From Pseudomonadota bacterium (GTDB lineage Bacteria > Pseudomonadota > Gammaproteobacteria > Acidiferrobacterales > Acidiferrobacteraceae), in NCBI GenBank assembly GCA_021819125.1, contig JAKARW010000002.1, positions 23,377-87,376 on the forward strand: a DNA stretch of 64,000 nt, in the 5' to 3' direction. Positions within the stretch are counted from its first letter, which is position 1, and the number at the start of each line of letters is the position of its first letter. Shown piece by piece: positions 1 through 64,000 of this stretch. The notes under the pieces are model-generated. The model made no database searches. It had not been told where the DNA came from and saw only the letters and a list, made by a program, of their open reading frames with translations. The position numbers and the translations under genes were made by a program.

Positions 1-112
1 ACCCAATGTATGAAATCGCGAGAGCACGCCCGCAAACGCGCGTGCGACGATAGGGTCTGCGGGTCGAACCCTTGGTGTCAGTGTGTCACGTGATCGGTCT
101 ACGGTCATCGCC

Positions 113-490
113 CTAGCCTCCTTCCTGCATGGGTGCATGGGTATAGCACTTCTTCGGACAGATCTTGGCGCAGGCCTCGCACCCCACGCAGTTCTTTGGC
201 TGCGCGATGGTCATGACCTTTTTCTCATACTCCCCGTCATCGTCGTCATCCGCGCCGATGGCAATGGGTACGGTCTCACCCTCGTCGGTCAGTCCCACAA
301 GCTGCAGGACGTCGCGCCCGCACACCCGATAGCAGCGCCCGCAACCGATGCACTTGTCGCGGTTTAAGCCTTGGACGAACCGCGGGACCCAGCTGCGTCC
401 GTCAGGCATGGTGACCGCGATGTCAGCCACTGCCGCCTCCCGCCTGAGCGAGTTCGGCGCGCGCCGCGGCCAGGGCCCGGTAGGCCTCAT
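113..490 (-). CDS. fdxB: nif-specific ferredoxin III (2x[4Fe-4S])
   Basis: [15 protein letters not shown] and [15 protein letters not shown] motifs; end of nifENX operon; start uncertain. Confidence 0.85.
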
Positions 491-671
491 GGGTGTGAGC
501 GGCCACCTCGCGGATCGTCTCCCAACCGACCGGAAGGTCCTCGGCCAGGTCGTGCAGCCGCATCTTGTGTTCGATCGCCTGGGCGCTCAGTTTCTTGATC
601 CGCTTCTTCAGGGTTTCGGTGTCACCGCCGATAAGCTCTTCATTCATGGCCTTAAAGCCCATAGTTGGCAA
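423..671 (-). CDS. small nif-associated protein (CCE_0567-like)
   Basis: short helical protein ([29 protein letters not shown]) between DUF269 and fdxB genes. Confidence 0.7.
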
Positions 672-1143
672 GATCTGGATATTGCGTGATCATGGCGACC
701 GCATCGGCGACGAGCTTTTCGCCTTCCGCCCCCAGAGCGGCGAGCGTCGGGTAGCCGTAGCGATGCACGTCGCGCAAGTGTTTATTCACGACCACGATGC
801 GTCCGGCGAGCAGCACGAGACGCCCGAAACCCTCATGGTGCATCTTGATCATGGGCTGGGCCATGACCCCCGTCCGGCGTTCGACGCACAGCCCCACGGC
901 ATTGTAGAAAAGCTCGAGACGCCAGAGGGTCTCCGGGTCCGGATCGCCGATGATCGGCATCTCCTTACGCTTGGCCTTGTCGATGACGTAGGGTTCGAGC
1001 AGGTCGCGGTCGGTCCGTCCGTCCCACGCCCCATGGGTATCCTGCGCCCGCCATTGCTTGACAAGCTCCCGGACGAACGGCGATTGCAGGACCCCATCGT
1101 CTTCCAAGACAGCCTCGTTATGCGCCATGGCCCACCTCCTCAT
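652..1143 (-). CDS. NifX-associated nitrogen fixation protein (DUF269)
   Basis: [31 protein letters not shown]..; directly after nifX. Confidence 0.85.
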
Positions 1144-1531
1144 CCCAGGCGAACACGCGCTTTTGGCCTTTGAGCAAGGCCTTGCGCAACCATGGCGGCG
1201 GAGTGCCGGCCAAGACCCGGCGCAACTGCATAAGGAGATCTTCGATCAGCTCCGGGCTCGAGACCTTCACCGGGTGGACATTCTTTGCGACCACGCGTGC
1301 CGCCCCCGACCCTCCGATGGCGGCCACATAAAGAATGGCGCAATCGGCTACCGCCTCGAGCTTGGGGCCAAGCTTGTCCTCGTTGCCGTCCTCGCTCAAC
1401 TCGCCGTCGAATTCATGCACCTGCACGCGTTCGTAGCCATCCGCGGATATCTCGTAGACCGCGATGTTCTTGGCCCAACCGAAATGAGCGTCGACGCGCT
1501 TGAGATCCTGTGTTGCGAATGCGATCTTCAT
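1118..1531 (-). CDS. nifX: FeMo-co biosynthesis protein NifX
   Basis: [28 protein letters not shown]; NifX/NifB-C family. Confidence 0.9.
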
Positions 1532-1537
1532 GGCGAT

Positions 1538-2965
1538 TCAAGTCTCCCTTGTGGAATGATGAGGCAGGCCCACACCAGCGCACGTCGCGTCTCCCGCCGC
1601 GGGCCCCTGGCGGTGGTCTTGCAAAACATCAAAGGCCCCGTCGCCTGGCTGCCATTCGTGACCGTTGGCAAGAAAGATGTTGCCTACCTCGAAGACGAGG
1701 TCGCGCGTGCCCTTGTAGCCCACGATGACGCGGTGCGCGGCCCCCAGGCGATCGAATATCGGCAGACCCATGCGCAGAAATGGAATACCCAGGCGGTGCG
1801 CGGCCTGACGCCCGTGCGAATGGGTGATCAAGAGGTCGCAGCCGCCGGCCTGCGCCTCCAGATCCTCGAGATCACCGAGGCGTACGCCTTCGGCCGCGAG
1901 GCGGGCGAGCACCGGGGACTCGGTGGTAGTGACGGCCGCGGCAAGCTCGCACCCCATGTCCTTGCACCATGCCCCCAAGGCCCACAACAGGTCCGGCTCG
2001 GCGCCGATAGCCACCCGCTTGCCGCCGAAGAAGAAGTGGGCATCGAGCATGGCATCCACGAGTTGGCTGCGCTGTCTGCGGTATTTGTCGGGTACCGGTC
2101 GCCCGGACAAGGCGCTCAAATAGGCGTACAGCTCGTCTGCGGCCGCAAGCCCCGTCAGACTATCGAACACCTTCGCCGGTACCCCGGTCTTTTCCGTCAA
2201 GACCTGGGCCGCCGGGCGCATCTGTTCGCCGATCGCGATGGTCGCCTCCGAGGCGCCAATCTGTCCGATCTCGGTAACCGTAGTGCCGCCAAGGCTCGTG
2301 GGGCTGAAATCCTCCGGCACGTGGCCATCAAGCGAGCCGGACAGGTCGGGCAGGACGATGGGAGACAAACCGAAGTCGGTCACGATGTCGCGCAGCTCGA
2401 CGATGTCCCCTGGGGTCATGTGGCAGCCTGGCAGGATGGTCACCTGGCCCTTGACGGTCGGCGCGGGCACCGCCAGGGCTTCCATGATGGCGGTAACGGC
2501 CTTGGCCCACCCGTCCTGGAAGGCCCCCTGATAATCCGGTGTCGACACATAGACGATCGGCATGTCGAGTTCCGGATGAGCCCCCTTGATAAGCCGTAGA
2601 TCGCCCGCCACATCGTCACCCTTGGTCTCGGTAAGTCCGGTCGAGGCGATACCGATGAACGCCGGTTTTGCACGCTTGTGGATATTCAAAAGCGCTTTTT
2701 CGATATTTTCGCCGCCGCCGAGGATGGTTGTGACCTCATTCATGGCGGTGGTCTGCAGCGGGATCGATTCGCGGAAGTGGCGCACGAACAACACAAGCCC
2801 AAAGGCCGTGCATCCCTGCGAACCATGAAAGAGCGGCATGGATCCGGCGATTCCCAGAAAGGCAAGCGCCGCCCCCAACGGCTGGCTCATCTTTAGGGGA
2901 TTGACCGTGCAGGCCTTGGTCGCAAGACCCGCGGCGCGGTCATGAATGGCAGCCGGGGCCGTCAT
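1538..2965 (-). CDS. nifN: nitrogenase cofactor scaffold NifN
   Basis: VNPLKMSQPLGAALAFLGIAGSMPLFHGSQGC; overlaps nifE 3' end. Confidence 0.93.
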   Translation of the reverse strand: MTAPAAIHDRAAGLATKACTVNPLKMSQPLGAALAFLGIAGSMPLFHGSQGCTAFGLVLFVRHFRESIPLQTTAMNEVTTILGGGENIEKALLNIHKRAKPAFIGIASTGLTETKGDDVAGDLRLIKGAHPELDMPIVYVSTPDYQGAFQDGWAKAVTAIMEALAVPAPTVKGQVTILPGCHMTPGDIVELRDIVTDFGLSPIVLPDLSGSLDGHVPEDFSPTSLGGTTVTEIGQIGASEATIAIGEQMRPAAQVLTEKTGVPAKVFDSLTGLAAADELYAYLSALSGRPVPDKYRRQRSQLVDAMLDAHFFFGGKRVAIGAEPDLLWALGAWCKDMGCELAAAVTTTESPVLARLAAEGVRLGDLEDLEAQAGGCDLLITHSHGRQAAHRLGIPFLRMGLPIFDRLGAAHRVIVGYKGTRDLVFEVGNIFLANGHEWQPGDGAFDVLQDHRQGPAAGDATCAGVGLPHHSTRET

Positions 2966-4356
2966 GACGCCACCTTCGCATCCCATGGCGCCGGGCGGCG
3001 CACCTGCCCCCAGATCGGGTTTGTGAGCGCCTTGTCGATCTCGCCCACCAACGCCACCATGCCATCGTAACCGGCGTAGGCGTGGTGACGCTCCTGATTG
3101 ATATCGAGCCAGGGGACCTTGGCCTTCAGGGCCACGAACTGTGAGCGCCCCCCCGAGAGCATGATGTCGGCGCGCGCGTCCTTCAAAACCCCGTACATCT
3201 CGCGCGGCGTCATGTCCTCGATCATATGGGCCTCGTCACCCATGATCTTCTTGATACGTTCCTTGTCCTCCTTGGTCGATTTCTTGACGCTCGTACCGAC
3301 GATTTCGATGCCGATCTCCTGCAGCGCCGCGACCACGGACCACGACTTCACGCCGCCTGTGATCAAAAGCGCGCGCTTACCCTGAAGCCTTGGCCGATAG
3401 GCGCTAAGCCGTGCCCAGGCGCGCGCCTCCTCGCGCGCGACGAGGGTCTCGACACGCCCCGAAAGATCCGCGGGCGCGCCGCGCGCGATCAGCAAGCGCG
3501 CGATCTCGCGCAGCGCCTCGCTCATGTCCGACACGCCATAGAACGAACCCTCGAAGAACGGGATGCCGTAGCGCTCCTCCATCTTGCGCGCCACATTGAT
3601 CATGGCCTTGGAGCACACCATCATGGCCGCGCGGGCGCGGTGCGCGGATGCCACTTCATGGTAACGCGCATCGCCGCTGATACAGGCAAGGACCCGGATA
3701 CCGAGTTCGGCCAGCAGGGGTTTGACCTGCCAAAGCTCGCCTGCAAGGTTGTACTCGCCGATGATGTTGATGTCGTAGGGCGTCGTGTACTCTGGTTCCT
3801 TTGTGCCTATCACGTACTCGAGCAAGGCCTCGCCGGCCAACTTGTTGCCGAGGTTCTTGCTGCCGACAAAGCCCGGGGCATTGACCGGGATAATGGGCTT
3901 TCCAAACTTCACGCTCGCCGCCTTGCACAAAGCCTCGATGTCATCGCCTATGAGCGCGGTCACGCACGTCTGGTAGACGAATACCGCCGGCGGATCGTAC
4001 TTGGCGAGGATTTCCTTTATGGCGCGAAACAGCCGCTTCTCGCCGCCGAACACCACATCCGTCTCGTTGATGTCCGTCGTGAACCCCGTACGGTACAGGA
4101 GCGGCCCGGAGGACTTCGCCCCGCGGTTGTCCCAGGAGTTGCCTTCGCAGGCGATCGGTCCATGCACCAGGTGCGCGACGTCGGTGATGGGGGCCAGGGC
4201 GATCTTGGCTCCGTCGAAGGCACAACCCCCGGCCGCCGCCCCCGGCTGCAGGGCACGGGTACAGCCTTTCTTACGCGCCTTGTCGTCCTTCCCCTGATTC
4301 TTGCCACAGGCCGGTTCATTGAAGACCTGCTGCACGGTATTGGCCAAGCTGTCCAT
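2962..4356 (-). CDS. nifE: nitrogenase cofactor scaffold NifE
   Basis: CAFDGAKIALAPITDVAHLVHGPIACEGNSWDNRG. Confidence 0.95.
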   Translation of the reverse strand: MDSLANTVQQVFNEPACGKNQGKDDKARKKGCTRALQPGAAAGGCAFDGAKIALAPITDVAHLVHGPIACEGNSWDNRGAKSSGPLLYRTGFTTDINETDVVFGGEKRLFRAIKEILAKYDPPAVFVYQTCVTALIGDDIEALCKAASVKFGKPIIPVNAPGFVGSKNLGNKLAGEALLEYVIGTKEPEYTTPYDINIIGEYNLAGELWQVKPLLAELGIRVLACISGDARYHEVASAHRARAAMMVCSKAMINVARKMEERYGIPFFEGSFYGVSDMSEALREIARLLIARGAPADLSGRVETLVAREEARAWARLSAYRPRLQGKRALLITGGVKSWSVVAALQEIGIEIVGTSVKKSTKEDKERIKKIMGDEAHMIEDMTPREMYGVLKDARADIMLSGGRSQFVALKAKVPWLDINQERHHAYAGYDGMVALVGEIDKALTNPIWGQVRRPAPWDAKVAS

Positions 4357-4383
4357 ACCACCTCCACGACATTCGCGGGCGCT

Positions 4384-4734
4384 TTACGCAAAGACAATGA
4401 TGTCCTCGTCTGTTACCACATATTGGCAAGCGAGCCGCCAGAGCGCCGGATGGGCCGGGATGTCCGCGGCGCGATATTCGGCGTCGGTGAGCTTTCCGGC
4501 GCGATAGAGAAGCGTCTTTTCGTCGGCGCCCAAAATCACCCGCGCCGTGGCACGCTTGCGGTCACGGAACACGACCTTGACGGCACACGCCCCGCATAAC
4601 CCCTGGCCGCAAGTTTTGTGCGCCGGCCACGGCACCTCGCGGGCAAGACTCAAAAGTGTCGCGCAGCGCGACGATTCGATATGGATTACACGCGCCACAT
4701 CGAAGGGGGGAGCAATAAACGTCACGCTGCCCAT
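4384..4734 (-). CDS. 2Fe-2S ferredoxin
   Basis: CGQGLCGACAVKV motif; between nifK and nifE. Confidence 0.8.
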   Translation of the reverse strand: MGSVTFIAPPFDVARVIHIESSRCATLLSLAREVPWPAHKTCGQGLCGACAVKVVFRDRKRATARVILGADEKTLLYRAGKLTDAEYRAADIPAHPALWRLACQYVVTDEDIIVFA

Positions 4735-4753
4735 AAATCACCTCTGACTTGCA

Positions 4754-4770
4754 ACACATCCCTGATGTGT
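4754..4770 (-). other. intercistronic stem-loop between nifK and ferredoxin/nifE
   Basis: ACACATC-CCT-GATGTGT, 7-bp perfect stem. Confidence 0.4.
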
Positions 4771-4812
4771 CATTGAGGGACCGCCCGCCGCATCAGACCG
4801 CGGTCGCCAGAC

Positions 4813-6369
4813 CTACCGGATGATGTCGAAGCTGTAGTCGGTCTTGCCCGCTATGTTCGTATCGGCGTCGGTGACGTCAAAGATCTTATCCAGGATTTTC
4901 ACGAGCGTGTTCATGGCGCCCTGGTAGCCCCACAACGGATAGCGGTGGTGGTGATGCCGGTCGAAGATCGGGAACCCTATCCGAATCAAGGGCGTACGCG
5001 TGTCACGCTCGAGAAACTTTCCATAGGTGTTGCCGATCAGGAAATCGACGGGCTCGGTGAACAATAGCGAGCGCATGTGCCAGAGATCGCGCCCCGGGTA
5101 GACGTGACAGCCCTTGCCAAAGGGCGAGGAATCCAAACTCGCCTGCACACGCGCCTCCCACTCCGGCGTGCCGTTGGTGGCCAGGATGTGCACGGGCTCG
5201 GCGCCAAGCTCGAGCAGAAAGCCGGCGAGCCCAAGGGTGAGATCCGGATCCCCATAAAGCGCGAACCGCTTGCCATGGATATGCGCCGACGAGTCGGCAA
5301 TGGCGTCTACCAGCCGGCCGCGCTCGCGCGTGATCTCCTCAGGGATCACGCGCCCCGAGAGCCGCGCCACCTCCATCAGAAAGCGATCGGTGCCAGCCAC
5401 CCCCATGGGGTGGTTGAAGGCCACGACCTCCTGGCCCTTCTTTTTGATATAGGCCAACGTCTTTGGTGTACAGAACTCCTGCATGGAAACCGTGGCCTTG
5501 GCGTGCACGGCGGCGGCGGCATCGCTTAGTTTCGTGCCTCCGTCGTACATGCGAAACTGGCCGTCGGTCGGGGTATCCCACGCATCGCTATTGTCCCCGA
5601 GGATCGTGTAGTCGATGCCCATGAGGCCAAAAAGGCGCTTGATCTCGCGCATATTGCCGACCGTATAGCCGTCGAAGCCGCCGATGAAGTTGATGCTGTC
5701 GCGCGCCTCGCGCACAAGCGGCGCTTCGGTTCCCGCCTTGCCATCCCAGAAATGCTCGAGGATGCTCCTCATGGTGTTGTCATAGCCTGTGACATGGCTG
5801 CCCACGAAGGCCGGCGTATGCGTGAAGGGAACATCGAACGGCTCGGGTACCGAGCCCTTTTCCTTCGCGGCCTTTATGAAGGCATTGAGGTCATCCCCGA
5901 TCACCTCGGCCATGCACGTCGTCGAGACCGCGATCATCTTCGGCTTATAAAGGTTGTAGGCGTTTGCCAGCCCGTCGATCATGTTGTTCAGGCCCCCGAA
6001 CACCGCGGCGTCCTCGGTCATGGACGACGACACGCACGATGTGGGCTCCTTGAAGTGCCGGCTGAAATGGCTGCGATAGTAGGCGACGCAGCCCTGCGAC
6101 CCGTGCACGAACGGCAAGGTCCCCTCAAAACCCACCGCCGCAAACACCGCCCCCAGGGGCTGGCAGGCCTTGGCGGGGTTGACGACCAGGGCCTCGCGCG
6201 CGAAGTTCAGCTCGCGATATTCCTGAGTCTTGGTCCAGTCGACGGCCTTTTGCAGTTCGGCCGCCGGCACCGCGTTCTCGAAGGTTTTCTTGTTTTCGAA
6301 CATGTTCACGTATTCCGGGGACCGGAACAAGGTGAAATGATCGAGGACTTTTTCCGCATTCTGGCTCAT
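4813..6369 (-). CDS. nifK: nitrogenase MoFe protein beta subunit
   Basis: [46 protein letters not shown]. Confidence 0.98.
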
Positions 6370-6410
6370 AGAAACTCTCCATTCACTTGATTGGGCGACC
6401 GATGACCGCA

Positions 6411-7871
6411 CTATGGCCCTACGTTCCAGGGGGCTTTGGTAAGTCCCCAGACCGGATTGTTGATCGCCATATCCATGTCGCGGGCAAAGATCGCGAAGCC
6501 GTCATAGCCGTGATAGGGGCCCGAGTAGTCCCAGGAATGCATCTGCCGGAAGGGCACACCCATCTTCTGGAACACGTATTTCTCCTTGATCCCCGAACCC
6601 ACGAGGTCCGGCTGCAGGCGGTCGACGAACTTTTCGAACTCGTAGCCTGTCACATCGTCGTAGATCAGTGTGCCATCCTTCACGTAATGGGTGGTGCGCT
6701 GATAGTCGTCGTTATGGCCAAACTCGTAGCCCGTGCCGATGACCTCCATGCCGAGATCCTCGTAGGCGCCTATGACGTGGCGCGGCCTAAGGCCCCCGAC
6801 ATACAGCATGACCTTCTTGCCTTCGAGGCGCGGTTTGTATTTGGCGATGACCGCGTCCATGAGCGGCTGGTATTTGGCAATGACGCGCTCGGCTCCCTCT
6901 TTGATCCGGTCATCGAAATGGCTGGCGATGGCGCGTAGCGACTCCGCCACCTTGGATGGGCCGAAGAAATTGTATTCCACCCACGGGATGCCGAACTTCT
7001 CCTCCATATAGCGGGAGATATAGTTCATCGAGCGATAGCAATGCAGGATGTTGAGCTTGGCCTTAGGCGTGTTTTCGAGTTCGGCAAGGCTCCCGTCGCC
7101 AGACCACTGGGCGATGACGCGAAGCCCCATCTCCTCGAGCAGGATGCGCGACGACCAAGCGTCGCCACCGATGTTGTAGTCGCCGATGATAGCCACGTCA
7201 TAGGGTGTACTTTCAAAGAGCGGCGCCTTCTCGCCACCCTTCTCGAAGACCCAGTCGCGAACCGCATCGTTGGCGATATGGTGGCCGAGCGACTGCGACA
7301 CGCCGCGGAAACCCTCGCAACGTACCGGCACTATGGTCTTGCCGTCGTATTCCTTGGACTTCTTCTTGGCCACCGCCTCGATGTCGTCGCCTATGAGGCC
7401 TATGGGGCACTCGGACTGGATGGTGATGCCATGATTCAGCGGAAACAGTCTTTGGATCTCGTCTAGGATCTTGTCGAGCTTCTTGTCGCCACCGAAAACG
7501 ATGTCCTTTTCCTGAAAATCGGACGTGAACTGCATGGTCACAAAACTATCGACGCCGGTGACGCCGATGTAATAGTTACGCCGCGCGGCCCAGGAATATT
7601 GGCCACATCCGACCGGACCGTGGGAGATATGTATCATGTCCTTGATCGGTCCCCACACGACGCCCTTGGAGCCCGCGTAGGCGCAGCCGCGGATCGTCAT
7701 GACGCCGGGCACCGACTTTATGTTGGATTTCACGCCGCAATCGGGTTTGTCGCCCTCATAGACGTTCAGGTGCTTTGCACGCTTCTTGGCGGTTTTATCC
7801 GGATAGACGGAAAGCGCCTCCGTGATCACCTCGGCATTGCGGGCCTTGACTTCGTCTAGTGTCAGATCCAT
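6411..7871 (-). CDS. nifD: nitrogenase MoFe protein alpha subunit
   Basis: [34 protein letters not shown]. Confidence 0.98.
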
Positions 7872-7889
7872 AGCGAACTCCTGTCAGTG

Positions 7890-7912
7890 CGGCCGGGGTT
7901 TTGCCCCGGCCG
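7890..7912 (-). other. nifH-nifD intercistronic stem-loop
   Basis: CGGCCGGGG-TTTTG-CCCCGGCCG, 9-bp perfect GC stem. Confidence 0.7.
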
Positions 7913-7924
7913 GCGTCAACATCG

Positions 7925-9016
<1,092 letters not shown>

Positions 9017-9026
9017 TTAAAAACGC

Positions 9027-9042
9027 TGTCGCTCTTGCGACA
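9027..9042. promoter_or_regulatory. NifA upstream activator sequence
   Basis: TGTCGCTCTTGCGACA (TGT-N10-ACA). Confidence 0.85.
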
Positions 9043-9632
9043 AAGTCTGTGCGTGAATGTGGGACTTGTCTTAAACGCAACAGAGGCGACGCAGGGATAC
9101 GAGACATCCGTCACGGTTCTTTGCGGGATCTCGGAAGGGTCGCGGGCGACGGTGGTCCGATAACGGCGCGGCGGGACCAAAATGGCGGCTTTTCTTGCAA
9201 GAGGTGTTTTCCGGAGATTTCGGCAGGCCAATCGGCGCAACTGCGACGAGGCGGGCCCCGATCGCCACGTATTCGTGATCGTGGGCTGCGAAATCAGCCG
9301 GACCACCCTGCGGTTCATGCGGCAAGGCGAATACGAGACTTAAGGAATGGCTAACGGAAAGGCGCGAGTACCTGCGCCCGCGCACGTCCCCTGTCGTGAT
9401 CGGGGGGTACATGCGCTCAGCACGGCCGGTGCGTCGGCCATCGGTCGGATTCGCGAGGCCAAGCCCCCGACAACGCATTCAGGTCTTGGTCGACATGGCA
9501 TCCGGGGAAGACCGCCCATCGCGTGCCGGGCGCGCATGGCCTCCTGGCGCCGCCCCTTACCGTGGACACCCGCGTCGCAAGCTGCGCCGGGCCTTGAGGC
9601 TAGGCATGGCGCTTCATCGGCGGGGAGATGGG

Positions 9633-10511
9633 CTAGGCCGGATTTGCAGCGGACGACGCCCCTTTTGCAAGGCCGCGCGCGTGGGGCACGGTCTTACAAT
9701 CGGCGAGCGCCTCCGTGAAGGCGGCAAGATCCAAGGGAACGGGCGTTATCGACTGCTCGGTCAGGAAGCGGGATTCGTTGCGAGTCATGGTTTCTGACAA
9801 TACCACCCAGTGCGGCCCGCGCGAGCGCTTCATGATCTGACGCGCGAAGGCCCGCTCGAGCTGGGTCGTAAAGCGGCATCCGAGAAATAGAAAGCCCCGA
9901 TCCCGGCGCCATTCCTGCACTTGCGCCGGGATCGGGGTCTGAATGTCGATTTCTGTCAGGACCTCGACAAAATCCGAGTCCGACACGAGAAAGTTGCGCG
10001 CAGGATGGAGGGCGCCGAGCGGCTCGTAGACGAGCGTCGCCCACAGATCGCCCATGGCGCAGTCCGCGCGCGCCCCGTCATGCTGGAAATAATGGACCCA
10101 CGCGCCATAATGTTCGGCTTGGCTCACAGCCTGCACGAGACCCCAGTCGGCGCCCCGCGCCTTGAGCGCCGACTGGAGAAGATCGTCGTACCAGGCGTGC
10201 ACCACGAGCGGGAGACCGGACGCGGCGAGCCAGTCGTGGAGGGCATTGGGCGTGGCGTTCACGGCGAACGCATCGCGCATCAAGGCGCTCACGGTCTTTC
10301 GGTGTTTGAAGTTCTCAATGAACTGGGCGGCGGCCGTGAGATTCCCCCGAATCTTGTGCGGGACCGCGACCTTCTCGACGAGCCGCGAGACCAGCGCCTC
10401 GGGGGTCGCAGGCAGCGGACAGGCGGGGTCGAGTGCGAGCACCCCTGGGCCTATGTAAGGGATGAGTCGGCCCGCGGTCAAGGCTTCGTGCAAGTCGCTG
10501 GGAATGATCAT
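9633..10511 (-). CDS. SIR2-like domain protein, nif-associated
   Basis: LIPYIGPGVLAL.. / FLFLGCRF..; last gene of nifB operon. Confidence 0.7.
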   Translation of the reverse strand: MIIPSDLHEALTAGRLIPYIGPGVLALDPACPLPATPEALVSRLVEKVAVPHKIRGNLTAAAQFIENFKHRKTVSALMRDAFAVNATPNALHDWLAASGLPLVVHAWYDDLLQSALKARGADWGLVQAVSQAEHYGAWVHYFQHDGARADCAMGDLWATLVYEPLGALHPARNFLVSDSDFVEVLTEIDIQTPIPAQVQEWRRDRGFLFLGCRFTTQLERAFARQIMKRSRGPHWVVLSETMTRNESRFLTEQSITPVPLDLAAFTEALADCKTVPHARGLAKGASSAANPA

Positions 10512-10567
10512 AATGGCAAGCTCCTATTCGGGGTGTTGATGCATGGACGCGCCATGGGCGATCTCCC

Positions 10568-10885
10568 TTAGAGATAGATCGCCGATCCTGCGCCGGCATG
10601 GATCGAGGCGTCCTTCAAAGTCTCGACGATAAGCGCGATATCCTCTTCGGAAAGCTCGGTAGGGAACGGGAACGATGCCACGATCCGCGATCTTGTCGGT
10701 GATCCCGCATCCCGCCCCTGAAAACCCCCTTTGCCGGCCTTGCGCGTCTCGGTAAAGCGCAGTCGCCCAGGGGCGTGCTTGAGGCCGTCGGCGCGCAGGT
10801 CCTGCAATGGCATTACGTGCCAAACGGCTAAAGCGCGCCCGGCCGTGATGCCCCGGACTTCGGCTCGAATCTTGAAGTCGGTCAT
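10568..10885 (-). CDS. small hypothetical protein in nif operon
   Basis: MTDFKIRAEVRGITAGRALAVW..; co-directional, overlaps neighbour. Confidence 0.65.
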   Translation of the reverse strand: MTDFKIRAEVRGITAGRALAVWHVMPLQDLRADGLKHAPGRLRFTETRKAGKGGFQGRDAGSPTRSRIVASFPFPTELSEEDIALIVETLKDASIHAGAGSAIYL

Positions 10886-11139
10886 GACGATTCGCGCATG
10901 GCGATCAGAAGTCCGCTGGCCGCCGCCGGATCCGGGGTGAGCGAGATACAATGGCCATGCCCATCGATGAGAAAGACATCGGCCGTCGGGGTGACACAAA
11001 ACGGCCTATGACCGGCCATATCCGAGGCATCACAGCGCACGAAGGCAAGCCCCGGGAACGCGCGTCGCAACGTGACCAAAGATGGCGGGGCCTTAGTATC
11101 AAGAATATCGTGGAGACGGTCCCAATCGGATTCATTCAT
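10882..11139 (-). CDS. small hypothetical protein in nif operon
   Basis: MNESDWDRLHDILDTKAPPSLVTLRRAF..; 4-nt overlap with downstream gene. Confidence 0.65.
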   Translation of the reverse strand: MNESDWDRLHDILDTKAPPSLVTLRRAFPGLAFVRCDASDMAGHRPFCVTPTADVFLIDGHGHCISLTPDPAAASGLLIAMRESS

Positions 11140-11144
11140 GGGAT

Positions 11145-11357
11145 TTACACCTCGCCGACGCGTCTTGCCTCGACGGTAATGGGCAGCGCGGTCTCCACCG
11201 CCAATCCCGGCAGTTCCAGCTGCCATCCGTTGGCAAGCGTCACCCGGCCACCCCACATAGCGGGCCGCTCCATGGCCACGATCGGCTCCTCCAGATCCTT
11301 CTTGGCAACGTAGACGGACACGACTCCGTCGCGGTTTTTGCGAATCATGACCTTCAT
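11145..11357 (-). CDS. nifT: NifT/FixU family protein
   Basis: MKVMIRKNRDGVVSVYVAKKDLEEPIV. Confidence 0.88.
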   Translation of the reverse strand: MKVMIRKNRDGVVSVYVAKKDLEEPIVAMERPAMWGGRVTLANGWQLELPGLAVETALPITVEARRVGEV

Positions 11358-11358
11358 T

Positions 11359-12546
11359 TCATACCCCCTCGCATCCTTCAAGTGTTCCTCTTACGCCGCG
11401 CGCGGCCACCTCGGCCAAGATACCGGGGAGCAGGGCCAGCACGCGCTGCACGCAGGCCTTTGTGTTATAGCGCCCAAACGAAAACCGGATCGCCCCCAGG
11501 GCCGCGCGCCGCTCAAGACCCATGGCGGTCAACACGTGCGACGGCTCCATGCCGCCTTTTGCGCAGGCCGCGCCTTGAGAGACGGCCACGCCGCGACGGT
11601 CAAGGGCCTCCATGATGTGTTCACCATCCAAAGTCCCAAAACCGACGTTGCTCGTGTTGGGTAGTCGCGGCGCCCCGGCTCCATGGATCCGAGCCGCGGG
11701 AAAGCACTCCCTGATGCCCCGCTCGAGGTCATCGCGCAGCCCACCCACGCGCCGGGCCTGCAGGTCGAGATCCTGCTGAATAAGCGCACACGCGCTCCCG
11801 AGCGCCACGATCGCCGGAAGATTCTCGGTCCCACCGCGCCAAGCGCGCTCCTGGTGCCCCCACAAAAGCGGCGCGATCTTCAAGCCCTTGCGCAGAAACA
11901 ACGCCCCCACCCCGGGAGGCGCATGCAGCTTATGGCCGGACAAGGACAACAGGCTAATCGGGATCTGCGCCAGATCCACTGGGATCCTGCCTACCGCCTG
12001 GACCGCATCGACATGAAGCGCCACACCCGATGCCTGCGCGATCTCGGCGATCTCGGCTATCGGAAACAGCACGCCGGTCTCATTGTTGGCCCACATGACC
12101 GTCACAAGCGCGGTATCCGCCGCAAGCCTTGCCGTTATCGCATGAGCGGCAAGCCTGCCCTCGCCGTCGACCGGGGCATAGGAGACGCGCACCCCCGATC
12201 CCTCGAGGTGGCGTAACAGCCTCATCGTCGAAGGATGTTCGACTGTGCTTGTCACAATATGTCGTCGATCCGGATGCGCGGCAAGCGTACCGAGGATCGC
12301 CATATGGGCGGCTTCGGTGCCGGAACTCGTAAATACGATCTCTTGCGGCCGCGCGCTTATGAGCCCCGCCACCTGGGCACGCGCCTCCTCAAGTAACCTT
12401 TTGGCACGCATGCCCGCGGCGTGCTTGCTAGAGGGGTTTCCGATGTGAGGCCCCATCGCCCCCAGCATCGCCATAAGGCACTCGTGCGCTACGGCCCCGG
12501 TCGCGTTATTGTCGAGGTAGACATCCGCCGATACGTTTTCGGTCAT
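11359..12546 (-). CDS. nifS: cysteine desulfurase NifS
   Basis: VYLDNNATGAV.., SGHKLHAPPGVGALF. Confidence 0.93.
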   Translation of the reverse strand: MTENVSADVYLDNNATGAVAHECLMAMLGAMGPHIGNPSSKHAAGMRAKRLLEEARAQVAGLISARPQEIVFTSSGTEAAHMAILGTLAAHPDRRHIVTSTVEHPSTMRLLRHLEGSGVRVSYAPVDGEGRLAAHAITARLAADTALVTVMWANNETGVLFPIAEIAEIAQASGVALHVDAVQAVGRIPVDLAQIPISLLSLSGHKLHAPPGVGALFLRKGLKIAPLLWGHQERAWRGGTENLPAIVALGSACALIQQDLDLQARRVGGLRDDLERGIRECFPAARIHGAGAPRLPNTSNVGFGTLDGEHIMEALDRRGVAVSQGAACAKGGMEPSHVLTAMGLERRAALGAIRFSFGRYNTKACVQRVLALLPGILAEVAARGVRGTLEGCEGV

Positions 12547-12599
12547 CGTCCAAGGCCTCTTACTCGTAGCTCAAGACATCGATCGGCGCGCCGCTTCAC

Positions 12600-12890
12600 T
12601 TACGTGTCCGCGCCATCGGCCGCGGTTGTGCTCTCAAGCTCGCGTGCCTTCATGCCCACCCGATAGCCATGGGTCACGAAATCCACGCCATAGATATAGA
12701 ACTGCTGCAAAAATGTCCCGATACTCGTCACATAACCCTCGTCACCCTTCTTCACAAGAATGTCTCCTATGTCCTTGCCAGGAAAGGTGCCGTCGTTGCG
12801 CACGGTTTTGCGCGAGCGGACTTTTTGCCCGTACTCGAATTGGGGAGGCCCATTCAACTCCACGACATCATGGTCTCGGTCAATCTTCAC
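12600..12890 (-). CDS. nifZ: nitrogen fixation protein NifZ
   Basis: FEYGQKVRSRKTVRNDGTFPGKDIGDILVKKGDEGYV. Confidence 0.9.
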   Translation of the reverse strand: MKIDRDHDVVELNGPPQFEYGQKVRSRKTVRNDGTFPGKDIGDILVKKGDEGYVTSIGTFLQQFYIYGVDFVTHGYRVGMKARELESTTAADGADT

Positions 12891-12935
12891 CTGCGCCCTC
12901 CCTTCGTGCCGCTCATAAAGCGTTTGTCTCGACGT

Positions 12936-13298
12936 TTAAGGGCCGCGCTTTAGGCGGCTTATATCGACGATGGCCGACCGCGGGTCGGCGGTCGAACAAC
13001 CGCAATGGCCGCCTTTTGGATCCAAAACCGTAAAGCCCGAGGAATGAACGGCATCCGAAAAATCCAGGGTGCACCGGTTGAGAATCTCCTCGGTTGCAGG
13101 TGGCATATAGATGGTCAGATCCTCGTACTTTGTTGTCACATCACCATGGGATCCAAAGGCCTCGACACTGAACTCGACACTCGTCCCCGAACATCCGTGA
13201 GGGGTCGCCAGCAACCGGATCCCGGATGTCGGGTGGCCGCTCATTCGCAACATACGGCGCATGAACTTGAGCGCGGATGGCGTAATCGTCATGCACAT
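12936..13298 (-). CDS. HesB/IscA-family Fe-S assembly protein
   Basis: MTITPSALKFMRRML..; CGCS C-terminus. Confidence 0.8.
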   Translation of the reverse strand: MCMTITPSALKFMRRMLRMSGHPTSGIRLLATPHGCSGTSVEFSVEAFGSHGDVTTKYEDLTIYMPPATEEILNRCTLDFSDAVHSSGFTVLDPKGGHCGCSTADPRSAIVDISRLKRGP

Positions 13299-13316
13299 GA
13301 GTTTTGTGCCCCTTTT

Positions 13317-13535
13317 TTAAGCCTGATAACGCGCGACGCTTGAGTCGACCACGCAAGTGTTTTCGACCGGGCACACCGCCACGCATTGAGGGTCATCGAA
13401 ATACCCAATGCACTCCGTGCACTTTTCCGGCTTTATGATGTATGTGCCATTTTTTTCGCGGATGGCGTTGTTCGGACATTCGGGCTCGCAGGCCGAGCAG
13501 GCGGTGCATTGCGAGCTTATGATCTTGTATGGCAT
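13317..13535 (-). CDS. fdxN: 2[4Fe-4S] ferredoxin, FdxN-type
   Basis: [16 protein letters not shown]; downstream of nifB. Confidence 0.88.
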
Positions 13536-13573
13536 TGTGGCTTCCTCGTGGTTTTGGATATCTCATGCAAGAC

Positions 13574-15124
13574 TTAGGCGGCGACGTAGGCCCCCTGGCG
13601 GATAGCGGCGTCACCCTTTGGCAAATGCGTAATCTCGCCTTTTTCGACCCGGTCGATGTAGGTTTTGTAGTAGGCAATGGCCGCGGCATCTATAAACTCA
13701 TGGGCGCATGAATCGACCGGCTCTATGCCCGCCTGTTTCAGGGTGGCTTGTGGGCAACCGCCGATCTTGGCGACGAGCACCGCCGTGCAATCGTTCAGTG
13801 CGCGGATGATGGTGGGGAGGGTATCTTCCTCGCCGTAGCCGCCCTCACAATACAGATCGACGCGCCGATGGCCGACGAACTTGGCACCTAAAGCGCTCAC
13901 CTCGTAGATCTGAAACTCCTTGGCATGTCCGAAATGCTCGTTTACGCGCCCTTCGCCCTTAGTGGCCACCGCCACCAGGATCGCAATATCGGCACCGCGT
14001 CCGCGTAAACTTTCAAGTTCAGCCTCTTTGGCCGCGAGCTTCTCGTTTCTCTTGTCCTCAACCGCGGCCTGGTAGGCGCGCCGCGCCGCGCCGTCGTAGG
14101 CAAGCTCGCTTTCCATGACCTTCTCGGTGGTGAACTCAGACGACCGATCCTCGCCCAGAAGGCCTACGGCATCCGCCCGGCACTGCCGACAATGCCGCAT
14201 CATGTTCATCTGCCCCTCGCAGCGGTCTTGCAGGGCCTTGAGCTCTTGCGCGGTGGGCCCGCGAACCCCAGTGAGACCGAACACCGTTCCATGTTCGGGC
14301 GCGGATATGAGCGGCATAATGTTGTGCAGAAAGGCCCCACGCGATTTCACGGCTTTGTTGACCTCGACCAAATGCCGATCGTTGACCCCCGGGATCATGA
14401 CTGAGTTGACCTTGCAGAGAATTCCGCGCTCGGTCAGCATCTCGAGGCCCTGCATCTGGCGCTCGTGAAGGATCTGGGCCGCATCACGCCCCGTGTGGCG
14501 CTTATGCTGGTAATAGATCCAGGGGTAGATCCGGGCGCCGATGTCGGGGTCCACCATGTTGATGGTGATGGTCACGTGGTCGACATTGAGGTCTTTGATC
14601 CGGTCGACGTAGTCGGGCAACGCCAAGCCATTGGTGGATAGGCAGAGCTTGATATCGGGGGCCTCGCGGGCGATGAGCTCGAAGGTCTTAAATGTCTTTT
14701 CGGGATTGGCGAGCGGGTCTCCCGGCCCGGCGATGCCAAGAACCGTCATCTGCGGAATGGCGCTTGCCACGGCAAGGGTCTTGCGCGCGGCCTGTTCAGG
14801 AGTCAAGCGCTCGCTCACAACGCCCGGGCGCGATTCGTTAGCGCAATCGTATTTACGATTGCAGTAGTTGCACTGGATGTTACAGGCGGGTGCCACCGCC
14901 ACATGCATGCGCGCATAGTGATGGTGGGCCTCCTCGCTGTAACAGGGGTGGTTTTTGATTTTTTCCCAGACGCCCGGCGCCATATCCGCGGGCGCCATGG
15001 ATGATCCGCAGCTGGCCTTGCCAGAGCCGCCCGCGGACCCGCACCCCTTATGTTCAAAGATCGCCCGAGCGCTTACACTTAAAGGGGCTCGCGCTCGCCG
15101 CTCATCCAAATCTTTCGACTCCAT
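13574..15124 (-). CDS. nifB: FeMo-co biosynthesis radical SAM protein NifB
   Basis: [14 protein letters not shown] radical SAM motif; C-terminal NifX-like domain; AAGGAG RBS. Confidence 0.96.
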
Positions 15125-15206
15125 AAAAAGGCTCCTTTGAATGGGAACGAAAACCGCAATCGCCACGGCCCCGCTCTTTATGATGCGGTCGATTGACCTA
15201 TCCCTC

Positions 15207-15222
15207 AGCAAACGCCGTGCCA
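15207..15222 (-). promoter_or_regulatory. sigma54 -24/-12 promoter of nifB operon
   Basis: TGGCACGGCGTTTGCT. Confidence 0.92.
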
Positions 15223-15285
15223 GAGGCGCTTGCCGCCAATAACAGCGCGGTGGCGCGGCGCGACACCTCATACCAAAGATATGTG

Positions 15286-15301
15286 TGTCGTGTTAGCGAC
15301 A
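15286..15301. promoter_or_regulatory. NifA UAS between nifB and iscA-like gene
   Basis: TGTCGTGTTAGCGACA; degenerate second site CGTCGTTCATGCGACA at 15326-15341. Confidence 0.85.
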
Positions 15302-15460
15302 GATTCAGACAAAACCGGCAAGGTTCGTCGTTCATGCGACACGAGCCGCGCGGCTTTCAGTCGTCAGACAAGCGCCGCCGGATACAGGCCGGGGAAACTT
15401 CCGGCGGTTTTAGCGGAGCTAAGCGGGCATGAGCCGAGCGCCCCGGCAAAAGCAGGGGCG

Positions 15461-15476
15461 TGGCATAAGACTTGCT
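15461..15476 (+). promoter_or_regulatory. sigma54 -24/-12 promoter of A-type carrier gene
   Basis: TGGCATAAGACTTGCT. Confidence 0.85.
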
Positions 15477-15581
15477 TTTTATCAAGGTGTGCGCCCTGGT
15501 GTTGGGGGCCAAACGGGATTTCGGCGCCGGACAGTGGCCGCAAGGCAACTGGCGCCCCCCAGAGGATAAAATGGAGACCTC

Positions 15582-15980
15582 ATGACGACTGGCATGGCAT
15601 TGAAAATGGCGGCGGATCCCATTGAGGCGATCGAACCGATTTGCGAAATCGACGACTTTGTCACGGTGAGCGCGGCGGCTCTTAAGAAGATGCGCGCGCT
15701 TATGGATGAGGAGGGTCCGGGGCCACATTTTCTGCGTATATGGGTAAGTGGCGGAGGGTGCGCGGGGTTTCAGTACGGCTTTTGCTTCGAGCAAGCGAGC
15801 GAGCCCGGGGACCGGATCATCGAGAAAAGCGGGGTGCGCGTAGTCATCGATCCGCTTAGTCTGCCGTATCTCGCAAGCGTCACCATCGACTACCGGGACG
15901 ACCTGAAGGGGGCGCGCTTTATCGTGAAAAACCCAAACGCCCGCACGACCTGCGGCTGCGGTAACTCGTTTTCCCCTTAA
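15582..15980 (+). CDS. A-type Fe-S carrier (IscA/ErpA/HesB family)
   Basis: LRIWVSGGGCAGFQYGF..; TTCGCGNSF C-terminus. Confidence 0.9.
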   Translation: MTTGMALKMAADPIEAIEPICEIDDFVTVSAAALKKMRALMDEEGPGPHFLRIWVSGGGCAGFQYGFCFEQASEPGDRIIEKSGVRVVIDPLSLPYLASVTIDYRDDLKGARFIVKNPNARTTCGCGNSFSP

Positions 15981-16146
15981 AGCCGATGGCAAGTCCTTGC
16001 GCCAAGGCGTGCCGCAGGCCCTGTCGGCGAATGGCGGGCGTCACGCGCTGTTTTTTAAGCGTTCGACACACGCCGACATTTTAAGTCTGCGGGCATGTGG
16101 ACGCGGCGTGGCAACCCGTACGCCTGACATCAGCGGATGGTAAGTG

Positions 16147-16449
16147 TCAGCCGAACTTGAATAATATCCCATAGCCTCCGCGCGGGTACTCCCAGCGGAC
16201 GTTTCTATGTTCAGTGCATATCACGCGGCAGGTCCCGCACTCCAAGCAGCCGTCTGTTATGAGAGTCACGCGCCCCGCGTTGTCCTCGGAATAGCACCCG
16301 GCCGGACAGCAGAACGTGCAAAACTTTTCCTTGCACTGAACGGCGCAGACATTGGCGTCGGCGATTTCTATATGGGACCTGCCCGCGTCCACTCGATAGC
16401 GGTTTTGAAAAAGCTTCTCCTCTATGCGTATCATTCGAAAGCCCTCCAC
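16147..16449 (-). CDS. fixX: ferredoxin-like protein FixX
   Basis: [28 protein letters not shown]; end of fixABCX. Confidence 0.92.
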
Positions 16450-17729
16450 AGCTTGAAGGCGTCCGCGAATAACCCGAAGGTTGTGCGGGCGCGCGTGAAC
16501 GTCTTGCGGATCGCGCGCTCCTTGGTCTTTTTGTCGACGCCGTCGACGGTCAGCAAGGTGTGCGCGGCCTGGCTTGCGAGATTGGGGTAGGCGGTGAAGA
16601 ACTGGCGATTTCGGTCCATGATGTCCGGAACGTCTTTATACTTTTTGAGGTCCTTCATCACGAAACTCTCGTCTAGGGCGGCGCGATAGGCCGCCAGATT
16701 TCGAGCGGTCATGGGCTTGTCGCGGGCTTTTAGGTCGATGACCGTTTCGGCGGCAATCCGCCCGGTGGTCATGGCGAGGTTGGATCCCTCGCGATGCACG
16801 GCGTTTACGAACATGCCGGCGTCGCCCACTATGAGCCAGCCGTCGCCATAGACCGCGGGGATGGCGTTATAGCCGCCCTCGGGAATGAGATGCGCCGTGT
16901 ATTCCTTCATTTCACCGCCCGCGAGCAGCGGCTTTATGGCGGGATGCTCCTTCATCTGCTCAAGCAGGGCATAAGGCGCGATCCCGCTTTTCTTGAAGTC
17001 GGAGAGCAGGCAGCCGACCCCGATCGTCACCGACTCTTTGTTCGTATACAAAAAGCCCGTGCCGACCATGCCCTGGGTGATCTTGCCGGCCATTTCTATG
17101 ACGACACCCTCGGTGCCCTTGACGTTGAACCGCTCCTCGATGGTCGATTCCGGCAGGAAGTGGATTTCCTTGACGGCCAATCCGACGTCCTTGGGTTTCA
17201 ATTCCTCGTGGAACCCGGCTTTGCGCGCAAGCAGCGAGTTCACACCGTCGGCAAGGATGACGACATCCGCATAGACAGAACCGTTCTCGCGGTCGGTGCG
17301 GACCCCCACCACCTGGCGTCCATCCATGTGCAGATCGAGCACCGTGGTCTCACATACGACCAGCGCCCCGGCATCCCGCACCTTTTGGGAAAACCAGCGG
17401 TCGAACTGGGAACGGATGATGGTGTAGCGATTATGGGGGGGCTTGCTGAAATCCGCCGACCGATACGTGCCGCCCAGGTAAGACTCGTCGTCTAGAACCC
17501 AGACGCGCTGTTCGATGATGTGGCGTTCAAGCGGCGCATCCTCGCGAAAATCCGGTATGACCCGCTCCAGGGCATCGGAATATAAGATCGCCCCCTGGAC
17601 ATTCTTGGACCCGGAATACTCGCCGCGCTCGATCTGCAAGACCTTGAGACCGGCCTTGGCCATGGTATAGGCCGCGGTATTCCCAGCCGGCCCCGCACCC
17701 ACGACAATGGCATCAAAATGCTCGGACAT
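16431..17729 (-). CDS. fixC: FixC ETF-quinone oxidoreductase-like flavoprotein
   Basis: [42 protein letters not shown]. Confidence 0.93.
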
Positions 17730-17745
17730 AAACCCTCCTTTGCCG

Positions 17746-18849
17746 TCAGCAGGCCTGCTTGCGCGCCTGCAGATGTTCCGTGAACGCCTGCGTCAACGCC
17801 GGCAGAATGGTCATGGCGTTGCCGACGATACCGTAGTGCGCGAAATCGAAGATCGGGGCGTTGGCATCCTCGTTGATGGCGATGATCACGTCGGATTTGT
17901 CCATGCCCACGCGATGCTGCACGGCCCCCGAGATGCCGGCCGCGATATAAAGCCGCGGCCGAACGGTCTTCCCCGACTGCCCGACCTGGCGATCCGCGCC
18001 GACCCAGCCGGCCTGGATGACCGGACGGCTCGCGCCCACCTCGGCGCCCAGCACGCGCGCAAGGTCCTGGATGAGGCGGAAGTTCTCCTGGCGCTTCATC
18101 CCGCGCCCGCCGCTTACGATAATGTCGGCGAACGGCAAGTTGGCCTCGGCCACATGGTCATCGGGAATAAACTGAAGGACCTTGGTGACGATCGACTCCT
18201 CGACGAGGGTGACCGGATGATCTATGACGCGTCCCGTGCGCGCCGGGTCCGCCTGGGGTGTCACCATGACGCGCGGACGTATGGTCGCCATCTGCGGACG
18301 GTAGTTCAACGTCACGATGGTGCATAACAGGCTGCCCCCGAAGGTCGGGCGGGTCGCTGCAAGCCCGCGGTTTTCGGGATCGATTGCAAGCCCGGTGCAA
18401 TCGGCCGTAAGCCCGGTCTTCAAGGTCGTGGCCACGCTGCCGGCGAGGTCGCGCCCGAGCGTGGTCGCCCCCAGTAGCAGGATCTCCGGACAGTAGCGGT
18501 TGACGAGCTCAGTGAGGATTGCGGTATAGGGGGCGTTGCGGTAATCCTTTAGAGCCGGATGACACGCGAGGTAACAGAGGTCCGCGCCGTAGTGAATCGC
18601 CTGATCGCAGAACGCGCGGATGGCGCTATCCGGCGGGCCGAGCAAGACCGCGGCAAGCTCCACCTTGAGGGCATCGGCAAGCTTGCGGCCCTCGCCGAGC
18701 AACTCCCAGGAAACAGGATGAACGTGGCCCCGCTCATATTCGACGAAGACCCAGACACCCTTGTAGCCGGCCAGGCGTTCATCGAGCTTTTGAACGCGCC
18801 GGCCGGCGGGACGCGAAGCCGGCGCTTTTTGTGTCTCCGTGGATGTCAT
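17746..18849 (-). CDS. fixB: electron transfer flavoprotein alpha, FixB
   Basis: VVSGGRGMK.., ETF-alpha C-terminal FAD domain. Confidence 0.93.
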
Positions 18850-19709
18850 AGGGGTCTCTCGTCAGGCACAGGGGAAGGGTTGATGGCGAGCGCCACGTCC
18901 GGATGCCGGGACACGATCTTTGCCACCAAAGTCGCCGCCAGATCCACCGGCTGCCCGCTTTGTGTCTCGATGATCTCCGCGCGGCGATTGGTAGACGTCG
19001 GCGCAAAGACCTTGGAGACCGCCGTCGGCGAACCTTTCAGGCCGATCTTGGTGACATCCTCGATATGGGCATCGTCCTTGCTCCAGGTCGTAAGCTTATG
19101 GCGCTCGGCACGAAACACGTCCGTCAATGAGGCAAAGCGCATGTCATTGATGCCCTCGAGCACGGTGATGAGCGCAGGCAGCCTGGTCTTCAAGACCTGC
19201 ACGCCACCCTCGGATCGTCTGTGCACGACGATCTCGCGAGCCGAAAGGTCAAGAGAAACGATCTTGCTGACATAGGTGAGCAGCTGCATGTCGAGGCGGG
19301 TCGCGATCCCGGGCCCGACCTGCGCGGTATCGCCATCTATGGTCTGCTTGCCGGCAAACACGAGATCCACGGGCAAGCTCTGATGAACCTGACGTATGGC
19401 CGCCGACAGGGCGTAACTTGTGGCCAGCGTATCGGCACCAGCGAACGCCCGGTCTGTCAGAAGAATCGCCTCATCGGCGCCGAATGCCAAGGCCTTGCGG
19501 AGCGCCGCCTCGGCCTGCGGCGGGCCCATGCACAAGGCCGTGATGCGCCCGCGATAGCGATCCTTCAGGCGCAGCGCCTCCTCTAAAGCATAGAGATCGT
19601 AGGGATTGACGATCGCCGGCACCCCTTGACGCATGATCGTATTGGTGACCGGATGCACGCGGATCTGCGCGCTGTCTGGCACCTGTTTTATGCACACAAG
19701 GATATGCAT
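18846..19709 (-). CDS. fixA: electron transfer flavoprotein beta, FixA
   Basis: [38 protein letters not shown]. Confidence 0.93.
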
Positions 19710-19710
19710 G

Positions 19711-20073
19711 TCACTCCCCCTTGGGCCGCGTAACGGCGACGCGCGAAATGTTTGTTACCGCGACCTGCGGCGTCTGGTCCTGGAACACCCGGAAGACCTT
19801 TTCGGCCTGCGCGCTGGATCGCGCAAAGTCTTCATGGGACCGCTTGAGAAGCGAGGCGCACAGCGCGCGCAGGCTTTCGCTATCGGCTGGCGTGTCATCA
19901 AGGGCGGTCGCCAGATATTGGCGAAAACGCTTCAAGATATGGAGGCGGTTTACGTTCACGACGTGCCGGTCGTAGGGCACCGCGAAATAGTCAAAAAATT
20001 CCTCGGCCGCCGATAATTGGCCGAGATCGCGAAACAGCCGTTGGCTTTCGGATGCCTGGGATTTTTCATTCAT
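19711..20073 (-). CDS. nifW: nitrogenase stabilising/protective protein NifW
   Basis: LSAAEEFFDYFAVPYDRHVVNVNRLHILKRF. Confidence 0.92.
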   Translation of the reverse strand: MNEKSQASESQRLFRDLGQLSAAEEFFDYFAVPYDRHVVNVNRLHILKRFRQYLATALDDTPADSESLRALCASLLKRSHEDFARSSAQAEKVFRVFQDQTPQVAVTNISRVAVTRPKGE

Positions 20074-21215
20074 ATGGTCACCCCGATCAAGCGCGCGCGT
20101 TGAGTCTCGCCAAGAAAATCGCGCAGATCCTGGTCGCTCGGCGAGGTCTTGGTGCGGATGGTATGGGCCCGGATGAGAGGCACGATCCCGCGCGCCTGCT
20201 CACGGCTCAAGGTGATGCCGAGCTTGTCATAGACATAAGTCACGGCCTGCGAGCCCGAGTATTTTCCAAGCACGATGCGATGCGATCGGCCGACTTCCGC
20301 CGGGTCGAATCCCTGATAGGTCCGTACATCCTTCAAAAGCCCATCGACATGGATGCCGGCCTCGTGGGTAAAAACGGCGTCGCCCACCACGCTCTTTTGG
20401 GGAGGGGCCGGTCGGCCCGAGGCCCGGCCGACAAGCTCCGAGATCGTCGGCAGCTGTTTCATATCGATGCCGGTCGTGCGCCGGTAGATCACATGAAGCG
20501 CGAGCGCGACCTCTTCTAGGCTTGCGTTGCCGGCGCGCTCACCGAGGCCATTGACGGTCGTATTGACGTAGCGCGCGCCGGCAAGCACCGCCGCGAGCGT
20601 ATTGGCGGTCGCAAGGCCGAGATCGTCGTGCGCATGCATCTCGATCGGCAGGTCGGTGTTTGCCACGAGCGCATGGAGACGTTCGTGGGTGGTGAATGGA
20701 TCCAGCACCCCCAGGGTATCGGCAAACCGCAGACGCCAGGCACCGGCCTTTTGCGCCACCTCCGCCACGCGGTACAAAAAATCGGGATCGGCGCGCGAGG
20801 CATCCTCGGCGCCCACCGACACACTCATCCCGCGATCAACGGCGGTACCCACAAAACGCTCTACGGTCTTTAGCACCCACGCGCGGTTGCGTTTGAGTTT
20901 GTACGCCATATGAATGTCCGACACCGGAATGGATAGATGCACCAGGACGTTTCCGCAGAGGCTCGCGGCATCGAGGTCGGCGTGACACATGCGTGCCCAC
21001 ACCATGAGTCGGGCGCGCAGGCCAAGCGCGCCGATCGCGCGGATCGTTTCGCGCTCCTCGGGACTTAGAATCGGTATACCGACCTCCATCTCCGCCACCC
21101 CGGCCTTATCCAGGGCACAAGCGATGGCGATCTTCTCCTCGGCGCTAAAGACCACGCCTGCGGTCTGTTCGCCGTCGCGCAGCGTGGTATCGTTGATGCC
21201 GACGTTAAGATCCAT
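20070..21215 (-). CDS. nifV: homocitrate synthase NifV
   Basis: NVGINDTTLRDGEQTAGVVFSAEEKIAIA. Confidence 0.94.
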   Translation of the reverse strand: MDLNVGINDTTLRDGEQTAGVVFSAEEKIAIACALDKAGVAEMEVGIPILSPEERETIRAIGALGLRARLMVWARMCHADLDAASLCGNVLVHLSIPVSDIHMAYKLKRNRAWVLKTVERFVGTAVDRGMSVSVGAEDASRADPDFLYRVAEVAQKAGAWRLRFADTLGVLDPFTTHERLHALVANTDLPIEMHAHDDLGLATANTLAAVLAGARYVNTTVNGLGERAGNASLEEVALALHVIYRRTTGIDMKQLPTISELVGRASGRPAPPQKSVVGDAVFTHEAGIHVDGLLKDVRTYQGFDPAEVGRSHRIVLGKYSGSQAVTYVYDKLGITLSREQARGIVPLIRAHTIRTKTSPSDQDLRDFLGETQRARLIGVTI

Positions 21216-21251
21216 GGCGTAAGCCCTCAAAGCCGTTCGTAGATCACCAAT

Positions 21252-21267
21252 AGCAAGGGCCATGCCA
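21252..21267 (-). promoter_or_regulatory. sigma54 -24/-12 promoter of nifVW-fixABCX
   Basis: TGGCATGGCCCTTGCT. Confidence 0.9.
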
Positions 21268-21352
21268 AGGGCCAAAGCGCCATAAAACCGCGGCGCGGCG
21301 CCGATCGCGCCTTGGCAAATGATGAAGGTGTCGGTTTTGCGACCTACGCGCG

Positions 21353-21368
21353 TGTCGGTAAGCCGACA
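21353..21368. promoter_or_regulatory. NifA UAS upstream of nifV
   Basis: TGTCGGTAAGCCGACA; near-match TGTCGGTTTTGCGACC at 21329-21344. Confidence 0.85.
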
Positions 21369-21546
21369 GGGTGCGGGGCCCGGATGACGCCGGGTTCCGC
21401 TCAGTGGAATCTATCGTGAGATGCGCCGCCTTCGTCGGAAATGGCAATAATGGCGGACGGCGACCAGGAAAGCGCGTAATCGGCGGCGAGCGACGGCGCA
21501 CGGCGCGAGACTCGCCGCGCACACCAGGCGCCGGTGCGCGCCGGTC

Positions 21547-21954
21547 TCAGGCGACGCGACTTGCGTCGGGCGCGGCCTCGTGTTTGGCGCGGTAATCCGC
21601 GACCGCCGCGCGGATGGCATCCTCGGCCAGGACCGAGCAGTGGATCTTGACCGGCGGCAGCGCCAGTTCATCGGCTATCGCCTGGTTACTGATCGTCAAG
21701 GCCTCCGCCAAGGTCCGCCCCTTCAGCCACTCGGTCGTGAGGGAACTCGCGGCGATCGCGCTTCCACAGCCGTAGGTCTTAAACCGAGCCTCGGCGATGA
21801 CGCCGCGGTCGTCCACACGAATCTGCAGACGCATGACATCCCCGCAGGCCGGTGCCCCGACCATGCCTGTTCCGACGGCATCATCGTTTTTGTCGAACCC
21901 CCCGACGTTACGGGGGTTTTCGTAATGATCGAGTACCTTATCGCCATAACTCAT
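21547..21954 (-). CDS. nifU: IscU-type NifU N-terminal scaffold
   Basis: MSYGDKVLDHYENPRNVGGF..VGAPACGDVM..TYGCGSAIAASS..KIHCSVLAEDAI; 135 aa only. Confidence 0.9.
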   Translation of the reverse strand: MSYGDKVLDHYENPRNVGGFDKNDDAVGTGMVGAPACGDVMRLQIRVDDRGVIAEARFKTYGCGSAIAASSLTTEWLKGRTLAEALTISNQAIADELALPPVKIHCSVLAEDAIRAAVADYRAKHEAAPDASRVA

Positions 21955-22086
21955 GGTGGTTAATCTCCTGCAAACGATACGTGGGCCGCGCGGGGGCCGG
22001 AGGCGGTATAAGGTGGGGCCTGCAGATCGGCCATCATTGCGCCCGGTGCCGTCATACCGTCCGCAGGCTCCACGCCGTACGTGAGG

Positions 22087-22102
22087 GGCAAATCCCGTGC
22101 CA
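22087..22102 (-). promoter_or_regulatory. sigma54 -24/-12 promoter of nifU
   Basis: TGGCACGGGATTTGCC. Confidence 0.88.
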
Positions 22103-22134
22103 CTTAAAAAAGCCAGCCCGCGTGAGGCCCGGCC

Positions 22135-22150
22135 TGTCGGCTCATCGACA
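22135..22150. promoter_or_regulatory. NifA UAS 1, nifU/nifA intergenic
   Basis: TGTCGGCTCATCGACA. Confidence 0.82.
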
Positions 22151-22174
22151 ATACCCGTACATAATGTCCGTGTT

Positions 22175-22190
22175 TGTCGCATACGAGACA
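22175..22190. promoter_or_regulatory. NifA UAS 2, nifU/nifA intergenic
   Basis: TGTCGCATACGAGACA. Confidence 0.8.
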
Positions 22191-22281
22191 AACCCCGGGG
22201 CGGATAGGCCGAAACCACGGATGGTCCGTTGGGGCCGCAAGCGGCGGGTAAACACACTCGATAGGGGCAACAGCAAGACTT

Positions 22282-22297
22282 GGGGACACATCTTGCA
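22282..22297 (+). promoter_or_regulatory. possible sigma54 promoter of nifA
   Basis: GGGGACACATCTTGCA (GG-N10-GC with imperfect -24). Confidence 0.5.
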
Positions 22298-22344
22298 AGC
22301 GGTACGTAAATTGCCTGATGTCGCGCTAGAATCGGAAATCAGGG

Positions 22345-23973
22345 GTGTCTGATGGGAATGGAGTCATGACCAAGCGGCCAGAAACGAATGCGCCAAGGCA
22401 GATGCTCGCCATGTACGAGATCAGTAAGGCCCTCAACTCCTGCACCGACCTCGCCAAAAATTTGCGGGCGACCCTCGAAATCCTGGCGTCTTATCTGCAC
22501 ATGCAGCGCGGCATGGTGGCGCTCGTGCAGGACGACGGGGCCTTGCAGACGGTGAGCGCCCACGGCCTGAGCCGTCAAGAGAAGGACCGCGGGCGCTACC
22601 TGAGGGGCGAAGGCATCATCGGACGGGTCCTGAAGACCGGTCTGCCCATGGTCATACCGGACGTGGCCGACGAACCGTTGTTTTTGAACCGCACGCAGTC
22701 GCGGGATCTCGGCGAGGGGAGCGCGATCGCATTCATCTGCGTGCCGATCAAGGTGGATCGCGAGACAGTCGGGGTATTGAGTGTGGACCGCGAGGCCGAT
22801 GCCGGACAGCGGGCCACGCGCTTTGAACAGGACGTGCGCTTCCTGAAGATGGTCACGATCCTGATCGGACACGCAGTCAAGCAAAACCGCGTGATCGCCG
22901 CCGAACGCGCCGAGCTGTTGTCGGAAAAACATCGACTCGAGACCGCCTTGAAGGGCCGCTACAGCATCGACAACGTGATCGGCCATGGCAAGCGCATGCA
23001 AGAGGTGTTCGCGGAGGTCCACAAAGTGGCGCCGGGGCGCGCCACCGTGCTTTTGCGCGGCGAATCGGGGACCGGAAAGGAGATGATCGCGCGCGCCATT
23101 CATTATCTGAGCCCACGCAAGGACAAGCCCTTCGTGCGCGTTAATTGCGCGGCGCTCACCGAGACCCTGCTCGAATCCGAACTCTTCGGCCACGAAAAGG
23201 GGGCCTTCACCGGCGCCTCGCAAGAGCGCAAAGGGCGCTTTGAATCCGCGCACGGCGGTACGCTCTTTTTAGACGAGATCGGTGAGATCTCGCCGGCCTT
23301 CCAGACAAAGCTCTTGCGCGTGCTCCAGGAGCGTGAATTCGAACGGGTCGGCGGCAACAAGTCGATTCGGGTCGACGTGCGCCTGATATGCGCCACCAAC
23401 CGCGACCTGGAAGCGGCGATCGCCGATGGCACGTTCCGCGAAGACCTCTACTATCGCATCAATGTCGTGGCGATCTTCCTGCCGCCGTTGCGCGAGCGCC
23501 ACGAGGACATCCCGTTTTTGGTCGAGCATTGCCTCGAGAAATTCAACCGGGAGAACGGCCGGCGGGTGCGCATAGCGCCGGAGGCTATGCGCACCCTCCT
23601 GCAATGCAACTGGACCGGCAACGTGCGCGAGCTCGAAAACTGCGTGGAGCGCTCCGCAACCATGGCGCAAGGCGAGGTCATCGAACTTCCGGACCTCTCC
23701 TGTCAGCAGGGGAAGTGCTTTTCGGGGGTGCTGCAGGAAGGCTTTGGCGCCAAAGGCGCGGCCCATTCCCTGGCCCGCATGGACGCGCGCCCCGGTGTGC
23801 CGGCCATGGGGAGCGACGCCGCGCCGCCTCCGGGCTCCGAGCGCGAACGCCTGATCTGGGCCCTCGAGCAATGCGGATGGGTCCAGGCGAAGGCCGCGCG
23901 TCTTCTCAACCTCACGCCACGACAGGTCGGCTACGCCTTGAAAAAGCATGCCATCCCGCTGCGACGCCTCTAA
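22345..23973 (+). CDS. nifA: nif-specific sigma54 transcriptional activator NifA
   Basis: GAF region, [24 protein letters not shown]-terminal HTH; start may be ATG at 22366. Confidence 0.96.
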
Positions 23974-24080
23974 CCGAGTCATGTCGGAAAGCCGACCTTT
24001 TTGCGTGCACCGTGTCAGCCGCGTCGCAAAACGCACGCGCCATGTACGGCAAAGACCGCCGCACGCGCACGAATCGGGCC

Positions 24081-24096
24081 TGGTACGCTCATTGCT
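24081..24096 (+). promoter_or_regulatory. sigma54 promoter of LRV gene
   Basis: TGGTACGCTCATTGCT; UAS-like TGTCGGAAAGCCGACC at 23982-23997. Confidence 0.75.
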
Positions 24097-24186
24097 TGGG
24101 AATAGCGAGATCGCAAAGACCGGCGCGCCCCGGGGCGTAACGGGGCGTTTCTCGCAATGTAAGCGGCCTTAACGCGGAGGTGACCC

Positions 24187-24819
24187 ATGACGACGGACAA
24201 AACGACCTGCGCGGTAAGACATGATTCCGGCCTAGGGAAGGAATGCGTGGATTGCCGCATCCGCGGGGCCCCGTGGCCGGCCCAGTGCCATCCAGGATCC
24301 ATGTGTCCATTTGCCCGCCGCACTATGGGCGTCCACCGCTTTTTCCGGGGCAACCCCTCGTTTGGCACGCGTTGCGCCACCCCCGAGTGGCCCGATCGAG
24401 TCCGCCGGGCGGCCGTCGCTCGCGCCCACCCCTATTACGCCTCGGAACTTCTCCACGACCCGGACCGGCATGTACGCCGCCAAGCGGTCAAGCGCGCGCC
24501 GCTTGGCCAGATCTTGCCGCTGCGCGAGGATGCCTGCGCGCTCGTGCGGGTTGCGGTGGCGCGCCGACTGTTCGGAAGCGATCTCATCATCATGATGGAC
24601 GATCCGGATCTTACCGTCCGACGCATCGTGGCTTCGCGCGTCACAACACACATGCTGCCGCTCATGCTCGGCGACAACGACCCCCATGTCCGACGGGTCC
24701 TGGCGCGACGCATAGACGCATTTTGGCTTACGGTCCTTGCCGAGGATCCCACGGCCGACGTCCGAGCGATCGTAGCCGGCCGCCTGCAATGGGCCGTGTC
24801 GGCGATGTGCTCGGATTAG
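24187..24819 (+). CDS. 4Fe-4S leucine-rich repeat variant (LRV) protein
   Basis: Cys-rich N-terminus (CVDCRIRG..CHPGSMCP) plus HDPDRHVRRQAVKR/DDPDLTVRRIVASR repeats. Confidence 0.85.
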   Translation: MTTDKTTCAVRHDSGLGKECVDCRIRGAPWPAQCHPGSMCPFARRTMGVHRFFRGNPSFGTRCATPEWPDRVRRAAVARAHPYYASELLHDPDRHVRRQAVKRAPLGQILPLREDACALVRVAVARRLFGSDLIIMMDDPDLTVRRIVASRVTTHMLPLMLGDNDPHVRRVLARRIDAFWLTVLAEDPTADVRAIVAGRLQWAVSAMCSD

Positions 24820-24832
24820 ACCATGTGCCGGT

Positions 24833-25276
24833 TTGCGTCCTCGCATGGCCGGGGCGGGCAACGAACCGGCCGCGACCGGCCGCACGTCGGGTGGCCTGAC
24901 CGTGAATGACGCCCGCCACGGTGGGAAAGCGTCCCCGAATCATGTGGCGGCGCCCCCCATCCATCCCAACGATGTCGACAGGCGGCGTATCCTACGACTG
25001 CTGAAGAACCGCCGTCGTTACCGCTACGTCACGCCCACGGTGCTGCCTGGCCCCGAAGGCTACATCGTACGCAGCCCTTGCTGTTCACGCACGGTCGATC
25101 ACACCGGGGGCATCATAGACGTCGCCTGGCTACGCTTTCGCAGCGGCCATAACGTCTGGCATCTCTACCGGCGCGACCACGTCACCGATGCGTGGGTGAT
25201 CCAAAGCGCCCAGCCAAGCCTTGTCGAGGCCGTAGCCGAGCTTAACGCCGACCCCGCCCGCGTTTTCTGGACGTGA
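24833..25276 (+). CDS. conserved hypothetical protein
   Basis: YIVRSPCCSRTVDHTGGIIDVAWLRF..; start may be GTG at 24902. Confidence 0.55.
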   Translation: MRPRMAGAGNEPAATGRTSGGLTVNDARHGGKASPNHVAAPPIHPNDVDRRRILRLLKNRRRYRYVTPTVLPGPEGYIVRSPCCSRTVDHTGGIIDVAWLRFRSGHNVWHLYRRDHVTDAWVIQSAQPSLVEAVAELNADPARVFWT

Positions 25277-25401
25277 GATGGCATAATATCGAACAGGCTT
25301 GGGATTCCCCATCAAGTCGCGGGGGCGAGGTCGGTTTCGTATTGACCGGCCTCACGAGAATTCTTAAGATGGGAAATTGATCCTTCTTGCGGTAATTGAG
25401 C

Positions 25402-26049
25402 GTGCGTCTTTCGGTCGTCTTCGTCTTTCTTATGCTTGCCGCCCCCGTAAGTTTCGCAAAGACCCTGGGTACCGTGAAAAAGCCCGCCATGCCCATGGCG
25501 ATGGCAGACGGCGAGATGCATGTCGTGGCTCCGACGATCCCCTGGGCGCAGGCCAAAACCGCGTGGCAGTCTTCGCGAAAAACAGGTGAGCGTCATGGGT
25601 CCGATGCCGTTATGTTTCCCGGCAAGAAGGTGGTGATCACCGTGATCGCCAACGCCCCGCACCACCCGGACATGAGCTTCGAGGCCGGGGGCCTCACGAA
25701 CCCCACGCTCTGTGTGTCGCAAGGGGCGCATGTCACCCTGAGACTCATCAACATGGACTATGGTCCGGGCATGGCCCATGGTCTTGTCATCACCTCGGCC
25801 AGCCCCCCCTATCCGCTCCAGATCGGGCGGCACCCGCCCGCCATGCTGGCTCGTATCGGTGCATTGGCGCCGCGGTCTAGCATTCACCTGCGCGATGCGC
25901 ATTATGCCAAGGCCACGGTCCACTTCGTCGCGCGGCGCGCGGGCACGTACTACTACGTCTGCCCCATTCCCGGCCACGCCTTGGCGTTCCACATGTATGG
26001 GCGCCTTATCGTGACCCCGTCGCCTTCGCGGATGCCCCCTCGATGTTGA
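25402..26049 (+). CDS. rusticyanin-like periplasmic blue copper protein
   Basis: signal peptide; SFEAGGLTNPTL.., GMAHGLVI, YYYVCPIPGHALAFHMYG (His/Cys/His/Met type I Cu ligands). Confidence 0.8.
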   Translation: MRLSVVFVFLMLAAPVSFAKTLGTVKKPAMPMAMADGEMHVVAPTIPWAQAKTAWQSSRKTGERHGSDAVMFPGKKVVITVIANAPHHPDMSFEAGGLTNPTLCVSQGAHVTLRLINMDYGPGMAHGLVITSASPPYPLQIGRHPPAMLARIGALAPRSSIHLRDAHYAKATVHFVARRAGTYYYVCPIPGHALAFHMYGRLIVTPSPSRMPPRC

Positions 26050-26656
26050 GGACGCGGCGCCCATAGAGCAGCAGCGCCTGCAAGGCCCTTTGATTGTCGG
26101 CGTCCTTAAGAAGAGTCCACAGTCCGGCCAGTCCGCCGCCTGGATGCGGGGCTTGGGCTAGCTCCTCCTGAAGTCGCTTGCTGCCCTTCGCCGCGTCCGG
26201 CAGAACACCGCTTGCCGCCACACACTCGAAGAGGTCGAGCAGTGGCGGCAGAGCCTTTAGGGTACGATCGACGAGCGCGGGGGTAAGACGCTCCTCCAGC
26301 CGCTCCCATATGCGGGCATAGCGGCCATCGTCGACGCGCGTGACATGATCCAGGACGGTCATGGTCTGGCTTGCAAGACCGACGAGTCTCGTCACGAGGT
26401 CGTCGGTCAAGGCGTCCTCGGCCGCCCCCACGAGGCGGGCCAGCCGCGCCAGCCGGGCGAGATCGCCGGAGGCCGCGAGTTCACCTATAAGCGGCAAGAC
26501 CTCCGAGATATGATGGCGCTGCAGATCGTCCAGCATATCGAGTCCCTGGCTCGCCGCCTGAGTGAGGCGACCCACCATCTCGTCGGTCAATGTCTCGAAT
26601 CCGGCCTCGATCAGGACGGCGGCCGCACTTTCCACGTTCGCGTTATCGGTAGACAT
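26006..26656 (-). CDS. DUF1641-family protein
   Basis: helical protein downstream of SQR-like gene. Confidence 0.75.
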   Translation of the reverse strand: MSTDNANVESAAAVLIEAGFETLTDEMVGRLTQAASQGLDMLDDLQRHHISEVLPLIGELAASGDLARLARLARLVGAAEDALTDDLVTRLVGLASQTMTVLDHVTRVDDGRYARIWERLEERLTPALVDRTLKALPPLLDLFECVAASGVLPDAAKGSKRLQEELAQAPHPGGGLAGLWTLLKDADNQRALQALLLYGRRVLNIEGASAKATGSR

Positions 26657-26668
26657 GGCAGTCGCTCC

Positions 26669-27805
26669 TTACAACAGGCCGCGTACGCTGTTCCAGTACA
26701 AGCGATTGTAAGCGAGCTTGAACCAGTGGATGGCGCGTGTCGGGGGCCGGGGCTGGGGGGGATTCTTGTAGTCGAATGACGCATAGGTGGCGCGATCCTT
26801 GCCAGCCTCTATGAAGCAAAAGACCTTGCCTTCATAGGTGCGCATGGCCCCGCCCTGGGTGGCGAGCCGCGCGAGATTTTCGCCCAACACTTCGGCCTCG
26901 TAATGCGCCGTGGAGCCGGCCTTGCTGATCGGCAGATTCGTGGTGTCGCCGAGCACAAACACATTCTCGCGGCCCTCCATGGCGAGGGTCGCGCGATTGG
27001 TGGGTATCCATCCCGAGGTCCCGAGCTTATTCTGCTCTATGACCTCCATACCCTTATGGGGCGGAACGGCTATCAGAAGGTCAAACTCCACGACGCTCCC
27101 CTCTTCGCTATGCACGCGCTTTTGGACCCCGTCGACCTCCTTGGCGTTGAACAGCGTCTCGTACCGCACGCCCATGCGATCGAACTCCGGGGCCGCCCAC
27201 TTGGCGACATTCTCCAGGGAATGGATGCGGCCTATGGGGTAGGTATAGGTAAAGCTCACCTTGTCTAGCAACTCGCGGTCTTTGAAATAATCGTACATCA
27301 TAAAAGTGAGCTCGAGCGGCACCATGGGGCACTTATGCGGCACCCCGGTCACGATGGCGATCCGCCCCCCCTCGAAGGTCCTCAAGGCCTCGGCGGTCTT
27401 TACGGCCGCATCCTCCGTATACACATGATGGGCGTTTTCCATGAGGCCGGGAACGGAGGCTGGCACGGGACGCGAGCCCGTACATATCGCGAGATAGTCA
27501 TAACCGTAAGTCTTGCCGCTCTTTGCCTTGACCTCGTTATGATCGAGATCGAAGGACTCCACCGGATCGACATGAAAATGAATGGTCGGGTCGAGCAGGG
27601 TCTTTTGATCGACATAGAGCTCCGATGGGGCCATCTTGCCGAATGCGACATAGAGCAGGCCTGGCTGATACATGTGGCGGGCGCTAGCCGAGAGTAGGGT
27701 CACCGACGCGCGCGCGCTGTCGATCTCATGGCGAAGCCTGCGCGCAAGATTGTTCGCCAAGATCGTGCCACCCGTCCCGCCGCCTACTATGAGTATTCTT
27801 TTCAT
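26669..27805 (-). CDS. sulfide:quinone oxidoreductase-like FAD protein
   Basis: MKRILIVGGGTGGTILANNLARRL.., PHKCPMVPLELTFM. Confidence 0.88.
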   Translation of the reverse strand: MKRILIVGGGTGGTILANNLARRLRHEIDSARASVTLLSASARHMYQPGLLYVAFGKMAPSELYVDQKTLLDPTIHFHVDPVESFDLDHNEVKAKSGKTYGYDYLAICTGSRPVPASVPGLMENAHHVYTEDAAVKTAEALRTFEGGRIAIVTGVPHKCPMVPLELTFMMYDYFKDRELLDKVSFTYTYPIGRIHSLENVAKWAAPEFDRMGVRYETLFNAKEVDGVQKRVHSEEGSVVEFDLLIAVPPHKGMEVIEQNKLGTSGWIPTNRATLAMEGRENVFVLGDTTNLPISKAGSTAHYEAEVLGENLARLATQGGAMRTYEGKVFCFIEAGKDRATYASFDYKNPPQPRPPTRAIHWFKLAYNRLYWNSVRGLL

Positions 27806-27841
27806 AAGTTTATAACTCCTCCCGCCTTCGACATGAAGACG

Positions 27842-28072
27842 TCATTTGGCCTTGCGCACGCGCAGGTGGTAGACACCACCCTCCTCGGAACTGGATACCA
27901 GGGTGTGGCCGACCTTTTTGATCCACTCCGGGATATCCTCGGCCGACCCCCGGTCCGTAGACAGAACCTCGAGCTCTTCGCCCACGCGTGCCGCCTTCAT
28001 CGCGGCGATCAATTCCATAAGAGGCCCGGGGCAAAAGCTCCCCCGGGCATCGACGATCGTGGCTTCACTCAT
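27842..28072 (-). CDS. tusA: TusA-family sulfurtransferase
   Basis: VDARGSFCPGPLMELIAAMKAARVGEELEVLSTD. Confidence 0.92.
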   Translation of the reverse strand: MSEATIVDARGSFCPGPLMELIAAMKAARVGEELEVLSTDRGSAEDIPEWIKKVGHTLVSSSEEGGVYHLRVRKAK

Positions 28073-28087
28073 CAGTTTCCCTTCCCT

Positions 28088-28477
28088 TTAGAAAGTAAGG
28101 ACATGGCTGCCTTCCAGTTCACTTAGGAACTTGGTGAGGCCGGTGGGTTTTTCCAGATACGAGACGAGATCAGCCGGGCCCAGGGACAAGACATCCAGGG
28201 CCATGGAGCAGGGGTAGATCCGGGCCGATCCGAGATCGACGGCCTGCGCGAAGAGATCGAGAAACCGCGGGGCGTTGCGCGCCTTCAACGCATGCCCGAC
28301 ATCGCCTTCGGCGGGGGCCTCGGGGGCACCCTCCCGACGAAAATACGGCAGCGCGTTCATAGACACGAAAATGCCGACATCCGTCCCGCCAGCCGAGGCC
28401 ACGGCCGCGGTCATGGCGGCCATTTGCAGCTTCTCGCGGGTTCCCGAGGTCATGATGATACAAATGCGATCGGACAT
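28088..28477 (-). CDS. DsrE-family protein
   Basis: RICIIMTSGTREKLQMAAMTAAVASAGGTDVGIFVSMNAL..YPCSMALDVL. Confidence 0.88.
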   Translation of the reverse strand: MSDRICIIMTSGTREKLQMAAMTAAVASAGGTDVGIFVSMNALPYFRREGAPEAPAEGDVGHALKARNAPRFLDLFAQAVDLGSARIYPCSMALDVLSLGPADLVSYLEKPTGLTKFLSELEGSHVLTF

Positions 28478-28538
28478 GAGACTCCTTCGTTCAAAATCGT
28501 ATGAATCAGCACGCGGTGATGGCAACGCCACCCGCACA

Positions 28539-28554
28539 GGCAATAGTCGTGCCA
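28539..28554 (-). promoter_or_regulatory. sigma54 -24/-12 promoter of dsrE-tusA-SQR-DUF1641
   Basis: TGGCACGACTATTGCC. Confidence 0.9.
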
Positions 28555-28623
28555 CGCGCGACTTTAGGACATTACGGCTCGCGGGACACAATATATAGGA
28601 TCGAACGCAAGGCCACGGCCGCT

Positions 28624-28673
28624 TGACACGGCACCGGTGGCAGTGCTGTCATGACACCATGTCAGAGTTGTCA
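28624..28673. promoter_or_regulatory. cluster of TGTCA/TGACA half-sites, putative EBP site
   Basis: TGACA 28624, TGTCATGACA 28647-28656, TGTCA 28660 and 28669. Confidence 0.55.
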
Positions 28674-30026
28674 GTACCGTGTTTCCAGGAGACCGTGCAG
28701 TCCTTGATCGACATGCACGAACATCCGGCCGTACTCATCGATCGCGCCTACCGCATCGTCGCGGCCAACCGTGCCTATCGCACCACCTACGGGATAAAAA
28801 GCGAGCAATTAATCGGCCGCTACTGCTACGAGGTCTCCCATCATCGTGACACGCCCTGCCACCTGCATGGCGAGGACTGCCCCCATCAGCAAGTATTTGC
28901 GCGCAGCGAGGTCCAGCGTGTCGTGCATACCCATTTCGATGGCAAGGGCCGCCCCGAATATGTCGGGATCAAGGGTCACCCGGTCGTGCTCCCAGACGGC
29001 GAGACCTACCTTGGGGAGTCAATCCAGCGGCTTGCGCCGCCGGAGGCCATGAATTGCGAGGAGATGCGGATGGTCGGGCGGTCGCGCCCCCTGCTGCACG
29101 CGATCGATCAATTGAGCCAGGCCGCGGCAAGTCCGGCGCCGGTGCTGCTCGCCGGCGAAAGCGGGGTAGGCAAGGAACTTGCCGCCCGCTACCTGCATGA
29201 TCACGGCCTGCGGCGTAGCGGCCCGTTTGTGGCCATAGACTGCGCGACACTGCCCGAAAACCTATTCGAGAGCGAGATGTTCGGACATGAGCCCGGCGCC
29301 TTCACGGGCTGCGTCGGGCGCAAGACCGGACTGTTCGAGGACGCGCGTAACGGCACGGTGTTGCTCGATGAAATAGGCGAGATCCCGCTTGCCATGCAGG
29401 CCAAGTTACTGCGGGTCTTGGAGACCGGGACGTTCCGCCGCGTCGGGGGACACGAGACACTCCATACGGATATCCGGCTCGTGGCGGCCACTAACAGGGA
29501 TCTCAAAAACGCCGTCGCAACCGGCCAGTTCCGCGAGGATCTTTATTATCGTATCGCGTGCATCACGATCGCCCTGCCGTCGCTTCGCGAACGCCGCGCG
29601 GATATCCCGCTTCTGGTCGAGGCCCTGCTCGCGCGCATCAACGCCGCCAATGGCCGTCACGCGCGATTGAGCGAGGCGGCCTGGGCGCGCCTCATGCAAC
29701 ACGACTTCCCAGGCAATGTCCGCGAGTTGCGCAACATTTTGCAGCGCGCCGTCGCGCTCTGTCATGGCCAGGTCATAGAAGCCACAGACCTCGGCCTCGA
29801 GGAAACCGCCATCGATATCGACGCTCTCGCCGCACCGAACTGGGAGGGCCTGGAGCGCGAACAACTCGAGGCGCTCGCCGAACGCTACCACGGCAAACGC
29901 CGGGCGATGGCCGACGCCCTGGGTGTCAGCGAACGGACCCTCTACCGGCGCCTGCGCCGCCATGGCTTTGCGACATCGGGAGAGGACATGAGCCGGCTTT
30001 CGAAAAGATCATCAAACCGCCCTTAA
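28659..30026 (+). CDS. PAS-domain sigma54-dependent activator
   Basis: [26 protein letters not shown], Fis-type HTH. Confidence 0.92.
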
Positions 30027-30118
30027 AGCCCCGCCTTCCGACCGCACGCGTGGACCTATAATAGATTCTCACCGGCGGGAATGGACCTGCCCGAAGACCC
30101 GTCACTTATGGAGGCTTT

Positions 30119-30646
30119 ATGACAGAACTGGAACGTTTTCGGTCGCTATTCCATCAACAGGTCCTGCACACCTTCGATTACCTGCAGGCGATAAACGAGA
30201 CTCAATGGCAGGGTATCCCGTGCGACTCGCAGGCCCTGTATCTTGGATCTCGCATCAACAAGATCACCATCGCCGCGCTTTCCCGCCATCTGGCGACGAC
30301 CGAGTCGCACTGGATCAGTCAACTGCCCTCGATCCCGGCGAACGGAACCATGCCGATGCCGGAGAAAGACCCGGTGATCGAGGCCGCGAAGACCGTCCCT
30401 GGCTTTATCGACATCTATGAGCTGCGCCACCGCAAAAACATGGAACGCCTCACGGCCCTAAGCGCGGGCGACCTCGACAAACCGCTCCTGTTCGCCGGTC
30501 GCCACTACACGGGGATGGGCCTACTGTGGTCCATTCTAGGCCACCACGCCTACCACCTCGGTCAAATGGATTTGCTGATGCGCCAGCAAGAGGTGACGGC
30601 CCCGGAATACATGGAGTGGCGGGAAAAGGAACGGGTCGTGGGTTAA
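30119..30646 (+). CDS. DinB-family protein
   Basis: four-helix DinB pattern with spaced His residues (RHLATTESHW.. HHAYHLGQMDLL). Confidence 0.82.
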   Translation: MTELERFRSLFHQQVLHTFDYLQAINETQWQGIPCDSQALYLGSRINKITIAALSRHLATTESHWISQLPSIPANGTMPMPEKDPVIEAAKTVPGFIDIYELRHRKNMERLTALSAGDLDKPLLFAGRHYTGMGLLWSILGHHAYHLGQMDLLMRQQEVTAPEYMEWREKERVVG

Positions 30647-31737
30647 TTCCAGTCCGCCAAGTCCACGAGCGCGCGCAGGCGCGAAAGGGCATCGAGCACA
30701 TCGGGCTCGTGCGGCGCGCGCACCGTGGCATGCCCGAGCTTGCGGCCCGCGCGCGCGGTCTTTCCGTAGACGTGCAGATGGGCGCCGGGCACGGCAAGCA
30801 CCGCCGAGGCTTGAGGCAGGCGGCCCACGAAATTGACCATGGCCGAGGGCGCGAGCACACGCGTCGCGCCAAGCGGCAGACCGAGCACGGCACGCAGATG
30901 ATTCTCGAACTGGCTGGTCTCGGCCCCCTCTATCGTCCAGTGGCCGGAGTTGTGCACCCGCGGCGCCATCTCGTTTGCGAGCAGCGTGTCGCCTTTCTGA
31001 AAAAACTCCACGGCCAGCACCCCCACATAGTCGAGATGGGCGAGCAGCCGGCCGACGTAGGTCTCGGCACGCGCCGTCATCGGGTCCCCGGGACGCGCTT
31101 GCGATTGCGCGAGAACGCCGTTTCTGTGGATATTCTCGGTCAGAGGGTAGAAGCGCACATCGCCTGCGGCATGGCGCACGGCGACAAGCGAGACCTCCCG
31201 ATCGAAGGGGACGAAGCCCTCCAGGATCAATGGCACACCGCAAAGCGCAGCAAACGCGGTATCCGCATCGCCGGTATTGCGCACCACCCGCTGGCCCTTG
31301 CCATCGTAGCCCATGGTGCGGGTCTTCAGGACGGCCGGCCGGCCGGTGACGGCGAGCGCTTGGTCTAGGTCCGCGCGCGTATCGACCGCCACGAACGCCG
31401 GCGTCGGTATGCCAAGATCGGTGAACAGGCGCTTCTCGTGCCAGCGGTCACGTGCCAGGGCGAGCGCTTTGGGGTGAGGATGTACGGTAACCCGAGAGGC
31501 CAGATGGCGAAGGCTCGCCTCCGGCACATTCTCGAATTCATAAGTCACGACCGCCGCACGCCGGGCCAACTCGTCTAACAGGCGTTCGTCGCCATAGTCG
31601 CCACACAAAAGCTCCCCGGTCGTGCGCGCGCAGGCATCCCGGGCGGGATCCAGAAACAGGCAGTGGATGCCGAGCGGTTGGCCGGCCATGGCCAGCATCC
31701 GCGCCAGTTGCCCTCCGCCAAGAATGCCGACAATCAT
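30643..31737 (-). CDS. purK: 5-(carboxyamino)imidazole ribonucleotide synthase
   Basis: [43 protein letters not shown]. Confidence 0.95.
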
Positions 31738-32225
31738 GGAATACGCGGATCTCCATGGGCAAGGACGGTCTCGGTCTGCCGTATCCGAAAGGCCGCAAGC
31801 GCCTCGCGGATCGCACTATCGTATCCAGCAAGCAGCGCCGCCGCGAACAATGCCGCATTGATCGCCCCGGCCTTGCCGATGGCAAAGGTGGCAACCGGCA
31901 CGCCAGCCGGCATCTGCACGATGGACAGCAGCGAGTCGAGCCCCTTCAGGGCCTGGGACGGCACCGGCACACCCAATACCGGAAGCGCGGTCTTGGCGGC
32001 CACCATGCCAGGGAGATGGGCGGCGCCACCGGCACCGGCGATGATGGCGCGCAACCCACGCCCCTCGGCCTGCGCGGCATAGGTAAAGAGCAGATCGGGG
32101 GTACGATGCGCCGAGACGACCTGAACCTCATGGGCGATACCGAGATCGCCCAGTGTCTGCGCGCCATGCTGCATCGTGTCCCAATCGGAACGCGACCCCA
32201 TGATGATACCCACAAGTGCCGCCAT
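31734..32225 (-). CDS. purE: 5-(carboxyamino)imidazole ribonucleotide mutase
   Basis: [32 protein letters not shown]. Confidence 0.95.
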
Positions 32226-32823
32226 CAGGCCTCCCGACATCGGTTCCGGCCGATAAATCCGTTTGGGATGGCCGGATGTTGCCCAGTGCCGGCATTGTGT
32301 CACAGCTCGCGTCTTCCTGTCCCGCGCACGCATCACATTTCGCGCAGCCCGAGGCCACCTCATCACCGATGGGCACGCCCTCGCCTGGAGGCGTGGCTTG
32401 CAACACCTGGGGCCCACTCGCATCCCTGCATCCGCGCAAACCACAAGGAGAGGCCCGCCTTGCGGGCTTACGAAACATTCCCGCGTCTTAGGCAGAAAGT
32501 GCTTTCGAGGGCGTCGCGGGCAGGCGGCCATGGATCGGCCATCATGCGTCCAAAAGGCAGGACGGCAAGGCACCGGCGCCTTTATGTATATAAGGCGCTT
32601 TTGGACCCTTGAAGCTTCTTTGCGGCGGCTGCCTGCGCTTTAATCCTCGATCACGCATCTATGATCCGCTCCCATCCTGGCACCTATCGAGAATGGTTGG
32701 GTCATGGCGCGGACCGCGACCCAACCGAGACGGGGCGGTTTTAGCGGGTTGCGCCGCAAAGCCGTTCGTTTTAAGGTGACTACCATGAAAAGGCCGTCAC
32801 TTTAAGCGGCCCGTAGGGGGTTT

Positions 32824-33579
32824 GTGCAAAATTCCCGTTGCCTCGTCGCCTTGGCATTGGTCTTGAACCTCGCGATGGTGCCCTTCGCCTATGCCAAACC
32901 TCCGACTCCAGGCCCCACGCTCGCTCAAGGCATTGCCCGCGATTTCACGCAACCGCAGTCGGCGCTCGGCGCCCTGGGAGACACCACCGTCGTCGGCATC
33001 GGGCTCGGCCTTTTGGACTATGCGGGCCTACACAAACTCGATCACCCGGTCTCTCAGGACAACCACGGCGTCTATGCGATCGCCAAGACCCCCACCTTCC
33101 CGTTCGAACTTATCATGACGACGCTCGGGGCGGCGATCTGGGAAGGCGGGCGGACGCGGCTTGGGCATACCCTGTGGCAGAGTCTCGATGCCGCGGCGCT
33201 CGCCGGGGTCTCCACCCAGATCCTGAAGTTCACCTTTCAACGTAACCGCCCCTCGCAGAGCCCGAACAATCCGGATCTCTGGTTTCAGGGCATCCATTCG
33301 CAAAGCTTCCCGAGCGGCGACGTCTCATCAATCACAGCGCTCGTCACCCCGCTTATCCTTACCTACAAACGTCGCGAGCCCGCGGTCTGGGCGCTCGCCC
33401 TGGTGCCCGCCTTCGACATGGTGGCGCGAGTGAAGGCGCACGGGCATTGGGAGACCGACGTCGCGGCTGGCGCTGTGATCGGCGCCCTGAGCGGCTACTA
33501 CGCCCATGAACGCCATAGTCCCTTCATACTAAGCCTGCTCCCGAATGGCTTCTATATGGGCTTAAGGAGCGCATTCTAA
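32824..33579 (+). CDS. PAP2-superfamily phosphatase
   Basis: KFTFQRNRPSQ..FPSGDVSS..HGHWETDVAAG. Confidence 0.88.
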   Translation: MQNSRCLVALALVLNLAMVPFAYAKPPTPGPTLAQGIARDFTQPQSALGALGDTTVVGIGLGLLDYAGLHKLDHPVSQDNHGVYAIAKTPTFPFELIMTTLGAAIWEGGRTRLGHTLWQSLDAAALAGVSTQILKFTFQRNRPSQSPNNPDLWFQGIHSQSFPSGDVSSITALVTPLILTYKRREPAVWALALVPAFDMVARVKAHGHWETDVAAGAVIGALSGYYAHERHSPFILSLLPNGFYMGLRSAF

Positions 33580-33693
33580 GACAAAGCCGGGTCCGGCCGG
33601 CCCGTGGGGCATGCGATCCGATCGCGAGCGGACGCCCGACCGCCTTTTTGGGCGAGCCCGCGCTCCAGGGCGGCGGGATATAGTCACCGGCCG

Positions 33694-33861
33694 TCACGGG
33701 CGCTTGCGGCCCTGGAGCATATCCGCGAGTCGCGCGAGCGCGGCCGCCAATTCGCGGGCCGTCTGCGCTCGCGGCCGCAAAATCTTGAGCGAGAGTGGCG
33801 CGGGCTCCGCTCGTACGAACAGCGCGAAACCGGCCCCCGCGAAGCGGGAAATCCGCTTCAC
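33694..33861 (-). pseudogene. duplicated 3' end of the SNF2 helicase gene
   Basis: frame reads LSLKILRPRAQTARELAAALARLADMLQGRKRP*, matching helicase C-term LKIPLPPAETARELATALARLADMLQGRERP*. Confidence 0.85.
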
Positions 33862-34188
33862 TCATACTTTAGCAGGAATGAGTAAGCCTGATGGAACGGC
33901 CCGCAAGAAGGATCCGCAAGGCCTGTCGAGGGCGGGACGAGGCCTTTCCCCGATGGACAACTCCCGTCTGCTCTAAGGCGGCCGCCATGTTCACGCTTCA
34001 ATATCCACGCCATGATGTTCCACGGCCTGGCCGCTTCATGCCTCGCGCGATTCCTGCCCGGACAACCTCGCATCCGATGCATGCGGCGGCGACGGGGCAA
34101 CATTCCTATCACGGGCGCGGATCGTGCAAATGGGAAATCGGGCCCACACGGATCCTGCATGCCCAGTTTGTAGCGACCTGCGTACGCT

Positions 34189-35406
34189 CTAGAGATCTTC
34201 AAAGGGGAGCGCCAGAACCCCGCCTCCGAGCGGAGTTCGAACACGGCCCGTATGCACGACCAATCCATCAGCGCGCGCTTCACGGACCCATTCTCGAAAC
34301 CTGAAAATCCCGCGGGCCATTATGGGCGACGGGGTGGCCGTCGCCTTGATTTCCAGAGGCAATAAGCCGGTCGCGGTTTCAATCACCAGATCGACCTCAT
34401 CGCCGGTGGCGGTGCGCCAGAAATAAAAGCGCGGCTCAAGTCCCCTGTGAAAAAACATTTTGAGAACCTCGCTTACCACTGCGGACTCGGCGATAGCCCC
34501 CGCCATCGGACTTAGCGCCGCATGCGCCGTATCGCGGATGCCGACGAAGTAGCACAGCATGCCCGTATCCGTGAAATAAACCTTGGGCGTCTTCACCAGT
34601 CGCTTACCGATATTCGCGAAATAGGGGCGCAAGATCACAATCTGATGTGTCGCTTCCAGCACCGAAATCCAGGCCCTGACGGTATTGGTGGCAAGGCCCA
34701 AGTCGCGCCCCATGTCCGCGAAATTGATCAGTTGGGCGCTACGCGCAGCCAAGGTACGCAGGAATATTTGAAACTGCGTGAGGTCGCCTACCTGACGCAA
34801 AGTCCGTACATCACGCTCCAGATAAGTCTGTACATAACTTCCATACCAGAGCGCGACATCGCGCGCGGGTTCGGTGGCCGGCTCGGGAAACCCCCCGCGC
34901 ACCGCCGCTGCCCAAAAATCGTACCGTTTTTTGGGTACCGGACGCGCAGAGGTCTTGCCTTCCCAGGGTGGCAGTGCCTTGGGCGCGCCCACCAATTCCC
35001 GACGCGATAGGGGCAAAAGATAGAGAACGGCCGCACGGCCCGCCAGCGTCTCGGCCACCTGGTGCATGAGTAGGAGATTCTGCGACCCAGAAAGAAAGTA
35101 TTGGCCTTTGAGCGCGCGCCTGGCATCGATGCGCTCCTTGATATACGACAGCAGATTCGGCGCATATTGGATCTCATCTAAAATGAGCGGCGACTGCCAT
35201 GCGTCAAGAAAACCACGGGGATCGGCGGTGGCAACCGCGCGCGTATCCGGTGATTCGAGGGAAACATAATGCGCGCGTCGACCAAAAATGTGACGCAATA
35301 GCGTGGTCTTTCCCGATTGCCGTGGGCCCGTCAATACAATTGCGGGGAATTCCCGCGCAGCCTTGCGTAGAATTGGCTCGATGGTGCGTGGTAGGTAGGC
35401 GACCAT
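34189..35406 (-). CDS. AAA ATPase (AAA_14/DUF4143)
   Basis: Walker A GPRQSGKTTLL; SLESPDTRAVATADPRGFL; C-terminal nuclease-like fold. Confidence 0.85.
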   Translation of the reverse strand: MVAYLPRTIEPILRKAAREFPAIVLTGPRQSGKTTLLRHIFGRRAHYVSLESPDTRAVATADPRGFLDAWQSPLILDEIQYAPNLLSYIKERIDARRALKGQYFLSGSQNLLLMHQVAETLAGRAAVLYLLPLSRRELVGAPKALPPWEGKTSARPVPKKRYDFWAAAVRGGFPEPATEPARDVALWYGSYVQTYLERDVRTLRQVGDLTQFQIFLRTLAARSAQLINFADMGRDLGLATNTVRAWISVLEATHQIVILRPYFANIGKRLVKTPKVYFTDTGMLCYFVGIRDTAHAALSPMAGAIAESAVVSEVLKMFFHRGLEPRFYFWRTATGDEVDLVIETATGLLPLEIKATATPSPIMARGIFRFREWVREARADGLVVHTGRVRTPLGGGVLALPFEDL

Positions 35407-35410
35407 ATCG

Positions 35411-35441
35411 TGCAATTATGCATCCGAAATGCATAATTGCA
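35411..35441. repeat. 13-bp perfect inverted repeat at ATPase start
   Basis: TGCAATTATGCAT-CCGAA-ATGCATAATTGCA. Confidence 0.85.
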
Positions 35442-35638
35442 CAATGCACTTTGTGCGTGCGCCCACATGCCAACCATGGGGTTGGCCGAGGGTACGCGCC
35501 CCGCATTCGCGTCCCCGATCTCGCGCGCCGAATCTACCACCGTACTAGTGTTTGCCAAGGGCGTGGATGGGCGGCGACCTCTGGGCCCCGAGGTTCACGG
35601 GCGGCCCGCAATCGACATCCGGCGTGGTTCGCCGGTCG

Positions 35639-38116
35639 TCACGGGCGCTCGCGGCCCTGGAGCATATCCGCGAGCCGCGCGAGCGCGGTTGCCAGTTCGC
35701 GGGCCGTCTCCGCTGGCGGCAGCGGGATCTTGAGCGAAGATCGGCCGCTTGCCGCGTCGCGCTCGACCCATGGGTGGGCTACGTCATCGTCGTGAGCCGC
35801 GGCAAAAGCGCCCAACAACTGGCGGCCGAGACCCGCAAGCGCCGCCCAGGGATCATTCGGGGCAGGCGTCGCGACCGGTGAAGGTCTTGCGTCCCCTTTA
35901 TCAGGCTTCGCCGACGAAGGTCTTGCGTCGCCCGCGATACCCGCTCTGCGCGATTTCGCGTCCGCTACAGGTGCGGCGACCTCGAAGACTCGCTCCTCGG
36001 CGGGTGCCACCTCCGCGGCCTCCCCCATGCGTCCGGTCACGTTCTCCACGTCCTTCATGAATCGATTGAGGCGCGAACCGCCAAGCGACACCTCGCCCGC
36101 CCCTCCGTCTAGTATCCCGGCGGATAGCGAACGCTTGAACGCGAGCACCCCCAACATGCCCTCTTCTATGGTCCCTTTGGCCACGAGATTCACGATACGC
36201 ACCGGGCGCTTTTGCCCCATCCTGTGAATGCGCGCGATGCGCTGCTCGAGGATCGCCGGGTTCCAGGGCAGATCCATGTTGATAAGAGTGGTGGCGTGCT
36301 GCAGGTTGAGGCCGGTACTGCCGGCGTCCGTCGACAGAAAGACCCGACAGTCGGCATCCTCGGCAAACCGTTGCACGAGCGCCGGACGCTTCTCGGAAGG
36401 CACCCCACCATGAAAACTCACATAACCGAGGCCGCGGGCCTCGAGCCTGCGGATCACAATGTCGTGACTGCGCGTCCACTGCGAGAAGATCACGGCCTTG
36501 GCGTCTTGCGCGGCCAGATCGTCCACGAGCGCCGCCACTTCGTCGGCCTTCACGCCGTGATCGCTCTCGTGATCCAGGAGATAGGTGCTGTTGCAGGCCA
36601 TGCGCATGTTTTGAAGGGCGCAGGTCAGGCGTCTTTGATCCGTGTCGGATAGAAAGCGCGTCTTGCGCCAACGCTGAACGATGCGCGCGACGATATCGGC
36701 GTTGTCCTCGTGATAGCGCATCTGCGCCTCAGTCATGGGAACGAGGATGGTACTGTCGGTCCGCCCCGGGAGCTGGCGCAGGACCTCGGCCTTGCGCCGC
36801 CGAATCATAATGGGTGCGAGCGTCTTGCCGATCGTGTCGAGACCGGCGTAACCGATGACGCGCCCGGCCTCGTCGCGCACCTGGTGCTCATGTAAAAGCC
36901 TCCAGGTAGGCCCGAGTCTATGCTGATCCACATATTGAACGATGGAGATCAGCTCCTCGAGCTTGTTCTCGAGCGGCGTCCCGGTGAGCACGACGGCATA
37001 GGGGCTGTCGATACGCTTCAGGGCACGCGCGGCGATCGTGTTCCAGTTCTTGATGCGCTGCGCCTCGTCGACGATGACAAGCTCCGGCGCCCAGCCGGTG
37101 ATGAGATCAAGGTCCGGATCGAGCTTTTCGTAATTGGTGATCTTGCAAAAGTCGTCCTGCGCATAATCCTTCTGCCGCAAGGCACGCCCGCCCGCGATCA
37201 CGCGCGCCTTGCGGCCCGCGAAACGCAAAAGCTCGCCCTGCCACTGATACTTGAGCGACGTCGGGCAGATCACCAGCACCCGCGAGACCCCGAAGTGGCG
37301 TGCCAGGATTTCGGCTGCGGCGATCGCCTGCGCGGTCTTGCCAAGCCCCATCTCGTCGCCTATGAGGGCGCGTCCCGCGCGCACCGCGAACAAGGCGCCC
37401 TCGACCTGATAGGGGTACAGCGCAAGCTTGGTGAGCCGCGCGCGCCCCCAGTCGGCGGCGCCCCGCGGGAACAGGCGGTCCAGCGTCCGGGCGCGGTAGG
37501 CGGCATCGCGCAGCCCGGCAACGAAATCCAGGACCTCATCTTGAACCCGCAGCTCGTGGCCGGCCTTGGCGGCCGCGCTTATGAAGGACTCCAGATCGCC
37601 GGAGCGATCGGGGCGCAAGTCGCCCCCGGGTTGCTCGAAAAGCCCCGCCGATGCCCGCACCAAGGGGGCGGGGCAGGCGGTCCCCGGCCGGAACCGGACA
37701 AAGCGGTGGCCGTCATTATGCAAGACGAGTTCCGAAAACGCCGGCTGGTAGCCGCGCGCGAAGGCCGCCTTGGCGCCGCGTTTCTTAAGAAGCTTGCCTA
37801 CCACGAACTCGATATGCTTGCAGGTGCCGAGTTCATTGGTGGCGAAATCCGGACAGGAGCAGTGGTTGTCGCCCGGCTGCAGTCCGCGAACCGTCACGCG
37901 ATAGCGGGATCGGGTCTCCGGATTGGTTACATGGAAGTCGGAGAATATCGCCTCGTCCCCAATATTCTCCCAGCGAAACGCCTGCTCGCGCCCGAACTGC
38001 CGGCGCAAGGCGCGCTGCCAGTCGACGGGCGTAAGATCAGCGGGTTTGTGGGTATGGGGTATCTTCGGTTGCCCGCGCCTCTTGGGACGCGAACGGGTCT
38101 TTTGGCCTTGAATCAT
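35639..38116 (-). CDS. SNF2-family helicase with SWIM zinc finger
   Basis: SWIM HCSCPDFATNELGTCKHI; GDEMGLGKTAQ; DEAQ; helicase C motifs. Confidence 0.93.
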   Translation of the reverse strand: MIQGQKTRSRPKRRGQPKIPHTHKPADLTPVDWQRALRRQFGREQAFRWENIGDEAIFSDFHVTNPETRSRYRVTVRGLQPGDNHCSCPDFATNELGTCKHIEFVVGKLLKKRGAKAAFARGYQPAFSELVLHNDGHRFVRFRPGTACPAPLVRASAGLFEQPGGDLRPDRSGDLESFISAAAKAGHELRVQDEVLDFVAGLRDAAYRARTLDRLFPRGAADWGRARLTKLALYPYQVEGALFAVRAGRALIGDEMGLGKTAQAIAAAEILARHFGVSRVLVICPTSLKYQWQGELLRFAGRKARVIAGGRALRQKDYAQDDFCKITNYEKLDPDLDLITGWAPELVIVDEAQRIKNWNTIAARALKRIDSPYAVVLTGTPLENKLEELISIVQYVDQHRLGPTWRLLHEHQVRDEAGRVIGYAGLDTIGKTLAPIMIRRRKAEVLRQLPGRTDSTILVPMTEAQMRYHEDNADIVARIVQRWRKTRFLSDTDQRRLTCALQNMRMACNSTYLLDHESDHGVKADEVAALVDDLAAQDAKAVIFSQWTRSHDIVIRRLEARGLGYVSFHGGVPSEKRPALVQRFAEDADCRVFLSTDAGSTGLNLQHATTLINMDLPWNPAILEQRIARIHRMGQKRPVRIVNLVAKGTIEEGMLGVLAFKRSLSAGILDGGAGEVSLGGSRLNRFMKDVENVTGRMGEAAEVAPAEERVFEVAAPVADAKSRRAGIAGDARPSSAKPDKGDARPSPVATPAPNDPWAALAGLGRQLLGAFAAAHDDDVAHPWVERDAASGRSSLKIPLPPAETARELATALARLADMLQGRERP

Positions 38117-38560
38117 AAGTTCCCCAGGAAACATTCCGCAACGTCGATAGGGGTCGGGTGATAGCGACCGTTTGGCGTCACGGACATGGGGTCGGTCACA
38201 GCCGCCTTTTACCATGCGCGCGGGCGCCTGCGCCACGCATTCGATAGCAAGGCTTCATGCGCCACATGCCTCGATCGCCATCGCGGCGGATTGGCCATCC
38301 TTTAAGGATCGCAGACACCGGCCCCCGTTATCGCCACACGACTGCGCACGATACCGGTTTTCCTGGAAGATGGCACGATGAGCTGAGGCATCGAGGTTGC
38401 GATCAGAAGGGTAAGCGACCGTTCGGGGGCCACATACCGGCGATCCGCCCGCCAGGAAAGCGAAGGTCCGCGGCCCCGGCCCGATGCGGCGTAAGCCACG
38501 GACGCGCCGGGCATTCCGGCGCCATCGCGCCGCGCCCGCAATCGCCGGCAAGACCGCGGC

Positions 38561-39631
38561 CTATCCTTCGGGTGATCGCAGGCCACGGCCTCTCGCGTAC
38601 TGCGCCGCGCCAAGACCCTTGTGTGTCATGCCCTCGAGGGCCCAATCGCCCTTGGCGGCGCGCTCCAGACGATCGCGCACCGCGTCCCACTCCTCGGTGG
38701 CGGGCGGCCGCTCGACCAGCACCATACGACAACCCCAGTGATCGATCGCGCGCAGGCGCGCGTAGAGCGCGCGACCATAAGCGCCGGCCGCGCGCGGCAT
38801 CACAAGCCAACGGCACCGCACGGGTCCCCGGGCCGGGGGACGCAAGGCGATCACCGCCAGTGGCCGTGGCCCGAGGCGCCACTCCCGATCTGGATCGGCG
38901 ACGAGCCGTAAGGGGGTCGCGGGGGCGTAATGAGAGGGGAGGCGTCCGGGGGCGCGCGGACCGCCGGTTGCCAAAAACACCGGTGTGCGACCGATGATGG
39001 CGGCCAACGCCCGTGGCGCCACCGCGCCCGGACGCAGTATGCGCGGCTCGGACCCGCTGAGGTCGAGGATCGTGGATTCGAGACCCACCACACAAGCGCC
39101 GCCGTCCAAAATCGCATCCACCGCGCGCCCAAGGCCTGCGGCGACATGCGCGGCGGTGGTCGGGCTCACGCCGCCAAACGGATTGGCCGAGGGGGCGGCC
39201 AAGCCGCGTCCGAAGGCCTTGAGGAGGGCCTGCGCCACGGGGTGCGCCGGAACGCGCAGACCGATTGTGTCTTGGCCACCGGTGACGCTATCGGGCAGGC
39301 CCGGGGCACGGCGCATGATGAGCGTCAGAGGCCCCGGCCAGAAGCGTTCGGCAAGCCGCCAGGCGACGGGCGGGATGTCGCGCGCGTACCGGCGCATCTG
39401 ATCGGCATCGCTGATATGGACGATCAGGGGATGGTCGGCCGGACGCCCCTTGGCGGCGAACACGCGCGCCACGGCTACGGCATTGTGCGCATCCGCGGCC
39501 AAACCGTAGACCGTCTCGGTCGGAAACGCGACCAGGCCGCCACGATCCAGTATCCCGGCCGCGCGCACGATCTCCGATTCCAAGACGCGTCGCGCGCGCC
39601 AAGGCGTGCCATCACACTCATCCGCACTCAT
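38561..39631 (-). CDS. L-threonylcarbamoyladenylate synthase (Sua5/YrdC)
   Basis: GGLVAFPTETVYGLAADA; PSANPFGGVSPTTA; Sua5 C-terminal domain. Confidence 0.92.
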   Translation of the reverse strand: MSADECDGTPWRARRVLESEIVRAAGILDRGGLVAFPTETVYGLAADAHNAVAVARVFAAKGRPADHPLIVHISDADQMRRYARDIPPVAWRLAERFWPGPLTLIMRRAPGLPDSVTGGQDTIGLRVPAHPVAQALLKAFGRGLAAPSANPFGGVSPTTAAHVAAGLGRAVDAILDGGACVVGLESTILDLSGSEPRILRPGAVAPRALAAIIGRTPVFLATGGPRAPGRLPSHYAPATPLRLVADPDREWRLGPRPLAVIALRPPARGPVRCRWLVMPRAAGAYGRALYARLRAIDHWGCRMVLVERPPATEEWDAVRDRLERAAKGDWALEGMTHKGLGAAQYARGRGLRSPEG

Positions 39632-40335
39632 GCCTCGGCACCCATGGCAAGTGCGGCGACAATCGCCGTCAGGGAAGGCGCGATGGCGCGCCAAGCAAGG
39701 TTGCCGTCTTTGGTGTCGTGATGACGGACGATGAAAGGATCGCGCCCGAGCCAGTAGGCGAGATCGGCGCCGTTATCCATCTGCGAATCGGCGCCCAGCG
39801 CCGTCTGGTTCAACACCACCCCGGCCAGCATGAGGCCGCGACGCGCGACCGCCTCGGCCGTCAGCAGGGCCTGATGGATGGCGCCGAGCCGATCGGCGCT
39901 TACGACCAGCACCGGAAGACCGAGGGCTACGGCCAGATCGGCGTTCAGGGCATCGGCTGTCAGTGGCGAATAAAACCCCCCGGCGCCCTCCACCAATAAA
40001 AAGTCCCCGGGGTGGACCTCTTCGCGGCACGCCTGGACCAAATCGTTGAGGCGTAGGGTCCGGCCCTCCAAGGCCGCCGCGCGCGCGGGCGAAAGCGGCG
40101 CACGAAACCGGTAATGGCCAATGCGCGTAAGCGGCTCCCGGCCTTCGATCGCCGCGTGATAGGTCTCGCCATCGCCGGGATGCGCGCCGCCCTGTTGTGC
40201 GGTACAACCCGATTCCACGGGCTTACGCGGCCGCACGATGAGGCCTTCACGGGACAACCGCCAGGCCAGCGCGGCACCGATAACGGTCTTGCCGACACCC
40301 GTATCGCTCCCGGTGATAAATACCCCTCGCATCAC
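39628..40335 (-). CDS. bioD: dethiobiotin synthase
   Basis: MRGVFITGSDTGVGKTVIGAAL; LVEGAGGFYSPL. Confidence 0.94.
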   Translation of the reverse strand: MMRGVFITGSDTGVGKTVIGAALAWRLSREGLIVRPRKPVESGCTAQQGGAHPGDGETYHAAIEGREPLTRIGHYRFRAPLSPARAAALEGRTLRLNDLVQACREEVHPGDFLLVEGAGGFYSPLTADALNADLAVALGLPVLVVSADRLGAIHQALLTAEAVARRGLMLAGVVLNQTALGADSQMDNGADLAYWLGRDPFIVRHHDTKDGNLAWRAIAPSLTAIVAALAMGAEA

Positions 40336-40514
40336 ACCCCCTTTAAGGCCCGCACCCCAAAATCACACGATCGGCTACCAGCGCGCGCGGACCGTTTTGC
40401 CGCCGTGGCTTGCCCTTTCCAAGAAATCGCCGTCAAGAAGATACACGCATCCCGCCACGTCCGCGCGTTGTGGCCCACCGGGCTTTGGTGAACGCGGATT
40501 GTTTTGCCACCGCA

Positions 40515-41888
40515 TCATATGTCGGAAAGCACGCGCGTGATGGTCGCCGTCAACATCGACAGATCCTCCGGACTTATGATATAGGGAGGCATCAAATAGA
40601 CGAGCCGGCCGAAAGGACGCAGCCAGACACCCGCCTCCACGAATCGTGCCGTAAGCGCCGGCAGATCAATGGCGGCGCGGGTCTCCACGACCCCGATCGC
40701 GCCCAGTACCCGGACGTCGCCGACGGCCGCCAATCCACGGCAGGCGTCGAGCTCACGGGCCAGCTGGCCTTCGATATCCGCGACACGGATCTGCCAATCG
40801 CTTGCCGTCAGCAGGTCGACGCTCGCCACCGCCGCGGCGCACGCAAGCGGGTTGGCCATGAACGTGGGTCCGTGCATGAGGCAACCGGCCGGGCTCTGCC
40901 CGATCGTCGTGGCGATCTCGGCGGTTGTCAGGGTTGCGGCAAGCGTCATGTAGCCCCCGGTCAGGGCCTTGCCCAGGCACAGGATGTCCGGCGTCACCAT
41001 GGCGTGATCGCAGGCCAGAAATCGGCCGGTGCGACCGAAACCCGTGGCGATCTCATCGGCGATGAGCAGCACGGCGTGGGCGTCGCACAAGGCCCGCACC
41101 TCGCGCAGGTATTGCGGGTGATAAAACCACATCCCGCCCGCGCCTTGCGCGATGGGCTCCAGGATGACCGCCGCGAGTTCGTCTTCATGCGCGGATATCA
41201 GGTCGGCGAATGCGCTGATGGCCGATGGCTCCCAGGGGCCGTCGAACCGGCACGCGGGCCTCGGCGCAAAGACCTGTTCCGGGACAAGCCCGGTAAACAA
41301 CCGGTGCATGCCGGTGACCGGGTCGCACACCGACATGGCGGCAAAGGTGTCGCCATGGTAACCCCCGCGCACGGTGAGGAGACGGTGCTTGGCCGGCCGT
41401 CCGCGCGCCTGCCAATACTGGATCGCCATCTTGATGGCAACCTCCACGGCCACCGAACCCGAGTCGCACAGAAAGACCTTTTCGAGGGGCGCCGGGGTCA
41501 GATCCACGAGCCGCCGCCCAAGTTCGATCGCCGGTGCGTGTGTAAGCCCCCCAAACATGACATGCGCCATGCGCGCCAACTGCTCGCTGACAGCGCGATT
41601 GAGCACCGGGTGGTTATAGCCGTGGATCGCCGCCCACCATGAACTCATGCCGTCGATCAGCCGCCGGCCATCGGCAAGCGTCAGCCGTACGCCGTCGGCC
41701 GCCACCACCGGCCAGACCGGCGCGCCTAGGGCCGCGTAGGGATGCCAGAGATGGGCCTGATCGAACGCCACGGCGCGCGCCCAATCACAAGCTTCAGGTC
41801 CGCCACCCTCGGCCTGGGCGCCAGCGAGGCGGCCCTCCCCATCGCGCGTGCACGATCTTGTCTCGGAAATCGGACCCGTCTGGCTCAT
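40515..41888 (-). CDS. bioA: adenosylmethionine-8-amino-7-oxononanoate aminotransferase
   Basis: [25 protein letters not shown]. Confidence 0.94.
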
Positions 41889-43564
41889 GCTCCATCCGTC
41901 ACCGCGCCACGACTCGCAGACGAGACGAGGCGCGCATATTTGGCCAAGGTGCCGCGTGTATAGCGCGGCGCGGGGGGCGCCCAGAGCGCGCGGCGGCGCG
42001 TAAGCTCCTCCTCCGGCACGTCGAGTTGCAAGACACGCCGCTCGGCGTCGATGATCACCGTGTCGCCATCGGCCACCAATGCGATCGTGCCGCCGACTGC
42101 GGCCTCCGGCGCCACATGTCCCACCACCATACCATAAGTGCCGCCCGAGAAACGCCCATCAGTGACAAGCCCCACGAGGTCGCCTAGGCCCTGCCCGACG
42201 AGCGCCGCGGTGGGCGAGAGCATTTCGCGCATTCCGGGGCCGCCGCGCGGCCCCTCGTAGCGGATCACGACCACGTCGCCGGCCGCTATGCGCCGCTCCA
42301 TGATGGCGGCCATGCACGCCTCCTCGGAATCGAACACGCGCGCCGGACCGGTAATCCTCGGGGCCTTGACGCCGCTGGTCTTGGCAAGCGCCCCTTCGCA
42401 GGCGAGATTACCCTTAAGAATCGCCAAATGGCCGTGCGTATAGACCGGCCGCTCCCAGGGCCGGATGACATCCTGATCGGCACGAGGATGCTCGGGCACG
42501 TCTTGCAGGACCTCGGCGATCGTCTGCCCGGTCACGGTCAGGGCGTCACCGTGCAAAAGACCATGCGCGAGCAGCATTTTCATCACCTGCGGCACCCCGC
42601 CCGCGCGATGCAGATCGGTGGCGACATAGCGGCCGGACGGCTTGAGATCACACAACACCGGCACGCGGTGGCTGAAGGCATCGAAGTCGTCTAGCGTCAG
42701 TTCCACACCGGCGGCGTGCGCGATCGCCGGCAAGTGGATGACGGCGTTGGTGGAACCGCCCAACGCCATGAGCACCGCAAGCCCGTTTTCGAAGGCCTTG
42801 CGCGTAAGGATCGCGCGCGGCAACCGCCGCGCCTTTATGGCCTCGACCAGCACCCTTGCCGACTGCGCGGCGCTGTCGGCCTTTTCGGCATCCTCGGCGG
42901 TCATGGTCGCGGAGTACGGCAGGCTCATGCCCATGGCCTCGAATAGCGCCGACATGGTGTTGGCGGTGTACATGCCGCCGCACGACCCGGCGCCTGGGCA
43001 GGCCTTGCGTTCGATCTCGTGCAATTCCCGGTCATCGATCGTGCCGGCGATATGCGCGCCGACCGCCTCGAAGACACTTATGATGGTAAGGTCGCGCCCG
43101 TCATGATGGCCGGGCTTGATCGTGCCCCCGTAGACAAACACCGCCGGGATATTGAGCCGCGCGATGGCGATCATGGCGCCCGGCATGTTCTTGTCGCAAC
43201 CGCCGAAGGCCAACACCCCATCCATGCTCTGGCCGGCGCAAACGGTCTCTATCGAATCGGCTATAACCTCGCGCGACACGAGGGAATATTTCATGCCTTC
43301 GGTCCCCATGGCAATGCCATCCGAAATGGTAATAGTCCCGAACATCTGGGGCATGGCCCCGGCCGCGGCCAAAGCCGCCTCGGCGCGCGCGGCAAGAGGC
43401 CCAATCCCCATGTTGCACGGCGTGATCGTGCTGTGGGCGTTGGCCACGCCCACAATCGGCTTTTCGAAATCGTCATCGTCGAACCCGGTGGCGCGCAACA
43501 GCGCGCGGTTGGGGGCGCGTTTTGTGCCGGTCGTCACGACACGGCTTTTGTGGTTGTCAGACAT
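41885..43564 (-). CDS. ilvD: dihydroxy-acid dehydratase
   Basis: [42 protein letters not shown]. Confidence 0.95.
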
Positions 43565-43662
43565 TAAGGTCCTCCTTAAACGATGGTTGAGATCGATGCG
43601 GCTTGCGCCAGACGGGTGTGGGCGGACGAACCGCCGCCCGCCGGCCCAATAGGGGTGTCGGA

Positions 43663-44769
43663 TCAGTCGGCCAGACGCCACGCGACCACCTCCCCGGCGC
43701 GCAACGGCACGAACACATCGGCGCCGGCGGCCCTCGTGGATGGGACTTGCCATGGCTCCTTTATAAGCGTGACGCGATCTTGATTACGTGGCAGCCGGTA
43801 AAAGTCCGGCCCGTTGCAACTTGCGAACCCCTCCAGGCGATCGAGCGCATGGGCACCCTCGAAGACCTCGGCATAGAGCTCTAGCGCCGCGTGCGCGGTA
43901 TAGATCCCGGCGCACCCGCAAGACGACTCCTTGGCGTGCCGAGGGTGCGGCGCGCTGTCGGTTCCGAGGAAGAATTTCCGACTGCCACCGGTGGCGGCGG
44001 CCACCAGCGCGGCGCGATGATGGGCACGCTTTAGAAGCGGCAGACAGTAATGATGGGGCCGCAGACCGCCTGTAAACATCGCGTTGCGATCGAGCAGCAA
44101 GTGGTGGGCGGTGATCGTCGCGGCCAAGGTGTCAGGACTTGCGCTTACGAACTCGACCGCGGCACGGGTCGTGATGTGCTCCAAAACCATGCGCAGGCCC
44201 GGGAACGCACGCGTAAGCGGCAGCAAGTGGCGCTCGAGAAACACCGCTTCGCGATCGAAGGCATCCACCGCGGGGTCCGTGACCTCGCCGTGCAAGAGCA
44301 AAGGGACATCGAGACGTTCCATGGCCGCCAGCACCGGATAACAACGCGTAAGGTCGCGCACACCCTGCGCGGCATGGGTGGTGGCGCCAGCCGGATAATA
44401 CTTGACGGCGAGCACGGCTTTGGCGGCATGCGCCCGGGCAATCTCGTGAGGGCGCATGGCCTCGGTGAGAAAGAGCGTCATCAAAGGTTGAAAAGATGCG
44501 CCCGCGGGCAACGCCGACAGGATCCGCGCGCGATAGGCGAGCGCTTCGGCGACCGTGCGCACCGGCGGATCGAGGTTGGGCATGACAATGGCCCGGGCGA
44601 AGCGGCGTGCGGTGTCTGGCACCACCGCCGCCAACATCGCCCCATCCCGCAGATGAACATGCCAATCGTCGGGGCGCACAAGGCTTATGTGCGTGACCGG
44701 CGCCGGATGTCTTGGGCCATCGGCCAAAGCCACGGGGCGCGGCGCGCCATCGTCCGCGCACTCGCTCAC
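43663..44769 (-). CDS. pyrC: dihydroorotase
   Basis: [31 protein letters not shown]. Confidence 0.94.
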
Positions 44770-44951
44770 CGGGCCCTCCGGACGGCGCGCCAGGGGGCAA
44801 GACCGCCTGACGATATCCGCCCGATACGGCCGGGCGGGCGATCACAGGTCGCCGGTCGCGCCGTGTCGGTCACAGCCGTCGTGGCAGGCCACGGGGCGCA
44901 AGACGCGGCGAATACTATGGCGCTGAGGCGCAAGGTCTTCACGGGGCGGCT

Positions 44952-45836
44952 TTAAGGGTTGCAGATATCGCAACGGGCCGGATCGGCCTGCGCGCGGTCT
45001 TTCAGGTCACGCGTCACCCGGTGCCCGCACTTAAGACAACCATGGACCTCGGCGCGCGTCTCGCGCGTGGGCGCCCCACACGCTTGACAGGGAAGCCCGG
45101 CGATCACCTCCACCGTCCAGAACCCCGGGGTGCGGCAAACAGGGCAGAGCGATGCCAGACGTCGGCCGAGGTCGACTGCGGCGAGCCGGATATTGATGAG
45201 GCGTGTGGGGTTGGCATAGGCGCGTAGATCCACTTCCACGAACACGCGCCCGCTCGGCGACTGCGCGGCGGCCTCCTCATAGGCGGCCTTGAACGCCGAC
45301 CAATCCGCGATCCCCTTGCGGATACGGGGATCCCCATCGTGGTCGGGCCTTAAGACCAGATAATGCTCGGGAAAGCGCACCGTGTGCGCAAACCGCTCGG
45401 CATCCTCCCAATTCGCCGCCAGGATCTGGGCGCTGTTGGCCCGACCCTGCGCCATGCCGACCACCTCGAGTCCCAGCAAATCATCCAGAAAGACCAGGAA
45501 TTCGATATTCCAGGGAAACATCCCCGCAAACGGATCGCGGGTGAAAGATCCTTCGCTGGCAAGCCCGACCGAAAGCCCCGAGAGCTCCATGCCGATCCGC
45601 GCCTTGTGGCGGGCCGCCTCGATCTGCGTGCCGGCACGCGGGATGTCACGCGTGAATGTCCCGAGGAGATCGGTGTCATAGCCTGCCACCCGCTCGACAA
45701 GGCAACCCACGAATCCCTCGAGGACCGGACCTACGATCCGCTCCTTGCCGTGCTGGGTCAGAAACGCCGCACGCTGTCCCCGGTAGAGGCTGCGGGTCGA
45801 CGCGGCATAAGCCGCCATAGGCCCGTTTAGGCTCAT
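44952..45836 (-). CDS. DUF6671-like protein with C-terminal zinc ribbons
   Basis: four CxxC motifs (CPVC, CQAC, CLKC, CDIC); 4-nt overlap with DabA-like gene. Confidence 0.75.
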   Translation of the reverse strand: MSLNGPMAAYAASTRSLYRGQRAAFLTQHGKERIVGPVLEGFVGCLVERVAGYDTDLLGTFTRDIPRAGTQIEAARHKARIGMELSGLSVGLASEGSFTRDPFAGMFPWNIEFLVFLDDLLGLEVVGMAQGRANSAQILAANWEDAERFAHTVRFPEHYLVLRPDHDGDPRIRKGIADWSAFKAAYEEAAAQSPSGRVFVEVDLRAYANPTRLINIRLAAVDLGRRLASLCPVCRTPGFWTVEVIAGLPCQACGAPTRETRAEVHGCLKCGHRVTRDLKDRAQADPARCDICNP

Positions 45837-48112
45837 GATACCTGCTCCCATCGCCCGTCACGGGCGCGCAAGAAGAGGCCGGGGGCCTCGCTGTCCATCT
45901 GAAACAAAAACAGCCATCCATGCTCCACTACGCTATGCACGATCTCGTGGCGCGCCAACACCTCGTCCACCCGCGCGCGGGGCGCCTCCACGAACGCGTT
46001 GAGACGCAGCGGCTCGTGGGCCCCACGCCGACTGTCAAAGAGCGACGGGATCGAAAACCCATTGTCCCGATCGCCGCCCGCGCCCTCCCACGCCCCAATG
46101 CATCCACCCACCCTGTCGTGCAGGGCCTTGTGGCCGCCGCCGAAGCGTTTAGGGTCGACCACGGAGGCGTAGTACCGCATGTTCATCCAATGGGCCGCCA
46201 TCATCGGTGCGGTCATGAGGTAGCGCAAAATCCGGAAATCCGTATCCCGGCGCCACTCGTAATCATGCAGGAACGCGCGGCCATCCAACGCCACGCCCTT
46301 CGTGCGCGCGCGCGGCGCCGCGATAAAAGCGGCATTGCCGATAAATTCAGACTCAACGGCGGCTTGCGCCGATTGCGGCATGCGCGCGCCGACCGGGGCG
46401 CTTACGGGGTCCGCCGCGCACACAGGCGAGACAGGCGCGCAAACACGCTCCGCGCGCGCGTGCCGGCTTGCCTCCTCCAGGGCCGCGCGCGTAGCCCGCA
46501 GATCCCAGGCGTGCGTCGCCTCCCATGGTCCCGTATCGAACAAGACGACTTCATCGTGCGTGCTATCGTAGCGCGCGGGCACGAAGCTCGTATCCGCCGG
46601 GATCACAATCCCTTCTGGCGCAAGACGGGTGCGTACAGCGCGATCATTCAGCAAGGCCGCCACCGTCCGTACGTCCATTTCGCTTGTCCACCGTCCGATG
46701 GACGATTCCGCGGCATGCGGCTTATAACCGGGAAGCCGACTGTGATCGATCAGTAATACCAGCCGCGCGAAGCCGTCGGTGAGCGACATGACGCGAAGAA
46801 ATCCCGAGGCCATGGCACTTTGATCGGCATCGGTGATGACCGATGCCTGCTCGGCGTCTGCGCCCGGGCGTGACGCATGCGCGGGTGGCGTGACAGGCCA
46901 AAAGGCTTCCATGAACGGATCGAATGGGGCATGGGCGTACGCGAGGCCGCAGAAACCGCCAAACCCGAGGGTCTGGGTCTGCGGCGCGATCGTCTCCAGG
47001 GCGCGACGAAAGACCTCGGCGCGATTATTCATGCAAAAGACCACCTGGACCGCGGCGCGGCCCTGCGAGCCAAGGCGGTCAGGCCGCTCGCCGCAAGCCG
47101 CCAGATCAGCGACGATGCGTCGGCGGTATCCGAGCTCGAGCGCGGTCTGGAGGACCGAGTCGATTTGGGCATCGGGCGTCATGCGCGCCGAATGGGTCGA
47201 CGGCAGGGCCGAGAGCGCCGCCTGCCAAGCGGCCTTGAGGCGCGGCTTCGGGGCCGCGCAAAAAACGATGAGTTCCCAGGCGAGCCGGATGGCGAGCAGA
47301 TCCTCGATGTCGGCGCGGCCGCCGTCGGCTGCGCGTCCCTGGCGCGTCTCCTGCGCGCGGGTCGCCCATCCCCCGATATCGAGAAGTGCGGCGTGGCAAT
47401 AGTCCGTGATATGGGCGCTGGGGACGGCCAACGTCTTTAGGACGAGTTCGATGGACTTGAGTGGTTGCCGGGGCAGCCGCCCGACGATATCCGCCACCCC
47501 CTTGAGCCCCATGGTCCGGGGGCTTGCATCGAGCCTTGCGAAATCACGCCACGCGTCGTAGAGGGGCTCATCGCGCCACGGCAGGGGCCATGAGGCCTGA
47601 CCGGGATCGAAGTAGGCGGCGGCGAACTGACTGATGCGTTCGACACAGAATGCCGCCCACGGCGTATCGGGGTCGATCCGCTGCAAGATATGCGACACAA
47701 GCGGCAGCCTCTGCACGGGCGGCGCATCGTCGTGCGCCAAGAGACTCGCGGCGGACTTTTCGTCGGATGGCAGACCATGCGCCTTCAAGGCCTCGGCTAT
47801 ATCGCCGCGCGTGACGCGGCCGCATGCGATCTGCTCCCGGTAATAGCGGCGTGGCATGGTAAGCGTGGACCCGGCTACCCGCGCCAAGATCGGGCCCGCT
47901 TTCTCGAAATCCACATGACGCAATCCGAAGTAGGGATTGACGGCCACCGACGCATCCTGCGTCCAAGCCGGCGCGAGCCTGTCACAGGCCTTGCGCACCG
48001 CGACGCGCCACGCGGACTCGCCGCAGGTGACCGGGACTCCATCGGTCCACCCATGATCCCCCGCCACACACCGTGGCCCATCGACCCGCGATGCCCCTAG
48101 GAAGCCATCCAT
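45833..48112 (-). CDS. DabA-like (DUF2309) protein, divergent active site
   Basis: NPYFGLRH N-term; VVFCMNNRAEVFRRALE; C-terminal GRAFLHDYEWRRD..LMTAPMMAAHWMNMRYYASVVD..HEPLRL. Confidence 0.85.
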   Translation of the reverse strand: MDGFLGASRVDGPRCVAGDHGWTDGVPVTCGESAWRVAVRKACDRLAPAWTQDASVAVNPYFGLRHVDFEKAGPILARVAGSTLTMPRRYYREQIACGRVTRGDIAEALKAHGLPSDEKSAASLLAHDDAPPVQRLPLVSHILQRIDPDTPWAAFCVERISQFAAAYFDPGQASWPLPWRDEPLYDAWRDFARLDASPRTMGLKGVADIVGRLPRQPLKSIELVLKTLAVPSAHITDYCHAALLDIGGWATRAQETRQGRAADGGRADIEDLLAIRLAWELIVFCAAPKPRLKAAWQAALSALPSTHSARMTPDAQIDSVLQTALELGYRRRIVADLAACGERPDRLGSQGRAAVQVVFCMNNRAEVFRRALETIAPQTQTLGFGGFCGLAYAHAPFDPFMEAFWPVTPPAHASRPGADAEQASVITDADQSAMASGFLRVMSLTDGFARLVLLIDHSRLPGYKPHAAESSIGRWTSEMDVRTVAALLNDRAVRTRLAPEGIVIPADTSFVPARYDSTHDEVVLFDTGPWEATHAWDLRATRAALEEASRHARAERVCAPVSPVCAADPVSAPVGARMPQSAQAAVESEFIGNAAFIAAPRARTKGVALDGRAFLHDYEWRRDTDFRILRYLMTAPMMAAHWMNMRYYASVVDPKRFGGGHKALHDRVGGCIGAWEGAGGDRDNGFSIPSLFDSRRGAHEPLRLNAFVEAPRARVDEVLARHEIVHSVVEHGWLFLFQMDSEAPGLFLRARDGRWEQVS

Positions 48113-48401
48113 GGCGCCCCCTTTTCCCTGCGGTGGCGCGCCGGGCGGACGACGCACGCCGCAAGGACTGCAAAGAACGTAGACACTGGCGCCCCCATCG
48201 ACCGCTGCGTTGTTCCTATAGGCGAGATCCTGGTCACGGGTTTGGCCCTCCGGCCGCACCGCCCATTGCGGCAAACGAGGATGTTAAAGACCTTTAAGAA
48301 TAAGCGACACTTAATATTAAAAATTATGAGGATTTACCGCGGTTAATTCCCGTTCGCGGCACGCCGGCCCAGACCTTGGGCCTTACCCCTCATCGCGGGC
48401 C

Positions 48402-49628
48402 TTACGCCCGATCGGGGACCAGGGCCGGCCGAAACGCCAAGGGCGCGATCTCTGGAATAAGGTCGACCATACGGTAATCGCCTTCGATGCGATCGGAGGC
48501 CACCGGCGCCAGACGCCGATCCATGAATCCGGTATAGGCCGGGTGCCTACGAAAGGCATCGACCGCCGGTGCCGAGGCAAGACGCGCCAGCAGGCAGTGG
48601 CGATACCGGCCGCCCTCACCTGCGACGTGGCCGACCTGAACGGAGCGCACCCCCGGGATGCCCGACAAAATCCGCTGCCCCTCGGTCATCAGGGCCTGCA
48701 ACGCCGGGGCATCCAGACGCGGCGCATCGTAAACGACGATATGCATGATGTTGTTCCACGGGCGGCACCGGTCGAGCACTTCCGCGGCGCGACCCGCCGA
48801 GCCCCATGCGCGCATGGGCGGCTCGAGCTGCGCGGCGATGCTTTCATGGATGCCATCCTTCAGGGCGCTGTAAGACGCATGACGATCGCCTCGTACGTTG
48901 GCCCGCAGCCGCTCGCTCGCCATGGCGCCCGGGGCCACGGAGCAGGAGATCTTGGCCACACCCAACATGATAAATCTACGGCATTGCTCATCGCCCAACC
49001 CCATCTCGCCTGAAATGACCAACGGTATCTTAAGCGCGGCATTGATCTCCTTGAGGCGCCCCCAGTCGAACCGCGACCTTCCTCGCCCCCGCACCATGTC
49101 TGCCGAAACGAGTAGGAAATCCACTTGGGTGCGCTCCACAAAACCCTTGGCCTCGGCCACGGTCGCATATTGAACGGCGCGCGGTGCGTGGCCTTCTGTG
49201 GCGTCGCCATCGGGCGCATAGGCCAATTCGCCTTCGACCGGCACCCCGCAGGCATGTGCCGCATCCACGATCGCGCGTGTGCGGTCGATATGACGAAAGA
49301 GCGATTCCTGAAGGGCGCGCGCGACGATGCCGTTGGCGCCCAGGCGGACACCGCGTACCACGGAATCCCTGTCGGTCCCGCCATCGAAGTGGATCGCCAC
49401 GGGAACGGTGGCGCGTGCCGCGGCGGCCTCCACGGCGGCCATGACCCAGGCGAAGACAGGACTTTGAGACGGCGGCTCGGCGACACTGAGGATGACCGGC
49501 GCGCGCGCCGATTCGGCCGCCGCCAACACCGCCGGCAGGAAATCCAGCTCCGCGAGATCGAACGCGCCCACCGCATAGCCGTTCTCGTAAGCGTGCGTGA
49601 GCATGTCCTTCATGTCCACCAACGGCAT
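48402..49628 (-). CDS. class II aldolase-like protein fused to Dabb-like domain
   Basis: VDMKDMLTHAYENGYAVGAFDLAELDF.., C-terminal HIVVYDAPRL..GIPGVRSVQVG..HPAYTGFM. Confidence 0.82.
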   Translation of the reverse strand: MPLVDMKDMLTHAYENGYAVGAFDLAELDFLPAVLAAAESARAPVILSVAEPPSQSPVFAWVMAAVEAAAARATVPVAIHFDGGTDRDSVVRGVRLGANGIVARALQESLFRHIDRTRAIVDAAHACGVPVEGELAYAPDGDATEGHAPRAVQYATVAEAKGFVERTQVDFLLVSADMVRGRGRSRFDWGRLKEINAALKIPLVISGEMGLGDEQCRRFIMLGVAKISCSVAPGAMASERLRANVRGDRHASYSALKDGIHESIAAQLEPPMRAWGSAGRAAEVLDRCRPWNNIMHIVVYDAPRLDAPALQALMTEGQRILSGIPGVRSVQVGHVAGEGGRYRHCLLARLASAPAVDAFRRHPAYTGFMDRRLAPVASDRIEGDYRMVDLIPEIAPLAFRPALVPDRA

Positions 49629-49982
49629 AGCAAGTCCTCAAGACATCGATGACGGGAGTCGAAAGCCGCCGCGACTTGCCCCGCGCGCGATGGCCGAAAG
49701 CCCCCGCGCCCCGCGCCAAAAAACGCGGCTTTGAATGGGCCGGGGTGTCCGACCCGAAGATAGGACGCGGCCCCAAAGGCAGCGCTCTTTGGTTCGCGCG
49801 CGCCCGTGGCGCACGGGCGGTGCCCCATCAAGGGGTTACCGATCCCGCCGCATAGACCCAAGACCCCGTCGCTTTGGTCCCGGCTCATGTGGCAGGAGAC
49901 CCCGTTAGGCGTGATCGAATTTAGAGAGTAATATGCTTAAAGAGAAGTCAGTCTTAATTAGCGTAGCTATTTATCGTAGTTA

Positions 49983-50969
49983 ATGATTAACCATTGGACG
50001 CTCCAGCAACTTCGGCTCTTCGAGGCGGTCGCCCGTCACCGCAGCTACACGCGCGCGGCCGAGGAGCTGTGCCTGACGCAACCCGCGGTCCACATCCAGG
50101 TGCGCAGGCTCGAGGAGATCGTAGGCCTGCCGCTGATCGAGCGGGTCGGCAAGAAGCTTTTGCTGACGCGCGCGGGCGAAGAGGTGTACGCCGCCACGGT
50201 CGCGGTGATGGATCAGTTGCGCGCGCTCACAGGCGAGATCGCGGACATGAAGGGCAAGGTGGCAGGCCCCCTGAAGATGGCCGTGGTCACCTCCGCCAAG
50301 TTCTTCATGCCGCATTTCCTCGGACTTTTCATACAGGAATATCCCGATGTGGCGCCCCAGCTCATAGTCACGAACCGCGCGCGCGTGCTGGAGCGCCTGA
50401 CGGAAAATCTCGATGACTTCGTCATCATGGGACAGATCCCAAACGATATGGACCTCACGGTCCGGCCGTTCATGGACAACCTGCTGGTGGTCGTGGCGCA
50501 CCCAGACCACCCGTGGGCGGACCGCGTCGATATCCCCCTGGCGGAGATCGTGCGCGAACGTTTCTTGTTGCGCGAGGCCGGTTCCGGGACACGCATGTCG
50601 GCCGCGCAGATGTTCGCCGAACAGGGGCTCGACGTGAAGCCCTACATGGAGCTTGGGTCGAGCGAGGCCATAAAACAGGCGATCATGGCCGGTCTTGGGA
50701 TCTCGGTGCTGGCCTTAAGCAGCCTGGAACTCGAATTGGAGGCGAGACGTCTCGTCATCCTGGATGTCGCAGGCTTCCCCTTGCATAGGACATGGTACGC
50801 GGTCCATCTGCAAGGCAAGCATCTGGGCCTCACCGCCAGCGTGTTCCTGGACTTTCTGGTCAAGGAGGGCCCCGACCTCGGGGTGCGCAAGGGCTGGGTG
50901 GCCGAACTTCACCCCGCCCATCGCCCGCGCGAGGCGCGCAAAAAACTCGGAAAGACGCGTACCCCGTGA
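49983..50969 (+). CDS. cbbR: LysR-family regulator, CbbR-like
   Basis: TLQQLRLFEAVARHRSYTRAAEELCLTQPAVHIQVRRLEEIVGLPLIE. Confidence 0.88.
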   Translation: MINHWTLQQLRLFEAVARHRSYTRAAEELCLTQPAVHIQVRRLEEIVGLPLIERVGKKLLLTRAGEEVYAATVAVMDQLRALTGEIADMKGKVAGPLKMAVVTSAKFFMPHFLGLFIQEYPDVAPQLIVTNRARVLERLTENLDDFVIMGQIPNDMDLTVRPFMDNLLVVVAHPDHPWADRVDIPLAEIVRERFLLREAGSGTRMSAAQMFAEQGLDVKPYMELGSSEAIKQAIMAGLGISVLALSSLELELEARRLVILDVAGFPLHRTWYAVHLQGKHLGLTASVFLDFLVKEGPDLGVRKGWVAELHPAHRPREARKKLGKTRTP

Positions 50970-51010
50970 CGCAAGGCCACCTGCCGCCGGACGGTCTTTG
51001 GCGCCTGCGC

Positions 51011-52117
51011 CTATCGCGCGCCCGGCTCCGGCCATTTCTGGCGCTTTTTCAAGATAGCCTCCACCAAGCCAATGGCGCGCTCGAAACTTGTCGCCACGTG
51101 CCGAAAGCGAATGCGCGCACCGGGGCCTAGCATGCTCTGAAAACGCGGCCCGACCCGTTCGTCGGGATCGTACACACGAAACATCTCAAGCGGATTATCC
51201 CCGACCGACCCCAGCGCATACAGGTAGCGAAAGAACAGATCCGACTCCGGCAATGAGTAGCCGATCACGAAAATGTGCTGGGCATCCGACAACTCCTGGG
51301 CCGCCTGGGCCCATACCCGGGTGAACTCGCTTTGGTAGCCGTACTTGTTCCAGGTCGGCGGCACGATCACCGGATGCTCGCCCGATGGACGGTCGAGGAT
51401 ATGCGCCGTGGTGCAGAGCCGGAACACGCCCTCCGCGTGCCTGCGAAACACGATGCCTGCCGACTCCGCCAACAAGCGATCCATCCTCCAGGGCACCACC
51501 TCTCCGGTCGCCCCTGCCACCCAGTTGAGCGAGCCGTGCAGCTTGAGAAGCGGGATACCGGCGGGCGGATCGGAGTCGTCCAGGCAATAGCGCACCGGAA
51601 TTCCCCCTTGATGCAAAGCGTAATCCAAAGCCAGGTCATAATTGAACGTGAGGATGGCGTGACGGTATGGGGGTGATGCCGCCTGGCTCTCGCGCAGGAG
51701 CTCCACAAACCGGGGGTAGGGGTCGGGCGCCACCGGCAGATCCCCGGCGCGTTTTTCGTTGAAGTTGAGCGTCGACTCCAGGGTGTAGGCGATGACGGTC
51801 TTCAAGGCCGCGATCAAGGCATCGATCTCGCTCACTCCGTAGCCTGGCATTCGGCCAAGAAGCCGGGCCATCTCAAAGGCCGCGAACACACTCTCGACAT
51901 TGGTGATATCGAGATCCTGCGCCTTCGAATGCACGGCCTGGAGTTTACCGATCGCCTCGAAGACACGGGCGAAATCCCCCGCGCGGCCCTGCACGGCCCC
52001 GGTAAACAAAAGCCGACGCGCCTTGTCTAGAAAGTTGCTCATGACCGGCGCGCCGCCCTGCTGCGACGCCCCCGCCCCGAGAATGAATACGACATCAGCC
52101 ACTTGTAACCTCCGCAC
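51011..52117 (-). CDS. SIR2-domain protein
   Basis: VVFILGAGASQQGGAPVMSNFLDKA..; AILTFNYDLALDYAL; KLHGSLNW. Confidence 0.82.
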   Translation of the reverse strand: MRRLQVADVVFILGAGASQQGGAPVMSNFLDKARRLLFTGAVQGRAGDFARVFEAIGKLQAVHSKAQDLDITNVESVFAAFEMARLLGRMPGYGVSEIDALIAALKTVIAYTLESTLNFNEKRAGDLPVAPDPYPRFVELLRESQAASPPYRHAILTFNYDLALDYALHQGGIPVRYCLDDSDPPAGIPLLKLHGSLNWVAGATGEVVPWRMDRLLAESAGIVFRRHAEGVFRLCTTAHILDRPSGEHPVIVPPTWNKYGYQSEFTRVWAQAAQELSDAQHIFVIGYSLPESDLFFRYLYALGSVGDNPLEMFRVYDPDERVGPRFQSMLGPGARIRFRHVATSFERAIGLVEAILKKRQKWPEPGAR

Positions 52118-52426
52118 CTGCCGGCAGACCGCCTCTCGCCGTTACATTACTACGAAACTCCGGCCATGTTCCACGGCCGGCGCCCTCAAGCAAAACATAA
52201 ATGGTTTCGACGCATCGAGACCGATATAAATAATCGAGATTATACGGGCCATGCGTGGTGGTACAAATACTAGACTCATAGAGTCTGGTAAAGTTTAATA
52301 ATTGCCAATATTAAGTGTTCTTAATGGCGCCACATCCGTTACATTGCCTCGCATTCACGCCGTCTGGGTTCGAGTTTAAAGACGGCAATAATAAATCACG
52401 CGGGCGCCAAAGGCGCGCCATTACGA

Positions 52427-53395
52427 ATGGGGGGCTTTGTGGATTCTACGAATGGCGTCGTGACCTATGGCTTTCACGGGGTGACGGATACTGAAAAGGT
52501 CCTCCTCCAGTCCATGATCGAGCGGATATCCCGCAGTCTGCCAGGTCCGGTGGCGCAAGTGCCGGCACGCGACGCACAGCTCGTGTTCTTCGATGGGCCA
52601 GCGCCCCACCCAGACAAGACCGAAAGGCGGCTTGTGCGTGTGGTCCGGGACCCAGGCGCGCGGCGGTTCTCGGGCGGTCTGCGCATGCCGCCTCACGTCA
52701 CGGATCTCCTCGATATCTTCACGGAATTCGTGGAGCAGGGGGCCTATGCGCAGACCCGGTGCACGGCCATGCGGTCGCTGGTCCGCTCGCTCCACGACCT
52801 GTTCCGAACCCGCGGCGCGCCGCACGCGCTCATCGACAAAGACGGCACGAGCCTCGTCTTGTACCCGGCCGATCGGCAGTTCTCGTGGTCGGATTCCGAA
52901 AACACACGAGCCCTGCCCGAATTCTTCCAATCGCACCGGCTCCCGGGACTCGACCTGCGTCCATGGGACGCGTCCGAACCCGGAGAGGGCCGGGAGCGGC
53001 GCGGCATTGAGCCCCTATTTTGGCACATGGGGCTTGCGCACGCGCGTTGCGGGCTCTTGCCATGGGTCGGGCGTGACGACCCCCTCAAGATGCGCGCGTG
53101 GCCCTATCTCACGGCCCAAGGACCGGCCACCGCGACCCGTCTTGCCACCGTCTTGCGCACACGACCACAAAGCGTGGCGGCCCTGGCGGATGCCGCTTGC
53201 GTCCCCGAGACCGATGCCGTGGCATTCGCCAATGCCGCGCTTTTGTGCGGATTCGTGGTGACCGCGAAGTCGACGGACACACAGGCCTTGGCGCACCGAC
53301 CGAGCGCCCCTGACGCGGACTTAAGGGCCTTGGGCACGGCGCGACGGCCCGGCATTCTGGGCGCCATCCGCAACGCCCTGGGGATACGTTCGTGA
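52427..53395 (+). CDS. hypothetical protein upstream of GTPase/roadblock genes
   Basis: 322-aa ORF overlapping GTPase gene by 4 nt. Confidence 0.7.
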   Translation: MGGFVDSTNGVVTYGFHGVTDTEKVLLQSMIERISRSLPGPVAQVPARDAQLVFFDGPAPHPDKTERRLVRVVRDPGARRFSGGLRMPPHVTDLLDIFTEFVEQGAYAQTRCTAMRSLVRSLHDLFRTRGAPHALIDKDGTSLVLYPADRQFSWSDSENTRALPEFFQSHRLPGLDLRPWDASEPGEGRERRGIEPLFWHMGLAHARCGLLPWVGRDDPLKMRAWPYLTAQGPATATRLATVLRTRPQSVAALADAACVPETDAVAFANAALLCGFVVTAKSTDTQALAHRPSAPDADLRALGTARRPGILGAIRNALGIRS

Positions 53396-53985
53396 GCGAG
53401 GAACTGAAGCTTTTGTTCGCGGGCGCGATGGGCGCGGGCAAGACCACCGCGATACGCGCGATCAGCGAAATCGCGCCCATAACAACCGAGGCTGCCAACA
53501 GTGACCACACGGAATGCAACAAAGAGGAGACCACCGTGGCCATGGATTATGGCGAGATCACGTTGGCGACAGGCGAGAAGCTGCGGCTCTATGGGACCCC
53601 GGGCCAGGCGCGCTTTCAGTTCATGTGGCCGATCCTTGCCACCGGGGCCCTTGGCGTGGTGATCCTGATCGACAACTCACGCCCCGACCCCTTGGCGGAC
53701 CTCGAGCTTTACCTCGATGCCTTTCGCGCGCTCGCCGATGGCGGCGCCGCGGTCGTGGGCGTCGGACGCATGGACCGCTGCCCACAGCCATCGCTCGAGG
53801 CCTACGCCGAACGGTTGGCGGCGCTCGATGTCGTGGTTCCGATCGTGCCCGCCGACGTGCGCCGGCGCGACGAGGTCCTCACAATGCTCGAAATTCTTCT
53901 CCAACAGCTCGAGGCGACATGGGCCTATGACGAGGCCATCGGCGACGGCCTGTCGGGTCACGGATTAATGGGAGCGCATCCATGA
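53392..53985 (+). CDS. small Ras-like GTPase (MglA/COG2229-like)
   Basis: LLFAGAMGAGKTTAIRAIS; LYGTPGQARF; overlaps next gene by 4 nt. Confidence 0.88.
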   Translation: MSEELKLLFAGAMGAGKTTAIRAISEIAPITTEAANSDHTECNKEETTVAMDYGEITLATGEKLRLYGTPGQARFQFMWPILATGALGVVILIDNSRPDPLADLELYLDAFRALADGGAAVVGVGRMDRCPQPSLEAYAERLAALDVVVPIVPADVRRRDEVLTMLEILLQQLEATWAYDEAIGDGLSGHGLMGAHP

Positions 53986-54410
53986 ACGCGCGCGCCATTG
54001 CGCCAGACGTGATCGCGGCCTTTGATGAGGAGATTCGTAAGCTGCATGCCCGGGTGGCGGGCGTCATCGGGTGCGTGCTCGCCACCACGGACGGACGACG
54101 AGTATCGGCGGTGGTCGACAACGAGGCCGATCCGCAGCGGGTGTCGGCAATGGTGGGATCGATCGTGGCGCTCGGCGAGACCATCGGCCGCGAAGTCATG
54201 ATCGGGCGCACGCAGTTTGTCGCGGTGAGCGCGGTGGACGGCATGATCCTGCTCCAGAGGGTACCGGCCAAGCGCGATCTGCTGGTCGTGGGGACGTTGG
54301 CGCGGCGCCATACCAATCTCGGGATTCTTCTGCACGAAACCGGGATCGCCGCCGAGGCCGCGGCCCGGATTCTCGACGACTGGTTGGGGCGCGACTTGCA
54401 GCCCGCTTGA
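53982..54410 (+). CDS. roadblock/LC7-domain protein
   Basis: VAGVIGCVLATTDGRRVSAVVDNEADPQRVSAMVGSIVALGETIGRE. Confidence 0.82.
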   Translation: MNARAIAPDVIAAFDEEIRKLHARVAGVIGCVLATTDGRRVSAVVDNEADPQRVSAMVGSIVALGETIGREVMIGRTQFVAVSAVDGMILLQRVPAKRDLLVVGTLARRHTNLGILLHETGIAAEAAARILDDWLGRDLQPA

Positions 54411-54485
54411 TGGCTGCCGGATTGACAGCAACACCGCGAGGCACCTCTCGCGGCTACGAGACTCAACAGAGGATGGATATAAGTC

Positions 54486-54845
54486 ATGGCAAAAGTGGAT
54501 CTGAGCAGTATTCAGGATATCGACGGGTTTATCGCAGCGGCGCTCGGCGATTCGAGTAGCGGCATGCTGTTGGCGAGGACCGGAAACCAGGCGGTCGACC
54601 TGGATCTGGCGATAGCCGGCAATTCGGAGGTGGTGAACACGAAACGCGCACTGGTGGCGCGCCTGAATCTCGACGACAAGATCGAGGATATCCTTATTAC
54701 GCTTGGCAAGCAGTACCACCTGATCCGGCCCCTGGAACGTAACGACCAGCTGTTCCTCTATCTGATGCTGGATCGCGCCAAGGCCAATCTCGCCATGGCC
54801 CGCCATGAATTGAGGGTCTACGAAAAGACCCTGGATTTTTCTTAA
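54486..54845 (+). CDS. second roadblock/LC7-like protein
   Basis: IQDIDGFIAAALGDSSSGMLLA..EDILITLGKQYHLIRPL..LFLYLMLDRAKANLAMARHEL. Confidence 0.78.
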   Translation: MAKVDLSSIQDIDGFIAAALGDSSSGMLLARTGNQAVDLDLAIAGNSEVVNTKRALVARLNLDDKIEDILITLGKQYHLIRPLERNDQLFLYLMLDRAKANLAMARHELRVYEKTLDFS

Positions 54846-55112
54846 AGCAGGTGCGGGGACCTTGCCCAAACGCGGCCATGGGGGCCGCTATGGCGGGCCA
54901 CGGCTGACTCAAGGTGTCGCACCAGGCAAGACGGGGTCTTTGTGAAAGACATCATACTTATTGCCTCACCAAAACCCGCGGGCCGCATGCCCAAAGACCG
55001 TCCATGACACGCAGCGCAGCCCAGCCGCTTATCCTGCCGTACAGGGGCCTCGCCGATAAGGCGAATGTCGTACGGCGTGCGCCGGGGCCTATCGCCATTG
55101 AGAGATCACACC

Positions 55113-56612
55113 ATGACCGTACGCTGGCATGAAACCCCCCTCCTCGATCCCGGCATGTTTTATGACTATGAACGCGCGATCCTGGCACAGGCATCGACGG
55201 GCGATGTGCCACTCGGCTTTGCGCGCCTTGGGCCTTGCGCGCTGGTCGGGGTCTTCGATGATCCGGATCGTTCGCTCAGGCGCTCGTTTGTCGATGGCCA
55301 CCTGCCGATCGTGCGCCGGCGCACCGGCGGCGGCAGTCTTTATGTCGACCAGGGGACGACCCTCATGGTCGCGGCCCTACCGCGGGTCCTGGTAGCGCAA
55401 CATGCGCTGACCGCGATAATCGCACTTGTCGGCGAAGTGATTGCCGAGGCGTTGCGCAGCCAGGGTATGAGTGCGACATTTACCGCCCCTAATGACATCA
55501 CAGACGACGGCCGCAAAAGGGGTAGTGTGTTCGCCGTGCGGTGTGGCGAAGAGATACTCATCGAGGCGGCTCTCTTGTTTGCGGTCGATATCGACTCCCT
55601 GATGAAGACCATCAAGCTGCCGCTCGAGAAATTGTCGGCGGCGGGATTGTTGGCCGCCGCCCAGCGGTTTGCCCCCATCGGTGGCCGAGAGCCCTCGGCG
55701 GTGGCGGCGCGCATCTATCCTGCGATCGCCGCGGCGCTTGCCACGCGCCTGACGATGGGCGTGGCGGTCCAAACGCCACCCGCCGTCCGTATCGAACCCC
55801 CGCCCCCCGGCAGGACCGGCCTCATTCCCGACGTCAGCGCTTTTCTAAAGACCCAGGGGGGCGTCTTGTATCTCGACATCCTACTCGACGGTGAGAGCGT
55901 GCGCGCCGCGCGCGTCAACGGTGGGGTCCAGTGCGCGGGGGCCACCGACTTGGAGCAACTGGCCAACGCCATGACCGGGGTGCGCCTCGATGATCTGGAA
56001 GCCGCCGCCTTGGCCGCGGCGCCAAGGGACACCCTTGGCTTCGACCACAGGGATGTTGGCTACCTCGCGCGGCTTTGTGTGGAGCGTCAGCTTCTGGGCG
56101 AGCGCCTGGGTATCCCGGGGGGCGCCGAGCGCGTGACGCTCTACAGCCCGCGCCGCGACCAAGGGTTCGCGGATCTGCTCGCCGATGTGGGGGCCCTGTT
56201 GCTGCCCTACTGCGCCAAGCCCGCCTGGTGCAAATGGCGCCATCGTGATGGCTGCCCGGAATGTGGACAATGCGCCGTGGGAGAGGCCTATCGCCTCGGG
56301 CGGGAACGCGACCTACCCGTGACCACGATCACCCGCTACGAGCATCTGCACATGGTGTTGGCGCAGCTGCGCGCCACGGGAATACGCACGTTTTTGGGCG
56401 TCTGCTGTACGGAATTCTTTCTCAAACGCGACTATGCCTTCGTAGAGGCCGGCCTGGGGGCCATATTCATCGATATCGGCGGCGACACCTGTTACGCGCT
56501 GCGCGCCGAAGAGTCGGCGTATCGCGGCGAGTTTACAGCCGAGGCGACACTCGATTCCCGATTGCTGGATCAGGTGTTGCGCCTGAGCGACACGCATGAC
56601 CCATCGATTTAG
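55113..56612 (+). CDS. lipoate-protein ligase-like domain fused to DUF116
   Basis: VRRRTGGGSLYVDQGTT LplA motif; C-terminal YCAKPAWCKWRHRDGCPECGQCAVGEA.., GVCCTEFF. Confidence 0.8.
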   Translation: MTVRWHETPLLDPGMFYDYERAILAQASTGDVPLGFARLGPCALVGVFDDPDRSLRRSFVDGHLPIVRRRTGGGSLYVDQGTTLMVAALPRVLVAQHALTAIIALVGEVIAEALRSQGMSATFTAPNDITDDGRKRGSVFAVRCGEEILIEAALLFAVDIDSLMKTIKLPLEKLSAAGLLAAAQRFAPIGGREPSAVAARIYPAIAAALATRLTMGVAVQTPPAVRIEPPPPGRTGLIPDVSAFLKTQGGVLYLDILLDGESVRAARVNGGVQCAGATDLEQLANAMTGVRLDDLEAAALAAAPRDTLGFDHRDVGYLARLCVERQLLGERLGIPGGAERVTLYSPRRDQGFADLLADVGALLLPYCAKPAWCKWRHRDGCPECGQCAVGEAYRLGRERDLPVTTITRYEHLHMVLAQLRATGIRTFLGVCCTEFFLKRDYAFVEAGLGAIFIDIGGDTCYALRAEESAYRGEFTAEATLDSRLLDQVLRLSDTHDPSI

Positions 56613-56687
56613 AACGAATAGTCCATCTTTGGGAACTCTTCGTAGGGGCGGTAATGCGAGGAGTCCGATGAGAAACTCAAAGCTCAC
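56597..56687 (-). pseudogene. 3' fragment of PDC-sensor gene (copy 1)
   Basis: matches 3' end of 62765-63790 with substitutions, ends abruptly near 56687. Confidence 0.75.
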
Positions 56688-56739
56688 CCGCGCATTCCAG
56701 CGCCGATGGCCGCACGGTCGTTTGGCTGGCTGCGGGCTG

Positions 56740-56919
56740 GCTGGCGGCGGGTAGAAGTTTCGCCCCCCACATAGAAGGGCAAACCGGTTTCCAGCGCATT
56801 AATGACGTTCAGCAGGGCTTCATTCTCGCGCGCCCCGGGGGTGATCGCATCGGGAACGTCGGCAAACGTGACGGCACGGTGCCGTCATCGGGGGTCAGGA
56901 TCACGGGGTAGTCGAACAT
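56740..56919 (-). pseudogene. hicB-like antitoxin remnant with frameshift
   Basis: MFDYPVILTPDDGT then, in another frame, AVTFADVPDAITPGARENEALLNVINALETGLPFY. Confidence 0.72.
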
Positions 56920-57025
56920 TATTTCCTCCTTGCCAAACACCCCCCTTATTGGATTGGAACTGTGCCGTCCGTATCGTCTCAATACGCGCCATCTTCTCCC
57001 GTCTATGCGGTCTATTGTCGTGTTT

Positions 57026-58003
57026 TTATCCTGCCGAGTACGGACCCAAGAACCGCACACCATTAAAATGGATCAAGTGGCTCGGGTGATCGGCAATCCA
57101 CACCTCGGACTCCCAGGAAATCACTTCCTGGTACTTGTTGAACGTGCGGCGGTCAGGGAAAGCGGACACGAACACGAGGCCGGCGCCGCAATCCTGAAAG
57201 AGTTCGCTCAACTCCTGGTGGCGTTTGGCGTCCACGGGTCCATGCGAGGTCACGGCCTCGGCCAGGATGAGCCAACTCCGATCCGGGTCGTAGATCATGA
57301 CATCGGGCATTTTGCCATGCGCTCCCATGGTGATACCAAGGGAGGCCAGCAAGGACTCGTTACAGTATCCCCATTTCTTCCCCGTATCGCCGGCATACAC
57401 GAGTTGCCCGCCCGGTATAAAACGCGGTCCAAATTCTTCACAGAGGGCCTTGATGAGCGCGCTATGATGGCCGGGTGAAAGCAGGACCTCCTGCCCCGAA
57501 GCGACCCATAACGGGACCATGCGCATCCAGCGGGGCATCGCCTGTTGGGCGACCAACGTCCCACGGACCGCGAGAAAGTTGGCGAGCCTCATCGCATACT
57601 CCTCGGTCCCTAAGGCCTGGAGGGCATCCAGGCACGCCGGTTCTATCTGGTAGACGGCGTTCGGGCTATTGACCGGCCGGTCAGGCTGGTCCGGGTTGTA
57701 GAGCGCAAGCCCGGCCTGGATAAACTGATGCATGGTCTGACGGCGGAAGGTCTCGCGCGTATTGGGCGCGTAGGGCTTTTCGTAATGAAGACGCGCCCAG
57801 TCCATGATCGGCGTGATGCCCATCAAGGGGTCTGTGGCCGCGTTCCAGGGCTTGTCTGGGGTGAGATCTAACAAGGCCAACAGACAAAGGGCGGAGCGCT
57901 CATTGCGTTGTGCCCGTGGCATGCCCAAATCGTCCAGCACACCCAAGGCCTCCTGGATCCGTTGGGTCTTGGGATCGTTATTACTCACGGCATCGCTCGA
58001 CAC
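57026..58003 (-). CDS. BsuBI/PstI-family type II restriction endonuclease
   Basis: family-like C-terminus (GKMPDVMIYDPDRSWLILAEAVTSHGPVDAKRHQELSELF); overlaps adenine methylase gene. Confidence 0.85.
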   Translation of the reverse strand: MSSDAVSNNDPKTQRIQEALGVLDDLGMPRAQRNERSALCLLALLDLTPDKPWNAATDPLMGITPIMDWARLHYEKPYAPNTRETFRRQTMHQFIQAGLALYNPDQPDRPVNSPNAVYQIEPACLDALQALGTEEYAMRLANFLAVRGTLVAQQAMPRWMRMVPLWVASGQEVLLSPGHHSALIKALCEEFGPRFIPGGQLVYAGDTGKKWGYCNESLLASLGITMGAHGKMPDVMIYDPDRSWLILAEAVTSHGPVDAKRHQELSELFQDCGAGLVFVSAFPDRRTFNKYQEVISWESEVWIADHPSHLIHFNGVRFLGPYSAG

Positions 58004-59489
58004 AGGCGTCGATGGCCTCTTGTGTTGCCGGTCCTGCCCGCTTGGCCCATTGTCCGTAACGGATCAGGGTGGCATGATCGGGATATCGCAAAGCGCGCAG
58101 ATCCCCGGCGTTGACTTGGGTATGCCCGCTAAATTCGCGAAAGGCCTGGTCTGCCCCGCTGGAATTGAGGAACACCGCGAGCCCCCGCGCCAGATCCTCG
58201 GGGAGGCCTGCCTTGCTGTGGTGGAAAACGTTCAAGTGGTTCTCAAACCCATACAGGGGTTGTGGCATCTCGTTGGGGTCGATCACAAAGGCCACCAAGC
58301 GCCGCCGTTCCTCCTTCGCGGAAAACCGCTTGGTAAGCGTATAGAAGCCGCGCGGCATGAGCCATTTGCGGGTCTCGGGATGGAGCGCCAGAGCATTGGG
58401 TTTCTTGTGCGCCACAGGCCAGGAAAGATGACCGCCCGGGAAGTGGTGCGCATATAAGAGCGGGGCATAGTCCCCGTCCGGAGTCGCCTGCGCGTGCGCA
58501 CGCACTCGAAAATCGACCACGGGGCCCGTGGAGACCGTAAGGCCCAGGTCCGCTAGGGTACATGGCAAAAGCGCGCGCAACTTGTCGTCGTGGCCATCTG
58601 GAATGCGAATGAACTGATGGGGATCTCCTGGGTGGACGATTTCTGCAAAGGGGACTTCCCGGCTCTCAAGATCGGTAAAGTGCGCATCTTGAGAAAAGGA
58701 CACGGCCACGGACTGGGGCTTGGCGCCACGTACCAACCGGATAATGATGTTTTCCTGCAAGACCTCGTCGTCTTTAAAGGCACTGCTTCGGCTCTCAAAG
58801 ACATGAAGATGGGTAATGGCTGTCCGTTCCAAGAGAAAACGACGAAAGGGTCGAAAGTAAGTGCCATTACAGAAACTCCGAGGGACAATGGCGACGATTT
58901 CCCCGCCCTCTGCCATCAAGGCGATGGTAAGTCCCAGGAATGCACTGTAGAGGTTACCGGTCTCAAGACCTATAGCCCGCAAGAGCCGCCGATATTCAGA
59001 GGCGTTCGTGATCTTCTTGTACGGCGGATTGAGAATGGCATGGGTAAACCGAGGGGCGCCCATACCCGACAGGAAGCTTGCCTCATGGATAAAATCGCGA
59101 TCGTGAGTCACGCCCCGAAAATGCTGTCCTCGATCACGGAGGCGCTCTTTGATATCGCCCATGTGGTCTTGAAAGTATCTCAGCAGTACCGGATCCACCT
59201 CGTAGCCGTGAGCCTCCAAGGTCGCATTCGGAGGCGCCTGCCGCACGAATTGTTCGGCGAATGCCTCCGTCAGCGATCCAACACCGGCGCCTGGATCCAG
59301 TAAACAGACTTTTGCCGGCCATTGGGCGAAGAGAGACGCCATGAAGTCCGCTATGGCGGTGGGGGTCATGAACTGACCGAGGCGCGATCGCGCGGACGGG
59401 TCGAGTTGGCCTGTCGCCACACTTCGCACCGCATCAATGGACCGACTCACGACAGGAGGCACGCTTTTGCTTAATCCGTGACTTCCCAT
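57981..59489 (-). CDS. type II N6-adenine DNA methyltransferase
   Basis: LGQFMTPTAIADFMASLF; LDPGAGVGSLTEAF; NPPYKKI (NPPY). Confidence 0.92.
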   Translation of the reverse strand: MGSHGLSKSVPPVVSRSIDAVRSVATGQLDPSARSRLGQFMTPTAIADFMASLFAQWPAKVCLLDPGAGVGSLTEAFAEQFVRQAPPNATLEAHGYEVDPVLLRYFQDHMGDIKERLRDRGQHFRGVTHDRDFIHEASFLSGMGAPRFTHAILNPPYKKITNASEYRRLLRAIGLETGNLYSAFLGLTIALMAEGGEIVAIVPRSFCNGTYFRPFRRFLLERTAITHLHVFESRSSAFKDDEVLQENIIIRLVRGAKPQSVAVSFSQDAHFTDLESREVPFAEIVHPGDPHQFIRIPDGHDDKLRALLPCTLADLGLTVSTGPVVDFRVRAHAQATPDGDYAPLLYAHHFPGGHLSWPVAHKKPNALALHPETRKWLMPRGFYTLTKRFSAKEERRRLVAFVIDPNEMPQPLYGFENHLNVFHHSKAGLPEDLARGLAVFLNSSGADQAFREFSGHTQVNAGDLRALRYPDHATLIRYGQWAKRAGPATQEAIDACVERCRE

Positions 59490-59844
59490 CTGCCCACCTC
59501 AGAGTGATGACGACGGCAGTTTAGCGTCAAAACGTAGTGGTCACAACGAACTACTTTTAAGGCTGCCAGATAGTTGTTTTCTTGGATTTCACGAACACCC
59601 CTCACTTGTCATAAATCATCATATCTCCCTCCATCTAACCTATTTTCCGCACTTCCCGGGCGTAAAATCTTTGCCATTTCCCGGAGCGACACTTTCGCCT
59701 AGCCTAACGATTTCCTCCCGCACGGAAATACGTATTTGGTGAATACCCCAGCACTCGCAGCACGGTGCGCTGGGGTTCGGTCGGTTCGTCGTAGAAGCAC
59801 TGAGGCACCGTGCCATCGGCTCGCCGGATTCGGTCGTGGCGGAC

Positions 59845-60366
59845 CACCTGATCCGGCCCCTGGCACGTAACGACAAGCTGTTTCTCTATCTGATGCCGGA
59901 TCGCGCCAAGGCCAATCTCGCCATGGCCCGTCGTGAATCGAGGGTCTACGAAAAGACCTTGGATTTCCTCTCGAATCCCGGGTACACGCTCACATGCGAG
60001 CGCTGCGCCATGGCTCGTGGATCCAGGCTCGAAGGTTTGCCGGGTCGGGCCGTGGAACGGGTGACCACCATCGGCCCAGCCGCAGGCGATACGACCAACG
60101 GGCCGCCCCAGGCCTGCGCGGCCCTCGTCTGGTCCGTGCAGGCCTGGGGCATGCATTACCCATCGATCCAGAACGAATAATCCATCTTGAGGAACTCTTC
60201 GTAGGGGAGGTAATGCGAGGAGTCCGATGAGAAACTCAAGCTCACCATGCCGTTGAAGATGTTGACGGTGCCGGTGCGCAAATAAAACCGCCCCTCCATC
60301 GACCGTAGCGTCTTCATGTTATCCAGGATATTGCGGACGCGCTCGGCCGGGACCAAGGCATTTCCG
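59845..60366. repeat. ~522-bp direct repeat, left copy
   Basis: constant offset of 2609 nt to 62454-62975; all ORF translations inside identical. Confidence 0.92.
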
Positions 60367-60371
60367 AACAC
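60156..60371 (-). pseudogene. 3' fragment of PDC-sensor gene (copy 2)
   Basis: NALVPAERVRNILDNMKTLRSMEGRFYLRTGTVNIFNGMVSLSFSSDSSHYLPYEEFLKMDYSFWIDG, same as C-term of 62765-63790. Confidence 0.9.
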
Positions 60372-60415
60372 GAATGATTTTCGGTACTACTCGTGGCTCG
60401 AGTGGACGCCGCCGA

Positions 60416-60445
60416 CCAAGGCCAGCCCCGAAAGGCTGGCCTTGG
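60416..60445. terminator. 12-bp perfect hairpin, possible terminator
   Basis: CCAAGGCCAGCC-CCGAAA-GGCTGGCCTTGG; no poly-T tract. Confidence 0.45.
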
Positions 60446-60582
60446 TTCACGGTCATCATACGTTCCGGCTGTCTTGATGCGACCGCAGCTGCTTTGCCCG
60501 TGAATCACGACTATGATAATTAATGCGCACGCCGTGTCTAATAAAGACGCGTTATTGCCCCTGGATATCATTATGTTATATT

Positions 60583-61452
60583 ATGCGCGTATATCGTCTC
60601 CTTTTGAGGCATTCCTTGAGCAAACGGGATCATTTGCAAACAAAGACGCTGGGGCCACGGGCGGCGCAGCTCATCGTTGAACTGAACGAACTCCGCCGCT
60701 CTACGTTCACCTTAGCGGATGTGGAGGCGATTACGGGCCTGTCGCCGGCATCGGCCCGCAACCTCGTGCACAAAACCCAGCGGCGGGGCCTGGTCACGCG
60801 GCTGAAGCCTGGCCTGTACAACCTCGTGCCCTTCGAGCTCGGCCGCGCCACCGAGCACATCGACAGCCCATACTTGATCGCGCGCGAGATTGCCGGTGCC
60901 TCGCCCTACTTCCTGTCACACCGCACGGCGTTCGAACTCCATCGCATGGTGACGCAGCCGACCTTTATCGTCTATGTGTCGTGCATGCGGCGCGTCCGTT
61001 CGCAGACGATAGGTGGTTACGGGTTTCGGTTTGTCTACATCACACCGGAACAAGAATTCGGGATCATGAAGCACTGGGTCGACAAGGAACATTTTGTGAT
61101 GATCAGCGACATGGAGCGCACCATTATCGATGGTCTCCGACATCCGGCATTGGTTGGCGGCATCACGGAAGTCGCCAAGGGTTTGTGGATGAGGCGCGCC
61201 GTCCTGAAGGCCGAACGCTTGGTGGACTATGCGCAACGGCTCGGCGTCGGCGCCGTGGTTCGCCGCCTGGGATACCTGTTGGAATACTATGGCTTGGTCG
61301 ATACCTTTACGCTGGAGTCGCTGCGCGGCATGCTGACAGCCACTTACCAGCGTCTGGATCCGCTGCTCCCCGCCGAAGGGACATTCCTCTCACGTTGGCG
61401 GCTCCAACTTAATGTAACCCCAGAAGAACTGGACGCCGTGAGATTCGGCTGA
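60583..61452 (+). CDS. AbiEi-like antitoxin/transcriptional regulator
   Basis: FTLADVEAITGLSPASARNLVHKTQRRGLVTRLKPGLYNLVP; start uncertain. Confidence 0.85.
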   Translation: MRVYRLLLRHSLSKRDHLQTKTLGPRAAQLIVELNELRRSTFTLADVEAITGLSPASARNLVHKTQRRGLVTRLKPGLYNLVPFELGRATEHIDSPYLIAREIAGASPYFLSHRTAFELHRMVTQPTFIVYVSCMRRVRSQTIGGYGFRFVYITPEQEFGIMKHWVDKEHFVMISDMERTIIDGLRHPALVGGITEVAKGLWMRRAVLKAERLVDYAQRLGVGAVVRRLGYLLEYYGLVDTFTLESLRGMLTATYQRLDPLLPAEGTFLSRWRLQLNVTPEELDAVRFG

Positions 61453-62288
61453 TGATTCCCCAGCGCAATATTTCTTTGATCTCGAACGCATTGTTGGCCG
61501 CGGGCGGGCGGCGCATCCCGGAAGCCATCATAGAGCGCGACTATGTGTTGGCGTGGTTTCTAACCGGCTTGGCCGGGCATCCGCTACGCGACATCCTGGC
61601 CTTCAAAGGCGGCACGGCTCTGCGACGCTGCTGGTTTGCGAACTATCGTTTTTCGGAAGACTTGGATTTTACCCTAACCCGCCCCATGGCTTTTGAGGAG
61701 ATACTGACGGGATTGCATGAAATATTTGCTTATGTCGAGTCCGCATGCGGTCTGCATATCGCCTTTGATCGCGAAGACCGTCACGGTCACCACAACAGCT
61801 ACACATTTTATCTGCGGTATCAGGGACCGCTCCCTGCTGTAAACGATGTGAAGGTTGATATAACGATCGATGAGATTCTGTGTTTCCCTCTGCAAAATCG
61901 CCCGATTCTCCGCACCTACGACGCCTTCGACGACCTGCCCAAGGGACCTACCGTCAAGGCCTACGCCATAGAGGAGGTTATGGTCGAAAAACTTCTGGCC
62001 TTAAGCGACCGCGCGCGTAACGAGCCACGCGATTTATATGACCTCTGGTACTTATTCGGCGCGACCGACGTACGCATTGCAGACCTTCGGGCCGAGCTCG
62101 ACGTCAAGCTCGCGGCGCGGCAACGTGCCGCGCCTGGATTAGAGCAGGCCATTGCCGCAAAGGAAGATCGCCTACGAAGGCTCTGGGCCAAGCGCCTTGA
62201 ACATCACGTGAGTCGGCTGCCACCCTACGATGAGGCGTTTCGCGAAGTTCTGCGCGCGCTTCGAGCCGCCCAATTACCCGAGTCCTGA
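61452..62288 (+). CDS. AbiEii-like nucleotidyltransferase toxin
   Basis: FKGGTALRRCWFANYRFSEDLDFTL NTase motif; overlaps antitoxin stop. Confidence 0.9.
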   Translation: MIPQRNISLISNALLAAGGRRIPEAIIERDYVLAWFLTGLAGHPLRDILAFKGGTALRRCWFANYRFSEDLDFTLTRPMAFEEILTGLHEIFAYVESACGLHIAFDREDRHGHHNSYTFYLRYQGPLPAVNDVKVDITIDEILCFPLQNRPILRTYDAFDDLPKGPTVKAYAIEEVMVEKLLALSDRARNEPRDLYDLWYLFGATDVRIADLRAELDVKLAARQRAAPGLEQAIAAKEDRLRRLWAKRLEHHVSRLPPYDEAFREVLRALRAAQLPES

Positions 62289-62363
62289 TCACCATAACGT
62301 GGCTTCATTTTTCCATGGATGCCTCGGTCGTTTTTCCCGGCGAAGGGTCGCCGATAAATCTCA

Positions 62364-62590
62364 TGTCGTTAAAAACGAAGCGCACGGGTGGCGCGCCTCA
62401 ATCTCAACGGCAAGATCGCGGATATTCTTGAGATTACGCTTGGCAAACAGTATCACCTGATCCGGCCCCTGGCACGTAACGACAAGCTGTTTCTCTATCT
62501 GATGCCGGATCGCGCCAAGGCCAATCTCGCCATGGCCCGTCGTGAATCGAGGGTCTACGAAAAGACCTTGGATTTCCTCTCGAATCCCGG
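62364..62590 (+). pseudogene. 3' fragment of second roadblock gene (copy 3)
   Basis: VARLNLNGKIADILEITLGKQYHLIRPLARNDKLFLYLMPDRAKANLAMARRESRVYEKTLDF. Confidence 0.85.
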
Positions 62591-62975
62591 GTACACGCTC
62601 ACATGCGAGCGCTGCGCCATGGCTCGTGGATCCAGGCTCGAAGGTTTGCCGGGTCGGGCCGTGGAACGGGTGACCACCATCGGCCCAGCCGCAGGCGATA
62701 CGACCAACGGGCCGCCCCAGGCCTGCGCGGCCCTCGTCTGGTCCGTGCAGGCCTGGGGCATGCATTACCCATCGATCCAGAACGAATAATCCATCTTGAG
62801 GAACTCTTCGTAGGGGAGGTAATGCGAGGAGTCCGATGAGAAACTCAAGCTCACCATGCCGTTGAAGATGTTGACGGTGCCGGTGCGCAAATAAAACCGC
62901 CCCTCCATCGACCGTAGCGTCTTCATGTTATCCAGGATATTGCGGACGCGCTCGGCCGGGACCAAGGCATTTCCG
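62454..62975. repeat. ~522-bp direct repeat, right copy
   Basis: see left copy at 59845-60366. Confidence 0.92.
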
Positions 62976-63790
62976 GGGTAGGGGCATTTCGGGTAGGCAA
63001 GACAGATGTCCGGATTGGTAAGCTCGCTCAAGGCAAGCAGGCGATACCGGAAGGGATCATCGACAACCCATACGACCGCCTGACTGCTGGAGAAGTGCAG
63101 CATGACGTGGTAAATGCCGTGGACCAGAATCAGCTCCTCCATCACACGCAGCACGGTATCGAGCTGTGCGTCCATTTTGCTCGCGAGCCGCGTGGCCCCC
63201 GACGGGGCGTCCGCCCGGGGATAATCGGCATCGACCCGCCGGGGACGGCGTGGGTCCTCGTAGAGCGCCTGCGCCTGCGGCAGCTCGCGCAAGGCGAAAT
63301 CGGCACCCACGAACCCCAACACGCTGCCGTTGGCGGCGCGCACGAACTGCATGGCGGTCAGCGACGGGCGCAGGGCACGCAGGCTGATATAAGCCGCGGA
63401 CAGCACGAAATCCGTCGCCTGACCCCCATCCCCGAGATCTCCCCATTGCTGGTAGTGCTGTCCCCGGCTATTTGTGAGCGCATCCCGCTCGAACATCGCC
63501 TCCCGGACATAGGGGCGATCGGACCGGTCGCGCCCGAAGTGTTCATCCAATAAACCGCCACGACTCATGTTGGCGGTGATCTGCCGGCCATTCGCGTCCA
63601 AGACGTACAGGAACTTGCAAAAGGGCACCGTGGCAAATGCGGCCTGCAAGGCGGCTTCGATCGCCGCGCGGTCGCCCCACACTTGCGCGCACCGCTCGCT
63701 CAAGGCCCGCAGGGGCTTGTAAAGGGTCCGCGTGAGGATGTTGCGCTGTTGCGTGACCGTACCGTGCAGGGATTCCGATGGTGTTGCCAT
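62765..63790 (-). CDS. PDC (Cache-like) sensor domain protein without visible output domain
   Basis: FATVPFCKFLYVLDANGRQITANMSRGG..RPYVREAM..LSAAYISLRALRPSLTAMQFVRAANGSVLGFVGADFAL. Confidence 0.78.
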   Translation of the reverse strand: MATPSESLHGTVTQQRNILTRTLYKPLRALSERCAQVWGDRAAIEAALQAAFATVPFCKFLYVLDANGRQITANMSRGGLLDEHFGRDRSDRPYVREAMFERDALTNSRGQHYQQWGDLGDGGQATDFVLSAAYISLRALRPSLTAMQFVRAANGSVLGFVGADFALRELPQAQALYEDPRRPRRVDADYPRADAPSGATRLASKMDAQLDTVLRVMEELILVHGIYHVMLHFSSSQAVVWVVDDPFRYRLLALSELTNPDICLAYPKCPYPGNALVPAERVRNILDNMKTLRSMEGRFYLRTGTVNIFNGMVSLSFSSDSSHYLPYEEFLKMDYSFWIDG

Positions 63791-64000
63791 GACATTCCTC
63801 TCTATGCGCCCGGGCGTTTGCATCGATGGGGCGCCTTGCGTATCCAGTGTAATCCAAAAAAATGGGGGCGCGGGAATACTTCCTCGCGCCCCTGAAGGCT
63901 GCGGCCGGCCGGATGGTCCTTGACGCCAATCCCTGGCCCCGGCCCGCGCCCGGACCGTCCGCGGATGCGCTAGAGTCCGCCGCGTCAACGCCCCGAAGAC

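Follow-up and report, generated by a model that had tools for sequence, protein, structure and literature searches.

A DabA-family protein without Asp353, Cys539 and the DabB-docking finger, probably non-catalytic, in acid-loving, CO2-fixing bacteria

Gene content of the locus

The window, a 64,000-nucleotide stretch of DNA from a 2.15 Mb, 108-contig draft genome, encodes a DabA-family protein at 45833-48112 on the minus strand, which we call DabAv. The features relevant to this protein are the following.

41885..44769, minus strand: pyrC and ilvD, arranged downstream just as they are in Acidithiobacillus-type dabB-dabA-DUF6671-pyrC-ilvD clusters
44952..45851, minus strand: DUF6671 protein (PF20376) with C-terminal zinc-ribbon-type Cys pairs; 19 bp overlap with the end of DabAv
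45833..48112, minus strand: DabAv, a DabA/DUF2309 (PF10070) protein of 759 aa in which Asp353, Cys539 and the DabB-docking finger are absent
46673..46747, minus strand: former GHGS..NNP..LDCGAC segment (DHSRLPGYKPHAAESSIGRWTSEMD, residues 456-480), His457 kept and Cys539 lost
46745..46948, minus strand: shortened segment (residues 389-456), finger helices a16/a17 missing
47021..47035, minus strand: CMNNR in place of CIDVR (C351 kept, D353N, R355 kept)
48296..48351, minus strand: conserved element about 200 bp upstream of DabAv, with the core GGTAAAT-N13-AATATTAAGT at 48309-48338 and a TTA-N7-TAA box
48402..49628, minus strand: FBAv (P0003), a class II fructose-bisphosphate aldolase of the cbbA type fused to a Dabb domain
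49905..49992, no strand assigned: conserved block at the LysR start with two TNA-N7-TNA boxes, a possible CbbR-type operator
49983..50969, plus strand: divergent LysR/CbbR-like regulator; the best NCBIfam model is CbbR at 232 bits, below its cut-off of 450
52287..52316, plus strand: a further copy of the element, lying 111 bp before the cluster of the 52427 gene, a small GTPase and roadblock proteins

The order LysR, FBAv-DabAv-DUF6671-pyrC-ilvD, with LysR divergent, is fixed among the genomes that carry DabAv. The genes flanking DabAv enclose no dabB, as the first-pass annotation had stated, and a dabB is present elsewhere in the window genome (L045). The DabAv and DUF6671 frames meet or overlap in seven of eight genomes; however, the pair is not obligatory, since DUF6671 persists alone in several genomes. 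A structural model of the DUF6671 protein (pLDDT 81) had no PDB match below E = 0.001, and a literature search returned no paper on DUF6671.

In the window, FBAv has lost all three zinc histidines (HLDHG / GTVHG / LVIHGG). None of the copies in the genus keeps the full set, those of sister genomes being partly or fully degenerate, whereas it is intact in most relatives outside the genus. Intact relatives occur in other families of the order, and in several genomes they adjoin CbbR-like and RuBisCO genes (RuBisCO judged by eye from the sequence starts). The FBAv match in one sister genome (L050; G002:C9:21047-22255) crosses one in-frame TAG near its end. The window genome encodes another, canonical class II FBA and two canonical DabA proteins, both intact, so that neither dead protein is the cell's sole copy; it also carries three RuBisCO large-subunit genes.

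Beside LysR lies a SIR2-like domain protein (51011-52117, minus strand) that is very strongly conserved in the genus, with a dN/dS of about 0.06. Further genes in the window encode a lipoate ligase-like domain fused to a DUF116-like region just under the cut-off (55065-56612, plus strand) and a BsuBI/PstI-type restriction endonuclease with an Eco57I-like methylase (57026-59489, minus strand).

Loss of the zinc site and of the membrane finger

The PF10070/DabA profile covers the whole of DabAv (538 bits against a cut-off of 25) and the solved DabA2 (PDB 9rd0) matches it with E=4e-118, in agreement with the earlier claim that the landmarks of the DabA/DUF2309 fold are present. An AlphaFold2 model of DabAv built from a 13-row alignment had a pLDDT of 56 and a pTM of 0.41, and Foldseek found nothing significant for it in the PDB.

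In the 2026 structure of DabA2, C351, H524 and C539 coordinate the zinc, the D353-R355 pair holds the water bound to it, and the relay runs via S356/H585/D590 (PMC13144422). The substitutions C351A, D353A/N, R355A, H524A, C539A and E444A/Q each abolish or severely impair function (PMC13144422). Translation and alignment to 9rd0 confirmed the reading of codons 47021-47035 as CMNNR, with Asn for Asp; overall, the window protein has C, N, R and A at positions 351, 353, 355 and 356, and Tyr in place of H585. The second Cys ligand is indeed gone, IDHSRLPGYKPHAAESSIGRWTSEMD standing where GHGS..NNP..LDCGACAG is canonical. The more general statement that the zinc and active-site residues had been lost holds for C539 and D353, but C351, R355 and the His ligand H524 (as D-H457-S) are retained. 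Hence, with C351, H524 and C539 as ligands and the D353-R355 pair holding the water, DabAv has lost one of three direct zinc ligands and the catalytic Asp.

The same pattern is seen across the DabAv orthologues. Among the ligands, C351 is present in 8/8, H524 in 7/8 (lost in G013) and C539 in none; within the dyad, D353 is absent throughout (N, H, G or S instead) and R355 is kept in six of the eight. The proton-relay residue H585 is Tyr in all eight. The former GHGS..NNP..LDCGAC segment is hypervariable. A Cys-Asp-His-Cys set conserved elsewhere in the protein would have argued against loss of the site, and none was found in the sequence alignment of the orthologues; compensating ligands within the replaced loop can be rejected, given its free variation.

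A change larger than these residue losses concerns the membrane finger (a16/a17, E444), which docks DabA into DabB (PMC13144422). Compared with DabA2, about 90-100 residues are absent from DabAv, among them the finger helices with E444. The distance from the GF(F/C)G turn to H524 is 50-68 residues in DabAv orthologues (68 in the window protein) compared with 157-173 in canonical DabA, and the finger is gone in 8/8. Since D353, C539 and the finger are missing from all eight independently assembled orthologues, these changes are not due to chance or sequencing error.

Distribution and origin of DabAv

Among the 60 relatives examined, full-length DabAv occurs in 8 of the 14 genomes of the host genus, the window genome included; the window's host is an acid-loving, CO2-fixing bacterium, and the other carriers are seven species that are sister to it. 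The other seven orthologues are 59-73% identical to the window protein. DabAv is missing in the remaining six genomes of the genus (G012, G009, G010 and G001 among them), two of which are incomplete, and is thus dispensable. Profile searches covering 57 genomes of the order and a sample of 399 genomes from the phylum gave no other uninterrupted DabAv, and in 19/19 loci drawn from the phylum sample the CIDVRSE and H..C motifs are intact. When about 85,000 genomes of named species were scanned, five of the same DabAv came back, on MAG contigs, and otherwise canonical DabA only, from Acidithiobacillus, Ferrovum and MAGs.

In a quick tree under a mixture model, DabAv forms one clade (SH-aLRT 100) that is sister to the Acidithiobacillus/Ferrovum type (SH-aLRT 96) and stands apart from the host genus's own DabA. 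An AU test against grouping DabAv with the genus DabA gave p = 3e-73, and p = 0.0012 when two rows were added, and a recent duplication within the genus is rejected as the source. This placement is strong but not final, because the branches are long. The first-pass annotation had proposed a paralogue of the DAB and had suggested looking for a DUF2309 clade with constant neighbours. The clade and its fixed neighbours are there, but its sister is the Acidithiobacillus type; descent from the genus's own DAB finds no support in either the tree or the AU test.

Acidithiobacillus-type DabA sits in the order dabB-dabA-DUF6671, followed in several loci by pyrC-ilvD or one of these genes, and locus L110 shows the complete dabB-dabA-DUF6671-pyrC-ilvD. 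As DabAv-DUF6671-pyrC-ilvD is the sister-type order minus dabB, the DabAv locus is most simply read as a DAB operon that lost dabB. In a genome of the same family (G016), broken dabA fragments adjoin DUF6671 (L093 17578-18302), possibly the same locus in decay.

Selection on DabAv

Pairwise NG86 estimates, as distinct from codon-model likelihood, and within one genus, put the dN/dS of DabAv at 0.27-0.35 with a median of 0.30. The corresponding NG86 values are 0.116 for canonical DabA, 0.116 for DabB, 0.092 for LysR, 0.145 for DUF6671 and 0.264 for FBAv. The H524-C539 loop has a dN of 0.353 in DabAv versus 0.010 in canonical DabA, and the regional dN/dS of DabAv is 0.225 for the N-terminal domain and 0.196 for CA-II. 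All eight ORFs are open over 723-760 codons with no stops, and 258 columns are invariant among the orthologues. The chemistry of DabAv is released from selection but the scaffold is not. Neither a disrupted ORF nor neutral evolution, the marks of a pseudogene, is seen; DabAv has the features of a pseudoenzyme, with catalytic residues gone and purifying selection acting on the protein.

An upstream element common to DabAv and dabBA

We derived the upstream element from DabAv before searching for it; the genome-wide search and its control were independent of gene positions. Exactly three sites in the 2.15 Mb window genome match the pattern GGTAAAK-N13-AAYATTAAGT in full, against 0 for the reversed-pattern control. 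The three matches precede DabAv, the canonical dabBA (213 bp before the likely dabB start) and the 52427 gene cluster (111 bp before the gene); one more genomic site fits with two mismatches. With up to one mismatch allowed, these three sites are also present in each of G004, G008 and G012. G012 retains the element although DabAv is gone and DUF6671 is still there, and so the element may mainly drive DUF6671. The 52427 cluster (52287-54845, plus strand) encodes a 322-aa protein, a small GTPase and roadblock-like proteins, a module of the MglA/roadblock type that possibly belongs to the same regulon.

One half of the element (ATTAAC-N4-GTAAAT) resembles the block beside the LysR start. TNA-N7-TNA boxes, as the motif is defined in PMC2942843, number 72 in the window versus 74.5 expected and are uninformative alone; their conservation and the longer element are the only informative part. 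We infer LysR as the candidate regulator of all three element-bearing operons. No sigma-70 promoter or terminator was matched within 48000-50100, nor any Rfam family within 44000-51000.

Discussion

DAB complexes are among the major means of concentrating CO2. As a DAB, DabAv is almost certainly dead: judged by its sequence, the known DabA mechanisms are all closed to it. The first-pass view of a catalytically dead DabA relative thus gains strong support from the clade of eight, the finger deletion, the relaxed active site and the constrained scaffold. It is nonetheless likely that DabAv is maintained and expressed, very probably together with the working DAB. Since the zinc site and the membrane anchor are lost yet selection persists, and the promoter element is the same as that of the pump, DabAv is probably a non-catalytic helper or regulator and not a pump. 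On balance we favour a DabA pseudoenzyme, non-catalytic and co-regulated with the working DAB; whether its role is a regulatory or scaffold one tied to the DAB seems to us evenly poised. Repurposing, as first suggested, is plausible, with purifying selection and the common promoter element favouring a retained function.

Such a protein could have arisen from an Acidithiobacillus-type DAB operon that was made redundant by the genus's own dabBA and lost dabB, after which the coupling finger and the zinc chemistry would have been lost from DabAv. What is left would be a soluble scaffold of the helical N-terminal domain and the beta-CA-like domain II, produced alongside the working DAB under control of the adjacent CbbR-like LysR. 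Most likely it would work non-catalytically, by binding DUF6671 and/or by modulating either the working DAB or the CbbR-like regulator. In a more specific version, which we regard as improbable, DabAv would be a non-catalytic sensor or regulator of inorganic carbon, a membrane-free scaffold able to bind either CO2/HCO3- or the working DabA/DabB and acting together with DUF6671 and the CbbR-like LysR to tune a regulon of dabBA, dabAv-DUF6671 and the GTPase/roadblock cluster. If so, we know of no earlier regulatory pseudoenzyme in the DAB family.

The main rival to a maintained pseudoenzyme is that DabAv is a slowly decaying relic of a redundant CCM operon (cbbA-dabA-DUF6671), in which DabAv and FBAv linger because decay is slow and the downstream DUF6671 needs expression. 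Two neighbouring enzymes without catalytic residues would fit such a relic, as would the absence of DabAv from G012, G009, G010 and G001, the FBA remnant left in G009, the dabA fragments beside DUF6671 in G016 and an evolution 2-3 times faster than that of canonical DabA. However, eight ORFs of 723-760 codons have stayed open at a dN/dS of about 0.3, not 1, 258 columns are invariant at 58-73% identity to the window protein, and the scaffold is strongly conserved where the active site is not; we consider decay unlikely. Less likely again is conversion to a metal or thiol protein, in which the DabAv-specific cysteines C156, C239, C340 and C388 with the retained C360 (=C351) and C43 would make a new putative metal or disulfide site, for example C360-C388-H457. 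Of the 30 residues that are fixed specifically in DabAv, four are Cys (binomial p about 0.005), and C388 stands in for F379 at a distance of three residues from Ala376 of the CO2 cavity, but the p value is weak, gained cysteines tend to remain fixed and H457 is lost in G013.

That DabAv is still an active DAB with DabB supplied in trans is very improbable. Genes for dabB do exist in trans, the canonical dabBA lying at a distance of about 15 kb in G004, G008 and G002, the residues C351, R355 and H524 are mostly kept, and the promoter element is common to both; yet DabAv is without the finger needed for DabB coupling, D353 and C539 are lost in 8/8, and D353N and C539A each fail singly in DAB2 (PMC13144422). 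An assembly or sequencing artefact, for which the 108-contig draft might speak, has next to no probability and is already ruled out by the orthologues: the gene, its losses and its synteny are alike in eight genomes, including the single-contig G004.

Having lost exactly the zinc site and the DabB finger and kept the rest, the DabAv clade is a clean natural experiment on the use of the scaffold, and it bears on how the DabA zinc site and the DabB finger share the work. The common promoter element offers a direct handle on DAB control in acidophiles, and the locus sets the DUF6671 gene firmly in a DAB context.

Comparison with known systems

The closest characterised protein is DabA2 of Halothiobacillus neapolitanus (9rd0; DAB2 complex, PMC13144422), with which DabAv aligns over nearly its full length except in the finger region. 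Equivalents of its C351, R355 and H524 are all present in the window protein, whereas D353, C539, H585, the finger helices with E444 and an adjacent DabB are each lacking, and the active-site loop is unconstrained, unlike that of DabA2. The sister clade, the Acidithiobacillus/Ferrovum-type cluster (L107-L114), has the same downstream order DabA-DUF6671-pyrC-ilvD; there dabA is canonical and preceded by dabB, whereas the DabAv locus has no dabB and a dead cbbA-type aldolase upstream. FBAv itself has the aldolase-Dabb domain fusion of cbbA in the A. ferrooxidans cbb1 operon (Pfam01116+Pfam07876; PMC2942843), the zinc histidines being gone only on the FBAv side.

The och operon of Leptospirillum sp. 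CF-1 is described as nuoL-DUF2309-hypothetical-DHAD followed by Sua5, an order reported as confined to Leptospirillum (PMC9080137). In our terms this is dabB-dabA-hypothetical-ilvD with tsaC/Sua5 nearby, apparently the gene order of the Acidithiobacillus/Ferrovum-type cluster. The order dabB-dabA-DUF6671-ilvD, in which DUF6671 may correspond to the hypothetical gene, also occurs in Ferrovum and MAG loci (L110, L114; pyrC inserted in L110). On that basis, och would probably count as a DAB operon and not as a chromate redox system. The och DUF2309 protein retains the CXXC (= CGAC) on which its proposed redox role is based (PMC9080137), a motif that is lost in DabAv.

Follow-up and report, generated by a model that had tools for sequence, protein, structure and literature searches.

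DUF6671, a probable accessory or regulator of inorganic-carbon uptake, in a CbbR-divergent operon with two pseudoenzymes

We describe a locus of a CO2-fixing bacterium in which a CbbR-like regulator gene is transcribed divergently from the genes for two carbon-metabolism pseudoenzymes and for DUF6671, a protein that, judged by its gene neighbours, is probably an accessory or regulator of carbon uptake. Gene content, lost residues, descent, neighbourhoods, constraint and losses, all read from the sequence, can be brought together in one explanation, to which we give about an even chance. The locus would be a remodelled inorganic-carbon-uptake operon, a relic whose maintained part is DUF6671; this protein would be a shared partner of DAB, SbtA and SulP systems that adjusts uptake to energy or redox state much as SbtB does. 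The features of the window, the whole 64,000-nucleotide stretch analysed, are as follows.

39628..43753, minus strand: bioD, bioA and ilvD, the conserved downstream flank (synteny anchor)
43663..44769, minus strand: pyrC (dihydroorotase), codirectional downstream neighbour (TIGR00856, 444 bits)
44952..45836, minus strand: DUF6671, with two C-terminal CxxC..CxxC zinc ribbons (PF20376, 133 bits)
45833..48112 (approximate), minus strand: DabA-like pseudoenzyme, 759 aa from the conserved ATG (PF10070)
48402..49628, minus strand: FBA-like protein, a class II aldolase-like protein without zinc ligands, with a C-terminal Dabb domain, 408 aa (PF01116 and PF07876)
49904..49990, no strand: candidate shared operator block, just upstream of the cbbR start and taking it in (near-invariant in 8 species)
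49983..50969, plus strand: CbbR-like LysR regulator, 328 aa (PF00126 and PF03466)

The initial annotation placed a CbbR-like gene opposite aldolase-like, DabA-like and DUF6671 genes, and all four are present with profile matches. Synteny of the entire block extends to seven further species in the genus, which shows that the arrangement is not due to chance; pyrC is syntenic in the genus as well. The overlap between the DabA-like and DUF6671 genes, 4 nt when counted with the conserved ATG at 45836, recurs in G004, G008, G006 and G011. The annotation had further proposed the three codirectional genes as a candidate new carbon-related system. Our neighbourhood survey found the trio in one genus only, where the pseudoenzymes have repeatedly been lost while DUF6671 stays; on the annotation's own criterion, a new conserved system is not supported.

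What remains of DabA in this operon? Like the DAB pumps (H. neapolitanus DAB2, PMC13144422), the locus has a DabA-like protein matching PF10070 over its full length (538 bits, in two stretches) and encoded in a LysR-divergent operon; unlike them, it lacks DabB, as no dabB or other PF00361 gene stands in the operon, a gap that the initial annotation had missed, like that of the membrane finger described below. With residues numbered against H. neapolitanus DabA2 (9rd0) and their roles taken from PMC13144422, the Cys2His site retains C351 and H524 while C539 is replaced by I, and in the Asp-Arg dyad D353 has become N while R355 is kept. By this comparison the loss takes in the catalytic Asp but only one zinc ligand out of three; the D353N substitution in DabA2 is impaired in vivo (PMC13144422). 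Also missing is the membrane finger of about 70 residues, including E444, which joins DabA to DabB: 109 DabA2 residues in this region correspond to about 33 here, and the finger is absent from all eight genus members. With these losses and no DabB, the protein cannot, on present knowledge, function as a vectorial carbonic anhydrase. Its predicted model is poor (pLDDT 70), and the beta-carbonic anhydrases that Foldseek matched to that model (best E 0.07) contribute little; the structure of DabA2 did not appear among these matches, for which the structure library reached to 8 April 2026. Phylogenetically, the DabA-like clade is sister, with support of 100/100, to the DabA proteins of the L088 and L109 (Acidithiobacillus) loci; its nearest relatives sit in dabB-dabA-DUF6671 operons of the Acidithiobacillus type. 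The genus's own DabA falls apart from this clade, and an intact dabB-dabA pair of the genus is encoded on another contig (L048).

The second pseudoenzyme has a different source. PF01116 covers residues 4-280 of the FBA-like protein (146 bits), and a Dabb domain that the earlier reading had missed (PF07876) occupies residues 295-385. This order of domains is the CbbA-type architecture, shared with the cbbA of the A. ferrooxidans cbb1 operon (Pfam01116+Pfam07876; PMC2942843). In several order mates, relatives with intact zinc histidines are encoded after cbbL-cbbS-cbbX, divergent from cbbR, and members of such cbbLSX operons are 43-50% identical to the window protein. The aldolase-Dabb fusion is thus recognisable as the cbbA of RuBisCO operons, from which the window copy differs in standing outside such an operon and in having G83, R180 and S206 at the three zinc-histidine positions; D82 is retained. 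The initial annotation's claim of metal-ligand loss in both relics is accordingly borne out in full for the aldolase (3/3 histidines) and in part for the DabA-like protein (1/3 ligands, the rest kept), and its view that canonical catalysis is unlikely for either holds. We also considered the FBA-like protein as the cell's sole FBA and rejected this, as contig C69 carries another gene of the class II FBA type, encoding 365 aa.

Are the pseudoenzymes simply decaying? Within the genus, dN/dS is 0.20-0.30 for the FBA-like and 0.27-0.35 for the DabA-like gene, the latter against 0.10-0.12 for the canonical DabA that these genomes also encode, whereas it is 0.09-0.21 for DUF6671 and 0.06-0.17 for the CbbR-like gene; the last two are strongly constrained and the pseudoenzymes evolve faster. 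The DabA-like gene is missing in G012 and in the sister-genus genome G014, and both pseudoenzyme genes are missing in G001, G009 and G010, which retain DUF6671; in G009 a stump of about 70 aldolase codons immediately precedes it. That the pair is in slow decay, with CbbR and DUF6671 alone mattering and the operon having no joint function, is a possibility that we rate as rather unlikely: it would account for the highest dN/dS values of the locus, these five losses and the stump. Against it, the eight species, although separated by a dS of about 0.5-1, show no stop in the conserved part of either gene, and dN/dS is clearly below 1. An open frame in all eight species together with dN/dS well below 1 indicates that the DabA-like protein still does something there, a point that also weighs against the remodelled-relic explanation. 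Its reading as a pseudogene, prompted by in-frame stops in G005, G013 and G011, was rejected, as the frames from the conserved start are open; upstream of that ATG the window frame stays open as far as a TTG at 48274.

Slightly less likely still, in our judgement, is an idea close to that of the initial annotation. The trio would make up a soluble complex of its own, acting as a regulator or carrier: the pseudo-DabA would hold CO2 or bicarbonate without converting it, the pseudo-aldolase-Dabb would hold a sugar phosphate of the Calvin cycle, and DUF6671 would combine the two signals. Such a complex would fit the gene order and 4-nt overlap conserved in the genus, the open pseudoenzyme frames with dN/dS below 0.4 wherever they are kept, and the DabA-like protein's C351, present in all species, its H524, present in most, and its N- and C-terminal regions, parts of which stay 75-80% identical. 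It fits poorly with the repeated loss of the pair from species that keep DUF6671 and with the confinement of the trio to the genus. The substituted pocket residues of both pseudoenzymes, moreover, vary from species to species and hence point to relaxed constraint rather than to a new shared chemistry.

DUF6671 is the member of the operon whose conservation reaches beyond the genus, and its neighbours there bear on its role. Of 80 loci from several phyla, 49 have a DIC transporter gene no more than 1.5 kb away (Dab 20, SbtA 25, SulP 5) and 59 have one within 9 kb, against 1 of 53 loci within 1.5 kb for a HAM1 control family. The loci counted are the 80 with the greatest similarity to the query and have common ancestry among them, so that 49/80 overstates the number of independent events, and about a quarter of them have no recognised DIC gene. 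In less biased draws, a DIC transporter accompanied DUF6671 in 9 of 11 loci across the class, in addition to one cbbLQO/carbonic-anhydrase cluster, and in 5 of 7 across the phylum. Direct neighbours are mainly transporter genes, often in the order lysR/transporter/DUF6671 with nothing else in common; the order at L069, cbbR/dabB/dabA/DUF6671/pyrC, differs from the present one in having dabB where the aldolase stands here. Adjacency is not the same as function, but a protein encoded in several phyla next to bicarbonate or CO2 uptake systems of three unrelated kinds has the look of a carbon-uptake helper that has so far gone unrecognised. The proposed connection with CO2 fixation thus survives at the level of families, through FBA-Dabb with cbbLSX and DUF6671 with DAB, SbtA and SulP. 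It is quite improbable that DUF6671 is instead a housekeeping nucleotide-cleaning or RNA-related enzyme clustered with bicarbonate-using anabolic genes: sua5 (tsaC), purEK, pyrC, ilvD and biotin-carboxylase genes do recur nearby and its domain is ITPase-like, but transporters predominate beside it and it occurs in only 12 of 387 class genomes, against 60 of 60 for the housekeeping ITPase.

The window protein matches PF20376 at 133.2 bits (gathering score 23.8), carries all signature residues of the family and has a predicted model with pLDDT 89. The four CxxC motifs reported earlier are confirmed at 236/239, 255/258, 272/275 and 294/297 and are conserved in the family. In Foldseek, the top seven matches are to ITPase/HAM1 proteins or to KomB, which is related to them (prob 1.0 and target TM about 0.41, with a best E of 3.3e-3 and none with E <= 0.001). 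By hhalign, a wider HAM1 set matches the same segment weakly (P = 3.9e-4, probability 35%) and ten other families give P >= 0.05; a narrow HAM1 set gave no signal, and because the signal comes from the wider set only, we suggest no more than a remote ITPase-like character for the N-terminal domain. From ITPase, HAM1 and Maf pyrophosphatases, its best structural neighbours, it differs in its low identity (about 11-13%), extra strands and double zinc-ribbon tail. A profile search of PDB sequences gave weak matches, mostly to zinc ribbons. No PII fold was detected: only PF20376 matched, and no PII protein was among the structural matches listed. Our literature search found no paper naming DUF6671 and, for DAB, SulP and SbtA, no accessory gene of its kind, and the Pfam entry PF20376 records nothing functional; its association with DIC uptake thus appears undescribed in the literature searched.

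How might the remodelled operon have arisen? From present-day gene orders, we infer an ancestor in which lysR/cbbR diverged from a dabB-dabA-DUF6671 operon. With dabB gone, dabA would have become a soluble pseudoenzyme by losing its membrane finger, the catalytic Asp and one of the zinc cysteines. The upstream slot would have been filled from a RuBisCO operon, by an aldolase-Dabb gene of the cbbA type whose zinc site was lost as well. Both pseudoenzymes may now be dispensable ligand-binding or scaffold relics. The ITPase-like domain of DUF6671 would bind or hydrolyse a nucleotide, and its zinc-ribbon tail would adjust or plug an uptake system in response to the energy or redox state of the cell, as in SbtB-SbtA. 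In the genus DUF6671 no longer adjoins the intact pump, which counts against this reading; its target there would be the DabB-DabA pump encoded elsewhere. The comparison is with SbtB, which is PII-like and regulates the bicarbonate transporter SbtA (PMC10991534). DUF6671 resembles it in often standing beside SbtA, in a cysteine-bearing C-terminal element and in the proposed link to nucleotides; it differs in its unrelated, non-PII fold and in standing also beside DAB and SulP. A bolder version, which we regard as speculative, would make DUF6671 a general, hitherto overlooked nucleotide-responsive regulator or plug for any DIC system (DAB, SbtA, SulP) in several phyla, a non-PII counterpart of SbtB, here detached from its pump and joined with two dead carbon-metabolism enzymes as a soluble sensor.

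Regulation of inorganic-carbon pumps in chemolithoautotrophs is poorly understood, and DUF6671, small, soluble and found beside three unrelated uptake systems, is a deletable candidate for a missing regulator or accessory, one that would also matter when other hosts are to be given bicarbonate uptake. For their part, the pseudoenzymes offer a natural experiment in what is left of DabA and CbbA once catalysis is removed.

Among all LysR NCBIfam models, the CbbR-like regulator scores best against NF045990 (CbbR) at 232 bits, below that model's curated cut-off of 450 bits. In order mates, the regulators that diverge from cbbL share about 51% identity with it. The block at 49904-49990 contains matches to TNA-N7-TNA and T-N11-A, of a kind frequent by chance in A+T-rich DNA. 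It is near-invariant across eight species, while the remainder of the intergenic region is not, and we regard it as a putative shared operator.

Gene calling and Pfam place the four genes of the locus as in the initial annotation:

49983-50969 (+), CbbR-like regulator
48402-49628 (-), aldolase-like (FBA-like) protein
45833 to about 48112 (-), DabA-like protein
44952-45836 (-), DUF6671 protein

The DabA-like start that matches relatives is an ATG near 48112, the ORF stretch upstream of which lacks conservation, and the 4-nt overlap between the DabA-like stop and the DUF6671 ATG at 45836, a start that agrees with relatives, holds. No dabB adjoins the DabA-like gene in this operon. The window sits at the end of contig C7. 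The genome measures 2.15 Mb and has three RuBisCO large-subunit family matches and two other DabA genes, one within an intact dabB-dabA pair (locus L048). The operon is confirmed overall, with corrections on the Dabb domain, the DabA-like ligands and a missing hairpin. It had been interpreted as a candidate new system connected with CO2 fixation, which is partly supported: descent of its parts from carbon uptake and fixation is borne out, but as a trio they represent known parts remodelled at the level of the genus.

The aldolase-like protein ends in a previously overlooked Dabb (dimeric alpha/beta barrel) domain, PF07876, unrelated to DabB despite its name. Its first zinc histidine position varies by species (G, E, Q, R, C). 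Full-length relatives, 43-50% identical, occur in other families of the order, in several order mates downstream of cbbL-cbbS-cbbX and divergent from cbbR, and the three zinc histidines are kept in most order relatives examined (G028, G057, G023, G039, G018, G026, G021). In the A. ferrooxidans cbb1 operon, cbbA is Pfam01116+Pfam07876 (PMC2942843). Zinc loss is recurrent: all three ligands in locus L130, some in A. ferrianus L172 and several in genome G036. A cbbX-like AAA+ gene accompanies cbbLS and aldolase-Dabb in L154-L160, several order mates. L130 is also an independent meeting place of aldolase-Dabb and DUF6671, with cbbO, zinc-less aldolase-Dabb, purE, purK and DUF6671 in a single run (L130:6172-9831) that cbbR and dabB-dabA adjoin.

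Metal-ligand loss in the DabA-like protein stands for one zinc cysteine (C539 to I), but C351 and H524 are retained. Alignment to H. neapolitanus DabA2, whose zinc-site and catalytic residue roles we take from PMC13144422, shows loss of the catalytic aspartate (D353 to N; N, H, G or S across species) and of the membrane hairpin, or finger (109 DabA2 residues versus 33 here), which enters the membrane and completes the DabB proton path (Glu444) (PMC13144422). In a maximum-likelihood tree the eight DabA-like proteins of the genus form a single clade, apart from the genus's own DabA. Its sister group (100/100) is the DabA of L088 and L109 (Acidithiobacillus ferrianus), both from dabB-dabA-DUF6671 operons; a long stem branch (0.85) makes the identity of the nearest neighbour less certain than the separation from the genus's own DabA. 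Locus L069 runs cbbR, dabB, dabA, DUF6671, and pyrC is adjacent; this matches the gene order seen here except that dabB holds the aldolase's slot. A PII/SbtB-like gene directly adjoins DabA1-type DAC genes at L161:12216-12611 and L109:11995-12321, which suggests PII-like regulation of that subtype.

Seven other species of the genus share the block CbbR, FBA-like, DabA-like, DUF6671, pyrC, ilvD, bioA and bioD, with a canonical DabA gene about 15 kb away in G002, G004 and G008. Constraint is sharply unequal: dN/dS is 0.27-0.35 for DabA-like versus 0.10-0.12 for canonical DabA in the same genomes, 0.20-0.30 for FBA-like, 0.09-0.21 for DUF6671 and 0.06-0.17 for CbbR, values that show relaxed constraint on the two enzymes. 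DUF6671 is the member that persists through losses. In G012 and the sister-genus G014 the DabA-like gene is missing, but the aldolase and DUF6671 are present; G001, G009 and G010 keep DUF6671 without either enzyme, G009 with an aldolase stump of about 70 codons ending just before DUF6671. Are the pseudoenzymes dispensable sensors or slowly decaying genes? The data tilt towards decay, though a role is conceivable, since both ORFs are intact and purifying selection acts on them in the species that keep them. At the lost pocket positions each species has its own substitutions, so that no new conserved site is visible in either enzyme.

The neighbourhood survey proposed initially ties DUF6671, rather than the trio, to carbon uptake outside the genus, and this link is the transferable finding of the locus. 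In a class draw, 12 of 387 genomes carry DUF6671; among the 11 loci besides the window's, eight have dabB-dabA, mostly beside a divergent LysR gene, one adjoins SbtA and an SbtB-like PII protein, one lies in a cbbLQO/carbonic anhydrase/biotin-carboxylase cluster and one is without carbon-uptake-type neighbours. Carbon-uptake genes flank DUF6671 in 5/7 loci of a phylum draw. Scanning 85,488 species genomes yielded 80 loci across Pseudomonadota, Nitrospirota, Campylobacterota, Actinomycetota, Planctomycetota and others. DAB, SbtA or SulP, families checked by Pfam on examples, lies within 1.5 kb in 49/80 versus 1/53 HAM1 control loci, and within 9 kb in 59/80, several contigs being short. Many Limnohabitans-type loci have cbbR-like divergent from sbtA-DUF6671. 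Of the 34 SbtA loci, only about five showed an SbtB-like gene, a lower bound from a single distant query. The bicarbonate-using genes sua5, purK and biotin carboxylase recur nearby, sua5/tsaC being next to or near DUF6671 in the unrelated loci L063, L068, L070, L254 and L255. The literature collection searched contains no paper naming the family.

What might DUF6671 do? It would be a soluble accessory of DIC uptake, most likely a nucleotide-responsive regulator, because its gene takes the SbtB-type place beside SbtA, and SbtB binds and hydrolyses adenyl nucleotides under redox tuning (PMC10991534). Within the genus it may act in trans on the intact DabB-DabA pump. The AlphaFold2 model is good (pLDDT 89), and its top seven PDB hits are all either ITPase/HAM1 proteins or the related KomB (probability ~1, E 3e-3 to 9e-3, target TM ~0.41). 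In a profile comparison, 47 HAM1 sequences also align to the N-terminal region that these structures match (P 3.9e-4, probability 35%), against P >= 0.05 for ten unrelated control families. From model and profiles, a relation to ITPase/HAM1 is a lead, not membership.

Beside the locus, a 368-aa SIR2-like protein (PF13289; 51011-52117, -) shows 91-95% identity in most species of the genus, unusual conservation for a defence-type SIR2_2 gene. A conserved cassette (52427-54845, +; ~63-96% identity across the genus) encodes a 322-aa orphan, a PF03029 small GTPase-like protein, a Roadblock/LC7 protein and a 119-aa orphan; genes one to three overlap end to start.

Follow-up and report, generated by a model that had tools for sequence, protein, structure and literature searches.

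A zinc-less aldolase–Dabb protein encoded beside a DabA-like gene in Acidiferrobacter

Results

The aldolase–Dabb gene and its neighbours

The window, by which we mean the whole stretch of 64,000 nucleotides that was analysed, comes from a genome (G000) that belongs to Acidiferrobacter, an acid-loving sulfur bacterium. It encodes a protein in which a class II aldolase domain and a C-terminal Dabb domain are joined in one chain, the arrangement that defines the aldolase–Dabb family (Table 1). An earlier note, made from the sequence alone, had proposed a reading frame with these two domains at 48402-49628; this is exact on the minus strand, and Pfam assigns the domains to PF01116 and PF07876. 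Homology to the PF01116 barrel extends over residues 4–280, whilst all of the NCBIfam aldolase models score far under their own cut-offs for this protein. Class II FBP aldolases were also the top Foldseek matches of an AlphaFold model, but the confidence of that model, which was built from four sequences, is low (mean pLDDT 56); it served for the fold match only and is too poor to place alternative ligands. In a plasmid collection no record spanned 80% of the aldolase–Dabb query, and the top matches were ordinary aldolases without the Dabb part.

Table 1. Features of the aldolase–Dabb locus (positions in the window)
Feature	Position	Strand	Details and basis
Aldolase–Dabb gene, zinc site lost	48402..49628	−	408 aa, ATG start
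Class II aldolase domain, residues 4–280	48789..49619	−	Pfam PF01116, E 1.8e-42; Foldseek
Dabb domain, residues 295–385	48474..48746	−	Pfam PF07876, E 4.2e-7
H80-F-D82-G83-G84, equivalent of HxDHG; Gly83 replaces first zinc His	49377..49391	−	Alignments
R104 and L106, equivalents of conserved D104/S106 (D-x-S strand)	49311..49319	−	Alignments
E132-x-E134, kept	49227..49235	−	Alignments
R180, replaces second zinc His (MVRGRG)	49089..49091	−	Alignments
S206, replaces third zinc His (ISGEMG)	49011..49013	−	Alignments
S228...V231, replace conserved substrate-binding Asn/Thr	48936..48947	−	Alignments
DabA-like protein, zinc site lost; probable start inside ORF	45833..48274	−	Pfam PF10070, E 5.7e-161, two pieces
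C-M-N-N-R, replaces C-I-D-V-R (Cys351/Asp353/Arg355 of DabA2)	47021..47035	−	Alignment; roles from PMC13144422
Equivalent of GHGS...LDCGACGG region; second zinc Cys (Cys539) absent	46688..46756	−	Alignment with intact DabA
DUF6671 protein, next gene downstream, position conserved	44952..45851	−	Pfam and locus comparison
Divergent LysR regulator, CbbR-like	49983..50969	+	Best NCBIfam match CbbR

The adjacent downstream gene encodes a clear homologue of DabA (PF10070), about 43–45% identical to the intact DabA of the same genus. In the structure of DAB2, Cys351, His524 and Cys539 are the zinc ligands and Asp353 and Arg355 form a dyad; under CO2 limitation, growth was impaired by D353N and likewise by C539A (PMC13144422). 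The adjacent protein does not have this full set of residues: the Cys, the Arg and a His align, the Asp is replaced by Asn and Cys539 is absent. Given the zinc roles in DAB2, its C-M-N-N-R sequence thus amounts to the equivalent of D353N in a protein that also lacks Cys539. Two other full-length DabA proteins are encoded elsewhere, and intact DabA, Fba and RuBisCO genes are likewise located elsewhere. The short canonical DabA has both FCIDVRSE and GHGS...LDCGAC, with every ligand present, in all 11 congeners checked. We also observed, at L061:10741-14076, a DabA fused in one chain to a C-terminal P-II domain.

On the other side of the aldolase–Dabb gene lies the divergent LysR regulator, whose match to the NCBIfam CbbR model, at 232 bits, is under the model cut-off of 450; it is kept at the same place in nine Acidiferrobacter genomes, G000 included. 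The link to RuBisCO or DIC-uptake genes runs through the DabA-like and CbbR-like neighbours, RuBisCO itself not being adjacent. Nothing was returned when the divergent region was scanned for promoters and terminators, or when 43000-56000 was scanned with Rfam. Further along the window (53392-54410) come a small GTPase-like gene (PF03029) and, after it, one whose sequence by eye only resembles Roadblock/LC7, an MglA/MglB-like order.

Residues lost from the aldolase pocket

Ligand positions were read by alignment with the solved aldolases 7ncc, 3q94 and 1rv8 and with intact relatives. The roles of single residues (zinc, the DHAP-binding Asn228, the Thr) we take to be those of established class II aldolase knowledge; the substitutions themselves come from the alignments. 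As the earlier note had claimed, all three zinc-binding histidines are absent, their places being taken by G83, R180 and S206, and D82 and the E-x-E pair (E132, E134) are present. Loss from the pocket goes further than the note had stated, since S228, V231, R104 and L106 are also changes from the conserved residues. The note had in addition suggested looking for a second, intact fba in the genome, and a canonical Fba is found at G000:C69. A sequencing artefact is excluded, as the zinc-less state recurs with other residues in at least nine congeneric genomes, including the single-contig G004 and the four-contig G008.

The aldolase–Dabb family in Gammaproteobacteria

Among 387 gammaproteobacterial genomes, sampled evenly, 55 encode relatives of the aldolase–Dabb protein, as do a few other genomes of the phylum; the E. 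coli-like matches elsewhere in the phylum have no Dabb part. A RuBisCO large chain is encoded in 54 of the 55 genomes, compared with 124 of the 332 others (Fisher p ~1e-19, a value that is indicative only, given that the genomes are related and that the RuBisCO model may take in RuBisCO-like proteins). At many loci the gene immediately follows cbbL-cbbS-cbbX, or lies a few kb downstream of RuBisCO with its small subunit; some loci adjoin dabA/dabB, and for about two dozen neither a RuBisCO nor a dab neighbour was seen. Just upstream of the gene in many RuBisCO loci (L050:9000-9383, L046, L153, L157, L158, L172 and L186) there is a conserved ORF of about 115–170 aa; the L050 copy had no Pfam match when searched, and in the genome of the window a homologue is located near Fba. 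In G032 (L062:9143-9973, after cbbL-cbbS-cbbX) the aldolase part is cut to a fragment and the Dabb domain is intact.

We aligned 71 members of the family, each of at least 340 aa. All three zinc histidines are intact in 43 members and zinc ligands are lost in 20, whilst one clade of eight carries the coordinated changes H80Q, E132V and H180Q (or R). This last subclade is linked to RuBisCO (L157, L158, L170, L181 and L184, from G310, G367, G126b, G417 and G197, and others), and as read from the alignment its zinc site is remodelled rather than erased. For H180Q variants of the H. pylori aldolase, which appeared among the structure matches, there are structures in complex with FBP and with DHAP (5ud3, 5ud2). 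One genome, G026, has both an intact and a zinc-less aldolase–Dabb copy (L053:9428-10573). Given that most of the other family members have an intact zinc site and a link to RuBisCO, the zinc-less state of the window protein appears to be derived from a zinc-intact ancestor, with relocation of the gene. Parsimony gave 5–6 changes, but trees that group Acidiferrobacter with G036 or with G218/G309 remained acceptable under AU tests, so we do not claim a number of zinc losses.

Variation and selection within Acidiferrobacter

A homologue 70% identical to the window protein is present in Acidiferrobacter, and open aldolase–Dabb reading frames were found in ten Acidiferrobacter genomes and in G014. 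The four-contig genome G008 illustrates the arrangement: cbbR-cbbL-cbbS-cbbX is followed by an oppositely oriented gene, the slot after cbbX lacks aldolase–Dabb, and the only copy is divergent from a CbbR-like LysR gene and followed by the DabA-like and then the DUF6671 gene. A canonical dabB-dabA pair lies ~10–13 kb from it. The DabA paralogue is missing beside the aldolase–Dabb gene in G012 and G014, and a complex of the two proteins is therefore not obligatory. The 99% complete genome G009 has only a frame-broken N-terminal remnant (L063:9228-9437, between an intact dabA and the DUF6671 gene) in which the zinc histidine is also gone (HFESG), and no copy was detected in the congeners G001, G003 and G010, which are drafts of 85–94% completeness.

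Across the ten Acidiferrobacter proteins, position 83 is G, E, Q, R or C, position 180 is R, Q, Y or H and position 206 is S, A, P, R, Y or H; with replacements as different as these, no new motif has taken over the zinc site. One of the three zinc histidines is kept in each of G007, G012 and G013. None of the ten proteins keeps the equivalent of N228 or of T231, and the residue at 82, Asp in the window protein, is E, G or H in four of the ten. Other positions are stable: E132 and E134 are nearly invariant, and H113 and C229 are conserved in nine of the ten. About 50 positions, such as W61, R112, W189, M221 and P270, are conserved in the clade and rare in intact members, shared ancestry alone accounting for part of these. 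At 12 catalytic or ligand sites 37% of the family residues are retained, compared with 73% at 89 other conserved sites of the aldolase domain (Mann-Whitney p 6e-4). Residue loss in the aldolase domain is thus concentrated in the pocket.

Mean pairwise dN/dS over eight Acidiferrobacter species is 0.29 for aldolase–Dabb; the DabA-like gene has a mean of 0.32, compared with 0.10 for CbbR, 0.09 for IlvD, 0.15 for DUF6671 and 0.13 for canonical DabA. For aldolase–Dabb the value is 0.20–0.31 in close pairs and 0.2–0.3 for both domains. The aldolase–Dabb and DabA-like genes are under purifying selection, with ratios well below 1. Nevertheless, the value for aldolase–Dabb is ~3 times that of its neighbours CbbR and IlvD, which shows that constraint on it is relaxed, and the DabA-like gene is likewise about threefold less constrained than the neighbours.

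Discussion

These data suggest that the window protein is probably a pseudoenzyme, an aldolase–Dabb protein without catalysis that has been retained for a structural or regulatory function in the uptake of inorganic carbon. The aldolase barrel could have been retained as an oligomeric frame that bears the Dabb domain and contacts a partner, and the protein would then act as a structural or regulatory component of inorganic-carbon uptake under the control of CbbR. The dead DabA-like protein next door is a candidate for that partner, and a possible co-worker. The non-aldolase role suggested in the earlier note is now well supported, as zinc, acid/base and substrate residues are variably lost under purifying selection whilst an intact Fba is present in the same genome.

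The main rival explanation is slow gene loss: the gene became dispensable after relocation and is drifting towards a pseudogene, with the pocket decaying first. We regard this as unlikely, but it has to be taken seriously. A threefold rise in dN/dS over the neighbours, catalytic positions whose replacements vary between species, the broken remnant in G009, the three congeners without a detected copy and the parallel decay of the adjacent DabA paralogue are all as it would predict. It fits less well with reading frames that remain open in ten Acidiferrobacter genomes and in G014, with dN/dS far from 1 in both domains and with the conservation of residues specific to the clade. Furthermore, purely neutral decay should not strike catalytic sites more than other conserved sites, which is the pattern observed.

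It is improbable that the protein is still an enzyme that works with a different metal site, or without metal, through D82, E132 and E134 and new residues such as H113 and C229. The near invariance of E132 and E134 and the conservation of H113 and C229 are in keeping with such a reaction, and the RuBisCO-linked subclade with H80Q, E132V and H180Q-type changes indicates that the family tolerates remodelled sites. However, residue 82 varies among the close relatives, H113 and C229 are the only conserved new ligand-type His/Cys residues of the aldolase domain, and the substrate-binding N228 and T231 have gone from each of the ten Acidiferrobacter proteins. Improbable as well is a sensor in which the aldolase domain binds a sugar phosphate of the Calvin cycle and passes the signal on by way of the Dabb domain or CbbR: the conserved place opposite a CbbR-like regulator would suit it and pseudoenzymes often keep ligand binding, but the positions for phosphate and DHAP binding have either gone or vary. 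The sugar-phosphate sensing raised in the earlier note is weakened in the same way, since the contacts to the ketose phosphate (N228, T231 and part of the GG-S/T loop) have disappeared as well; scaffolding or regulation would fit better.

Returning to the non-catalytic pseudoenzyme that we favour, a more specific and rather speculative version is that the dead aldolase–Dabb and dead DabA proteins form a module whose two members, under CbbR control, together regulate or assemble the active DAB CO2-hydration complex or tie it to the demand of the Calvin cycle. More generally, many autotrophs encode an aldolase–Dabb protein that accompanies RuBisCO and has attracted little notice, and this protein can be kept even after its catalytic site has been given up. 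This raises the claim that part of its job in carbon fixation is something other than aldol cleavage. The automated label 'fructose-bisphosphate aldolase' is probably wrong for the Acidiferrobacter branch. In the literature searched, of which coverage was incomplete, neither an aldolase–Dabb fusion nor a dead class II aldolase was described, nor was a retained but site-less class II aldolase–Dabb protein beside a site-less DabA.

Aldolase barrels, Dabb domains and pseudoenzymes are all kinds that are already known, and the window protein can be compared with three systems. With class II aldolases of the FbaA/KbaY type (PF01116; 7ncc, 3q94, 1rv8) it shares ~30% identity over the whole barrel, the same order of secondary structure and the E-x-E motif, but it is without the zinc histidines and the DHAP-binding Asn, it carries an extra Dabb domain, and the catalytic Asp varies across its clade. 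The zinc-intact aldolase–Dabb proteins of RuBisCO operons (L046, L047, L050 and L057) are clear homologues, with the same two domains and ~40–50% identity. They keep HxDHG (QxDHA in L057), VHG, IHGG(T/S)G and KIN..T, which the window protein does not, and their genes directly follow cbbX or other RuBisCO genes, unlike the gene in the window. The third comparison is with the DabA/DAB2 complex (PF10070; PMC13144422), of which the adjacent gene encodes a DabA homologue, although one without the equivalents of Asp353 and Cys539 and with no DabB directly beside it.
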